Assembly (NCBI RefSeq): GCF_026210795.1 | Contig: NC_089444.1 | Location: forward strand, 610,501-674,500 | Direction of reading: 5' to 3' | Origin: Rhizophagus irregularis | Lineage: Eukaryota > Glomeromycota > Glomeromycetes > Glomerales > Glomeraceae | DNA: 64,000 bases | Made by a program: the position numbers and the translations under genes | In this document: positions 1-64,000 of the stretch, piece by piece | Position numbering within the stretch: the stretch's first letter is position 1 | How the letters are laid out: the number at the start of each line of letters is the position of its first letter | The notes under the pieces: model-generated | What the model was told of the DNA's origin: nothing | The model's input: only the letters and a program-made list of their open reading frames with translations | Databases searched by the model: none

Positions 1-1844
1 ATTTATAGGAATATAAACTTCCCACAGCTGCCTGGATTTCACACCACTGGAATGTTTCATATTCTCTTATTATGTGATTGTCCAATTTTTGGAAAGTGAA
101 ATACATAACCAATATATTATTACTTATAAGAAAACATTTCCATTAATAAATACAAATACATTAAACTAGATAGAAAGACTAGCTTGTACTAAGATTTAAA
201 TTACTGTAGACTAAGGGTCACAGCTTATGCTAAGCATCAAATAAGAGTTAATTATTACTGGATTAATAAGTTCTCAACTCAAATGCTAAATAAGAAGTCT
301 AATTGATAGCCATTAATTGTTTCAGGAACTTTATTACCATATCTTTTTTATAATAATTGAATATAAGTTATATTAAGCACTATGTTAAGTACAATATTAT
401 ATCAGTTAATGCTATTTAATAAAATTGTAATTTATTGACATTTTATATATTTTTTATCAGTTCATATTGCTAAAGTCTTAATTATAAGATCTATACTATA
501 ATCAGTCAGTCACAATAATCAAATTAATTATGAGTAAAACTATATATTCAAAGATACACATTTGTGATAATTTATGAATATACTTATTTTTGATTTCAAA
601 GGAGTAGTATACTAAGCTAAACTAATGCAAATGATAAGCTAATTGCAAAGTACAACTTTATAATAAATCAATTAAATAAAAAAAATTCTAGGATCTTACA
701 AATTATTTATATCTCTGTATTTTTTTATCTTTTCAGTTGTTTATAATGCAAATATATTTTATTTAGATAACAATAATTTAAAATTAAAATTCATTATACT
801 GTATATCTGTTCAAGTTAAGTTGTGGAGTTTGTGGTTATCATTATTAGCGAGATTTTCTTGCAAGATATGGCTTGCATTTTCATATCCACTTTTGAGTGA
901 TTGCCCTTAGTTTGCAACTCACATTAGGCGCAGATTTGTAAATATACCAAATTGACATGGATGTGTTAATTTAATTGGCATTTTTACTATAAATAACAAA
1001 TCAAACATGACTAATTATCATATTCTAATAAGTCTGATAAAATATAACTTACAAATAAAAGATCTTATATAATAAATGAAATACCAGCAAAAATCAATTT
1101 ATAAATAATAAATTTCTTTGTTCAATTCGTAATCATTTCATTAATTTACTATCTAAGAATAATGTATAAATAGAAGTTTTTATTATTGTATTATTCGTTA
1201 ACATATAACAATATTATTAATAAGTAATTCAGATACTAAGTATCGCTTAGTATAAGGATTTTAAATTTAATTTTAAAATTAATCTCAACTAGTTTGACTA
1301 TAGAAAGGTTTTAATGTAATAATAATGATTATCAAAAAATTGTATTAAGTTATTAATTTAGCTGCTTTTAAAACTATATCTGATATTACAATTTTAAACT
1401 TATTAGCAATTAACTTTTTAATTATTAAGAAATTAATTTTTTTTCATTTGATTTTTGATCTCTGACAGTTATTTTAAAAAAGATAAGTTCACTAATACAG
1501 CAAACTTATTTTTATATGAAAAGATAGTATTATTTAATTTAAATTAGACATTAAATTCCTATACAGATTTTTTTTTTCATTAAAATTTTAACAATTTTAA
1601 AAACTTTGTTTTTATTGAATTCATATTTTATGATTTAATTCAGAAAAAGCTTTTTTAAATAAAATAAAAATTAATAAAGTTTTTATCAAAGGCTATAATA
1701 GATTTATTGATTAACAAGATTGATTAACAATATTAAATTTTTTTTATAAATAACAAAAAACTATTTTTATGGATAAATATATAAAAATAAGCAGAAAAAT
1801 TAATATATCAATTGATGCTTAAAATTGATTATTGCTATTATGTA
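1..1844. other. AT-rich intergenic sequence, no gene seen
   Basis: No credible open reading frame, splice pattern or RNA gene is visible in this A/T-dominated stretch. The least AT-rich part, about 820-960, has no long reading frame on either strand. Confidence 0.6.
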
Positions 1845-2067
1845 CAGTCAAACCTTTATATAACGATATATATCAAAGTTATACCGATATTTATAATATA
1901 TATATATATATATATTGTTCTTCACATATTGGGAAGATAAAATTTATCAGTATATTAAGTTTGTAATAGTTAAATGATTGATCATTTTGTTTTATATCAG
2001 TAAAACAATATGTGCAGTCTAACCTCAATATACCGATGATATTCGATATACTGATATACTATTAAAG
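1845..2067. repeat. Probable relic of a pogo/Tc1-like MITE
   Basis: At 1845 a TA is followed by CAGTCAAACCTTTATATAACG, which resembles the terminal repeats of pogo/Tc1-type MITEs. A second related motif in the same orientation (CAGTCTAACCTCAATATACCGA) begins at 2015. No clean opposite end was found, so this may be two nested or truncated copies. An (AT)n run lies between them at about 1895-1914. Confidence 0.35.
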
Positions 2068-2211
2068 AGATAGTTTCTGTATGATAGCTACGAACTGACA
2101 AGCTCTCTAAAATTTAGATTCTTTTTTTTTTCATATGCCAGTATTTTTTGCTTATTTTAGGATGAGAATTACGCTTAGCAAACATTTTGTTTTACAATTT
2201 CGGTGTCTTTT

Positions 2212-4940
2212 ATATCTTATTTTGAAGAAATGGAGGAGAACTCTTTCTGACGATCATTCTGCCCAAATTTTTAGCGGAAGGAAAAATGTCTTTTACGAGT
2301 TTTTTTATTAATAAAATCTAAATAAAAAACCTCAAAAATGGAGTCAGCATACAAATTTATAGAATATAGATACAGGTTTCTAAAAGAAACAAAAAATATT
2401 TCTAGTGCGAACTCAAGGACCTCAGCAAAAAGTCATGAAAGAGCACCAAGAGACGGGGGTCTCAGCAAAACCGAACAAAACTTCCTGGAGTCAATACGGA
2501 ATGACGCTGTACGCAGAAAAGAAACTATAAAAGATATTGTTTTAAAGTGTTCAGCAGCGTCTTTCGACGTCTATATAGACGAAATAAAAAGACTCTCATG
2601 GGAAAATTCAAAACTGCACAAAGAACTGCGGAGGAAAGACCACGTGATGGACAGAAAAGTCAATGAGGAGAAACAACAAGCACGAATAATATCGCAGAAA
2701 AATGAGCAAATAAGGAAAATTTCGCAAGAAGTAGAAAAAACGAGATCAGAACTAAAAAAGGTTAAAACTGGCGTCAACAAAGAAACCGATCAGCTGAAGA
2801 AATCAAAAAAAGGCAGATCGGCATCAAATAAGAGAAAACGGGAAAAAATTTTAGAGATACCAGTTTTACCCGAAAATACCAGTAATGATCAGCAGGGCAA
2901 GGAAGCACGTGACATATTTTTCTACGATATACCAAAATATTGGAGCGAGGATGACGTAAGAACAAATCTGATGAAGATAGGTACGGTGTATAGATTGCAA
3001 ATTCGAGGACAATATAAATACAAAACCGTTAAGGCCAAAATCGCTTTGAACGCAAATTTCGAAAAAACGTTCTTGGATGGACACTTCAGTATTTGTATTA
3101 GCAAAAACTTTATCAGATGGTACGACGTGAAACTAGGTTTAAAAGGACGACAAGAGCGGGACCAATGGCAAACTGTGAGAGACCTAACTAACGAGGAAAT
3201 GGAATCCATAAAGAAAAGAAACACATACGACTTCACGAAAAAACTGCAACAAAATTCCAAGACGGCGTTCATTAAAATTATCAAAATCACAAAAAATTGG
3301 AAAGTGATTGGATATTTTAAGAACCTCAAAGAAATGGAAGAAGCAGTGGAGGATTCATGCACACAAGGAGATATCAATAGAGTTTGGCTCGTCAGAAACA
3401 AGAAGACGATTTACAAAGATGGTGATGATAAGATAAGGACGAAGAAACTGCACGAAAAGATAAATCAGGAAAAGGCGAAATCACCCGAACGGCTGGCCAG
3501 TGAATCGAGGACTCCTATCACACCACCAGGGAGAATTTACAGAGAATTAGGAAACTTCGCTTCACGACAAGAAAGCTTACTACATCCATCAAAAGCGGAA
3601 CAGTATTCAAGGATAAGTAAGACGCCAGACGAAAATGAAGTTGTTGAGATGATCAAAAATTGGAGAGTAGGAGAGAATACTCATGACCATAACGACACTT
3701 CAGAAAACAAGGGGAAACAAGTACTGAAGAAAGATAACGTAGCGCCAGAAGAAGTGGTTGAAATCATAAAAGATTACAGAACGAACAAAATTAAATATGT
3801 TCAGTATCAAGAATCAACCACTGACAGGGAGGAGCACCTGATGAAGAAACTGGATGAAGTGAAAGAAATCTTCAATCAAACATCTAACAAAATGGAATGG
3901 GAAAAAATTAACTCCGCAACATTTTCCGTATTTGGTGAGCAAATGGGGTTAACCGAATGGGCGGAAATAAAGAAGATGGCGTTGGAACCAAATAATTTTT
4001 TCCGACTAGGACATCAAATTATAAGTTTAGCGGAAAGATCAAAAATATTCCAAGAATATACTACCCTAAATGATAATTTTAAACAAAGATTGGAGAACGA
4101 AAATCGACATCAAGACGAAAAGAAGACTGGAGAAAAAAGACCAATGTTAGAATCTCCGAAGAAAGAAGAGGAACCTTCGGATTCCGATTATGCAGAGTTT
4201 GATGAAGAGAACAGTATTCCCGAGGAGTGCTGGACAACAAATTATCAAACCGTGCACCTACAAGAAATCCAATTGATGATGTTCGATGAAGTAAAAGAAG
4301 AAGAAACAACAGAAGCTACGGCATCACCATCAAGTACGAAGAGTGGAAAGGACAAGAAGAAGAAGAAGAACAACAACAAGAAGTGAAGAGAGAAAGAAGA
4401 GTCTAACAAGGAGAAATGAATTATATTTTTAATCGAAGTCACATGACATGATTCACGTAAAAAAGATTCTGATAACAAAATTAATAACAAAAATGTATTT
4501 CATTTCGAATTGTTTCATTTAGATTAGAATACTAACTTTTATTTTTTTGTAGGTATAAGGGGGATTTGGTGAAATAAATAGTTTGGGAGTGGGACCGTTG
4601 GGACTCATCTTTTTGAAGCTGCACAAGGCAGTCCTGGACGTTATTACACATTTTTCTTTTAATCCTACACTTTAAAATTTAGAATTCAAATAGTTAGGTT
4701 TCACAAATTAAATAGTCTGTTAGTTTTATATTTTTATTTTTATCAGGTATTGTATTTATTTTATCAATTTTCTGTAATGTATTTTAGTAGTATAGTTAGA
4801 TAGATATACTCTGTTATAGGGTTAACATGGTGTATAAACATGTTGGCTCTACGTATCTTGTAATTTAGGGTGTCTTTAGACACTAGACCTTAATAAAGAT
4901 GCATTACAGTTTTAAAAAAAAAAAAATATCTTATTTTGAA
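2212..4940 (+). mobile_element. Complete retroposon with target-site duplication and poly(A), carrying an ORF1-like gene only
   Basis: The element runs from 2227 to a 3' A tract at about 4913-4925. It is flanked by a 15-bp direct repeat, ATATCTTATTTTGAA, at 2212-2226 and 4926-4940. A 540-nt 3' untranslated region follows the ORF and has AATAAA about 20 nt before the A tract. The paralogous region upstream of kinase copy B (about 18842-18950) keeps the unoccupied site: CTATTTTGAACATATG is continuous there. Target duplication plus poly(A) shows insertion by target-primed reverse transcription. No reverse transcriptase or endonuclease is encoded. It is therefore either a non-autonomous LINE derivative that kept only ORF1, or a retrocopy of a cellular mRNA. 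Confidence 0.85.
2338..4386 (+). CDS. RRM-like coiled-coil protein, ORF of the retroposon
   Basis: An uninterrupted 682-residue ORF. Residues about 78-155 are a Lys/Glu-rich coiled coil (IDEIKRLSWENSKLHKEL onward), followed by a basic stretch. Residues about 191-265 look like an RNA-recognition-motif fold starting at DIFFYDIPKYW and passing through KYKTVKAKIAL. A further block at about 310-350 contains AFIKIIKITKNWKVIGYF. The tail is acidic and then Lys/Asn-rich (KDKKKKKNNN). Coiled coil plus RRM followed by basic segments is the layout of LINE ORF1 RNA-binding chaperones, which is the basis for calling it ORF1-like. A related decayed copy lies at 9384-10181. Base composition is far less AT-rich than the surroundings. 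The start is the first ATG after an upstream stop. The alternative is a retroposed cellular RNA-binding protein. Confidence 0.7.
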   Translation: MESAYKFIEYRYRFLKETKNISSANSRTSAKSHERAPRDGGLSKTEQNFLESIRNDAVRRKETIKDIVLKCSAASFDVYIDEIKRLSWENSKLHKELRRKDHVMDRKVNEEKQQARIISQKNEQIRKISQEVEKTRSELKKVKTGVNKETDQLKKSKKGRSASNKRKREKILEIPVLPENTSNDQQGKEARDIFFYDIPKYWSEDDVRTNLMKIGTVYRLQIRGQYKYKTVKAKIALNANFEKTFLDGHFSICISKNFIRWYDVKLGLKGRQERDQWQTVRDLTNEEMESIKKRNTYDFTKKLQQNSKTAFIKIIKITKNWKVIGYFKNLKEMEEAVEDSCTQGDINRVWLVRNKKTIYKDGDDKIRTKKLHEKINQEKAKSPERLASESRTPITPPGRIYRELGNFASRQESLLHPSKAEQYSRISKTPDENEVVEMIKNWRVGENTHDHNDTSENKGKQVLKKDNVAPEEVVEIIKDYRTNKIKYVQYQESTTDREEHLMKKLDEVKEIFNQTSNKMEWEKINSATFSVFGEQMGLTEWAEIKKMALEPNNFFRLGHQIISLAERSKIFQEYTTLNDNFKQRLENENRHQDEKKTGEKRPMLESPKKEEEPSDSDYAEFDEENSIPEECWTTNYQTVHLQEIQLMMFDEVKEEETTEATASPSSTKSGKDKKKKKNNNKK

Positions 4941-5668
4941 CATATGTTAACTTTAAAAAGTAATTATATTCATCCTACGTATGACCATTCTTCACCTTTA
5001 AAGTTATATATATTAAATATCTCATAGAATATTTGAAAAATTGACTAAAGCGATTTTTTTTTTATGTTATGTTAATCCATCTTTGTATTCATTTATGCAT
5101 TATTCTATACTAAAAAAAATGAGTTTTTTTTATTATTAAATTTAAAAACCTTATACAGTATTACCGTTAACTTTAAAATAAAATATTTGCTATGTAATGT
5201 TGATTATACAATATACACTTTGTGCAAATCACATTTGAATGTCCAATAAAAAAAATAATTTATCTTAATAAAAAAACCTATATAAATTAAATTAATCAAA
5301 ATATTCATAAATTATCTGGATTAAATTTAAATATAAATTAGGTACAAAATAGATATTACCACCCTTATTTCATTCATTTAATATCACATTACGTATATAC
5401 TCATAAGAATTTGCCTATTCTCAGACGTAAATTTAATTGTGAAAGTTTTTTTTTCTTGATTTGATAATTCTTATCAAATAAAAAGCATTTTTATTTTTTA
5501 TGAAATATCGTATCACTTTTTCTAAATTTTGGATGCCTAAAGAAATTTGATTTCAGACGGAGTAAAGATGATCTTACGAACTACATATAATAAACTTACG
5601 CTGAACTTATGCAGACTTGTAAAATATTTGATAAAAATAGAATCTCATTTGAAATGATCAAATTTAGT
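4941..5668. other. Upstream region shared by the kinase copies
   Basis: No gene seen. The sequence matches the region upstream of kinase copy B and, in part, C and D. A block around 5411-5445 (GCCTATTCTCAGACGTAAAT) recurs with changes near 19106, 25200 and 61075. The duplicated segment therefore includes at least about 0.6-1 kb of 5' flank. Confidence 0.6.
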
Positions 5669-5865
5669 TGTGTCACGTGCCATAAAAATTTTGTTAACGT
5701 CATGGTCGTCATGTCACGATTGTCACGTTAAAAACAAAATTATTTATTGATTTTAGCGCAGTCAAATGTAGGACAGGGCGTCTTCTTACTAAAATTATTT
5801 TTTTTGCTGCATGAGTATTGATTTACAAGTTACACAAAATTTGTCATAACGCAGATTTCTACAAA
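5669..5865 (+). promoter_or_regulatory. Promoter region of kinase copy A, TATA box deleted
   Basis: Contains a CACGTG box at 5674-5679 and a conserved block at about 5757-5815 (AGTCAAATGTAGGACAG, then a T-rich run and GCTGCATGA). Copies B, C and D share both. At 5858-5864 copy A reads TTCTACAAAATT where B reads TTCTATAAATAGTGCAAAATT, so nine bases including the TATAAATAG box are missing only in A. Confidence 0.6.
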
Positions 5866-5968
5866 ATTATTTTTCTTTCTTCTTTTTCTCAAATTTTTTC
5901 AATATATAAATTAACTCCCACGTTAAAAAATTTACTACCGTAGTAATAACAATTTTGTACAAAAAATA

Positions 5969-8284
5969 ATGTCTAATAACGTTACTGATAATACAAATGA
6001 GTGGATTAATTGGATTGAAGAATCTATTGCGAAAGAACGAATTAAATATTATGACTATAATCATTTTAATAATATCCAAGAAATCGGGTTTGGAAGTTTT
6101 GGAAAAGTCTATCGTGCAAATTGGAAAAGTTCTCATAGTTATTTAGCATTGAAATCTTTTTTTAATTTCAATGTTATGTCTAAAGAAATTGTTAACGAAG
6201 TAACTATTATATACCATTGTCTTGATACAGTATATTAACGTAAATTATGTCCCTAATCTATTATGATTTTTATTTTGTTAGCTTAAACTTCAGCGTGAAA
6301 TTGATTTTAATGAAAATATAATTCGCTTTTATGGCATTGCAATAGGTATTATAAATATTTCAGACATTATTTTACTGATAAATGAAAAATCTAAACAATT
6401 TTTTTTTTCAAAAGAAAATCAAAGCAACGATTCAAAAAAATATTTTTTAGTGATGGAATATGCTAATAATGGTACCCTTCGAAGCTATTTTAATAGATGC
6501 TTTAAAAACCTTACTTGGAATGACAAATTAAATCTAGCATTTTTCAGTTAGCTAGTGCTATATCATTCTTGCACGATGAAGGGATTGTACATCGTGATTT
6601 GGTAGGTTATTTACTTTTTAACATTTATTAAATTATAGAGTTTGTAAAATTATGTACCTAATATTATTATCATTTTAATTAATAATAGCACTCCAACAAC
6701 GTATTAGTTCATAAGGATACCGTTAAATTGGCTGATTTTGGATTATCAAAAAGGATTGATGAATCATCTAATATTCAATCCAAATTATTTGGAATGGTTA
6801 CTTATATTGATCCACAAATATTTAATAGAAAAAGAGATAGCAATAATCAAATACAATTATATTCATTAAATAAAAAGAGTGATGTTTACAGTATTGGCGT
6901 ACTCTTATGGGAAATATCTAGCGGGCGCCCACCTTTTTGTAATGAACCATATGATGCTGGTTTGGCTGTGGAAATATTACATGGTCTTAGAGAGAAACCC
7001 ATCCCCAATACACCTGAAGATTATATAAAAATATATACTGGTAAATAAAAATAAATTTTAATCATGTTCATAATAATTATATTTATTAATTACAAGTTTA
7101 TTTTATATTTAGATTGTTGGAATAATGAACCAAACAATCGTCCAACTATCAACCAAGTTATTGGAAAATTAAATGCAATTATTTTAAAAGAAAATATCCA
7201 GTTATCAAGTGAACAGCAGAATATTGTTGAAACTCCTAGAAATATTAATAATAATTCATTGCATGAAGAAATGTCCCAACTCATTCAAAATTTCAATAAT
7301 ATGAATACAGAAGAAATGGATACTTCAATATCAGAGAATAATTTTGACAATATGATTAATGAAATAATTTTCCTCCTTGAAAATAATATAGAGGTAGAAA
7401 TGAGAAAAGATGAAATTGTTAATTACCTTAATAATCATAATATAACTTCAAAAGAAATTTATAATTGGTTATTGAATAATCAGAATAATTTAAATTCTGT
7501 TCTTTTACTTGGAGTATTTAATCATTTTGGAATTGAAATTATTGTTAATGAACAAAAAGCATTTGAATTATATCAAAATGCAGCAAATTCAGATAATGCA
7601 CTTGGAATAATTAGTTTAGGATATTGTTACGAAAAAGGAATTGGTACTAATATTAATAAACAAAAAGCATTTGAACTATATCAAAAGGCAGCAAATTTAG
7701 GAAATGCACGTGGAATATATAATCTGGGATATTGTTATCAAGATGGAACTGGTACTAGTATTGACAATCAAAAGGCATTTGAATTATATCAAAAAGCAGC
7801 AAATTTAGGAAATACACTTGGAATGAGTATTCTAGGATATTGTTACGAAAAAGGAATTGGTACTAATGTTGATAAACAAAAGGCATTTGAATTATATCAA
7901 AAGGCTGCAAATTTAGGAAGTACATATGGAATATTTAGTCTAGGATATTGTTATCAAGAAGGAATTGGGACCAGTATTGATGAACAGAAGGCATTTGAAT
8001 TATTTCAAAAGGTAGTTAATTTAGGAAATGCACGTGGAATGAATTATCTAGGATATTGTTATGAAATTGGTATTTGGACCAGTATTGATAAACAAAAGGC
8101 ATTTGAATTATATCAAAAGGCTGCAAATTTAGGACATCATAAAGCTCAATATAATCTTGCTATTATGTATAAAAATGGAGATGGAGTTAAAAAGGACATA
8201 AATCAAGCAATTCATTGGTATACAAAATCTGCTGAACAAGGATTTCAACCAGCTCAAAATCAATTAAATAAATTAATAAATTAA
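5969..8284 (+). pseudogene. Kinase copy A: TKL-type kinase with Sel1 repeats, frameshifted
   Basis: Five exons can be traced by comparison with copies B and C: 5969-6199, 6282-6345, 6415-6601, 6689-7040 and 7113-8284, all with GT-AG introns. The kinase domain has the glycine loop IGFGSFGKVY, the VAIK-type lysine in LALK, HRDLHSNN spanning exons 3/4, DFGLSKR and SDVYSIGVLLWE. The last exon encodes seven Sel1-like repeats of 36 residues (QKAFELYQKAANLG...), which form helical scaffolds. Exon 3 has a 2-bp insertion at about 6540-6547 (GCATTTTTCAG against GCATCTCAG in B), shifting the frame to a stop before the catalytic loop. With the lost TATA box this points to a dying gene. Without the insertion it would encode about 667 residues. 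A sequencing error cannot be excluded. Confidence 0.85.
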
Positions 8285-9383
8285 AAGGATATATTGTAAT
8301 TAAAATTTTCATTATGTATTCCATATTTTTTCCTATAAATATAGCATATTATTTAATTGATTTATAGCCCATCAAATCATGATAAGTATCTATTTCATTG
8401 AAGCAATAATTGGAACTAAATATTCATTTAAAATTTTTAGTAAAATTTTATTTGGTGATATTACGTCAAATAAAATGTAATAAATAAGTTTTAAAATAAT
8501 TAGCATTCTAATTTTATTTCACTTTATATATTATTACAAATTCCAATAAAAAATATTAATTATAATTTTCTTATTGTAATATTGTCGAGTATTAAAAATA
8601 ATTCAAAAAAAAAGGAATAAAGTTTGCGTAAATAATACCTAAAGAAATGAAATACATACCTATGAAATAAACCTTTTGATAATAGCGAAGAAAAATTTAG
8701 AATGTTAATGAATTTATTATTAAAGTATATTTCAAATTTTTCTTGTCAATATTTGGTAGTTAAGTGTTCAAGATATGGTGAGGCCTTACCAATTTGAAAG
8801 TATACTTAACATTATGTTGTAAAGAAAATTTAGGGGGGTGAACGAATACTAATCTACAGTAAAAATTGAATATTTATATAAAAATTTCAGAAAAGAGCGT
8901 AATAAAAAATGTAAAAATTGTTTGCATGTGATTACAGTTGATTATTTATTTCATTATTTCACGGTTTTAGATAAACGAACTTTTAAATTGTGAGGCGTAA
9001 TATAGAATAAATTATTTCATTCTTCAAAATTAAATTAGTAATACAATTTTGCCTCTTAAATTTTATTTGTCAATATGAGTATAGTTAAATACCTTATATT
9101 TAAAATCTTATTTATTAATATTATATTTATTTTCATCAAAAAACAAAGATACGAATGTTTAAATATGTTAGTTATTAGGCTATCCACAATTACAAGATAT
9201 TGGCCAAGATTAAAGATGATTTGCTCATTCACGGCCAGGATTTCAAAGCCACGTGAATATCATTAATACCCATTAACCGTTAAATTGTCAAACATAGGTT
9301 ATATAAGATAAACAAAATAAAATTAGTTACTGTAATAATAAAAACTAGGGATTTACTTAGATTTTTTGACCTCTATTGAAATC
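8285..9383. other. AT-rich intergenic sequence
   Basis: 3' flank of kinase A. No gene, RNA gene or recognisable element was seen. The short ORF at 9075-9266 has no family features. Confidence 0.5.
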
Positions 9384-10181
9384 ATGGGAAGTTCGGTTAA
9401 AACAACTACCGAAGAAATTATTTGGATAAACATTTTACCGATAATTCACGCACGTGACCTAAGATTCTACGATTTTCCAGCGTATTGGAAAGATGGAGAT
9501 TTATGAAGCGATGAAACAAGTAGGTTATGTAGAACTTAGCAGTCAAAACGCAACTATAAATATAAAACTGTCCAGACCAAAATATAATGGTGGATCTAAT
9601 ATGATAATAACGAAAGATGGACGGTTACATTTCTTAGGAATGTTTGACGCAAAGTTTTCTTTGAGCGATATTAAGAAAAGATATTTTGGCATGCGGTCAA
9701 AAGCTAAACAATCAAGAAAACGAAATGAAAGACTACACGATTATTAAGGACGATTATTAAGGAACACATAAGAGAATATGGCGACCATTTTGCTAAAATC
9801 ATTAAAATTAGCAAAGTGAAATATATTATAATGTATTTTAATAACGAACAAGATCTACTATTTAAGGCCGCATATGATTCTGAAGATTTGGGTAAAGGTC
9901 TACAGATTAAAGCACAAGATGAAATCATAGGAAAAGACGGAAGTTTCAATAAGCCGGGGTATCGAATGACGTCTAACATTATCGCACATCCTCCTTCAGA
10001 GGATGAACAATTTGAAGATGCTGTAATGAGTCCTACAGTATCGACGGTGTCTAATAACGAAGTGGTCGAAAAATTTAGTCAATTAAATTCTGACTTTAGT
10101 AATAGAATTAACGAGATTAAAGTAAATACAATTAAAGGTAAAGAGAAAGAAAAGGTTGTGGAATCAGAAATCAAAAATTGA
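9384..10181 (+). pseudogene. Decayed relative of the RRM/coiled-coil ORF1
   Basis: The opening frame from ATG 9384 reads RFYDFPAYWKDGDL and then a stop, matching FFYDIPKYW of the 2338-4386 ORF. Continuing in shifted frames, NYKYKTVQTKI matches QYKYKTVKAKI and FAKIIKISKVKYIIMYFNN matches AFIKIIKITKNWKVIGYFKN, in the same order. The two open pieces, 9493-9747 and 9816-10181, are fragments in different frames. A T run followed by an A run at about 10703-10724 may be the old poly(A) end. No target duplication was found. It is an older, broken member of the same family as the intact element. Confidence 0.65.
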
Positions 10182-11576
10182 ACGAAAACAAAAACGTGTA
10201 GTGACAGTTCAGGGAAGCTAAGACGACTCTGTTAGCGAACAGAATAAACATTCAATAGAGTAAACAAATTTGAAAGTAAGGTCGGGTTTTTTTCTCGTTG
10301 GAAAAGGTTTGCAGATTAACTAGGCAAGTGAAGAATTTTTGGCTGGTATTTGAAAACGTTTCCGCACAATGGAATCTAATTAAATCTAATTAGACTTTAT
10401 TATTCAATGTATTACTTTTTTATTTTACAATTTTTAATTTTTAACGAGATTTCAATGTATTTTAGTTGTGTGGTCCTAACAGAAATAGTTAAAAAAAATT
10501 AAAAAACAGATGAAAATATTAGAAAATAATAAAAAAAAATCTTATAAAATTTTTTAGTGACCAGACGAACAATAATTTAGATTTATACAATTAGAGTTAA
10601 AAATTTTATTTAGTTATAGTTTTTTTTTATCATTACCTCTATGTATTTTATACAATTATGTAACCATTGTGATTCAAATAATTAAATAAAATGCGTTAGT
10701 AATTTTTTTTTTTAAAAAAAAAAGAAATAAAACAATGAAAACAATGGAAGTTTTAATTAATTATGTTCGTAAATATGAAAACTTATTATAATTCCTTGCT
10801 TTTTCTATTTGAACTTTAGAAATCGGTAATTTTTTATTTATTGATTAAAAATGCAAAATCACTAAAATCGCTAACAAAATTCATAGTGTATAGTGCAAAT
10901 ATTTTAACAGCTATTATCTACTCTTTTAATACGACTAATTGCATTATTTTAATGACAATGTTAATCTTTAGAAATTCCAATATTTTCTTATTTAAAAATT
11001 AAAAGTTAATTCTTATCAATATTCAAAATTTTAAAATATGTGCAAGATAAATACATATAATTTTTAAAACTCGAAAGGTTTTGTATTCAATAAGAAGTCT
11101 TCGCTTAATATTTAGGTTTTATAATTTTTTAACAGCTGCTTACCGAGAATTTCAATAAAATTAGTCTCGCCTTGTCACATTATTGCCTTATAAGTAATCG
11201 TAATTAAAGGCGCAATTTTAAGTATATAGTAATGCCATATTCCGTCACAAATTATATGTCAAATAGATTAAACATACATATTAATATTTCTTTTCTGAAT
11301 TTCTGAATATACAGTATTTAATATTTATTAATGTTAACTGAGATTTTGTTTATACATTCAGAAGAAGTTATAGAAAAATGAAATTATGCTTGAACTACTA
11401 GGTATGAGATTGAAGACTTTTTCCAACGTTTCCTTTTGAATATAGTCCTTAGAGTATTAATGAATATTAAACAGAAGGTTATGGATTGCGAGTAAGTTGA
11501 ATACGATAATTTGATTATTTTATATAATTTACTTTCATCAATGATAATTTTAACTGCATAAAGAATGCCAATATAG
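10182..11576. other. AT-rich sequence, 3' part possibly of the ORF1 relic
   Basis: 10182-10724 may be the 3' untranslated part of the preceding relic, ending in A-rich sequence. The rest, to 11576, has no recognisable gene. A missing 5' portion of the following deubiquitinase relic was looked for here and not found. Confidence 0.4.
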
Positions 11577-14245
11577 GTGTTATATTTGGAAATTCTCCTC
11601 CAGTCTTTTATTTACAACTTAAAAGGTTTGTTTTATGATATACATAGAGATGCATTGGTTAAGGTAACACATTCAAAATTATATATTTGTTGTCAAAAGT
11701 TTCCCCTTTTTCTTACAATTCAAATTTTTTTTTTTACAGATTATTCGCTAATAGTGGTGAAGCACATGAAGGTCATTACTTTGTTTCAATAAACCTTGAA
11801 AAGGATAGAAAATGGGTTATATCACTCAAATTATTACTTTCTTTTTATAAATAAAAATAAGTAAAAAATTTTAAAAATTATAAAATAAGTTTAAATTTGA
11901 TAATAATCATCAATCATGTAACACCTGTTACAAATAATGAAGTACTTGAGAATAATTATGGTGGCAAAGTTCCAAATGTCAAACAATTAATACGGTTAAA
12001 ATCAAAGTATCGTGCTAATACTTATATGTTAGTATACAATATTGGGCCATGATCATCTTTAAACCAATTAAATTTTTAAAAGAGGAAATAACTTTAGAAA
12101 AACAAAAGAAAAAAGAAATGGAAGAAAGATATCTTTACCTTACTGTTAAAGTATCTTTTTAAAAAGAAGAAAAGAAGAAGCTTTTCTTATTATTAATTTG
12201 AATTTATATTATATATAGATTGTGACCGCCGAAATATTCAAACATCATCAAGGATTTGATCTCGCCAATTTTGACGATCGTCACATGCATATAAAATTCT
12301 AAAGAGGGAAACTTAAAGGCTCTTTAGAAAAAATATTTCTCGAATTTTCAATGTTCCTTCTGAACAAGTACAATTCTGGGTCATAGTGAATCGTTATAAT
12401 AAAACTGTTCGGATCCATTCTCCAATACCAGGATCTTATTTTAATACCAGTAAATAATAATTCTAATACAATCTTCATTATAATATAAACTTTAATTTTA
12501 TTGCAATAAATATATTCGTAAAAAGATGACTTCTTGTCAAAATGAAATGAAGCTGTATATGGAGATAGCAGAAAAACCAATCAATGGCAAGTCGTGGTGT
12601 GCATTTATTATGTCGCTTATAATTATTATATACTGTATTACCTTTCGGATTTTCTACTTTTAAATTCAAAACTTATATTACAAATTATTTCTGTATACAT
12701 GGTTTCCAGAGAGACATTATCATGTGATGGTGTTCCTCAAGTATTTTGATCCTGATAAACAAGCTTTTGAGTAAAATAATTTTATGTTCATAATTTAAAT
12801 GCAAAATTTAAAGTAAAATAAATATATATATACACATAGTAACATATTTAATAATATAGATGTCTAGGCTATTTATATATGAAAAGTATAGTGAAGTGGA
12901 CGGCTATGCTCGCGTTTTATGTGAGAAAAAGGAATTTTCATCTGACACTCCTTTGAATATATATAAAGTTCATTTAAATATTATACTAGATCCAAATATT
13001 TTGTGTGTACAATTTATATATTTTTTTCAATATATTATATTATTTTAATTGTAGGAAATTAAACCGAATAAGTTAGAAAAAAATGCATCTTTAATCCACC
13101 TTTAAACAATCGGAAATACAATATGGTGATATAATTTGTTTCCAAAAGGTTTTAACAGAAAAGGAGTGTACATTAACACCATATACTGTTTTTACACTTT
13201 TTTTTATTATATTATGTTACTAAATCATTTTTACAAATATTTAGAGTCCAAGAATATATTATCTGGCCGTTGTTATGATACTCCTCATTTTATGAATTGT
13301 TGACTTTACGTGTTGTTGTTATTTTTAAGCCAAAATTGAAATATCACAGACCAGAACCTGGATTTGATTTAGTTTTAGGTAAAAAGTGGACTTACGAACA
13401 GGTTAGTAGAATATTCCATTATACATTCCCGAATTCCTGATACAATTTATGATATTCAATTTTTTCATATTTTATATATTCATTAATATAGGTTGCAGGA
13501 GCAGTCGCTACCCGTTTGAACGACCCTCTCAAATTGCGGTTTACTATAGAACATTTGGCATCTGGTACACCAAAGAATGTCATTAAACGAACCATCAATC
13601 AGACCCTTTCAGAGATGATTAGTATTGCATATGGGACGCCAATAGTTTATGTTTTATTCTATGAGATGCTGGAAACAAGTATTGTACTAGAAGCAAAAAA
13701 GTTCTTTAAAGTTTACTGGCTTGCAAATACAGTTAAGAAAAGGGTAAATTGTATCTGGACTTATTTACCGTCTATTATGTGATTTTGATATTATATCAGG
13801 ATTCTTATTATTTTAATTTACACAAAATATTTTAGAAAATTATTGATATTCGTCTTCAAAAGAATACGATTATTAGTAAACACATAGAAGAAATTTCAAA
13901 TAAGGTGACATTATCATCACCAAATTCCAGAATCATGTTATTTGAAGTTTATCACAACAAAATCCAAAAGGAATATACAGAAAGTGAACCAATAATGATG
14001 ATACTAAAAATACGCGAAATTATATGCAGAGGTTGAATATTTATAATATGAATTGAATAAATGTTTTTTGTTAAGTTATTTTATTAATATCGATATGCAA
14101 ATATATTTATTAATTGTAGGAAATAACCTCTTGATGAAATTGTTGCCAATGAATATGATCGAATTTTCCAAGTAATTTATTTCACAAAAGATCTATTACG
14201 AATACATGGAATTCCGTTCAAATTTGTTATTAGAAATGTAATTTG
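11577..14245 (+). pseudogene. Decayed USP7/Ubp15-type ubiquitin carboxyl-terminal hydrolase
   Basis: Successive fragments follow the order of the USP7 family. FYDIHRDALVKV (about 11630-11665) comes from the catalytic core. NSGEAHEGHYFVSINLEKDRKW (about 11750-11815) is the catalytic histidine box. NNEVLENNYGG (about 11930-11962) and YRANTYMLVYNIG (about 12009-12050) are core end motifs. KKKEMEERYLYLTVKV precedes the ubiquitin-like C-terminal domains. Later come LFIYEKYSEVDGYARVL (12865-12920), KYHRPEPGFDLVLGKKWTYEQ then VAGAVATRLNDPLKLRF (across an intron ending at about 13492), YEMLETSIVLEAKKFFKVYWL, and LLRIHGIPFKFVIRN (about 14190-14240). Introns remain, so it is not a retrocopy. The MATH domain and the catalytic cysteine region are absent and there is a frame break at about 13300. 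The enzyme would remove ubiquitin from proteins; this copy looks non-functional. Confidence 0.75.
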
Positions 14246-14582
14246 TTTATAATAATTAGCTTTTAATTAAACAATTTAATTTTTAAGAATTCTAAACGTT
14301 TCAGTAATTTCATATTTCTTTAACTAGAAATTAGCTAATTCTAAGATACGTCTTTAATATCGTCTTGGTATGAATGAAAATGATTTTCGAAAATAAAAAT
14401 TGCAATTATATATACAAACTCATATTTAAAACTAGAAGATGACAGTAAGTTAATAATAAAGTTTCAAATCAATCATTATAACATTAATTTTATTTTTAAA
14501 TTTATTAAGTTATAATTTTGTCAAAAGTGAAATTATCAAACAAAAATTATTTTGGTCCTGATCATTTAGTTAAAACTGACGT

Positions 14583-16973
14583 GTAAAGACGGGTTTACCA
14601 CGAAATCCCGACAAGCACAATCCCGATATAATAAAATCCCGAGGCACATATTCCCGACTAAGACAATATACTGAACGATCAAAATCCCGAAAGTATCATA
14701 TCCCGAATGGTCTAAAATCCAGTATTTAAATTTCCTGAAAGTTCAAGTTACTGATGAGTCAAAATCCCGACACAATATTATATTTTAAGTATCTGTTTGA
14801 TTTTTGTTTACTAGGAAGATCATTTCCTACTGATTATATAATTTGCGGCAATTAATACAATCATACATATGCACTTTGATTTCAAATTTAAATTAATAAA
14901 TTTAATGAATGAAATTCATAAAAATTGCAATTTTGATTTATAACTTACATGTTACAGTATATTTATTTGCATAAGCTAATCTAGCATAAATTAATCTAGC
15001 AATACAGACTATTACTACTCATATTACATATAACTACGTAAAATTCCATTCACTAATATAAATTCTAAAATAATTTATCTTAAAATTAAAAAGAAAGATT
15101 GTGGGCAATACCACGAAGAAATTCCATAAGTGAACGGTTACTTCGCTCATTAATAATTGACATAATCCTATTTTCTCTTTCAATCCAAACTTTTTTCTGC
15201 TTCTTTCTTTGTTCTCCACGTATAATACATTCAATTTGAAGCTCAACCTGCTGCTGTTCTCTTTGAATCTCATTAATAATAGTGAAAAGTCCTACATGGG
15301 ATTCACCAACCAGAACTTCCCATCTACGATGCCAAGCCTCAACTACATTTTGGGTTCTTGGAATCCCCAATTGGATAGAGTCATATACCGACCACAATTG
15401 TGGTGGAAAAGGAAGTGCAGAACGAACCACATGGCCATTTCGCATTTCTCGGCGAATTCTCCCAAGAACATAATTGTCTTCAAACCATTGCACCAAATCA
15501 TTGGCCTCTTGAGGCATTTGTGGTTTTAAAATATTAAAAGCTGCGGGTATTTCTTGAGAGGGTAAAAAGGCTAGAGCAAATAAATGTCGTACCATAATGC
15601 TAAAATGCTCATCATTTCCATATTGAATCGCTAATCCACATCTTTGTATTTGCCGCCACCCATTTTGACAAAGATGAAAAAAACATCCTTTATTATTGGT
15701 ATCAGGAAATTTACTACGTGATACATTAATTGCTGCCAACTCAAAATCAGTAATGATACTTTGTGGCTTTAATTCAATATCATTATCTTCGGCAAACTCA
15801 ATTAAATTTTCAAATAACCACCTGTATAGCACCTCAGATTTACGAGTCATAAGTGCATACACCAGTGGAAGAATCCTAGAATTGTCTTCAGCACCAACAG
15901 GTGCGTGTATTGTGTACATTTGATGGAATATGGTAGGAACAGTCTTAAATGTTCCGTCCATAATCCAAAATAATGCATTAGCTAAGTGCTGGATATTTTC
16001 TCTTGTAGTAAATAGAAGGATTCGTTCTTGACCAACCATATAATCTTTAACTAGGAAAATATTTCCATGCAATGTATGACAAAGTGATTCTGGTATGTTT
16101 ATTTCAGTAATATTTTGTGGCTGAGGTGGCATTTCTGATTTTCTAACACGGCTAATTGTTCTACGAAGAGCATTAGGTGATGGGATGTAAGGATGAATTT
16201 CTTCTGGAATACTAATAATATTATCTTGAATTATTTTTGCGGGTTTATCTCTTGTTTCAGAAGCTTGACGCTTGATCTGAGCAGTAAGTTTTGCGACTCC
16301 AGCATCACTTGCTTGAGGTGCGTGATTATGATCAGTACAACTTCGAAGATAATGCAAGTTATTACATAAGGTTGTTACAGCACGGCCTTTACACCCTTCT
16401 GATTTTCTTTTTGCACAACACCAGTAAAATATTGTCTCACGGTTCCGTTCCTTTACCATCAAATAACCTCGAACATTGATTTTATTATTTCCCTTATTTG
16501 AAGGTACAATATCACAAACCTCATCCATTATTACAAGAAGTTATATGGTTAAATTATAATGAAGAAAATTAAGGTTTATGAAAAGTGTTTTACAATGAGG
16601 AAAGTTTTTGTCTAAAACAAAGGAGACTTTATGATCAGGATTAAAAGTTAATTCTGATCAGATTAATAGTGAGATCACGCAGTAGTAATTGACATAATAA
16701 CTCCTTGCAATTGTGCAATCACTACGATATTATTACATAAATGGTTACATGAAAAAATTTTTTTTCTTAAGGAGTTATTATTGTGTCGGGATTTTGACTC
16801 ATCAGTAACTTGAACTTTCGGGAATTTTGAATTCCAGATTTTGGACTATTCGGGATATAATACTTTCAGTATTTTAATCATTCAGGATATTATCTTAGTC
16901 GGGAATAGGAGTGTCAAGATTTTATTACATCGGGATTATGGTTGTCGGGATTTCAGGAGGATCCCGTAAAGAC
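14583..16973 (-). mobile_element. MULE-type DNA transposon with long TIRs and 8-bp target duplication
   Basis: The element spans 14591-16965. Its inverted ends are about 190 bp long: 14591-14785 and 16775-16965 match after reverse complementing, for example the motif AGTTCAAGTTACTGATGAGT next to TCAAAATCCCGACACAATA. The ends are built from many TCCCGA/TCGGGA subterminal repeats. The flanking GTAAAGAC occurs at 14583-14590 and 16966-16973, an 8-bp target duplication. The element carries a minus-strand transposase with no interruption, so it may be recently active. Confidence 0.85.
15086..16528 (-). CDS. MULE transposase with N-terminal FLYWCH-type zinc finger
   Basis: Intact 480-residue ORF. 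Residues about 15-73 carry a FLYWCH-like zinc-binding module (GYLMVKERNRETIFYWCC, GCKGRAVT, then HNHAP). Residues about 180-300 are the MULE transposase core, with candidate catalytic aspartates in WIMDGTFKTVP (D191) and IITDFELAAIN (D261) and the GCFFHLCQ motif (282-285, CxxH) that usually follows. An acidic residue in VVEAWHRRW may be the third catalytic residue. The protein would bind the TCCCGA-rich ends and catalyse cut-and-paste transposition in the nucleus. The start is the first methionine, 16528. The full frame between complete TIRs suggests autonomy. Confidence 0.85.
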   Translation of the reverse strand: MDEVCDIVPSNKGNNKINVRGYLMVKERNRETIFYWCCAKRKSEGCKGRAVTTLCNNLHYLRSCTDHNHAPQASDAGVAKLTAQIKRQASETRDKPAKIIQDNIISIPEEIHPYIPSPNALRRTISRVRKSEMPPQPQNITEINIPESLCHTLHGNIFLVKDYMVGQERILLFTTRENIQHLANALFWIMDGTFKTVPTIFHQMYTIHAPVGAEDNSRILPLVYALMTRKSEVLYRWLFENLIEFAEDNDIELKPQSIITDFELAAINVSRSKFPDTNNKGCFFHLCQNGWRQIQRCGLAIQYGNDEHFSIMVRHLFALAFLPSQEIPAAFNILKPQMPQEANDLVQWFEDNYVLGRIRREMRNGHVVRSALPFPPQLWSVYDSIQLGIPRTQNVVEAWHRRWEVLVGESHVGLFTIINEIQREQQQVELQIECIIRGEQRKKQKKVWIERENRIMSIINERSNRSLMEFLRGIAHNLSF

Positions 16974-16993
16974 TATTTCAATTAGAGGCTAAA

Positions 16994-19233
16994 ATATTTT
17001 TGCAATTATTAGAATTATATCTGATATTTACTCTATTACCATAAACTTGACACGTTGCAGTATAGTAATATTATTCAAATGACTAGAAATGTCGTTTATT
17101 ATTAGCAAGGAACTCCGTCCCATGTAACCGGTTCTTCAGACTTAAGTCATGTGTTTTCAGGTCAAGTAACATACATGTTTAATATGTTCGTCAAAAGAAA
17201 AATCAGTAATAATTGTGATATTTTAATAGAAGCTAGCCGATAAATAATATGTTTTATGTAATAATTAAAAATATGTAAATGTTGTAATTTTTTTAATTGA
17301 TATAAATTTTAATTGTTCTATTGTTAATTATTTATTACATCGAAGATTCTATTGCTAAAAGCACATGCTATTAGTACATGTTATATATCAATGTTCTACT
17401 ATCTACTTTAGATTATTTTAAAGTCCACAATAAAATTATAAAAGAAAAGGACGTTAATAGTGTTTCTAATCAAAATAAAAAACATGTGAAAAAGAATTTC
17501 TACTTACGATTTCAAAGTTTAAGATGAAAATTACATCCAAGAGTCCATTCATTCTTGAATAAAGGAAAGAAGTTAAATTCAAAAGTTTATCCTAAAAAAA
17601 TGGTAGAAAAGAACATAAGTAGTGTTTCTAGATAAAAAAAACCAAATCCCTTCCTACATATCCATAATAAAGAAGTAAACCAATGCCCTAAAAAATGAAG
17701 AAGCAAATGTTTTAAAAGGTTAATTGTGAAATCCCAACTCCTACATCAACATACCTTAAAGAACCGGTTCTGAAAAATCATTTTTAAAAAAATAACAAAA
17801 TTCTGTAATATCTTCGAAACTTACCATTCAAGCAAATCTGAAGCCAAGTCCTACAAAAACGAAGAATGAAAAAAGTTCATAAAAAATATTTCTTTTAAGT
17901 TTTCAAAAATTGTTTGAAAATTACTAGGATTCTAATTACAAAATTTGAGTCAGAATCCTACAAAAAAAAATAATAAATAAATAAATAAAAAATCAATAAA
18001 AAAATATTTTTTTTAAGGTATTCGAAAGTGAAAACTTACAATTTTAATTCCAAAATTGTCTTTTACGTACATGAGGATCACACAAACTGAATCCACTTTT
18101 TTCACATCAATGTGAAAAGAATTCACATGATTAATCCTTGCTCTTTCATATTCTATATTAAATCAGATCTTCAAGAAATAGGACCCCTCGGTATAAGATA
18201 TTTGATACCCGTAGTTGACATTTAAATGTTTGCAAACCTCTCAGGTTTCAAGATAAAACGTAACCATCATTTCCAACATTCTGAATCTAGAACCTATAAA
18301 AAAACAAGAAAAATATTAGCAAATGTTTCTAATTAAACGAAATAAAAAAAAAAGTTGTAGTTCTTTTGCTGAACTTACTAATCTTCTAGTAAACTGTGCC
18401 CAAAATCCGCAAAAAAAATAAAAATAAGATATTTCTAAATAAAAAAAATTAAATAAAAAAATTAAAGTTTCACAACTTTTAGTTGCAAAACTTAATAAAA
18501 AAAAAAATCATAAACAAATAATTTTCGCAAGCTTCAAAATTTGGAGTTAAAAACATCAAATAAAACTGGAGCCAGTAAATAATGTTTTATTTTTTTCAAA
18601 AAAAAAACCTATAAAAATTATAGATTAAAATTTAAAATTGGACTAGATCGAGTTATTCAGATCTGAATGATTAATGGATAACACTCATAACAGTTAATTT
18701 ATAGTTAATAATAAAAGTTAAATATAGCGGATGGATGGATTTAATAGAATATAATATGAATTATCAAAAAGTAATGTAATAAGAAACAGTTTGTAGGATA
18801 CTAAATGAGGCTTTCTAAAAATTTAGAATTTTTTTTTTTAATACGTAGTACTTAGTAAGCGTTTTGTTTTACAATTTTAATATCTTTTATATCCTATTTT
18901 GAACATATGTTTAACTTTTAAAAAGAAAGTATAATTCACTCTACATATGCATATGACGTTATTAATATTAACATTTGCATTACTTGAATATGACATATCT
19001 GAATAAAAATACTAGGATGATATATAACATCTATTTTTGTGCCTATTTTATATTTCTTATACACAAAGTGCATAATTAACATTAGTTGAAATTATATTTA
19101 TAAGAATCTGCCTATTCTCGGATGTAAATTAAATTGTAATGGTTTTTTTTTAATTGATAATGCTCATTATATAAAGAGGAATTATTTTTATTTTATTTTA
19201 TTTTTTTTTTGATTTTATCGCATAAGTTCAATG
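16994..19233. other. AT-rich intergenic sequence
   Basis: No gene seen. About 18800-19230 is the upstream flank of kinase copy B, homologous to 2100-2226 joined to 4926-5400 of copy A. Confidence 0.5.
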
Positions 19234-20004
19234 TACACTACCTACTCAAAAGTTTAGGACCACCCTATATTTTGCAATTTTATAATAATTAAATGCATTT
19301 ATTCAACTTAAAATGTTTCAATTAAAATTTAATAGTAATATTTAACATTAAATGTACATTTTTTTATATTTTTTTATATTATTAATATAAATATAAATTT
19401 GAGTAAATTACCAGTCTACTTTCATAATTAACAATTAATAAAAATTTGACTGTAAATAAGATTGGTAAGAAAAATAATTTTAATAAAACTACACCAGATT
19501 CAATTTCTCCTAGTTAAGAGGATCAAAATAAGCTAAAGTTTATTGAAATCGATGCAGTAGATAAGGAGAAATTGATTGCTAAATATTGACATTTTAGGAT
19601 ATTTTACATATATAAAATGATCTACATTTAATTTTTATATATAAATGATTAGTCATAAACAGTCAATTTCTCCTTATCTACTGCACCGATTTCAACAAAC
19701 TTTAGCTTATTTTGATCCTCTTAACTAGGAGAAATTGAATCTAGTGTAGTTTTATTAAAATTATTCTTTTTAACAATCTTATTTACAGTTAAATTTTTAT
19801 TAATTGTTAATTATAAAAGTAGACTGGTAATTTACTTAAATTTATATTTATATTAATAATATAAAAAAATATAAAAAAATATACATTTAATGATAAATAT
19901 TACTATTAAATTTTAATTAAAACATTTTAAGTTGAATAAATGCATTTAATTATTATAAAATTGCAAAATATAGGGTGGTCCTAAACTTTTGAGTAGGTAG
20001 TGTA
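19234..20004. mobile_element. 767-bp Tc1/mariner-like foldback element
   Basis: The element 19236-20002 is a near-perfect palindrome with arms of about 370 bp. It starts CACTACCTACTCAAAAGTTT and ends with the reverse complement, AAACTTTTGAGTAGGTAGTG. TA flanks both ends (19234-19235 and 20003-20004), the target duplication of Tc1/mariner elements, and the end sequence resembles Tc1-type termini. The centre is near 19620. It has no coding capacity, so transposase must come from elsewhere. It sits inside the upstream region of kinase copy B. Confidence 0.85.
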
Positions 20005-20138
20005 GTTTATTACGTGTAGATCGTAAGATCGTATTACTCTGAAACCAATTTCTTTAAACATCCAAAATTTTAAAAAAGTGATGCAGACTTGTATAAAAAT
20101 AGAATCTCACTTGAAATGATAAAATTTACTAGTTGTGT

Positions 20139-20325
20139 CACGTGCCCTAAAATTTTGTTAACGTCAGAGTCGTCAGACGTCATGTCACGATTGTCACGTT
20201 ATTGATTTTAGCGAAGTCAAATGTAGGACAGAGCGCCTTCTCACTAAAATTATTTTTTTTGCTGCATGAGCGTGATCACAAATTTTTGTATCTTATTTCG
20301 TAACACCAAACTTCTATAAATAGTG
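20139..20325 (+). promoter_or_regulatory. Promoter region of kinase copy B
   Basis: A CACGTG box is at 20139-20144, and a conserved block (AGTCAAATGTAGGACAG ... GCTGCATGAG) at about 20216-20270. A TATA box, CTATAAATAG, lies at 20314-20323, about 105 bp before the ATG. The same order occurs upstream of copies C and D. Confidence 0.6.
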
Positions 20326-20428
20326 CAAAATTCTTTTTTTTTTCTTTCTTAAATTTTTTCAATATATAAATTAACTCTCCCGTTAAAAAACTTACTACCG
20401 CAGCAATAACAATTCTGTATTTAAAATA

Positions 20429-22300
20429 ATGTCTAATAACGCTACTGATAATTCAAATGAGTGGATTAATTGGATTGAAGATTCTATTGCGAAAGAACGA
20501 ATTAAATATTATGACTATAATCATTTTAATAATATACAAGAAATCGGGTTTGGAAATTTTGGAAAAGTTTATCGAACAAATTGGAAAAGTTATCATGGTC
20601 ATTTAGCATTGAAATCTTTTTTTAATTTCAATGACATGGCCAAAGAAATTGTTAATGAAGTAATAATTATATATATTGTCTTACTTTATAATAAACTATT
20701 ATTCTTGATTTATTAATTCTATATTTGTTTAGCTTAAACTTCAGCATGAAATTGATTTTCATGAAAATATAATTCGATTTTATGGCATTACAACAGGTAT
20801 TATAAATATTTAAATATTATTTTAAAAATAAAAAATTCTAAATAAATTTAATTTTTTTCTTAAAAAAAGAAAATCAAAGCAACGATTCAAAGAAATATTT
20901 GTTAGTGATGGAATACGCCAATAATGGTACTCTTCGAAACTATTTAGGCAGATGTTTTAAAAATCTTACTTGGATTAATAAATTAAATCTAGCATCTCAG
21001 TTAGTTAATACTATATCATTCTTACATGATGAAGGAATGGTGCATCGCGATTTGGTAGGATATTTACTTTTAATATTTATTAAAATATACTAAGATTATT
21101 ACCTAACAATTATTATCATTTTAACCAATAATGATAGCACTCTAATAACATATTAGTTCATAAGGATACTATTAAATTAGCTGATTTTGGATTATCAAAA
21201 AGGATTGATGAATCATCCAATATTCAATCAAGATTATTTGGAATGGTTACTTATGTTGATCCACAAATATTTAATAGAAAAAGAGATAACAACAATCAAG
21301 TTCAAATATATTCATTAAATAAAAAGAGTGATGTTTATAGTATTGGTGTACTCTTATGGGAAATATCGTGTGGGCGCCCACCTTTTTGTAATGAACTATA
21401 TGATGTTGGTTTGGCTATGGAAATATTACATGGTCTTAGAGAGAAACCCATTCCCAATACACCTGAAGATTATATAAAAATATATACTGGTAAATACAAA
21501 TAAATTTTAATCATCATGTTCATACTGTAATAATTATATTTATTAATTATAAGTTTATTTTATATTTAGATTGTTGGAATAATGAACCAGATAATCGTCC
21601 AACTATCAACCAAGTTGTTGCAAAATTAAATACAATTATTTTAAATGAAAATGTCCAATTATCAAGCGAACAGCAGAAAACTCCTAGAAATATTATTAAT
21701 AATTCATTGCATGGAGAAATGTCTCAACTTATTCAAAATTTTAATAATATGAATACAAAAGAAATGGATACTACAATATCATCAGAGAATAATTTTGATA
21801 TTATGGTTAATGAAATAATTCTTCTTTTTGAAAATACAGTTATGGAAAGGAGGAAACATGAAATTGTTAATTATCTTAATAATCATAATATAACTTCACA
21901 AGAAATTTATAATTGGTTGTTGAATAATCAGAATAATTCGAATTCTGTTTTTTTACTTGGAATATTTAATCATTTTGGAATTGAAATTAATGTTGATAAA
22001 CAAAAAGCATTTGAATTATATCAAATAGCTGCAAATTCAGAAAATGCACGTGAAATAATTAATTTAGGAACTTGTTATGAATATGGAATAGGGACCAATA
22101 TTGATAAACAAAAAGCATTTGAATTATATCAAAAAGCTGCAAATTTAGGAAATTTTACATCTCAATATAATCTTGCAAATATGTTTAAAAATGGAAGTGG
22201 AGTTAAAAAGGACATAAATAAAGCAATTTATTGGTATACAAAATCTGCTGAACAAGGATATCAAGAAGCTCAAAATAAGTTAAATACTTTAATTAATTAA
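20429..22300 (+). CDS. Kinase copy B: TKL-type protein kinase with three Sel1 repeats
   Basis: Five exons, 20429-20659, 20733-20796, 20870-21054, 21138-21489 and 21570-22300, join in frame with GT-AG introns to give 520 residues. Glycine loop IGFGNFGKVY at 39-48, ATP-binding lysine K62 in LALK, catalytic HRD at 157-159, metal-binding DFG at 176-178, then SDVYSIGVLLWE. All key kinase residues are present, so it should be active as a Ser/Thr or dual-specificity kinase in the cytoplasm. The C-terminal part (from about residue 405) has two full Sel1-like repeats and a divergent last one ending in AIYWYTKSAEQGYQEAQ. Sel1 repeats bind partner proteins. Same structure as A and C, but fewest repeats. 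Confidence 0.9.
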
Positions 22301-25300
22301 AAGAGTGTACTGTAATACTGTAATATGTTTTTATCATGTATTCCATATTTTTCTATAAATATAAATATTCAGATAATTTATAATTTTATCAATTTTACTG
22401 ATCATAATATGATAGTAGAATTATTAGAATTATTGAATATTAAATATATTTATAAAATTTTAATTAATAAATTTTAAATACTAGTGACTTTATTTGATTA
22501 TCTTTATATAATAATTGGGTTCTTTCACCGAATTTAATTTTTTACTGTAATTTGATAATTGATAACATAGTCACAATTACGCAATTATTAGTTACTAATT
22601 ATTTATTGTGTAGAATTTTGTTAATATACACATAAAAGAAATGTTATGTAATATGAATATAATAAAATGTTAATTTTTTATTTATTGTTTGAATTGTTTT
22701 TGCCTCTCACATAAATAAAGTGAGATGCCAAATACTCTAATAAAGAAGGCCATTATTGGGCTTTCTTCGAGGAATAGCTCACAACATTCATTTTAACTAA
22801 TTTATATATTTTATTCATTTTATGTATTAAAAGCATTAAGCATAAGATTTTATTAGTGTTCGTTTATGCTATGATGGAATTTCCAAGATATATATATAAG
22901 TATTTAATTACCTAAGCATTAAATATAGTCATGAAATTGTATATTAAATATAGAAAACAGCTAAATAAATCTATTTTTTTATTTTTATTTATTAATATTT
23001 TTAATTGTCATTGAAACGACCCTGGCCCTGTTGGTGAAATGATCATCAACTAAACAACTGTAGGTGAAATGACCCTGTTGGTGAAATGACTGTCAGTAAG
23101 TTGATTATCAGTGAGACAATTTTTGGTGAAATAAATGCATCCCATAATAATTAATTGTAAATATTCCTTTTTATGTAGCATAATATAAGAGCTAATTTAT
23201 TATCATGGTACGGTTTCATGAAGTGGACAATTCCATTAAATGTAAAAGGGGAACAAATAAATCAATTAATGTTTATTCAAAAAATATATATATATATATT
23301 CATATTGATAGAATATAAAGGAATGGAATAATTCTAATATTTGATATATAATTTAATTGCGGTCCGTCACTCAACGGCACAAAATTAATTTGTAGATCCG
23401 GCACAGATTTTATATGAATTACGTCACCAATCAATAACATTAAACATGAATAAGCCACACAAAAAAAATTTTTTATCGTTCGATATAAAATTTAACAAGT
23501 TTACCTTGGAGGAAGTTACCATTTCACCTTGTATTTTAGTTAAGTTGAGATTTCTTATACACGAATTTACGAGGTTTTTTTCACACTATTGAAAAATATA
23601 TATTATTTTCTTTACCAAATTAACAAAATAACAAAAAAAAAAAAATATTTTTTTTTATTTTTATTTTTTTTTTTGGTCCTACCGGTTTTGGAAAACACAC
23701 CCAGGTAATGTAATACCCTTTTCTAGCAAATTTTTGAAGTATTTATATTGTTGTGAAGTGTTTTTAATATAGTGCAAACACCATTCCAGAGCAATAGTAT
23801 TTAATATATAAAAGTCCGTCGAAATTAATTATAGATTTTGTACCGACCGGCAATTAATATATTTAAGTTTCTAAAGAAATGATGTAACAAAATAAATATT
23901 TTGACTTACAAAATTCAATTACATGTCACATTGTTATTTGTTACCTTTAAAGTTTGAACTGAAGATTCTGAAAAAAATGTTTATGCGAGTACTTATTTTA
24001 GATTGACATAACTATTTGATGACGCAAACACATTTGCTTAAATTTAAACTTTCATCTTATTCACAATATTCAATAAAAAAAAATATGACATAGGAGTGTA
24101 AATTGTATGAACTAAACCTTTATGAAAAATAATATCATAAAGTTCCAGATTAAATCTTGATCATATAAAATTAGAATCCTTATAAACTTTATGAAAGAAT
24201 ATAACAGAAGACATTTCTCAATTCTATAACAGATCTGCTGCTGTTGTACAGTTGCAGATTAAATTTAGAAAATTTAGAAAATTTCACAAAAAATTTCCAC
24301 CATTCAATTCTTCAATTCTAATGACAATAAGGAGACAAAAATATAATTCTAGTATTTTATTTTTTATTCAAAACAGTATGTGCTTTAAAAAACTTAAATA
24401 ATAACTTCTACTTTTTTTTGATAAAAGTTTACAATTAAGTCTAACTTTTTATAAATTACGATCGTTTGAAACAAAATTTACTGATTAAAAATGATCTATT
24501 ACATATTTCAAGTTTCAACGCCAAATTACAGTTTTCAGATCATAAAGTAGCACGAAAAAATAATGATCAAGTTTTGAAAAATGCAGTTTTTTTCCAAATA
24601 GAGTCAAATAATGATGAATGATCAGTAATATAATGATGTCATCTGAATATATGATCCAAAAAGTATTCATCTCATAAAAACAAGGAAATTACGAAGTAAA
24701 TTTTCAGACCATATGACTTCTGCTTATCTAACAAAATCATATAATATGAACAATTATTATTGTCATTGTAGCAAATTTCTTTGAATTACGATTAAATTAA
24801 CCTAATGTATAAATTTATATGGAAATATGTAAATATTCTTAAAAAAAATAAATATAATTAAAAACCTCGCTTCATATAAAGATAAAATACTATAATCACG
24901 ACGTTATATAACGTCATAAAACCCATTATTCAGCTTTAATGACGTTTTCAATATTTGTTTTGCTTTAATTGCACAAATAATTTCAGCCAATGTTAATTAA
25001 GCATTTTTATGCAATCATATTCGAATGTTCAATAAAATCTGATTTATTTTGAAAATAAATACACCTATATAAATTTAATTATTTGAAATATTCATAATTC
25101 AAAATTCGCTAATTGACCGTAAATTGTCTAGATTGTATATAAATATAAAATAGGTACAAAATAGAAATTATTATCCTATTTTTATTCAAGAACCTGATTA
25201 CTCTCAGATATAAATTTAATTGTAAAGACTTATTATTGGGTGTAATTTTTTATTTTTTTATTATATATCGCATCACTTTTTTTTTAATTTTAAATTTTTA

Positions 25301-25630
25301 ATTGGTTTCAGAGGGAGTTTTTAAATAATTAAAGAATTTATTTACGATCTTACGTAATAAACTCATGTAGACTTATATAGGCTCGTAAAATATTTAATAA
25401 AAAATGGGAATCTAATAAATTATATACATAAAAGAAAAATTTTAATGATATCACAAGAGACATTTTGTGACGTCATGTAACGTTAAATAATTAGTAATTG
25501 GCTTTGATGAACAGGTCCCTCGGCTATATATATGTTTATGGTAACACAGGTGAAATATTATGCAGGTGACAAATAGAGATCAGACTACAAAAAAATTCTG
25601 AGATAAATATAAACAACGCGCGAACGCGTC
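22301..25630. other. Intergenic AT-rich sequence between kinase copies B and C
   Basis: No gene seen. From about 25020 on, the sequence aligns loosely with the upstream flanks of the other kinase copies. A long A run and T runs lie at 23630-23675, and an AT microsatellite at about 23283-23300. Confidence 0.5.
23013..23135 (+). repeat. Short GGTGAAATGA tandem-like repeats
   Basis: The motif (T)GTTGGTGAAATGA occurs at 23030 and 23070, with the related GTAGGTGAAATGA and TTTGGTGAAATAA close by, about 40 bp apart. It resembles a decayed minisatellite. No function is apparent. Confidence 0.5.
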
Positions 25631-25633
25631 AGT

Positions 25634-25745
25634 CACGTGTACGGTGGTAAGTCTAAACGTAGGACAGAGCTGCTCCTTACTAAATTTATTTTTTTTTGCC
25701 GCAGCATGATTTACAAATTACACATTTTTTTTTCTATAAATAGTC
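25634..25745 (+). promoter_or_regulatory. Promoter region of kinase copy C
   Basis: A CACGTG box is at 25634-25639, followed by the conserved block (AGTCTAAACGTAGGACAG ... TTTTTTTTGCCGCAGCATGA) from about 25652. A TATA box, CTATAAATAG, lies at 25734-25743, about 80 bp before the ATG. Confidence 0.6.
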
Positions 25746-25821
25746 CAAAATTCTTTTTTTTCTCGAACTTTTTCAACGTAAAATAACTCCCATAGTAAAA
25801 ATAACTGCCGCAGTAATAACA

Positions 25822-27942
25822 ATGTCTAATTACTCTAATAGCACTGAACTTACAATTACTGATAATTCAAATGAATGGATTAATTTAATTGAAGAATCTA
25901 TTGCGAAAAAACAAATTAAATATTATGATTATAATCATTTTAATAATATACAAGAAATTGGTTTTGGAAATTTTGGAAAAGTTTATCGAACAAATTGGAA
26001 AAGTTATCATGGTCATTTAGCATTGAAATCTTTTTTTAATTTTAATGCCATGGCCAAAGAAATTGTTAACGAAGTAACTATTATATAATATACCCATGAT
26101 TGTCTTGATACAGTACGTTAACATAAATTATATTCCTAATTTATCATTTTTATTTTGTTAGCTTAAACTTCAGCGTGAAATTGATTTTCATGAAAATATA
26201 ATTCGATTTTATGGCATTACAACAGGTATTATAAATATTTAAATATTATTTTAATAAAATAAAAAATTCTAAATAAATTTTATTTTTTTCTTAAAAAAAG
26301 AAAATCAAAGCAACGATTCAAAGAAATATTTGTTAGTGATGGAATACGCCAATAATGGTACTCTTCGAAACTATTTAGGCAGTTGTTTTAAAAATCTTAC
26401 TTGGATTAATAAATTAAATCTAGCATCTCAGCTAGTTAATACTATATTATTCTTACATCACGAAGGAATTGTGCATCGCGATTTGGTAGGATATTTACTT
26501 TTAATATTTATTAAAATATACTACGATTATTACCTAACAATTATTATCATTTTAACCAATAATAGCACTCAAATAACATATTAGTTCATAAGGATACTAT
26601 TAAATTAGCTGATTTTGGATTATCAAAAAGGATTGATGAATCATCCAATATTCAATCAAGATTATTTGGAATGGTTACTTATGTTGATCTACAAATATTT
26701 AATAGAAAAAGAGATAGCAATAACCAAATACAATTATATTCATTAAATAAAAAAAGTGATGTTTACAGTATTGGCGTGCTCTTATGGGAAATATCTAGCG
26801 GGCGCCCACCTTTTTGTAATGAACCATATGATGCCGGTTTGGCTGTGGAAATATTACATGGTCTTAGAGAGAAACCCATTTCCAATACACCTGAAGATTA
26901 CATAAATATATATACCGGTAAATATAACAAAATTTTAACTAAATACATAATAATTACATTTATTAATTAAAAGTTTATTTTATATTTAGATTGCTGGAAT
27001 AATGAACCAGATAATCGTCCAACTATCAACCAGGTTGTTTCAAAATTAAATACAATTATTTTAAAAGAAAATGTCCAATTATCAAGTGAACGTCCTAGAA
27101 ATATTATTAATAATTCATTGCATGGAGAGATGTCTCGATCTATTCAAAATTTTAATAATATGAATACAGAAGAAATAGAAACTTCAATATCATCAAAGAA
27201 TTATTTTGACATAATTGTTAATGAAATAATTCTCCTTCTTGAAAATACAGAAATGGTAAGGAAAAAGCATGTAGTTGTTAATTATATTAATAACCATAAT
27301 ATAACTTCAAATGAAATTTATAATTGGTTATTGAATAATCAAAATAATTCGAATTCTGTTTTTTTACTTGGAGTATTTAATCATTTTGGAATTGAAATTA
27401 TTGTTAATGAACAAAAAGCATTTGAATTATATCAAAATGCAGCAAATTCAGAAAATACATCTGGAATAGCTAGTTTAGGATATTTCTATGTAGACGGAAT
27501 TGGAACCAATGTTGATAAACAAAAAGCATTTGAACTATATCAAAAGGCAGCAAATTTAGGAAATGCACGTGGAATGAGTAATCTAGGATGTTGTTATGAA
27601 AAAGGAATTGGAACTAGTATTGACAATCAAAAGGCATTTGAACTATATCAAAAAGCAGCAAATTTAGGACATGCACGTGGAGTGAATAATTTGGGAAATT
27701 GTTATTATTCTGGAATTGGAACCAATGTTTATAAACAAAAAGCATTTGAATTATATCAAAAGGCTGCAAATTTAGGAGATTCTAAAGCTCAATATAATCT
27801 TGCAAATATGTATAAAGATGGTAATGGAGTTAAAAAAGACATAAATCAAGCAATTTATTGGTATACGAAATCTGCTGAACGGGAATATCAAGAAGCTCAA
27901 GATGAATTAGATAAATTAATTGATAAAAAGAATATACTGTAA
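25822..27942 (+). CDS. Kinase copy C: TKL-type protein kinase with five Sel1 repeats
   Basis: Exons 25822-26073, 26162-26225, 26301-26485, 26566-26917 and 26990-27942 join in frame to 601 residues. Intron positions and phases are identical to copies A and B. The N-terminus has seven extra residues relative to B (NSTELTI region). The kinase domain has IGFGNFGKVY, LALK, VHRDLHSNNILVHKD across the exon 3/4 junction, LADFGLSKR and SDVYSIGVLLWE. The Pro that follows YVD in the activation segment of A and B is Leu here (YVDLQIF). The last exon encodes five Sel1-like repeats and ends with a longer tail (KKNIL). An active kinase with scaffold repeats is expected; substrate unknown. Confidence 0.9.
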
Positions 27943-30900
27943 TAATAAATTTTTATCATGTATTCATATTCTTCTATAAATATACAATATCATCCAGATA
28001 ATTTACAACCTCATCATTTCATGGCAAGTATCAATTTTACTGAATATAACAAACTTATTGAAGAAATAAATAGAGGAAATTTATTAAATGTATGGTTATA
28101 CTACCAAATAAAATTTTATTAATTAAAATTTCATAAATCAAACAAAAAGTAGTGATAAAATGATAAGTTTACTAATTATTAGCATTTTGCAATTTACATA
28201 TATGCGAAGTACATAAATTATGATTTTAATAAAAATAATTGAATTTAATTTTTCTTATTGTTTAAAAGTTTTTTAATAATAGTAACTCAATTACTAATAA
28301 GATTAACTTAACTCTTTTCAATTATAAATAAAAATAATGAATAATTATATATACATTTGATAATAAATTGTATAAAATGGATAAAGTATGCATTAAAAAT
28401 AGTGACTTTATTTTATTATTTTTATAATAATTAATATCTTAATGCAAAATAATCTCTTTTTATGTAATACAAATCTATTTTCACAGGTACAGTTTTATGA
28501 AGTGAATTATTTCATTAAATGTATTTAATGAATAATAACATTTATTTGAAAATAAATATTCATTTAACCGTATAAAAGTGAGAATTTTGAAAGAAATGTA
28601 ATAATAAGTTAATTATAATAATATCTGAGATATAATTTTATATTTAAGTTGTTAAAAGAATGATGTAACAAATCTATTGCTACTATTGCAGCAAGTCTGT
28701 ACTAGCAGGTGTTTATTCCAAACATGAAAAAGTACATAAATTTCTCAAAATTTTCAAATTTCATGTTTTTAAAAAATTTTCCCAGAAAAAATTTTATTAT
28801 TTTATTTCCATAATTCAAACCTTCAATTTTAATGATCATAATTAAGTGATATAATATAATTTTATTATTTCCATTTGCCCAATAAAATATTTGCCTTAAA
28901 AAACTTATATAAATGACTTTTTTTTTTTGATAAAAGTTGAGAATTGAGTCTAACTATTTAAATATATATTGTTTGAAATAAAACTTAGCAAGAATGAAAC
29001 ATTAAAGAACAATGTTAAAATATATTTTATATCTATTACGGTATTACATTGATATGGTTTACTGACCTGCATATTGCCCAGTGCCAAATTGTAGTCAATA
29101 GACCAAATTACTGGAATAAATTAGCCTAAAAAAATAACGAAAAATAAAATGGAACTTAACTATGATCAGTCATGTCATGTCAATGACAACTAAATATACG
29201 AGGGAAGCATAGGTTTAATTATTTGTCACCAGTTTGTAACCTCACAAAAAACAAAAAAATTATGAAGTAAATTTTCAGATCATATAATTAACAGATTAAT
29301 TCGTGTGGTGTAGCGTTGGAAACAAAGTAACAAAGCCATGAAAGTTGAAATCTTTATTTTGTTTTTCAAAATTCCAAAATTTCCTTAATGGTATAAATCA
29401 ATGCCACCGATTTTCCAATTTGTATCGAAACAATTCGGCCTAGACCCGAACCAGAATTCCTTATCTACAAAAAAAAAAAACGATTCACATCTGATTTACC
29501 GAAAAATTCTCTAGATGTGACTTATTACTTTATAACCATAAAATTTCAAAATATATATGATTAAATAATAATAATAATAATAATAAAATAATAATAATTT
29601 TAAAAAGAAATTATTTCTTTAATCAATAAAACTTTTTTTTAAAAAAAGTTAATAAAATGTAATTTATATATTTGTTAACGTATTAAACAATTTAAAAATA
29701 TTGACCATAAATTTACAATTATAAACTAATGCGGTATTCAGTTAAATTTATGGTTCTTTTAAAAAAATTATAATCTAAATCTGCCATTGTAAAGTTATTG
29801 AAAAAAAAGGTTATTTTCCTAATTATACATCATAGAATATTAATAAACACCTAAAAAAGTAGGAAAAAATCTAGACTTACCACATTATTTCAAAGTCTAG
29901 GAAACAAAGTGAGTGTCTTAAAGATAAACGAACATTAGAAAAATTCCTAAAGCAAAAAACCAATAAAAAGAACCCCCAGTTTATCACCCATTTCCCCGTT
30001 TCAAAGTTTGCCATATCTAAAAACAAGAAAGGCAACATGAAATTACATCCCTAAAATAAAAACAATGAAAAAAAAGAATGAACTAGCTTTTGATTCATTT
30101 AGTATTATTCATTTGGGTTCTTTTCGTCATTCCTATCGTTTATTTATTGTCTGTGTTGTTCTAGTTCTCGGAAATCCAGTTTGAAATCCAGGTCTGGAGA
30201 GTGTAAAAAAACACAACTCACCCCTCTAATCTACTACCATTTCACCAAATTCCAGATCCTAAAAAAAAGAAACAAAAAAAAAAGAAAATAAAACAGATAA
30301 AAAAAAAATAATGATTTTCCGAAAGGCAATTTATTTATTCAAATATATATACAATTATACATTGCTTTTGAAGTGATAACAAGATAAAACATAACAGTTT
30401 AAAGAAATCTTTTAAGAAAAAACAAAATAATTTTTTCAAAAAAATTTTTTTTTAAAAAAAAAATAATTTCTTTTTAAGAAGAAACCACTTCAAAATGATT
30501 TTAAACTGCAAAAAAAAGTAAAAAAATATAACCGGGTGGCCAACGTTTTTACTTCAAATTATTAAAAATAACGTTGCGAAACGTTATTTTTTAATTATAT
30601 AAACTAGAGTCATACTCTAGGGCCGGTGACCGGCCCTTACTAAGAGTAGGATATATACCATAAATTTTAACACTTATTTGCAGAAACAATAATATTGGTA
30701 ATAAATACATTATATAATTTAATTTTTATTTGAAATAAATAAATAATTTTTTATTTTTTTTCCATCTAAAATAATTTAATTTATTGTTTTTTGCATTTTG
30801 ATTTAATAATCTTGTAATTGGCTTTAAAAGAAGAAATATTATGAATTTTTTAATTTATAAAAAACATTTAACAATTTTTTTTTAAAAAAATTTTTCAGTT

Positions 30901-30990
30901 TCTAACCATGCTGTAGTAAACTTTTTAAAAATTTTATATAAAACGTATATTATAATTTATATTCATATTCAAAATAAAATTATTCAATAA
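27943..30990. other. AT-rich intergenic sequence
   Basis: No coding sequence seen. Homopolymer A/T runs are frequent. A small hairpin (GGGCCGGTGACCGGCCC) is at about 30620-30640. Confidence 0.5.
30542..30597. repeat. AACGTTGCGAAACGTT-type repeat, copy 1
   Basis: About 50 bp (AACGTTTTTACTTCAAATTA ... ACGTTGCGAAACGTTATTTTT) is repeated almost identically at 33518-33571. The motif AACGTTGCGAAACGTT is self-complementary in its core, and similar motifs form the centre of the hAT foldback at 58631-59054. Confidence 0.6.
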
Positions 30991-31720
30991 AATTTATTTC
31001 ACACGAATCAAATTTGGATGATTCTATGTCCACATTTTTTTTTTATTTGTGTAATATATATAATTTTTTTTAATAAATCAATTTATGTAATATATATTTT
31101 AATAAGTAAATTCATATAACTTTTTTTTGATAATTAAATTCATATAATGTTTTTTAAACTAAATTTGTATCATATAATGCTTTTTAAATAAATAAACTCA
31201 TATAATGTTTTTTAATAAATAATTTTTTTTTAATATACTGTATAATGCTTTTATTTTAATAAATAAATTCATATAATGTTTTTTTTAATAAATTCATGTA
31301 ATGTTTTTTTTAAAATAAATTTGTATAATATTTTTTTAGTAAAAAAATTTAATAAATTCGGGTATATAATTTTTTTAATAAATCAATTCATGTAATATAT
31401 ATTTTAATAAGTAAACTCGTTAATTTTTTTTAATAATTAAATTTGTATAATGTTTTTATATAATGCTTTTGTTCTTTAATAAATAAATTTATATAATGTT
31501 TTTTTTAATAAATAAATTTATATAATGTTTTTTTTTAAAATAAATTTGTATAATATTTTTTTAATAAATAAATTTAATAAATTCGGGTATATGTATTTTT
31601 TTTAACAAAATAAAATTCGGATATATTAATAAAATTTGGATATATATATTATATATTTTAATAAAATTCAAATATATTTATTTTTAATTCGGATATATAT
31701 ATTTGGGTAACATTATTTGG
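30990..31720. repeat. Degenerate AT-rich tandem repeat array
   Basis: Roughly 30-40 bp units built around AATAAATTCATATAATGTTTTTT, repeated with changes many times. Later units become AATTCGGGTATAT. No coding potential. Confidence 0.7.
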
Positions 31721-31924
31721 CGACCTGTCGCCATGGCGACTCTATCACATGACTTAATAAATTTTAATTGGCTGATTCATTTTTGATCGGTTAATTTTTA
31801 AAGAATATTTTATTTATAGTAAAATTTTATTTGTTAAAATACAATATTAAAACTATAAAATTATACACTTAGTGGATTATATTTTATTGATTAGAGAAAT
31901 AAAAACTAACAATAATGGCAAATA

Positions 31925-32650
31925 GTGATAAAAAAAAAGAAAAATTACAATAATAAAATGAAAAAAATGCTAATAAATAAGCAAAAAAAGGAAATAGAAG
32001 ATATAACGTTAATAATTATGAAAGAAAAAAGGAAACAAAAAGAAATGACGTGGGATGAAAAGAAAAAAAATGAAAAAAAGTGTAAAAAGGATAATAAGGA
32101 CAAAAGAAAGTGTAATAAGATGATAAGGATGAAAGGGAAGTGAAAGGGAAATGTAAAAGAAGTGAAAAGGGTGTTAGAAGATGAAAAGAAAGTGAGAAAG
32201 ATGATAGTGAACGAAAATGAAGTGAGAAGGAGGTAAAAAGGATGATAGGAGATGAAAAGGAAGTGAGAAAGATGATAGTGAACGAAAATGAAGTGAGAAG
32301 GAAGTAAAAGGGTGTTAGAAGATGAAAAGAAAGTGAGAAAGATGATGGTGAACGAAAATGAAGTGGGAAGGGAGTAAAAAAGGATAATAGAAGACGAAAA
32401 AGAAGTGAGAAAGATGATGGTGAACAAAAATGAAGTGAAAAGAAAGTGAGAAGGAAGTGTAAGGGTGATAGGAAAAGAAAAGAAAGTGAAAATAATAATG
32501 AAAAATAAAAGAAATAAAAGGATGATGGAGAATAAAAAAAGAAGTAAAAAGGAGAAAGAAATAAAATAATAAAGGGTAAAAAAAGAAGTGAAAAGAACGA
32601 TAGAAAGGCGAAAAAAAGTGAAGAAAAAATAATCAAAACCACCACCCATA
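31925..32650 (+). repeat. Polypurine GA-rich tandem repeat
   Basis: The plus strand is overwhelmingly A and G for about 700 bp. From about 32160 it is made of irregular units containing GAAGTGAGAAAGATGAT and GTGAACGAAAATGAAGTG. Lys-rich and Phe/Ser-rich reading frames on the two strands are composition artefacts. Confidence 0.7.
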
Positions 32651-33235
32651 AAAAAAGGAACAAAGAAATGACTGGTTAGTATTATTTCAAATAAAATGAA
32701 AAAGTAATAAAAACAGAAAGATATAAAAAGTAATAAAGAAAGACATACATTAAATAAAAAGAAGCCATCCCATTATCTAAAGAAAAAATAAAGTTAGCGT
32801 TAATAATAAAGTAAAGAGTCATTAAATACAATAAAATAACGAAAAAAAACAAAAAAAATTGCCTTAAAAAAAAGTCATTTATCAGATGACATGATGATCA
32901 TGTTTGTGTAGCCAATAAAAAAATATAAATTTATTACATAATCAGGGGTCATCATGCTGACCCGGGTTGCCAATTACATTTTCCCTATTTATATATATAT
33001 ATATATATTTCGACCTTCAATTCCTATTATAATTACAAGAATTAGCCTCCTGAACAATGTATACGAATAATAAATATTTCCTTGATGTTAATATATAGTT
33101 AGCTCTTAGATATTTGGCCAGTCAATTCATAATTCCTTGATGTCAATATATGGTTAGCTCTTGGATTTGATCATGCTGCAGATCATGATCAATTTTTTTT
33201 TTTTTTATATAAACAACCATTGTTCGTAATATTGA

Positions 33236-33335
33236 ACTCAATATCAACTCAATATCAATATCAATATCAATATCAATTCAATTTCAATTCAATTTCAATT
33301 CAATATCAATATCAATATCAATATCAATATCAATA
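33236..33335 (+). repeat. (AATATC)n/(AATTTC)n microsatellite
   Basis: Hexamers AATATC and variants TCAATT/TTTCAA repeat for about 100 bp. The minus-strand reading frame across it (DIDIDID) is an artefact. Confidence 0.85.
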
Positions 33336-33504
33336 ATATAAAAAACGTACCCTATACTTAGCGCATAAGAGCTAACCAAATTAGTAAAATTTTCCTTCCT
33401 TTCCAGGATAGCACAATTAGCAGAACAACCAATCACAAGGAATATCACTATTAAAATGAAGATCACCTGATATCATTAACTATATAGCGTGATCTGTATA
33501 TGGT

Positions 33505-33620
33505 GTCAACGTTTTTGCAACGTTTTTACTTCAAATTATTAAAAATAACGTTGCGAAACGTTATTTTTAATTAAATTAATGTAAAAATAACGTTTGCGCA
33601 ACATTTTTACATTAACTAAG
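33505..33620. repeat. AACGTTGCGAAACGTT-type repeat, copy 2, with inverted structure
   Basis: 33518-33571 repeats 30542-30595. It continues into AAAAATAACGTTTGCGCAAC, a near inverted copy of the first part, followed by GGCTCGAGC/GAGCCGAG repeats to about 33740. Probably part of a foldback element whose ends I could not define. Confidence 0.5.
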
Positions 33621-33739
33621 TCCGTTACAGGCTCGAGCTTTTTGAGCCGAGTCTAATAACTGGCTCGAGCTCTTCCAAGCCGGCTCGTGAGCCACCAAGC
33701 CAATTTAATCATGGCTTGGCTTGGCTCGGCTTGAAAAGC

Positions 33740-34369
33740 TTATGAGCTTGTTCGACTCATGTAGAGCACTAATGTAGATCCACAAAATTCTACGTAGATC
33801 CACGTAGGAGTCGTACATGGAATTCCACATATTCCTGAACTAATCCATATGTAATTACGTGGACCGATCTAACTAAAAATTTCATGATATAGTTTCTTTA
33901 GGATGCTGTAAGCGAGGTTTCGAATGCTGGATAGAGACATCCTGTAATACCTGGTCTTTGGGAAGCTATAAACGAAAAAAAACTGTTAATATCATAGTGC
34001 TTTGAATTTCCGCAGGAACTAGCGATCACTGGATGGATCTTCAATTAGCAATTACTACGTACTGCATTTCTCCATTCCCTTTCAAATCTTGATGATTAGC
34101 TTATACATTCCCCAAATAATTTAGATTTTTTAAAATACGCATATGATGTGGTGTTACTGGTATGCAATTTGTACTGTATATCAAAAATAAAAAATATATA
34201 ATCATATTGTAAATACTAGGCTTTGCATTGGAAAATGTAAAAAACGTAAAAAAAATATAAGCACAATTAGGCGAACAAACTAATTCTTTATTATACGACT
34301 TTATTAAGCCTTACAGCTGTTTAAGTATTAATATTACATTTGTCAATAATTACTAGAATAGATTTCATA
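33740..34369. other. Intergenic sequence downstream of the Crinkler-like gene
   Basis: No clear gene. Direct repeats of GTAGATCCAC around 33773-33800 are noted. Probable 3' flank of the minus-strand gene that follows. Confidence 0.4.
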
Positions 34370-36878
34370 TCACATTAATTGCCATTTGTTAACAAAAGAC
34401 TCCTTCTGTTCAAAGACAAGAGGTAAAAATGACTTGATCACATCCTCCCTTTCTAAATCTGTATCTTCGTCAAACATACTCCATTGAGTGTGAAGTGGCC
34501 AAGGACGAGTAAAAAGTATTTTAGATAGTCTTTCACCAATTTCATCATTACAACATTTGAAAGACCCGACGCCTTGAATATAGATAATATGCTTTTTACC
34601 TTTTTGTTGATTATTAATATTACTTCGTAATTCCACAATATCTTTACTCTTTATTTCCGCAGATACATCATCTAAACCAAGATCAATATATATACCTATA
34701 ACCTTATAACCGCCCGTGATTTTCTTACCAAAAGCAGTTTGCGGATCTGCCAAAGAAGTAATATCTGTAGTATTATTAAAGGTAGTTTTTTTCATATTCT
34801 TATTTTGAATTGAAATGATACCATAACCAGTGGAGTGTTTGAAAGGAATTATATGATCAATATCTTTAAATCCCAATGGCATCTTAAGTGCAGATTGGCG
34901 GTGGTAGGCTTCCACGACAAGTTTCTCTGATAGGAACTTATTCCCCCCCGATTTCACATAATCTTTATTGGTAGCTAACAAAGATGTCCAATGGTTAAAG
35001 CCGATTTCTGCGTCCCTTATTTGCATATCTTGAAGAAACTGTGCAAGACCCTTTATTTCATTACATAACAAAGAATCTAAAAATAATTCCAAAGGAACCT
35101 TATCCAAATATGTACGCGATTCTTTTCCAGAAAAATGTTTATTTACAGCATCAACATATGCTTTCAAAAACAAGATGCGATTGACAAGTTCTCCTCTTTC
35201 TCCCACTTCTACTACCCCACGACTAAACAGTTCCAACAGTGTGTCCAAGCTGTTATCCCAACCAACCTTAATAATTCCTTTCAGTGCTCCCGATGCAAGA
35301 ATGGGATCAGAGGGATATGTGCAAAGGATACTTGTGCGATCAAGTGAAACTCCTATAGCAGTTGCCATATGAGATGCTATCAGGCTATCTACTTCTGCAA
35401 TTCGAGGGGAAACTTCAAGAGCTAGGGTGCAGGCTGTACATGCAGTGTTGGCAAGATAATCTCTCTTGTTTTTGCTAAAATTGCGGATCTTTTGTGAAGC
35501 AAGATGAATAAGGTCTGTAAGACTAACACCCGCTTGAGCAAGAGAACCCCAAAGGGGAATTCCTAGATATGCAGTTCTATCGGGATTATAATTCTTATTA
35601 GCATTTCCAGCAAGTGGTACCAATGCATCCATGGTATTAACATCCAAATATGCGGGAAATACTTCGAAATTATGCGATCTGGCAGATATAGTGTTTTTTG
35701 CTGTTGGAGGGAGAAAATTACCAATCTTCCCGTTTGTGCTGAGGAGAATATTAAAGAATCTACACCACGATATTTTCCGAATTTGTCGCCTCCATTGAAC
35801 AAAATGGGTTTCATTATCAATACGTTCTGCAAGCAACTCGTGTGCTTCATCAATGCAACAAACTACAGAGATTCTTCTACCAGGAAATAAGTGTGTTACA
35901 AAATTTTTATTACTGCAATCTGACGAAGGCTCAACTTGCTGCCCTAACAATTCAAAGATACTATTCCAAAAATCTCTACATTCATTTTTATGTTCAACCT
36001 CTGTTTGAATACTCCAAAACTCTTCCTCGTCCCAATTTCTGGCCTTAATTTGTTTGATTGCTAGAGATAAAAGAGTACCAAATTTATTACCACGAATTGC
36101 TTCAAAAATTTGTTGAACGCAAGGTGTTGAGGCAGGGTATCCGGTACTAGTCTCATTACGTTTACAAATATACAGGATGAAGATCTTCTTGGTTCTCAGT
36201 TCCCCCACGAGCCGTGATTTACCGGAACCGGAGCATTGGATGATTGCCAAATAAGGGGCGTACGGATTTATCTGTTCGAGCCATTCATCATGAAATTGTA
36301 ACAACCGTGAATGGAATATGTCCAGAGTTGTTCCTTGGTATTCGATTTGAAATGCTTTTTCAACTTGAACTAATTTAATATCTCTCACACCTGCAAAAAA
36401 TTATAAGATAAACAGTTGTTTAATAATACATCAAAAAGATTTCTATTATATATTCTTACTTTTTTTTCCTTCTGTAGAGCCTTCATCATCTAAGTAGATA
36501 AGTGAGAAAATTTTAGAAATCAATATTTGAGGAATAAAATTTTAAAACAACTATTTTATGCATACCATTTCCTTCGACAATAACCTCTAATGCATTATAT
36601 TGAGTATTATAGAATCCAGTGACAAGTTCACTGTCATCTAAGTTGCCATTCTCACTACGAATAGTGACATCCTTCGATATACGAAACCGAGCTTTGATCA
36701 AATTTTTCAAACCAATTACGTCAAATATTTCATTTTCTTCTAGATTAGCTCTCGAGAAAAAGACACGTTTCTCATTATAATGGACCCATATTGCCTTGTC
36801 TATTTTTGCAGCTAGATAGAATGTGAGTAAAGAGTATTCCAACATTTCATAATAAGACTCGTGTATGGACCACAACAA
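34370..36878 (-). CDS. Crinkler-like protein with P-loop NTPase and nuclease-like C-terminus
   Basis: Three minus-strand exons join with clean phases: about 36878-36566, 36489-36460 and 36390-34370. The splice sites are G|GTATGC...CTTAG|AT and A|GTAAG...GCAG|GT. The first exon looks like a ubiquitin-like header, including VIGLKNLIKARFRI and ending in VIVEGN. The main exon has a Walker A-like QCSGSGKSR (QCSGSGKS is 51-58 of that exon's ORF; a Gln replaces the usual first Gly/Ala) and a Walker B-like VVCCIDEAHEL. A late segment, DHIIPF ... YGIISIQNKN, resembles the D...QxK pattern of restriction-endonuclease-like domains. This header-NTPase-nuclease layout is that of Crinkler-type effectors and their relatives, which act in host or own nuclei. 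No signal peptide was seen. The true start is uncertain: M36878 and M36845 are in frame and an upstream exon is possible. Confidence 0.7.
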
Positions 36879-37036
36879 TTAATTACCTTGAAACTTGATT
36901 CCTGGGATACCAGCTGTTTAATAGGACGAAAGAGCATAATAAATGAAATGAAATCAGTATAGATTTGTGAATTCGAATTATTGTGGAAGATCAAGCCAAG
37001 ACACGTTCACTCGCGTTGAATAAACGATCCACTTAC

Positions 37037-37380
37037 CAGCAGCGGGTTGCGCTATGACAACGTGAATGTGGTTTTTTGTCGGGTTTGACGATAAGAAGCA
37101 GGAAAGAAAGTATAAGATTATGTAAGTATTCGGTATTATTGACGAATATGACACGGTCTGGATGAGAATGAAAGAACATACTAGGAGGTAATAAATTTCT
37201 CAATATGTCAACTTTCACTTCATCCTGAAAGTAAGTAAAAGCTTTTTCTGCCTCGCTTTTCTTATCAGGATTATTAGTGAAGAATGCGTATAAAGTGGTT
37301 TTTTCATCATCAGTCAATCCAAGCCTATAAATTTCTTGATATATGTCGTTTACTTTAGAAGTAGAAGCGGTTTCCGACAT
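37037..37380 (-). CDS. Possible 5' exon or separate short gene upstream of the Crinkler-like gene
   Basis: An open frame from ATG 37380 (MSETASTSKVNDIYQEIYRLGL...) runs to a strong donor CTG|GTAAGT at 37037/37036. The composition looks coding, with helical charged text such as DKKSEAEKAFTYFQDEVKVDIL. I tried to splice it to the exon ending at 36566. The available acceptors, including the one at 36811, did not give matching phase, so the connection is unproven. Not recognised as a known domain. Confidence 0.4.
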
Positions 37381-40265
37381 GATTGCTTTATAGATTTGGA
37401 TAGTTATAATAGTACAAGTTTGAGAGTTTCTTACATAATGGGAATTTGGGAATTAGGAGAGAGATATATATGAAACCGATTGTCGCACAAATTGATCAGA
37501 CTCCATCAGGAAATTTTTTGTGACGAAACACTTAAAAAACTTCATTATGTCATCAATTAATAAGTTACACGACTTTACAATACATATATAAAAAGCTAAA
37601 CTTTGAGATCGTGACTCGTGGTCATTCATTACTTTTTACATATCAGGTTATAAGCGTGAAGATTCTTCACGGTACTTTATTAATATATGCAAGCGATAAA
37701 AAAAAATAAATACAGGCAAGACAAATATTCAGTTCTACTTCTATATCATTCACCATGCAATCCATAATTCCCATGTTTTCCATTGCGATTCTTATTTAAA
37801 TTTAGAAAATGAAAAAAAGAAATAATTCAACAATAAATAAAAGACAAAGTATTAAATATCTATGGTAGGTAAAAATTTTACATAATTTTTATGCTATTTT
37901 AATTATTTATTTTCACTAGATAATGATGAAATATAAATCTTCATTTAAAAGAACAGGATGAATTGGAAATTCCTGATGGTAAGTTAGTCTTTAATCTAAA
38001 TAATTATATAATAAAGTTATTCAACGGGTATATTATTGAAAAACTATCCGCCGTCAGATGGTGATATCTGATAAATTATAGCTAACAAACTTTGATCTTT
38101 GCCGTCATTTATTCTTATTTATCTACTTTATTATATCTTCATCTCAATAATACTAACGCTTATATAAAACAAATGACAGATCGAGAACATTTCGCTCATG
38201 AGGTTCTCTCAATTGAAAATAATAATTTCGATTTCGTGATTTTATATCTGATATTGATATTTACGTTTAATGCCTTTTTTAAAGCTATTTTTTATTTCAT
38301 AATAAATTGAATCAAATACGGATATTAATTATGAAAGTACACTCATAATTATTTAATTTACTTATTTTAATTTACTTCATATTTTACTGCCAATACTGAT
38401 TTTGACTTTAGAATTTATTATACTTACGATAAACTATTTAATATAACCATAAGGGATATCTTGATATACGTTCGGTAGAAAATAGGAATAGATTTAAAAT
38501 TCCAAAATGCTTATTAATAGTTAAAATAAATTCATCTAATTGAAGTATTGCTGTTTTGCACGATTACAAAGTTGTGTTTATTTATTGTGATACAGGAATA
38601 TGGACGTCTCTTAGCTGTTGGGTCAATTTATAAATGAACAATAGAACATAAATTGTACAATAATACAAAAATCAATTAATTATAAATTTTGACTTTACAT
38701 CGTTAAATACAATTCAATCTTTATGTAAATTCTGCTATTATTTGTTGACGTGATGATGGTATGAGATCAACCAGAATCTGATTAAAATGTTCTACTTTTT
38801 ATAAATATCATGGTTCTTTCTTTTACGTCTGACAATTGACAAAAAATAAATATTTATCGAATTTTGAGACTTGACGGATGATAACTTTGATTCTTTCATT
38901 GATAGAACGTTTGTAAAAATTTAATCATGCGTCATCCGTCATGGTTGTATTCAGATGGTAAATATTAACGCGCATTGTACTTAGATTTTTCTTTTAATGA
39001 AGCAACAATATCATATTATATCATATTCAGTTATAATAAGAATTTATTTTATATATACATCTAAACTTTTCAAATTCATTCCGATATTTAATTTTTAACA
39101 CTGAAAATTTATTTTTTACTCATAAAAATATTACTACATAAATATAAAAAACCTGATGAAAGAACTTTTGGTATAACGATAAAATATATCACGCGCCGAT
39201 TAAGAACTTCATCTAATTATTTTCATAATCTTGTACAATAATACTTAAAGTAAGGTTATTTATTGATGGAAAGTGAGAACACACTTTTAAACAAATCCAT
39301 AAATCTACATTAAAATCAAGAAAATATGTATTCTTTGATAAACAACGACAATAACATTTATTTAAATATGATGTTTCCAATTGGATAAATGATAGAGAAG
39401 AAGATTCAAAGAATAATATAAAGTGTGCAGGTACAAAATCAATGTTCAGAGGAATTGGAAGTTGAATGATTTGATTATCATGTCAAAAATAAAGTAGAAA
39501 AAGTACAAGTCCCTGAATCAAATGGAATTGGAATGAAAATAAGAATTTCTACACAGTCAAGATATCAAAATGGCTTCGAATAAAATGCTCAGAAGTATTC
39601 TAACAGTGTACCCTAAATAGTTTTGGTAATGTGATCTGTTGCGACCGAACAAATTATCCTGAGAGGATGGGAATGCTTGTATAATTAGTAAGACAATTAA
39701 ACTTTCATTCGTTAATAGCAAAAAAAAAAAATATCCGATGGTCTATACTAATAATTTTCGCCCCAGGTCTCTATTGGATCTGATGTGGAATTAGCTCGCC
39801 ATGTAATGACGGCAGAAGATATGGGTCCGGATGATTACAAATAATTACAAAAAATTCTAGATTTGTTGATTAATAGTGTTGTATGATAAATTCTGTTTAG
39901 TTGTTTCAAGTAACTGATAATCATTTTTGTTTAATTATCTTGAATAAATATTCTGAAAACTTTGTCAGAATTTGCATAGTGTCAGACGAATCAGCAATCA
40001 AATTTTAACAAAGAATTAACTTTCAACCTTATTTATACTATACAAAGTTAATTAAAAACACATAATTAAGAGGTTGCAACATATTAGCAGATTACAAACG
40101 CAAAACAGTCCTTACACGAGGGAATATACATTTTAGTTTTTAACGTGATTTTTATTAAACGTCATCTTTCCCGTTAGAGAAATCAAAAATCAAAAAAATA
40201 TCATATCTATATGTGTGTGAAAAAATATATATAACAAAAAATTATATAAAAGCGAAATTACTATA
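37381..40265. other. Intergenic region with gene-like scraps
   Basis: Mostly non-coding. A short exon-like piece, GSDVELARHVMTAEDMGPDDYK followed by a stop, lies at about 39778-39842 after a CAG acceptor-like site. A 72-codon frame at 38092-38310 is hydrophobic at both ends. Neither is recognised. Confidence 0.35.
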
Positions 40266-41960
40266 TTAATTTCTTGGTCTAATTTCTACTAATAATTCAG
40301 TGCAAGCTGTTATAACAGAGGATACGGTTCTTAAAGAAGCTTCCTTATTTACCAAATCAATTTCATACTTCCTATATAATAAAGTCGTTAAACAAACTAA
40401 TTCAGTAATTGCCAACTTTCTTCCTGGGCAGACTCTCAATCCTCCACCAAATGTAATAAATGAATTTTTCTTTGGTTCAAAATCTTCATTCAACCATCTA
40501 TCAGGATTAAATTTTTCTGGTTCTACCCAATATTCACTATTATGATGAATGGCATCAATATTAATTCGAATATGTGTATTAGCTGGCCATTGATAACCTG
40601 CTATTTCTTCAGGTCTTTCAAGACATCTTGTAAACGAATTTACAACAGAGAAGATGCGAGATACTTCTTTTACAATAGCTTCACAATATTTTAAATTATG
40701 TAAATCACTTTCAGTAATTGGACGTATTTTATCATCCTGAAAGGTTCTATCGATTTCATCCAACAGTTTCTTTTTAACATCTGGATTATGTGCAAGATAA
40801 TAGATAATGTATGAAATTGTATTCGCAGTCTAATGAAAATAAAAATAAAACGTTAAAAAAAAATAATAACCAAATTTATAATATGATTATAAAAGAATTT
40901 TACTCACTGTATCAGTACCAGCAATAATTCCATCAAATATAATACCACGAACTTCAATATCAGTCATAGGTCTCATAGCTTTATCATTAATATTTTTATC
41001 ATAATTAACATCACGAGGTGTATTCGCAATAATTACTGATGTCAACATATCATTTGACAAAGGTTTATCTAAAGGAGTATTTTCAATTTCTTGTCTACGT
41101 TTCTTAATAATTGAATCAAATCTTCGATTCAAATATTTCATATTTTCTTTCATATCATCTGATTTATTCTTAAAATATGGAAAGTAATGTCGTAAAAAAG
41201 GAGATATTATTTGAAATAATAAAAAACCCAAAATATGTTTACGAATTGCATGAACAAATTTTACAGTTTCATCAATTAATGCAGATGGACGTTCAGCTTT
41301 TTCACTATCACTAAGTTCATTAAAATAACCTGCCATTGTATAAGATCTTTCACCAGTTAATAAAGTAATAATCATATCATTTGTAAATTGATTAGACCAT
41401 AAAGAGAAATCTAATACTTTTTTATTATCTCCTCTAAGATATAATTTATCCCAATAACTTTCCAATTCTTCAAAAAGTTTACTTGTCCAATAAGTAGTTT
41501 CATGAACAAATTTTGGTGATAAAATTGCTTGTGTAAAAAAATGACGATTATATCTCCATGATTTAAATTCTTGATTTAATACTAATCCTTTTCCCATAAT
41601 TCCTAATTCATGATATCCTTTACTGTCATCTTCAGACAATTTCATAATATATGGATTTTTTGTTGAGGCTGATAAAAGTTTTTCAATATGTTCTGTTCTA
41701 TTTAAAATTATAATTCGTTTATCAAGATATATCTCAAATAAGTCACCATATTTTTTATGATTAGAATTGAAAAAATTTTTGAAATTTCCACCATGCAAAA
41801 TAAATAATTGATGTAAATTTCCAAAGTATGGGATTGGGAATGGTCCAGGTAAAGGATTTATACGATTAAAATATTTATAATAATAATACGTTACATAAAA
41901 TATTATTGTGATCCCTATCAAAGAAAAGTAATCGAAATTTTCGAATAATTTTGAAATCAT
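40266..41960 (-). CDS. Cytochrome P450 monooxygenase, membrane-anchored
   Basis: Two exons, 41960-40908 and 40829-40266, join in phase 0 (GTDT|TANTIS) to 538 residues. An N-terminal membrane anchor (SLIGITIIFYVTYYYY) is followed by the proline hinge PLPGPFPIPYFGN. The I-helix oxygen-binding motif AGTDT is at about 347-351, the K-helix ExxR is EVSR at 406-409, and the heme-binding FGGGLRVCPG has the ligand cysteine at 485. All hallmark residues are intact, so it should be an active microsomal P450 on the ER, using NADPH via P450 reductase. Substrate cannot be inferred. Position and length are usual for fungal P450s. Confidence 0.92.
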
Positions 41961-44900
41961 ATTTGATAATAATTTGATTTTTTAATAAAAAAAATATTTT
42001 TTTTTTATCTTTTTTTTTTCCGATATAACGAGTCAAATGATATATTTATATTAATTTTTTTTACCACACGGTAAAGATAAAAAATTTCTCCGTTTCCAAT
42101 AAAAAAACTTTGTTAATGGTGAGTGGTTATTGGACGTCTTGAAAAAAAATTCGATTAAAGTTAATTCGCCACTACTTTTAACCGAACATATTGAAAAGTT
42201 CATATCCTAGATTTCTTAAATAAATAAATTACCCTGGCCTAACCAGATTATGAATGTCCTACAAAAAGGTAACGAATAGTATTTAATCAACATAGATTTA
42301 CCCCTAAAATTAATTCACGTTATGCCGATGCAGTAAACAATTTGTGCGACATGAAATTATTTATGATTACATAAAATATAAGCTTTTTTTTGATTAATCT
42401 TTCATAATCATGAATAAATAATTCTTACGGAATAACTAATAAGCCATTCTCGGAAATACGGTAATAAGTTGCCGATATCTAATATGTAATGAGCATGTGA
42501 AATATGCAAATGGATTATGATGACGATTAAATGCATGATATGTCGGATGAACTTATATATTTTCATTGGTCAAAACCATTTATGTAAAACAAGTAATTAA
42601 TATTATAAGAAAAGGATAAACAATGGTTCCGATTTAAATTTAACCGATAATTAAAGCAAGAAGAAATTTATAATTTATAAATCTTTATAATATTAATTAG
42701 ACTCCTGGGTGCTAAAGGGTCAATCCCTGGCTTAGTCTTTTATTATTAAATTATATAACCATTGTTCTTCTTTACATTAAAAAATTAATATTAAAAGTAG
42801 TGACATTTTTAATTAAATTATTTAACGTTTGATAATCGGAAAATCTTTCAATATAAGAAAAACATATAAATAAATTTTTGATAAGACTTTATGGTTGTGT
42901 TACGTCATGGAATATTTATTTGATCATGTGATTTCAGAATTTGTCCAATAAAATAATTTTTTTTTTTCACCGCAAAAAGGTTTATCAAATCTGCCAATCA
43001 TTATTAAAATCAGCTAGATTTTTTTTGAAAATTAATTTCTTTCCCGAGCGGCAGGGTAAATTTTCGATTTTTTTTTTTCGGATGAAAAATTTACCATGTT
43101 ATTTTAATATAAATTATTGTATATTGTATAGCAGATGGGCATAACGCGGATAATTAGCGTGTTGTCGTTTATTTATCCTCCTCTAGTTGTAAAATAATTA
43201 ACTAAATTAAGAGGTTCTGGGACTAACCAACAAATTTTAAAATAAAAAAAAAACTTTTTTAGATTTAGTAATTTTTGTTCGTCTGGTTAACTTTTTAGAA
43301 TTAGCTTAAAATCACTCCCACAATTTTTGCAAAGAAAAATAAATCTATATGTGTGTATTCAGCGGGTGGCAGGGGTGCGTCATCAGGCCAAGTAATGTAC
43401 TATACTACCATATATGTATACGTATACATATACACTAGCAAAACAGAAGCCGTTTAAGTCCTTCGCATTGCATAACTCACAAGTCAGAGGTCATAAATCG
43501 TGATCATATGATGCATATTCAAAAAAGGAAATAAAATTGTCGATTGTGACAGGGGAGTTAAAACAAATTTTGCTAGTTCAGTAGTCCAATAAATTTTTGC
43601 CCTTTATCAATTTCCTTTAGGATGCTGATTTTATTGATTATGTAATGCAAATTTTATTGTCTTTGGTTTATGCCTTTTTCATATTCACATCAATCAACAA
43701 ATCTTTTAGTGGTATATAAGTAATAATACGTACGTAAAAATTAAAAATAATAATTGAAATAATATATATAGTTTAAATATACTTAAATAAGTTTTATTTT
43801 ATATAAAGAAATTTTTACATTGTAATTAATTTTTATACATTCATTTTTATAATTACTGTATTTTTATTATAGTAGTTATGAATTTCAAAAATATAGGACT
43901 GTTCATTATAGTAGATAGGATCCTTGTAATGTTTTTACTGTAACTCGGTTCACTTTGTGATTTAAAAATAAAAATAAAAATAAAATTACTTATAGTATAA
44001 TTATATTATAATGTACATCACTCAACATCAGTATTATGTACAGCGAATGTTCATTACTAGATGTTGCAGATGATGGATATTGTCAATAAATATTACTTGT
44101 ACATTAAAAAGAATGAATATTGCAATGTATATGACTTGCATAATAAATGTACATGTAATGTACATTTTTCCTGTAACTTAATCTCATAATATTAAATATT
44201 AAATTAAACATAGCAATAATATTTTAAACATTACTTACTTTGACAAAATAATTCATTTTCATAATTCCTAGTAATCTACTAGTATCTTATTCTGAGACAA
44301 GCTATTTAAGTCCAAAATCCCTCCTTTATATATTTTGAAGTTTCACCAATTAAACTATTCTAAAATATTCTTAAATTCTAAAGGTTCTGAAAACTTCTAA
44401 AGAATTCTTTTTAACTGATTACTAAGATTATCACTAGTTGAAAAAGGAATATTCAGCTTTAGTAAAATTTGGCCTATATTTGACTAAAATTAAAAAATTT
44501 GACCAATGTTTTGTTTAATAATATTATATCTATAGGCTCCAAAATTGTTCCTAAAATTTAAAATCTGAAATTCTGCCAAAATTAATTCATAATTTCAGCC
44601 AAATTCATAATTCCGGCCAGAATTAATTCATAATTTCAGACATATAGGCTGATTTGATGCATTAAGTAGTAAATTTGTTATTTATTAAAATTATTGTTTA
44701 AAAATTTCAATAAATATTTTTTTTTAATAACAATAATGGTAAAGAGTAACAAATTTACTTTAGTTACAAAATTATCATTTTTGGCAAGATAGTATAAAGT
44801 TATTATAATAATAATCATCTATCGTCTCCTCAAAAACCTGTTGTCCACCTGTTGGACATGCCATAATTTTGGCTGAAAATACCGTAATTTTAGCTAAATT

Positions 44901-46759
44901 TCCCCTTAAAATATCCAATAATGTTCAAATCCATTTTATACATTGAATTGGCCCATATGTAAGTCAGTAATTCTAGCCAAAAATTATAATTCCAGCCAAA
45001 ACGGATACAACAATCTCCTTTTTTCCAGAATTTTGAATTTTGGAATTTCAGATTTTGGAATCTTGAATTATGGTTTCAGAATTTTAGCAATCCAAAATAT
45101 TTTAGTTTCAGATTACCCAGTAGTAATAAAAAAATGCAGTGATAGTGAAGGTGGTACTGTGGAATTAGCCAAAATTAAGATTTTTGTAAAAATTTATTCA
45201 TTTAAGAATTGTGCTCCACAAACCCAAATTAAATATGTGTTACATGTTCCGATGATCCGAATTTATCAGAAAATAAAAAATTTTTTTTAAATTATATTCA
45301 AAAACAATGATAATGACTGCTTCTTTTTTTGACCACTTTTCAATCACTAACAATCACTTTTCAATCACTTTTTCGTTAAGTGAGTTAAAAAAGTTTGTAA
45401 ACATACTATAAAGTGGTTATTTTTAAACAGTACTAAGTAAAAGAATAATAAATAAATATTTTTTATTTATAAGAAAAATTTTTTTTATTTGTTTTTAACT
45501 TTAGTTCCTCCCTTTTTTTCTGTAAAATAAATATTAAATTAAGAGAATTACTAAACTTAACCTGGGGGAATTTTCCTCCCCTCTCCCTTTATTTCAATTT
45601 TTAATTAAAATATTGACTTGCATAGTAATCTAAGAATAAGATTATATGTAAATTTATGAGAAGAAAAGGTTTTATTAAGTTAAAAGAGGTAGTTGTTCAG
45701 ATGGTTTTTGTGAAAAGTATATAATTTTGATTTTTATAGTTAAATTGTATTTTTCATGATAAAAATTTTTTTTTTAAACCAAGAATTGTCAAATTTTTAT
45801 GCGATTAATATCCAATTATATTTATTTTATATATTTCATAAGAAAAGTTTATTTTTTTTAAATTCTTAAGGGAGGGAGGAATTATCCCCCTGGTTAAGAT
45901 TAGCAATACTCTTAAATTAAAATATAAACTATTATAGGATTTTTGAAAGTTTTTTTTTTATTTTTTATTAAACTAATTTTGTACTAATTGTCTTCCATTT
46001 TTTGATATTTATTTTAATAGTTTTATTCAATTAAAACCTTAAATAACGAATAATTACCATTAAATAAGGCAACAATTATTCAAGAAAATAATTTTCTGGT
46101 AAAACATGTAACTTTAAAAATTTATTTATATCAGGTTTTATGCAATTGACATGTTCGTTAATATCTCAGCATCCATGTATGCTAATCAAATAATTTTATA
46201 TTCATTTGAAAGGTGGGAACGTAATCTATCTTAATAATTAAAGATCATTCAGGTTGAGTCACTAGATGTGGAGATATTAGCGATCAAAATTAAAAATTAA
46301 AAATAATTATATTGAACGCATTTACTCAACAACTAGTAATTTAATTCATGTGATTTTAGATTCATTAGATAGGCCTTTGTTTCCTCTTTCAGATGAATAT
46401 AAATTCATACGTCTAGCACACATATACGTCAAGTTATTTAAATTTAATCACAATAATTTTATTCCGATTTTTTAAATTTTATTGATGTTCTATTAAAAAA
46501 AAATAAAAAATCATATGACAATCAATTTTATTCACATCAGCTGATATTGATCTATTATTTTTGTGCACCTGGTAATTTGCACTTACGTGATAAAGTTGGT
46601 TTGTTTGATGCAAAAGCCAAATTCTAGAAATTGGCGCATAATGTATATGAATCTGTCTATTAAAGAAAAAAGATCTGCTAATTTTAAGATTACTAGAGTT
46701 GTAATACTTAATTACTAGAAGAATTTGGTATAAATAAATATGAATCTGTCAAATAATAA
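41961..46759. other. AT-rich intergenic sequence with scattered short repeats
   Basis: No gene seen. Around 44570-44660 and 44960-45000, variants of AATTCATAATTCCGGCCA repeat; similar text recurs at about 58540-58600. TGTACATT-type repeats lie at about 44010-44170. Confidence 0.5.
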
Positions 46760-46960
46760 TACAGTGACACCTCTCTAAGTGCACCCTCCTTGGGACCATA
46801 GTAAAAAAATAGTAGAATGTGCACTTAGAGAGGGTGTGCATTTACAGAGAGTAAAATATTAAGAGCTCTTATAAGTTGGGACCAGGGCCACCGTGCACTT
46901 AAAGAGAATTTATATAGTGCGTGCACTTATAGAGGGTGCACTTATAGAGGTGTCACTGTA
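46760..46960. mobile_element. 197-bp pogo/Tc1-like MITE
   Basis: The element 46762-46958 begins CAGTGACACCTCTCTAAGTG and ends with the inverted counterpart CACTTATAGAGGTGTCACTG. TA flanks both ends (46760-46761, 46959-46960). Internal copies of GTGCACTTA.AGAG recur in both orientations. No coding capacity. Such elements are mobilised by pogo/Tc1-family transposases. Confidence 0.85.
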
Positions 46961-47348
46961 AAAGGAATTTCCATTTTAGGCAAAATCAGTAATTTTTAAA
47001 ATACATAAGCTAGTATTATTTAAATAGTGGAAGTTGATATTAAAAAAATACCAATCTGTCCACATCAGCGTGCCCATAGATAATCATTTCATTGGTGCTT
47101 AATAATTACCTAAGACAAAATGATTAACCAATTAGACGCCTGCGATTTTGTAATAATTGATCTACATTCCAGTTTGTTTGTCATATATGCAATGATGCAA
47201 TGCTTGTACTAGTGATCAATGTTTTTGCACATAATGCATTTTGCATAAATATTGTTACCATATTTATTACACTAGTAAAGGCATTTAATAATAATAAAAA
47301 AAAAGATATTTTTTTATCTTTTACAATTAGGAAGAATTTAATATAGTA

Positions 47349-47784
47349 ATGGACCAACATATTGGTAAAGGTAAAGCATAAATAATAATATAAATTAGAA
47401 TTATTCAAAATTATAAAATTATTTAAACAGACTTGCAATATAATAAAACTAGTTTTGTATGATACCAACAAACCTGAAGGTAAATATAATATACAAAACA
47501 AAGTTGAATTATTAGGTTTTTATTTATTAAAAAAATTTAATTGTAAATATTCATCAAATATAATTAAACCAAATTTACAATATAACAAACTAGTTTCCAG
47601 AGAATTTGAAGCAAGTGGCACTGGAAAATCTAAAGGTATATCAAACAAACTGAAATATTTAATTATATCCCATATAATATGCAAATATAATTTAGACTAA
47701 TTATATTATGTAAAATTTATATTAAATATTTAGCTCGTAAGTTAGTATAATGAATTACTCATTATTTTATTGTATTCCATATAA

Positions 47785-47819
<35 letters not shown>

Positions 47820-50800
47820 TAATCTATTTAATTTAATTAATAATACTGTAGTTGGTAAGTTATCAGTTATTTAAATCTTTAATCCTTTACTTTATTTATT
47901 CTATATAACAATTAAATAATTAAATTCTTTGTTTAAATTACTATTTAATAATTAATTATATTACAGATGGTAAGTTACAATATATATATTATATTTATTT
48001 GTTTAATATTTTACATAATTTAACTAATTATACTCTTAATTTAAATAATTAGATTGTAAGTAATATATAATTTACAGTAGTAATTACTTTTATATTATCT
48101 CCATATCTAACTAATTAATAATTAATAATACTACAGGGTGTAAGTTATATGATAACTGTATTTATATTATTGTATAATTCAAACTAACTAATTTCTTTAT
48201 TTAAAAAAATTATTAAATAATATAGTTGGTAAGTTATTTATTTAATTCTATTATTACTTATTGTTATAATATTTACATATAATTTAAACTAAGTAATTTC
48301 ATTATTTAAAAAATTATTTTATAGATGGTAAGTTATTTATTTAATTCTATTATTACTATTGTTGTATTTACATATAATTTAAACTAACAAATTACTTTAT
48401 TTAAAAAATTATTTTATAGATGGTAAGCTATTTATTTATTTCTAATTTCTATTATTACTTATTGTTATAATATTTACATATAATTTAAACTAACTAATTA
48501 AAAAATTATTACTTAATATAGGGTGTAAGTTATTTATTTAATTCTATTATTACTTATTGTTATAATATTTACATATAACGTAAACTAACTAATTTCTTTA
48601 TTTAAAAATTATTTAATAATATAGGGCGTAAGTCATTTATTTAATTCTATTATTACTTATTGTTATAATATTTCATATAATTTAAACTAACTAGTTTCTT
48701 TATTTAAAATTATTTAATAGAGTGTAAGTTATTTTTTAAATCTATTATTACTTATTGTTATAATATTTACACTAACTAATTTTTTTAAAATTTATTTTAG
48801 TTGGTAAGTCATAAGTTATTTATTTAATTCTATTATTACTTATTGTTATAATATTTTATATAATTTAAACTAACTAATTTCCTTATTTAAAAATTAATAA
48901 ATAATATAGCTCGTAAGTTATTTATTTAATTCTACTATTACTTATTGTTATAAATTTACATATAATTTAAACTAATTATTTTAAAAAATTATTTTATAGA
49001 TGGTATTTTAATTCTATTATTACTTATTGTTATAATATTTACATATAATTTAAACTAACTAATTACTTTATTTAAAAAATTATTAAAAAAAATAGGGAGT
49101 AAGTTATTTATTTAATTCTATTATTACTTATTGTTATAATATTTACATATGACTTAAACTAACTAATTTCTCTATTTAAAAAATTATTAAATATATAGGG
49201 TGTAAGTTATTTATTTAATTCTATTATTACTTATTAATAGTTATAATATTTACATATAATTTAAATTAGTAACTAATTTTTTTATTTAAAAAATTATTTT
49301 ATAGATGGTAAGTTATTTATTTAATTCATTACTACTATTAAATTCTATTATTACTTATTAATAGTTATAATATTTACTTATAATTTAAAAAATTATTAAA
49401 TAATATAGCTCGTAAGTTATTTATTTAATTCTATTATTACTTATTAATAGTTATAATATTTACATATAATTTAAACTAACTAATTACTTTATTTAAAAAA
49501 TTATTAAATAATATAGGGAGTAAGTTATTTATTTAATTCTATTATTAATTATTGTTATAATATTTACATATAATTTAAACTAACTAATTGCTTTATTTAA
49601 AAAACTATTAAATAATATAGGGTGTAAGTTATTCATTTAATTCTATTATTACTTATTGTTATAATATTTACATATAACTTAAACTAACTAATTTTTTATT
49701 TAAATATATAGGGAGTAAGTTATTTATTTAATTCTATTATTACTTATTAATATTAATATTTACATATAATTTAAATTAACTAATTTCTTTATTTAAAAAA
49801 TTATCTTATAGATGGTAAGTTATTTATTTAATTCTATTATTACTTATTGTTATAATATTTACATATAATTTGAACTAACTAATTATTTTATTTTAAATAA
49901 TATAGGGAGTAAGTTATTTATTTAATTTTATTATTACTTATTGTTATAATATTTACATATAATTTAAACTAACTAATTTATTTATTTAATAGATTGTAAG
50001 TTATAAGTTATTTATTTAATTCTATTATAATATTTACATATAATTTAAACTAACTAATTTCTTTATTTAAAAAATTATTTTGTAATTCATTTTAGTTGGT
50101 AAGTCATAAGTTATTTATTTAATTCTATTATTACTTATTGTTATAATATTTACATATAATTTAAACTAACTAATTTCTTTATTTTTTTAATAGATCGTAA
50201 GTTATAAGTTATATATTTGATTCTATTATTACTTATTGTTATAATATTTACATATAATTTAAAAAATTATTAAATAATACAGGGTGTAAGTTATTTATTT
50301 AATTCTATTATTACTTATTGTTATATAATATTTACATATAATTTAAACTAACTAATTTCTTTATTTAAAAAATATTAAATAATATAGCTCGTATGTAATT
50401 TATTTAATTCTATTATTACTTATTTACATATAATTTAAACTAATTAATTTCTTTATTTAATAAATTATTTTATAGATGGTATTTAATTCTATTATTACTT
50501 ATTGTTATAATATTACTAATGTACTAGTAACTAATTTCTTTATTTAAAAATTATTAAATAATATAGGGAGTAAGTTATTTATTTAATTCTATTATTACTT
50601 ATTGTTATAATATTTATACATAATTTAAACTAACTAATTTATTTATTTAAAAAATTATTAAATAATATAGAGAGTAAGTTATTTATTTAATTTTATTATT
50701 ACTTATTGTTATAATATTTACATATAATTTAAACTAACTAATTTATTTATTTAAAAAATTATTTTATAGATGGTATTTAATTCTATTATTACTTATTGTT

Positions 50801-52655
50801 ATCATAATATTTACATATAATTTAAACTAATTTCTTTATTTAAAAAATTATTTTATAGATGGTATTTAATTCTATTATTACTTATTGTTATAATATTTAC
50901 ATATAATTTAAACTAACTTTTTTCTTTATTTAAAAATTATTTTATAGATTGTAAGTTATTTATTTAATTCTATTATTACTTATTATTATTATATTTATTT
51001 GTTAACTGAATTTTTTCATTTAAAAAATATCTGTTACTTTAGTTGGTAAGTTGTAAATTATAGGTTATTATATATATTTATCCAAAAATTAAGACTTAGT
51101 ATATTACATTAAATCCTATTTAATTTTTAGAGTAAGTCATAATTTGCTATGATGTAAATTATAATACAATCTATAATATAATTTTAATTTTTTAAATTTA
51201 TAGATTTGGAAAAAGTGGAAATACAATTATAGATGATTTTATTCTTAAATATGGATTAAAATGGATTCCCTATAACAAATTTAAAAATGTTGAATATCAT
51301 AATGAAGGAGGATTTGGTACTATATACAAAGCTATTTGGTTAAAGAATAATGAAGATAAAGAAGTAATTCTTAAATGCCATAAGAATTTAAATGAAAATT
51401 TAAATGAATTTTTAAAAGAAGTATGATAGTATATTATTTTCTATTTCTAATCTAAATTAAGATTTATTTGTATTAATAAATTGTTATTATTTCTTATAGT
51501 GGGAATATCATACAAGCGTTTTAAGTTCAGATGATATTATATATTTTTATGGATTTACAGAAGATCCAAATACTTCAAAATATATGGTAGTAATGGATTA
51601 TGCAAATAAAGGTGCTTTAAGAGAAAATTTAACAAGAATAGTCAAAAATAATTGGAATCAAAGATTATATATGCTGTACGGAATTATTTCTGGACTTAGT
51701 AGGATACATGAAGAAAAACTTATTCATTGTGATTTTCATGATGGTAATATTTTAAATCATAATGAGAATAAAATTTATATTAGTGATTTAGGATTATGTC
51801 AACCTATAAAATCATTTTTGAAAGAGTATGATATTCATGGTATTATACCATTTATGGCTCCTGAAGTTTTAAGAGGCAAATCTTATACTTCAGCTAGTGA
51901 TATATATAGTTTTTCTATGATTATGTGGGAACTTACATCTGGGGTACCACCATTTAATAATAGAGCACATGATATTCAACTTAGTTTAAGTATTTGTAAA
52001 GGTGAACGTCCTGAAATTATTGAAAATACTCCACAATGCTATATAGATTTAATGAAAAAGTGTTGGAATGAAGATCCATCAGAAAGGCCATCTTCTAAAG
52101 AAGTAATAAATATTGTTAAAAAATGGATTTTCCGACCTTATAATAATGAAGTCAGTGAAAAATTAAAAAACGACATTATGGAATTTATAAATGTACCAAT
52201 TGGGCAGCATAATGATCTTGCTATTGAATCTCATCCTAAAGCATGTTATACAAGCCGCTTGCTTGATTTCACTAGTAAGAAATTGAATGAAATTCTTGAA
52301 AGTGAAAATTTGGATAATTATATTATTAAAGATTTGAAATCATTAGGTATGCAATAAAGTGCATATAAAATTTAATTTTGCAAATTATTTATGTGAAAAT
52401 AATTTACTTATTTGATTATTTTGATATTAAAGCAGATGAAAATACTAGTGAAAATTTGAATGAAATTCTTGAAAACGAAGATTCACAAGCTAGTGTAAAA
52501 GTAAATGAAATGCTAGTAAGTGAAAATTTAAATGATTATATGATTAAAGATTTGAAGTCATTAGGTATGCAATATAGTACATATATAATTTAATTTTGCA
52601 AATTAGTTATATAAAATTAATTTTATTTTATTATGTTAAAACAGATGAAAATTAA
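47349..52655 (+). CDS. Kinase gene E with a shattered, microexon-encoded N-terminal half
   Basis: Proposed exons: leader 47349-47370 (MDQHIGK), 47453-47479 and 47594-47635, all ending in phase 1. Then 35 three-nucleotide exons and a one-nucleotide exon (separate entry), kinase exons 51204-51420 and 51500-52346, a tail cassette 52436-52564 and a last exon 52645-52655. The sum is 1401 nt, 466 residues. The kinase part starts SGNTIIDDFI, has GGFGTIYKA, an ATP-binding lysine in VILK, the catalytic loop IHCDFHDGNIL (HCD for HRD) and DLG in place of DFG, then SDIYSFSMIMWELTSG, as in many AM-fungal TKL kinases. The 129-nt cassette encodes a second copy of the tail motif LNEILES..NLDNYIIKDLKSLG and is phase-neutral, so it may be optional. 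The kinase exons are secure. The leader and microexon part is inference from splice signals and phase. There are no Sel1 repeats here. Confidence 0.6.
47734..51131 (+). repeat. Tandem array of splice-site-bounded 3-nt units (candidate microexon array)
   Basis: Units of about 85-118 bp, with interior text such as TATTTAATTCTATTATTACT and ATATAATTTAAACTAACTAA, each end in an AG acceptor, three bases, then a GT donor. Triplets by start: 47734 CTC, 47852 TTG, 47967 ATG, 48053 ATT, 48137 GGT, 48226 TTG, 48325 ATG, 48420 ATG, 48522 GGT, 48625 GGC, 48721 AGT, 48801 TTG, 48910 CTC, 49000 ATG, 49096 GGA, 49199 GGT, 49305 ATG, 49409 CTC, 49517 GGA, 49621 GGT, 49712 GGA, 49812 ATG, 49906 GGA, 49993 ATT, 50096 TTG, 50194 ATC, 50283 GGT, 50388 CTC, 50476 ATG, 50567 GGA, 50671 AGA, 50770 ATG, 50859 ATG, 50948 ATT, 51043 TTG. 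A single A at 51131 lies between TTTTTAG and GTAAGT. Donors are GTAAGT except GTAAGC (48423), GTATGT (50391) and GTATTT (after 49000, 50476, 50770, 50859). Most units keep CTAAC/CTAAT about 40 nt before the AG, like a fungal branch site. Confidence 0.85.
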
Positions 52656-52756
52656 CAAATTATATGTGTTTTAAAATGATTTATAGTCTTTTTAAGTTGA
52701 TTTTTGATATCATACATTCAACAAAAATTGTTCTTATTTTATTCTATTGGATTTAT

Positions 52757-52932
52757 TTTAACACTAAGCTAGAGTAGTAAATTATTTTAAAGATTCTTAG
52801 TTTGTAATTTAAATAATTCCTTTATTTATATTCTATTCAAATATTAAATATATGTATTCTCTTAGAATTATTTAAACACTAGGGCTAGAGTAGTAAATAT
52901 TTTACAAATTTCTTAGTTTGTAATTTAAATAA
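52757..52932 (+). repeat. Tandem duplication of about 60 bp in the 3' flank
   Basis: 52757-52815 and 52871-52932 share TTTAA.CACTA..GCTAGAGTAGTAAAT and TTCTTAGTTTGTAATTTAAATAA. Located just after the kinase E gene. Confidence 0.65.
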
Positions 52933-52935
52933 ATC

Positions 52936-54152
52936 TAACTTCTCCAATTAGTATTAAATATTGATTATTCAAATAATAATATAAGTGTATAAAACTATTT
53001 CCAATGCATAAAATTAAAATTAAATTATGTACAATTTTTTGTACTTATTTCAATAGCTAATTATTTTTAATTTATATTGTTAACTTTTATTTAAATACAT
53101 TGGCCAAGAAAATCTGCTGGATTAAATGATGTATCAGCTATTTTTCTTGATAAACCCAAACCTGCTAATATTATAATGTACAAGTACATTTGTGCATGTT
53201 AAAATGTATAAGTATATATTAGTTTATTGCTAAATATAATAACTACATTGCAAATTTAGCTGAAAATAATGAAAATTCTTTACATTTAACTATACCAATT
53301 ATGTTTATCCGTAAAAAATCTATTCTGAAACACTATTATTCAAACCAGGGATTAGGTACTTACAATACATAGTATATATTAAATATATCAAATTAAAAAA
53401 ATTATAATATAATAATTATTATGTTACCTCTAAATGCATGCAGTTATAAATTTCATTTTTAAAAGTAAAAAAAAAAGTAAGTAAATAATGGGAAAATATA
53501 CTTGCAATTTTCCGTTTTTATTTTCAATTTTGAGCTCTGACTTCCAACCATTAGGAATATGCTAGGGTTTGATTAAGATTAGGGTTAAAGAGTGGATTTG
53601 TAGGAGATTCTTCAGAATTTAGATCCAGTAAAGGAGTATTATTAATCACCTGTATGAGAGAATGTAAATAATTTCTTACCTGACAAAATACATGACTAAA
53701 AATAGTAAACTATTTTTATCACGGGTGCGGGATTACTGCTCGTATTTTCATGGATCAAATTGAACAGCTGGTTTTCTGGATGGATTTCTGTGTGATGTTC
53801 AGACTAGTATTCTAATCTGTCAATTCCCATCCATATCCATCATCGGCTTAGACTCAAGTCAGGATGAGTCAACTCAAGTAAAATGAATCAAGAATTTTTT
53901 TGACTTGAAGAGTACTTAAGTCCATGACTTCATTAGGAGTTTAAATAGGGTGTGAATTTACAAAACTATACACATATAAATCAACATGTTGAATCACACC
54001 TATGATGGGTATACGAAGCTGCAAATTTGCAAATATTTTTTAATAATGAAAATTCTCGCATTTTTTTAATAACAAAAAATTCCATATTTTTTAATAAAAT
54101 TAATTTCAATTTATTTCACATACCTTGAGAACCGAACCGAATACCTTACCAC
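52936..54152. other. AT-rich intergenic sequence
   Basis: No gene seen. GACTCAAGT/GAGTCAACTC motifs at about 53850-53880 recur at about 55010-55045 and may mark the ends of one repeat. Confidence 0.4.
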
Positions 54153-54388
54153 TAATGTAGGACCCCAAAATATACATAAAAAGGTCAGATCTGAGTTTGC
54201 ATACAACCAGCCCAAAAAAACATGAAAATCTTTCCTTTTTTAGATAATTCCCGGTGAAAAGATATTTCCTTTTTTGGTCACTCACCAAAATTATCATAAT
54301 TCTGGCCCTGAAAGAATGCGTACAGCTATTAGTAAAAATTTTTTGGCTACCTCTGACCTTTCTATATATATTTTGGGGTCCTACTAAT
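54153..54388. mobile_element. 228-bp MITE with inverted ends
   Basis: Ends 54157-54192 and 54349-54384 are inverted copies (GTAGGACCCCAAAATATA..). TAAT flanks both sides (54153-54156 and 54385-54388), a possible short target duplication. The minus-strand reading frame across it is an artefact. Superfamily not assigned. Confidence 0.7.
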
Positions 54389-54479
54389 ATACCATAGCTC
54401 ATGACCTAACCACTATACTATTTAACTTTTTTTTTAATTTTACATATTATATTTTATATTTATTTTAATATATATAATA

Positions 54480-54915
54480 AAAATTAGGTTTAAATTACAT
54501 AAAATCGTGTATTTACACAATTTTTTAAGGTGTAAATTGTCGAAATTTTCTATTCATATAAAATACATATAATTTTTTAAAATACAAAATACTAAGAGTA
54601 TTTTGGTCAATATATTTATATGTAAATTACTTAAAATTGTTTATTTACACAATTTTTTAAAGTGTAAATTGCCTAAAATACCCATTTATATGATTTCACG
54701 TAAACTCTTGAAAGTTAAAATTACTGAAACTATAATTTCATGTGTAAACTACATGAAATTGTGTATTCACACTTTTTTTTAAAATTGCAAAATACTGAAA
54801 ATACCTATTTATGTGATTTTATGTAAACTTTTAAGATGTAGATTACTGAAACTATGTTTTAAGGTGTAAATTACACATAATTGAGTATTTACTCTTTTTT
54901 TTAAGGTGTAGATTC
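54480..54915. repeat. Degenerate tandem repeat, about 110-bp units
   Basis: The phrases AAGGTGTAAATT and ACTT(T)TTTTAAAATTGCAAAATACTGAAAAT, with the phrase TATGTGATTTTATGTAAACT, return about four times with changes. No coding potential. Confidence 0.55.
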
Positions 54916-55229
54916 GGGTCGGGTCAGATCATCAAATTATTTTTGATATTACACATATTTGATAAATCTACGCATATAATCGCACAATTTAATCTCCTGA
55001 TGTTGAGTCAGGACTCAAATCAAGTTAACTTGAGTTAATTTGAGTCAAAGTTAATGTGTGCCATCCAGAATAAATGGATCATTTAAATAATCTGTGTATA
55101 TATTGATTATTTTTTAATTTTTTTATTTTAAATTTATAGTAAATAAATTCATTGGAAATTTTATAACCTTGTTTTTAATATTCTTCTCAGAATATTTGTA
55201 GTTCATAAAGAATATCACAACAAAGTCAA

Positions 55230-55960
55230 TAAGATTAGTATTTTTTTTAGGTAATTCTGGTTCTATCTCTATTAGAAGTAATGCATTTGATTGTGAAATT
55301 TCAGAAAGATTTTTAACAGTATTATCTGACTGTTTTGGATGTAATGCATCTGGTTGTAAAGTTTCAGAAAGATCAACATCACTTTTTGGAAGTGTACCAA
55401 TAGACTAAGTATTTTTTTTAATAACTTCTTGCCAGAATATTTGCAAATCCTTTTTACGTTGTGAGTATTCTGTATTTACCTGTTATAAGAAAGCAGGTTG
55501 TTAGTTGTATGCCAAATTTTTATTTAGTAGTAAAGAAGGTACATAGCCAATTCCTCCTCCAGAATTAGCAGACTTTACCAACAACAAAGTAAGGACACCT
55601 GAATTGAGAGCCTGGGGTGGTTACCAGACGAACAAACCCAGTAATTCTCACTAAGTGACTACGACCAGTATTAGGAGTTACCCATACTTTGCAAAATAAA
55701 AATAAAACATACTTTTTTTTTTCACTGTAATAAACCTATTTGGTTCTATTCTTTTGCTTTACACAAAAAGCGCTTATGCCAGGTAATGTCAAAGATTTGC
55801 CATTTGGTTAATGTTAATGAAGAATGAGTTAGTTGAGTTAGTGAAGCAATAATAATATCTCGGTCAAGATTCAAAAATCTATGATAAGACTTATTTCCTG
55901 GTTCATTTAAGTATGAAACAAGAGCTTCATGTCCAATATAATCTTCAGTTGTATTCATAA
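55230..55960 (-). pseudogene. Unrecognised minus-strand gene relic
   Basis: From ATG 55958 a frame reads MNTTEDYIGHEALVSYLNEP ... WHKRFLCKAKE and stops. Upstream in plus coordinates, coding-like text continues in changed frames: KVWVTPNTGRSHLVRITGFV (about 55620-55690), then QVNTEYSQRKKDLQIFWQEVIKKNT and LPKSDVDLSETLQPDALHPK to about 55230. It could be an intron-containing gene or a decayed one. No family recognised. Confidence 0.4.
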
Positions 55961-56112
55961 TTAATATGTTAATTCACAAAAATATATAAAAGTATTTAAA
56001 AAAAAATAAAAAAAAAATAATATATTATTCAGTTGTATTCATAATTAATATGTTCACAAAAATATATTAAAAGTATTTAAAAAAAAATAAGAAAAAAAAT
56101 AATATATTATTT
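55945..56112. repeat. Tandem duplication of about 85 bp
   Basis: TTCAGTTGTATTCATAATTA ... AAAGTATTTAAAAAAAAATA occurs at 55945-56026 and again at 56027-56110. It covers the start of the preceding gene relic, so the start codon region is duplicated. Confidence 0.7.
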
Positions 56113-56199
56113 CTAAAAGCAAAGAATTTCTAAAACCAAAACTAGAAATTAGACATCTTAAATACAAAAAAATGATATGACTTAAACTGATATATTGTT

Positions 56200-56560
56200 A
56201 CAAAATTAAGCAGTACAAATAAATCAACTTTTGTCAGTTTGAGCCATTATTACAAAAAATGATTAACCTCAATAAATTTATACACCTTAATGCATATTTT
56301 AATGACAGTAACTTTGTCAGTCAAAGCACATTAATACAAAAAATAATTAACTTAAATGAATTTATACACCTTATATGCATATTTTGATGACTTATGAGTC
56401 ATATAATTTATAGCAACTAACTTTTTTCAGTTTGAACCATCAATAAATTTATACACCTATTTTGATGACTTATGAGTCATATGATTTATAGCAACTTTTG
56501 TTAGTCTGAGCCATTATTACAAAAAATGATTAACTACGTCAATTGTTGCTATTTTGTGGA
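56200..56560. repeat. Degenerate repeats with ATGACTTATGAGTCATAT
   Basis: AATAAATTTATACACCT, ATTTTGATGACTTATGAGTC and CAGTTTGA.CCATTATTACAA recur two to four times. No gene seen from here to about 57100. Confidence 0.5.
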
Positions 56561-57106
56561 AATATAATTAACTTACCATTTTAGGCTTTTCTTTTATTAG
56601 GAAAAAAATGATTATTCAAAATCAGAATTGTTGATTGTTTTGACACGTGGTGTTAGTAATTGATTACTTTAAAGATGACTTATTTTGATTTGATATTTTT
56701 ATTATATTAATTAATATATCAAAACAAACTATTAATCATAAAAATCAGGTGAGTAAATTCAAATAATATATGACTGAATTTGACTGAAATGCAACAGTTA
56801 AAATTAGAGTAATAATTGGTCAAAATAAAATCATTGCTGACTAATAATGTAATTGCGGTTTGTAATATGTAGTCAACGTGATTTATTCATTATAAATAAA
56901 TAATCAAATTTGCATGTCATAATCTTTAGTAAATATACATTATGACTAATATGGGAATGTTACTATGTTTTTATACCAAAGTAGGCAGTATGACTTGAAT
57001 TGACACATTAGTGTTATAGTTAATTTACCCTGCTCGACATAATTGATACTTCCCTTCAATTACAACATGTCATTTTAGGAGATTAACTTATGAAATTATA
57101 AAATAT

Positions 57107-58250
57107 TTTCAGAATCTTTACATTCATGTATTTTAGTTAACAGATTATGGTGTCGTTTAGCAATTCCATTATTATGGAAAAATCCATTTTTAATTCCTAA
57201 CAGAAACCATAAAATGATTGAAATTTATTTGCATAATTCAAATGATGATTTTAAAACAAAATTAAATGAATATAAAATTATTAATAATTCATTATCATCA
57301 AAGAATACAATGTTTAATTATCTAAATTTTTAAAATATTTGAATATATATAAATAAGTTTATTTCGTCTGTTGAGAATTGGTTTAATGCTGCTATTAGTA
57401 CAAAACCCGAAATTATAACAGATGATTTTGAACAAAATTTTAGAGGATTAGTTCATATGTCAATATTTAAAATTTTTATTGAAAATGAAGTAAATTTACA
57501 TACTCTTGAAATTGAGAGCTTAGGTTATCATCGTTATGATTATAAAACATATCTTAATAATACTCGAGTTAATTTTACAAAATCAAAATTTTATTCACAA
57601 TATTGGAAATTTGGAACTTCATATCTTCAATTATGAAGAAAATACGGTATTTAATAACCATGTATCGCAAATAATTCATTTGCATCAAAATCTAAAAAAA
57701 ATTTTAATTAGTTATTGTGATTTACCTTTAAATCAATCATTATTATTATCAAAAGATTATAATTGTTCAAATACCTTAATATCAGTTCCAATTTGAATTA
57801 ATTAATAATCTTGATAAAGTATTTGAGCAATTAAATGTTTTAGAATCTGTTCATATTGTTGATTGTTCCTTCTTTAATAGTAATTTTATTCAACAAATTA
57901 TTAATTTAACTAAACCATTTAAATTAAAATCTTTAATTTTAAATAGGTCATCAAAAATTGAAACATTGCAACAATTATTGCAAAAATTTGGTAATAATTT
58001 AGAGAATTTCGCGGGTATGAAATTTATTTATGTCATGACATATCTCAATTATTAAAATATCGTGATAATATCAATTTTCATTATTTTTTTGCATATAAAA
58101 GTGAGATTTCTACTCATCGAATGATCAAATTAATTGAAAATATTAAACAAAGTCTCAATTATCTTATAATCGATGATGGATACTATTTAACAAATTGTAG
58201 TTCAATCATATTAAAAAATCTAGGACAAATTGAGAATGGCCGAAAATGAA
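57107..58250 (+). pseudogene. F-box-type protein relic
   Basis: Successive shifted frames give SCILVNRLWCRLAIPLLWKNPF, KMIEIYLHNSNDDFKTKLNEY, EVNLHTLEIE, NLELHIFNYEENTVFNNHVSQ, QLNVLESVHIVDCSFFNSNF and a late SLNYLIIDDGYYLTNCSSI. The first phrase is the typical F-box helix text of the expanded AM-fungal F-box family (ubiquitin ligase substrate adaptors with a leucine-rich-like C-terminal part). At least two frame changes occur (about 57332 and 57630), so it is unlikely to make a full protein. The start of the F-box lies upstream of 57107 or is lost. Confidence 0.6.
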
Positions 58251-58622
58251 ACATGATTGGTAAGATAAATTAAAAGCCAAAAAAAAAAAAAAATATCCGA
58301 TTAAAATTTCATTAACCATAATAATATTATGTAATATATCAGGCGCAGATGAATCAACGTCGCGTAATTCAAAATTATTTATGCAGGTTAATCTGATATA
58401 ATTATGTTAAATTCGTTGTGAATTTTAAATTAATATATATATATATGTAATAAAATTATCAGTCAGCGGAAATGTCATAAAACTTAAATACAATACATTA
58501 TCTAAAATTACAAATGATTAAAATTGACGATCTTCTAATCATAATTCTGGTCGGAATTTTCTTAACTCTGGCCAAATTCATAATGCCAGCCTAAACTTTG
58601 TCAAAATAGAAAATTTCAGGTT

Positions 58623-59062
58623 ATAGACACTAGGGATGGCAACGGTCACGGTCATTAACCGGTTATGACCGGTCATGACCGTGACCGATATCGGTCGGTC
58701 AAAGACCTCTGACCGACCGTTTGACCGACCGGTCTGACCGACCGGTTAACCGACCGTTTGACCGACCGTTTAACCGATCCTGAAAACGTTTGCGAAACGT
58801 AATTTAATAAAAAAAATGTTTCGCAAACGTTTTTTTAATTATTTTAATAGAAAACGTTGCGAAAACGTTTTTTATTAAGTATTTCAATTAAATTACGTTT
58901 CGCAAACGTTTTCAGGATCGGTTAACCAGTCGGTCAAACGGTCGGTTAACCGGTCGGTCAGACCGGTCGGTCAAACGGTCGGTCGGTCGGTCAAAGGTTC
59001 TTGACCGGTTATGACCGACCGATGACCGACCATGACCGACCGTTGCCATCCCTAATAGACAC
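58623..59062. mobile_element. 424-bp hAT-like foldback MITE
   Basis: The element 58631-59054 begins TAGGGATGGCAACGGTC and ends GACCGTTGCCATCCCTA, matching the hAT terminal consensus (YAGGGNTGGCAA). ATAGACAC flanks both sides (58623-58630 and 59055-59062), the 8-bp duplication expected of hAT. Arms are long inverted copies filled with GACCGACCGGT repeats, and the loop carries AACGTTTGCGAAACGT motifs. GC content is far above its surroundings. No coding capacity. Confidence 0.9.
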
Positions 59063-59504
59063 CGCATTTACACAATATAACATTATTTTTAACAATTATG
59101 GACATGTTCATCGGTTCTTAAGAACATTTTTACAAACTTTAAAAATCAAAAATTCAGTTCAATCTGGCCAAGGAAAGTTGTCTACTATTATATGTCTATT
59201 TTGAAACAGCAATTGCATTATAATTTTCTAGTATATTAAAGAATAAATTACAAAATATGGAGACTTTATTAGTTAACTGGTTCATACTCCTAATATTTTC
59301 ATTATTCATATACTTTATAGAATTTGAATCATTTAAAAATACTATAATTCATATAATTCATAAGTTATTTGATATATATACAGTATATAGGATAACTATT
59401 TAATATGTGTAGTCAATTATTTAATTTAATATTAATCTTAAAAAAATCAGGCCAGCAAAAATCACCAGCGGTGACAATCACTAACGGTGACATTTTAACA
59501 TTTT

Positions 59505-60625
59505 CTTAAAATATTTATTGAAATGAAGTAAATTTACATACCCTTGAAATTGAGATCCCACATATTATTAGTAATTCTACATGTCTTTATATAACCGAAG
59601 ATCTTAATATCACAAATAACCAATTCATATCAAAATCTAAAAATATATCTTTATATCAATCATTATTATCAAAAGATTATAATTGTTCAAATACTTAAAT
59701 ACAATCATTTCTATTACATCAATCTTAAAATAGTATTAATCAAGATAAAGTATCTGAAGTTTGAACAATTAAATGTTTTAGAATCTGTTCATATTAGCCC
59801 TGTGGTTGGATTTACAGCTGTTTTCATAAGACCTTGGACAAAATAAATTTTTGAACCCGACCGCCGACCCACCGATCCGTCAGTTATTTATTTTACTATC
59901 AAATCAGGATCACGTGCCCAGCTAAAATACCGGATCGGCGGATCGGGTTCAAAAATTTAGTTTGTCCCAGGACTTATGAAAACAGCTGTAAGTTTTGTAC
60001 AACGCAACCATTTTTCGAACTTTTAGCCAGGTTTTTTGGTCGAACGCCAAAAAATAACCAACCAAAATTAGATAATTTCTTGAATCGTCATCTCTTCACG
60101 TGACAAGGCTAATATAATTATATCAATATAAGGAGATTTCAAGTTCAATTTGCGATCGAAAATAAAAAAATTTTATTTGATAATTTTTGTATAACAAAAT
60201 CAGACCGAAAAATGCGACCGACCGGAAATGAACAAGGTTATTGTTTATTGTTATTCTTTAAATAATAGTTTTATTCACTTTAACTAAACTATTTAAATTA
60301 AAATCTTTATTTATGGGCGAGATATTACAAATTGAATCACTACGATTATTATTACAAAAATCTGGTTATTTAGAAAATTTTTTGGTTTAGATTTGAATTA
60401 TAATTGATTACAAAATATTGTAAAAATATAAAATTTTTTGATTTTTATGGATTTGGTCGGATTATTTACCAATTATTTCAATTTAATTTAATTGAAAATG
60501 TTCAACAACAACTTAATCATCTTATAATTCGTATATCGGAAGACTTTCATATATGTGTTAAATACTCTATAAAAAATTTTATTCGCTATTTCTGTAAAAA
60601 ACTCCGTAAAAATACACGGAAAATG
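59505..60625 (+). pseudogene. Second F-box-type relic, split by an insertion
   Basis: 59520-59560 (GAAGTAAATTTACATACCCT) and 59765-59796 (CAATTAAATGTTTTAGAATC, then TGTTCATATT) copy parts of the relic at 57107-58250. The matching sequence resumes at about 60238 (GTTATTGTTTATTGTTATTC) and continues to about 60540. Between lies the TA-flanked element at 59797-60109 plus about 125 bp. Many frame breaks; clearly non-functional. Confidence 0.55.
59795..60111. mobile_element. 313-bp TA-flanked foldback element
   Basis: Lies within the second F-box relic. TA flanks 59797-60109. The ends GCC(C/T)TGT are inverted, and a strong inner palindrome (ACAGCTGTTTTCATAAG at 59816 and its reverse complement ending at 59988) carries CCGACCCACCGATCCG-type GC-rich text. 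The match between the extreme ends is short, so the exact borders are tentative. Confidence 0.5.
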
Positions 60626-61455
60626 TAGATAATTTGATAAATTCCGTGATATAAGGTATTAATTCCGGAAATATGAGCTTTTTACGGAAAAAAGATGGAG
60701 TATAAAAACGGATCGACAGGGTAAAAGTTTTACATGTAGTAAAGGTTGAAAAATCGTAAAAGCTTAGAACTTTAATCAAAATTGGTTTGTTTATTTATGT
60801 TTATTTTTTTTTTAAAAGAATTTAAAATTTTATCATTATTATTTTAACGTTAGGTAGTAAATTTTATTATTTAAAATCTGAGAGGGAACTGGGAGTATGT
60901 TACTTTTTTAACTCCTTGTCAATAATATTTTATTTTTAGTATCATTAGAATTGTCTTAGTTAAAACTTTATTTTGGTATAATTTTGTTTGATTCAAATCA
61001 TAAATTACAAAAAAAAACAAAAAAAAACATTTAAAATGAGTACAATATAGATATTACCACCCATTTTTACCTATTTGCCTATTCTCAAATATAAATTTAA
61101 TTATAAATTGTAATGTTTTTCATTAATAATTAATCCACAGTTGCAACATATTAGAGAGTGCATTTTCTCATTTTTTTTAAAATATGTGATACGTCTTAGC
61201 ATCGCTTTTTTTTAAAAAAAAATCAATTGCATTTTGAGATATCGAATAAATTTTAGCAATGTTTAATTGATGATAAATCATTCAAAAATTAATTTTTAAA
61301 TATAATTTCAAAAATCTATCGTACATTGAAGCTTTTTCAATAACTAAAGAATTTGCTTACGATCGACACATAAAAACCTTACGTAGTATGTAGACGATCA
61401 TATAGAAAACATGTAGCGTACGGTGAGCTATGTGACGTGGAAACTAAACAACACT
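60626..61455. other. AT-rich flank upstream of kinase copy D
   Basis: No gene seen. 61040-61110 is homologous to the upstream flanks of copies A-C (TTTGCCTATTCTC.AATATAAATTTAATT). Confidence 0.5.
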
Positions 61456-61461
61456 CCCGAT

Positions 61462-61982
61462 CACGTGATAAATATATGTGACACACCCTTACTTTAATAT
61501 ATAACCCAAAAAATTCTTCGATCACGTGATCTGTTTTTATTTATCACATCGTCCGAAGTTTCACTGTTTATATTCATCTGAGGGACTTAGATTTTTTCAA
61601 GTAGATGAAATTCTATTTGTCACGTTTTATTCATCACATCCTAAATTCTTCGATCATGTGTCAGTGCATAACGCCGGCCGAGTTCGAATAATTTTCTGGG
61701 TGCCGTTGGGGTAGTTTTACTTTAATGCATAGTCACGTGAAAGAGTCACGCCCGTGTACAACGTATACGCGACACCATACAGACGTACAAAGCACACCGT
61801 ACACTACATGTTTCCTGCGTTTCCTGCGTACCCTAAAATTATTTATTGATTTTGACAAACAGTCTAACGTGGGACAGCAGAATTACTTCTTATTAAAATT
61901 ATTTTTTTTTGCTGCATGGACATGATTTGCGAACTACACAAATTTTGTATCTTATTTCGTGACACCAAATTTCTATAAATAG
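61462..61982 (+). promoter_or_regulatory. Promoter region of kinase copy D
   Basis: CACGTG occurs three times (61462, 61523, 61734). The conserved block (AGTCTAACGTGGGACAG ... TTTTTTTTTGCTGCATGGA) starts at about 61861. TATA box CTATAAATAG lies at 61973-61982, about 90 bp before the ATG. The promoter seems complete although the gene behind it is broken. Confidence 0.6.
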
Positions 61983-62070
61983 TACAAAAATTTTTTTCTT
62001 TCTCTTTTTTTAAATTTTTTCAACGTAAAATTAACTCCCACAGTAAAAACTAACTACCGCAGTAATAACA

Positions 62071-62190
62071 ATGTCTAATAGCACTGAACTTAAAATGACT
62101 GATAATTCAAATGAGTGGATTAATTGGATTGAAGAATCTATTGCGAAAAAACAAATTAAATATTATGACTATAATCATTTTAATAATATA
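62071..62190 (+). pseudogene. Kinase copy D, 5' fragment interrupted by insertion
   Basis: The first 40 codons (MSNSTELKMTDNSNEWINWI ... YDYNHFNNI) match copy C closely. The match stops at 62190, exactly one residue before the QEIGFG glycine loop, and the inverted-repeat element begins. The rest of the copy, if present, lies beyond the window. Confidence 0.85.
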
Positions 62191-64000
62191 CTAGTGTACT
62201 TTTGGATATAGTGAGTGAGTTTTATACTAATACTACTAATAAATTAATAAAAGATTTTTTTATAACAATAGATTGTGTTTAGTGAGATTTATAAAAAATT
62301 TAATGAGATTTCTTTTTAGTAATAGTTTGGTATAAAAAAATTTTCTGGGATTTTTTTTTAATAACAATATGTTGATAGTAGACAATTAACTTGTTAATAA
62401 TTGTTTTTTAGTAAGATTTTTTTATAGTTCACAGTAACACTAATATTACTAGTAAGTAATATAAATGAAAGATTTTTATAACAATAGATTACATTTAATA
62501 AGGTTAATAAAAAAATTTTCTGAGATTTATTTTAATAACAATAGGTATGATAAATTTTTGGTGATTATTTTTTTTAGTAACAATAGATTGGTAATAGACA
62601 ATAAAAAATGTTGTGAAAACATTAAAAACTGAACTGATAATGAATTGGTAAATCAGATCAGTTTTGGTCGCAGTAATAATTGTCTATTACCAATCTATTG
62701 CTATTAAAAAAAAAATCACCAAAAATTTTATCATATCTATTGTTATTTAAATAAATCCCAGAAAATTTTATATATTGTACTATACTAATTTGTCATAAAA
62801 AAAATTCCAGAAACTGATCTATTATATTAATAAAAAATCTAAAAAATTTTTTATATCTCTCCATTATAATATAGTACTGATCTGTTGTTATCAAAAAAAT
62901 TTTTTATATTGATTTATTGACTCTATTGTTAAAAAAAAATTCAGAAAATATATTTATATCAATCTATTATTAAAAAAAAAGTTAAAATTTTTTTATATCT
63001 ATTCATTGTACTATACCAATCTATTGTTATTAAAAAAAGTCTCAGTAAATTTTTTGTATTGATCTATTGTTATTAAAAAAAATCTCCCAAAATTTTTTTA
63101 TATGTCATTAAATATAATCTATTTATAAAAAATCTTTTATTAACTCATTAAACTAACTATTAATACCTATTAGTAGTAGTATTACTGGAAAAAATCTTAC
63201 TAAAAAACAATTATTAATTGAACAAATTAATAATCAGTTGTCTATTACCAATCTATTGTTATTAAAAAAAATCACAAAAAAATTTATTAAATTAGTCCAT
63301 TGTACTATACCTATCTATTGTTATTAAAATAATCCCAGAAAATTTTATATCTAGTAACTATTGTACTATACCAATCTAGTATTGTTATTAAAAAAAAATC
63401 CTTAAAATTTTTTATTTCTATCCATTATACCATACTGATCTATTGTTATTAAAAAAAATCCAGAAAATTTTATACTGATATAATGACTTATTGCTAAAAA
63501 AAAATCCCAGAAAATATATTCATATCAATCTATTATTAAAAAAAAAGAATTCAGAAATATTTTTTTATATCTATACATTGTATTATACCAATCTGTTATT
63601 ATTAAAATAGATCCCAGAAAATTTTATTATATCTATCTATTGTACTATACCATTCTATTATACAGTATCTCAAAAAATTTTTTTATTAACCTTATTAAAT
63701 GTAATTAAAATCTTTTATTATCATTACTTATTAGTAATATTAGTGTTACTATGTTGAAGATAGGGCCGTCTGGCTAAGATAACGCATTACAAATGTTGTC
63801 TACCTACTGAGTCTAACGATCACTCGACAGTGCACACGTGGGGTACTATACGTATGACGAGTGGTTTGTAGTTTAATTATATTAGAGTAGCTTTTAGAAT
63901 CATACTATGTATACATATTCTTTTATTTTTCTACTTTAATAAAACTGCAAATGCGCTGCGATTAAAAAAAAAAAAGTAATATTAGTGTTACTGTGAACTG
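62191..64000. mobile_element. Large inverted-repeat insertion, right end outside the window
   Basis: A left part (62191-62607) of phrases like AACAATAGATTGGTAATAG is answered after a spacer (about 62608-62680) by many reverse-complement units, CTATTGTACTATACCAATCT and ATTAAAAAAAATCCCAGAAA, in tandem at roughly 60-120 bp spacing up to 63720. CAGTAACACTAATATTACT at 62431-62449 reappears inverted at 63732-63750 and 63974-63993. Probably a foldback transposon with internally amplified right arm. No ORF. Confidence 0.65.
63733..63992 (+). mobile_element. SINE-like retroposon with 18-bp target duplication
   Basis: Element about 63751-63974, ending in a 12-14 nt A tract after AATAAA. AGTAATATTAGTGTTACT flanks it at 63733-63750 and 63975-63992. 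Its 5' part (GGGCCGTCTGGCTAAGATAA) resembles a tRNA start with an A-box-like TGGCTAAGATAACG, but a good B box was not found, so the tRNA origin is uncertain. No ORF. It inserted inside the inverted-repeat element. Confidence 0.8.

Follow-up and report, generated by a model that had tools for sequence, protein, structure and literature searches.

Several described systems come close to the gene architecture reported here. The micro-exon genes (MEGs) of Schistosoma are families with many very short exons of 3–81 bp (PMC10526429), and the fast-evolving bicycle genes of aphids have ∼17 exons on average, with small internal exons that are nearly all of one phase, a megacycle gene containing over 100 microexons (PMC9168663). 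That exons of one or three bases can be spliced at all is established by the one-base exon of Arabidopsis APC11 (PMC4674806) and the 3-bp exon of Drosophila hth (PMC7392893). Near-identical introns in many copies are known as introners (PMC9860276), and in fungal NLRs (the Podospora family and others) repeats of high internal conservation are homogenised within and between members of a gene family, carry hypervariable codons under diversifying selection and are linked to non-self recognition (PMC4986451). The gene of Rhizophagus irregularis examined here, located in a window of 64,000 nucleotides (the whole stretch of DNA analysed), has the following predicted layout:

47349..47364, + strand: leader exon 1, with the start codon, MDQHI plus 1 nt, ending in phase 1 and in frame in the joined coding sequence
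47453..47479, + strand: leader exon 2, 27 nt, phase 1-1, part of the joined coding sequence
47594..47635, + strand: leader exon 3, 42 nt, phase 1-1, a tandem peptide repeat (EFEESGTG-like) at other loci
47734..51045, + strand: 35 three-nucleotide candidate exons in ∼100-bp units, introns GT...AG
51131..51131, + strand: one-nucleotide candidate exon A (TTTTTAG/A/GTAAGT), changing phase 1 to phase 2
51204..51420, + strand: kinase exon 1 (beginning FGKSGNTIIDDF), identified by tblastn and also present at paralogous loci
51500..52357, + strand: kinase exon 2 (HCDFHDGN, SDLG), running to a TAA stop, supported by Pfam on the joined protein

The first-pass annotation had proposed 35 units of acceptor AG, three bases and donor between leader and kinase, 29 of them with a GTAAGT donor, and both counts were recovered, from CTC at 47734 to TTG at 51043, the other six triplets being followed by GTAAGC, GTATGT or (four times) GTATTT. 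In total 37 candidate units lie within 47734–51131, namely the 35 triplets, the single A and a TA unit at 48078, which was dropped from the final model because of its weak donor and wrong spacing (25 bp past the preceding unit). A branch-point-like CTAAC, CTAAT or CTATC is found near the 3′ end of 29 of the 37 introns in the window array chain and of 861 of the 985 array introns at all loci; the window array was also picked up by tandem repeat detection. When leader, array and kinase exons are spliced in silico they form one 1266-nt open frame that ends in TAA and encodes 421 amino acids, which bears out the earlier claims that the leader exons all end in phase 1 and that no stop interrupts the array. 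In phase 1 each array codon takes its first base from the end of one triplet and its other two from the start of the next, giving the window array peptide LDDWFDDGWQFAHGRYARRWNGNFDRSHGKNDDF. The joined protein carries kinase-type Pfam domains only (PF07714, 3.3e-44; PF00069, 3.7e-39) and combines them with the catalytic motifs of a Tyr/Ser-Thr-like protein kinase; its relatives of solved structure, by sequence, include EGFR, MLT, CTR1, MST4 and TAK1.

The array is not confined to the window gene, as at least 38 clusters are present in the R. irregularis genome. We read 32 kinase-bearing array loci, the window included, with 11 to 49 three-base exons each, and all 32 as well as eight more clusters (checked by coordinates) sit upstream of the same kinase family. 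By tblastn, kinase exon 1 was matched in the window itself and at 31 of 32 paralogous loci retrieved. Kinase exon 2 is open over the matched stretch and H.DFH and DLG-type motifs are present at 32 of 32. The median dN/dS of the kinase is 0.66, below 1 yet not low, with 46 of 496 pairs above 1. L022, an array with no kinase in its stretch, was excluded from the kinase-anchored counts; it adjoins L021 and may be part of one gene with it. L036 and L037 merely extend L003 and L004, L041 is outside the parsed set, L042 was used solely for one kinase locus comparison (P0006, below), and the clusters at C17:4192320, C20:1593467, C24:2022915, C24:2604484 and C25:1658590 are outside those read.

A length of three bases dominates among the units. 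Counted from the top of the matches sorted by mismatches, exact units genome-wide number 960 with three bases (N3), 4 with two, 1 with four, 0 with five and 5 with six (N6); of these last, two (TAGTAGGGA) are readable as N3 too. The unit pattern read backwards has 0 occurrences genome-wide, compared to 960 forward, so the exact unit is not a product of chance. The one-mismatch counts for N5 (723) and N6 (158) were set aside, as those listed are mostly out-of-register N3 units or shifted GTAAGTTATAAG; TATAG and TAATAG are examples of the out-of-register N3 units seen there. A parser that favoured no exon length between 1 and 40 nt was applied to the window and 22 loci (23 sequences in all); of the 604 internal exons it called, 581 are exactly 3 nt and 17 are 1 nt long. 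Odd units of 2, 4 or 5 nt are found in L010, L012, L016, L017, L029 and L034, and the final units of L004 parse oddly.

The single A at 51131 had been proposed to correct the phase before the kinase, and a last unit of one base indeed closes the array at 32 of 32 kinase loci (A in 30, T in 2); a phase-1 leader spliced straight to the kinase exon would run into a stop at all 32. By pattern, a leader exon 1-like ATGG... exon is found at 14 of the 32 loci, a counterpart of leader exon 2 at 12 and one of leader exon 3 at 15 (the window included each time), and all 15 of the latter are divisible by 3 (42–129 nt), open and preserve phase 1. Of the 20 arrays anchored at a leader, 14 add up to the 1 mod 3 that the frame requires, and ten of these consist of triplets and a one-base exon only. 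The sum is wrong as parsed at the other six (L009, L023, L028, L029, L033 and L035), several of which contain odd or inserted stretches that account for it. The parses of the 12 loci without a leader anchor include spurious exons.

Codons formed across the junctions of neighbouring triplets avoid stops: in phase 1 they contain 1 stop in 976 (at L014), while shuffling gives a mean of 23.8 (sd 3.8, minimum 12 in 5000) and eleven other spacings between triplets give 12–30. Reading the arrays in phase 2 yields 152 stops, and this reading was rejected, as the leader frames set phase 1 and the constraint between neighbours is specific to phase 1. Taken with the variation centred on the triplet (below), the stop avoidance argues that the triplets are joined across ∼100-bp introns and translated. 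Together with the dominance of length 3 genome-wide, the one-base unit at every kinase locus read and the single open frame of the window gene, it supports the first-pass view of the triplets as exons coding in phase 1. We consider it very likely that mostly constitutively joined one-codon exons encode a hypervariable segment ahead of the kinase.

Could the array instead be a non-coding minisatellite with splice-like motifs, sitting within a single long intron or ahead of the true start and never entering mRNA? Such an array would be detectable as a tandem repeat, as this one is, and the public models P0001 and P0067 of the window gene do leave it out, beginning after it at MIFGKSGN, a start that would fit an ATGAT exon within the last intron (P0001 also splices onward from about 52345, inside kinase exon 2). 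However, a plain intronic minisatellite is ruled against by the stop avoidance seen at none of the eleven other spacings, by the frame (the one-base unit and the stops on direct leader-to-kinase splicing) and by the prevalence of length 3, and the excess of variation at the triplet likewise speaks against it; we regard it as very improbable. Still less credible is a phase-0 reading, in which translation starts at in-array ATG ATT GGT triplets, every triplet serves as a codon and the five-base AGTAA takes the place of A as the last unit. Phase 0 meets only four stop triplets, 23 of 32 loci carry the exact letters of the competing donor AGTAA/GTAATA, and by eye the N-termini of six of the 120 public proteins listed resemble chained phase-0 triplets, five with LSK just before the kinase (P0003, P0006, P0015, P0076 and P0104; P0111 is looser). 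But these six N-termini match no array read, at the kinase locus of P0006 the phase-0 reading of the array (GGILGLGLGGLL) is unlike the P0006 N-terminus, the leader frames require phase 1, and a phase-0 reading would not produce the phase-1-specific constraint on neighbour junctions. At 13 of the 32 loci, predicted array peptides were compared with public proteins: for phase 1, none of 1058 candidates reached E ≤ 10, and for phase 0 there was no match among the best 8000 candidates by shared words. P0034 matches L015, in the leader and not in the array.

The two remaining alternatives accept real triplet exons. The first-pass annotation had suggested that skipping subsets of them creates very many isoforms, and the architecture could then have combinatorial skipping as its purpose. 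The triplets are all symmetrical (phase 1-1) exons, any of which can be skipped without loss of frame, and in other organisms tiny exons are often spliced inefficiently. Against this, stops are as frequent as background (17/924) where a junction leaves out one unit, indicating that skipped products are not protected by selection, and throughout the units the AG and the G of the donor never vary and the donor stays close to consensus; as a selected feature isoform generation is thus unsupported, and we think it unlikely. An origin from introners, with copies of one intron invading an existing coding stretch, would explain near-identical introns around different codons. Introners are expected to lie scattered in unrelated genes, often with a TSD or TIR. 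Introner-like elements are known in fungi (PMC4457414), and among 968 array introns 142 are matched over their full length by an exact twin at a different locus, but random insertion would not be expected every three bases and in one phase, which makes this history distinctly improbable. It concerns origin only and is compatible with one-codon exons.

Within the units it is the triplet that varies. Its entropy is 1.87 (x), 1.19 (y) and 1.96 bits (z), x and z being the highest of 63 positions. Where the 30+30 flanks are identical, 38.6% of unit pairs (mean over contexts) have different triplets, compared to 4.7–10.5% for four control windows with flanks excluding the triplet, and for contexts common to different loci the figure is 53% as against 5–19% in controls. 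One identical 50+50-base context, present in 45 copies at 11 loci, surrounds 11 different triplets, and L010 and L018 share 313 identical masked bases over three units in which all three triplets are different. The pooled pair figure of 80% is driven by one 128-copy context and is 37.9% without it. Hypervariability is uneven between contexts: those of AT-led triplets differ in only 20% of pairs on average and some are near-invariant (ATG 20/21). Differences per matching were 3.9 for y only, 30 for x only and 52 for z only, in line with codon logic. Codon position 3 is almost fixed to T or G (AT 321, AC 1), even where C would be silent, so something beyond coding constrains it.

Under the one-codon-exon explanation, splicing would join the three leader exons, the 35 triplets and one-base exon, together 106 bases, and the kinase exons into a product with a leader that is short and acidic, a segment ∼10–50 residues long and rich in D/R/W/F/Y/N, and a Tyr/Ser-Thr-like kinase domain. 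From the genomic evidence we infer that this splicing and translation take place in cells with near-constitutive inclusion. The middle of the variable segment differs among the paralogues read. Because unit DNA is almost all intron, duplications, losses and exchanges would mostly break in introns and change whole residues in frame, and because codons straddle units, new unit neighbours would create new residues as well. The introns of the units are homogenised or conserved while many triplets diversify, most likely through diversifying selection, and the variable segment may act in specificity upstream of the kinase, for example in self/non-self or partner recognition. A bolder extension, which we hold to be doubtful, is a genome-wide hypervariability system: dozens of kinase genes would together carry one-codon exons numbering at least about a thousand, and targeted mutation or conversion, not just selection acting on ordinary mutations, would replace nothing but the codon and leave the surrounding intron unchanged, producing for each lineage a recognition repertoire of its own. 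The public models of the window gene, and probably of many relatives too, would be wrong at the N-terminus.

If correct, the splicing of 35 three-base exons plus one of a single base, consecutively in one transcript, would be a new extreme for the spliceosome, introns would provide the substrate on which exchange within a hypervariable coding region takes place, and arbuscular mycorrhizal fungi would gain candidates for variable signalling proteins; the array architecture seems suited to varying a protein in a mutualistic root fungus. In the literature searched, mostly open-access and with preprints outside its scope, we came across no protein segment encoded by tandem repeats with a single residue to each exon. 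Nanopore RNA data for R. irregularis DAOM197198 are reported in PMC10234402. The tiny exons of APC11 and hth are single, whereas those of the window form an array. As far as the available text of PMC9860276 goes, introners are described neither in tandem arrays nor at 3-nt spacing, and the word tandem is absent from it. With the Schistosoma MEGs (PMC10526429) the array genes share many very short exons, here predicted, consecutive and mostly of lengths divisible by three; MEGs encode secreted parasite proteins and have mixed exon lengths and introns of up to 5 kb, whereas the array genes are fungal, have their arrays upstream of a kinase with nearly all array exons of 3 nt in ∼100-bp tandem units, and their predicted product is by Pfam a kinase and probably not a secreted MEG protein. 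Like the aphid bicycle genes, they have internal exons mostly of one phase (here phase 1). Bicycle genes are putative insect effectors for which the accessible portion of PMC9168663 describes no tandem one-codon units, and since product and kingdom differ this is a resemblance only. The NLR domains (NACHT/NB-ARC with WD/TPR/ANK) are absent from the joined protein in the Pfam search. In combining near-identical repeats with variable codon positions the arrays nevertheless resemble fungal NLR repeats, an analogy only and uneven by context. In those repeats (PMC4986451) the conserved part is protein, whereas in the arrays the conserved part is the intron and the variable codon is a whole exon.

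Joining the predicted exons of the window gene (leader, array, one-base last unit and kinase) yields an open frame of 1266 nt, corresponding to 421 codons and a stop. The array consists of tandem units of about 100 bp, each predicted to contribute a 3-nt exon upstream of the kinase exons, and the window features are as follows.

47349-47364, + strand: leader exon 1, ends in phase 1
47453-47479, + strand: leader exon 2, ends in phase 1
47594-47635, + strand: leader exon 3, ends in phase 1
47734-51045, + strand: 35 units of the form AG/NNN/GT
51131, + strand: one-base unit A
51204-51420, + strand: kinase exon 1
51500-52357, + strand: kinase exon 2

The predicted joined protein carries a Pfam kinase domain (PF07714, residues 98-340, 3.3e-44) behind a leader that, by eye, looks acidic and hydrophilic. 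The public protein matches listed are mostly from R. irregularis, the others being from R. diaphanus and R. clarus. Two of these models, P0001 and P0067 (OCT59_007934), have the N-terminus MIFGKSGN and contain neither leader nor array, and the genomic sequence suggests a start in an ATGAT exon within the last intron. The window also holds a 129-nt exon-like stretch in phase 1-1 (52436-52564), similar to the final part of kinase exon 2 (NEILE...DLKSL); P0001 runs on through such a 129-nt-like stretch with no stop at 52357, so the C-terminus may also hold repeated symmetrical exons. Elsewhere, coding-type 108-bp tandem repeats (AFELYQKAA...), putatively Sel1-like, occupy 7529-8134, 21989-22196 and 27388-27777, and tandem repeats richer in GC (TGACCGACCGTT and similar) flank AACGTTTGCGAAACGTT-like palindromes at 58704-59042, possibly as a mobile element.

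A 1501-base piece of the array, used as query against the 146.7-Mb genome, matched at least 38 clusters by our own clustering (window counted). Thirty-four stretches were fetched, two of which merely extend others, leaving 32 loci. Kinase exon 1 is present in 32 of the 33 sequences (these loci and the window), the exception being L022; this stretch adjoins L021 (C7:2566000-2581500), array pieces there accompany a single kinase, and the two are possibly one gene over about 12 kb, split by an insertion inside the array. Across the matched stretch, kinase exon 2 is free of stops and carries catalytic-type motifs in 32/32. Eight extra clusters of at least two units, absent from the list of 38, were present among the 100 exact units listed (first four contigs), all sharing the strand of a kinase-exon match and lying about 2 kb or less upstream of it. 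The kinase paralogues have a median dN/dS of 0.66 and a median dS of 0.14 (496 pairs, 46 with dN/dS >1), and by these values they appear to be maintained but evolving fast.

Exon length was determined by dynamic programming, with scores for donors, acceptors and branch points but none for exon length between 1 and 40 nt. With this neutral treatment of length, 581 of 604 exons in 23 sequences are 3 nt long and 17 are 1 nt; a later parse of the 32 loci, with long introns and GC donors permitted, gave 1051 and 34 of 1160, respectively, the remainder including leader exons, insertion-bearing stretches, a few odd units and, in the 12 loci lacking a leader anchor, spurious exons. GCAAGT replaces the GT donor start in array introns eight times in L010 and once each in L026 and L033. 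Genome-wide, TAG-N3-GTAAGTTATTTATTTAATTCTATTATT has 960 exact matches (1666 with one mismatch, 2403 with two) and the reversed control pattern has 0, while a slightly shorter pattern gave exact matches at other lengths of 4 (N2), 1 (N4), 0 (N5) and 5 (N6). Odd units of 2, 4 or 5 nt, including GA, GT, AG, GG, GATT, GGAA and TATT, occur in L010, L012, L016, L017, L029 and L034, among others; these would disrupt the frame and may be pseudogenes, assembly errors or true exceptions. The DAOM197198 assembly is reported at Q36.27 with 32 chromosomes, the same chromosome count as here (PMC10234402).

A pattern search located leader exon 3 at 15 of 32 loci (42-129 nt; 15/15 divisible by three and open), and at five further loci a shorter leader, 19 nt up to the donor, leads directly into the array in phase 1. 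The last unit is a one-base exon at all 32 loci (A in 30, T in 2), and joining a phase-1 leader straight to the kinase exon would produce a stop at every one of them. Arrays sum to the required 1 mod 3 at 14 of the 20 leader-anchored loci, and 10 of these 14 consist exclusively of triplets and the one-base exon; at six (L009, L023, L028, L029, L033 and L035) the frame sum is wrong as parsed.

In phase 1 an array codon comprises the third base (z) of one unit together with x and y, the two bases that open the following unit. A translated joined product predicts stop avoidance only between ordered immediate neighbours, across introns of ~100 bp. In 1028 triplets from 52 runs, a single stop (in L014) occurs in 976 phase-1 junctions, compared with a mean of 23.8 (sd 3.8, minimum 12) in 5000 shuffles of unit order within runs; phase 2 contains 152 stops and phase 0 four stop triplets. 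Because block duplications might distort the shuffles, z of unit i was also joined to xy of unit i+d for d from -6 to +6, giving 1/976 stops at d=+1 and 12-30 at each of eleven other spacings (1.65-3.07%). This is the pattern predicted if the triplets are joined and translated. The first-pass annotation had proposed that skipping subsets of units could create very many isoforms. Leaving one unit out (d=+2) gives 17 stops in 924 junctions, meaning that one-unit-skipping products would be without protection; this favours inclusion of the array in full and would disfavour skipping as the selected purpose.

Of 63 positions, z has the highest entropy (1.96), followed by x (1.87); y has 1.19, and the AG and donor G show zero variation. 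One 50+50-base context (45 copies, 11 loci) holds 11 distinct triplets and one 25+25 context (155 copies, 29 loci) holds 23, and where different loci match exactly after masking, over 313 and 402 bases, the matches cover three units with every triplet different. Between identical 30+30 flanks the triplet differs in 80.1% of 9211 pairs and 19 other offsets in 0.3-21.7%, a comparison that flatters the triplet because one 128-copy context provides most pairs and the flanks of nearer offsets include the triplet; omitting that context leaves 37.9% of 1083 pairs. A fairer per-context average, with control windows (-45, -36, +36, +45) whose flanks exclude the triplet, gives 38.6% for the triplet versus 4.7-10.5%, and 53% versus 5-19% in contexts common to several loci. 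AT-triplet-led contexts are the least variable (20%), some being almost fixed (ATG in 20/21).

Averaged over 20 non-overlapping matchings between different loci, the triplets differ at no base in 109 cases, at x only in 30, y only in 3.9, z only in 52, x+z in 38, x+y in 13, y+z in 7 and all three in 47. Codon positions 1 and 2 thus vary and position 3 seldom does so alone, the direction that diversifying selection would predict. As y is almost limited to T or G where C would be silent (AT 321, AC 1), splicing or mutational constraint contributes as well. Of 968 array introns, 142 are matched over their entire length, without a difference, by an intron at another locus, and the single kinase intron has a median identity of 85% and is identical in 2 of 496 pairs, a rough comparison because any one array intron can be paired with hundreds of others. 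Our reading is that units are probably homogenised between loci with their triplets changing quickly, possibly through a targeted process.

Where leader exon 3 exists the predicted segment starts alike (mainly NDWW, NDWF, DDWW or DDWF); its middle is without conservation and its end leads into EFGKSGN-like sequence. The junction codons (n=976) are rich in D (123), R (119), W (90), F (78), Y (77), N (73) and G (58), a predicted composition that would fit binding interfaces. Predicted array peptides of 13 loci had no match in public proteins.

The last unit has two competing donors four bases apart, A/GTAAGT and AGTAA/GTAATA, letter-exact at 23/32 loci. Use of the 5-nt exon AGTAA would shift the kinase frame, except with the array read in phase 0. 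By eye, 6 of the 120 public proteins listed, all annotated kinases of the genus (P0003, P0006, P0015 from R. diaphanus, P0076, P0104 and P0111), have N-termini resembling phase-0-chained triplets, mostly low-complexity G/I/M/L, and five of the six carry LSK directly before the kinase, as exon AGTAA would yield. None of these N-termini matched the arrays of the fetched loci. There are hints that R. diaphanus too has arrays, and if transcripts underlie the phase-0-like models, it needs considering that the last unit may be used in alternative ways.

Tiny exons are described in the microexon gene families of schistosomes (MEGs, PMC10526429) and aphids (bicycle genes, PMC9168663), and single 1-nt and 3-nt exons exist (PMC4674806, PMC7392893); viewed as splicing only, the system is an extreme case of something already known. 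Its evolutionary behaviour is nearest to that of fungal NLR repeats with high internal conservation, which are homogenised as chosen codons diversify (PMC4986451). As far as these sources describe them, none of these systems is known to encode a segment with one codon per tandem exon.
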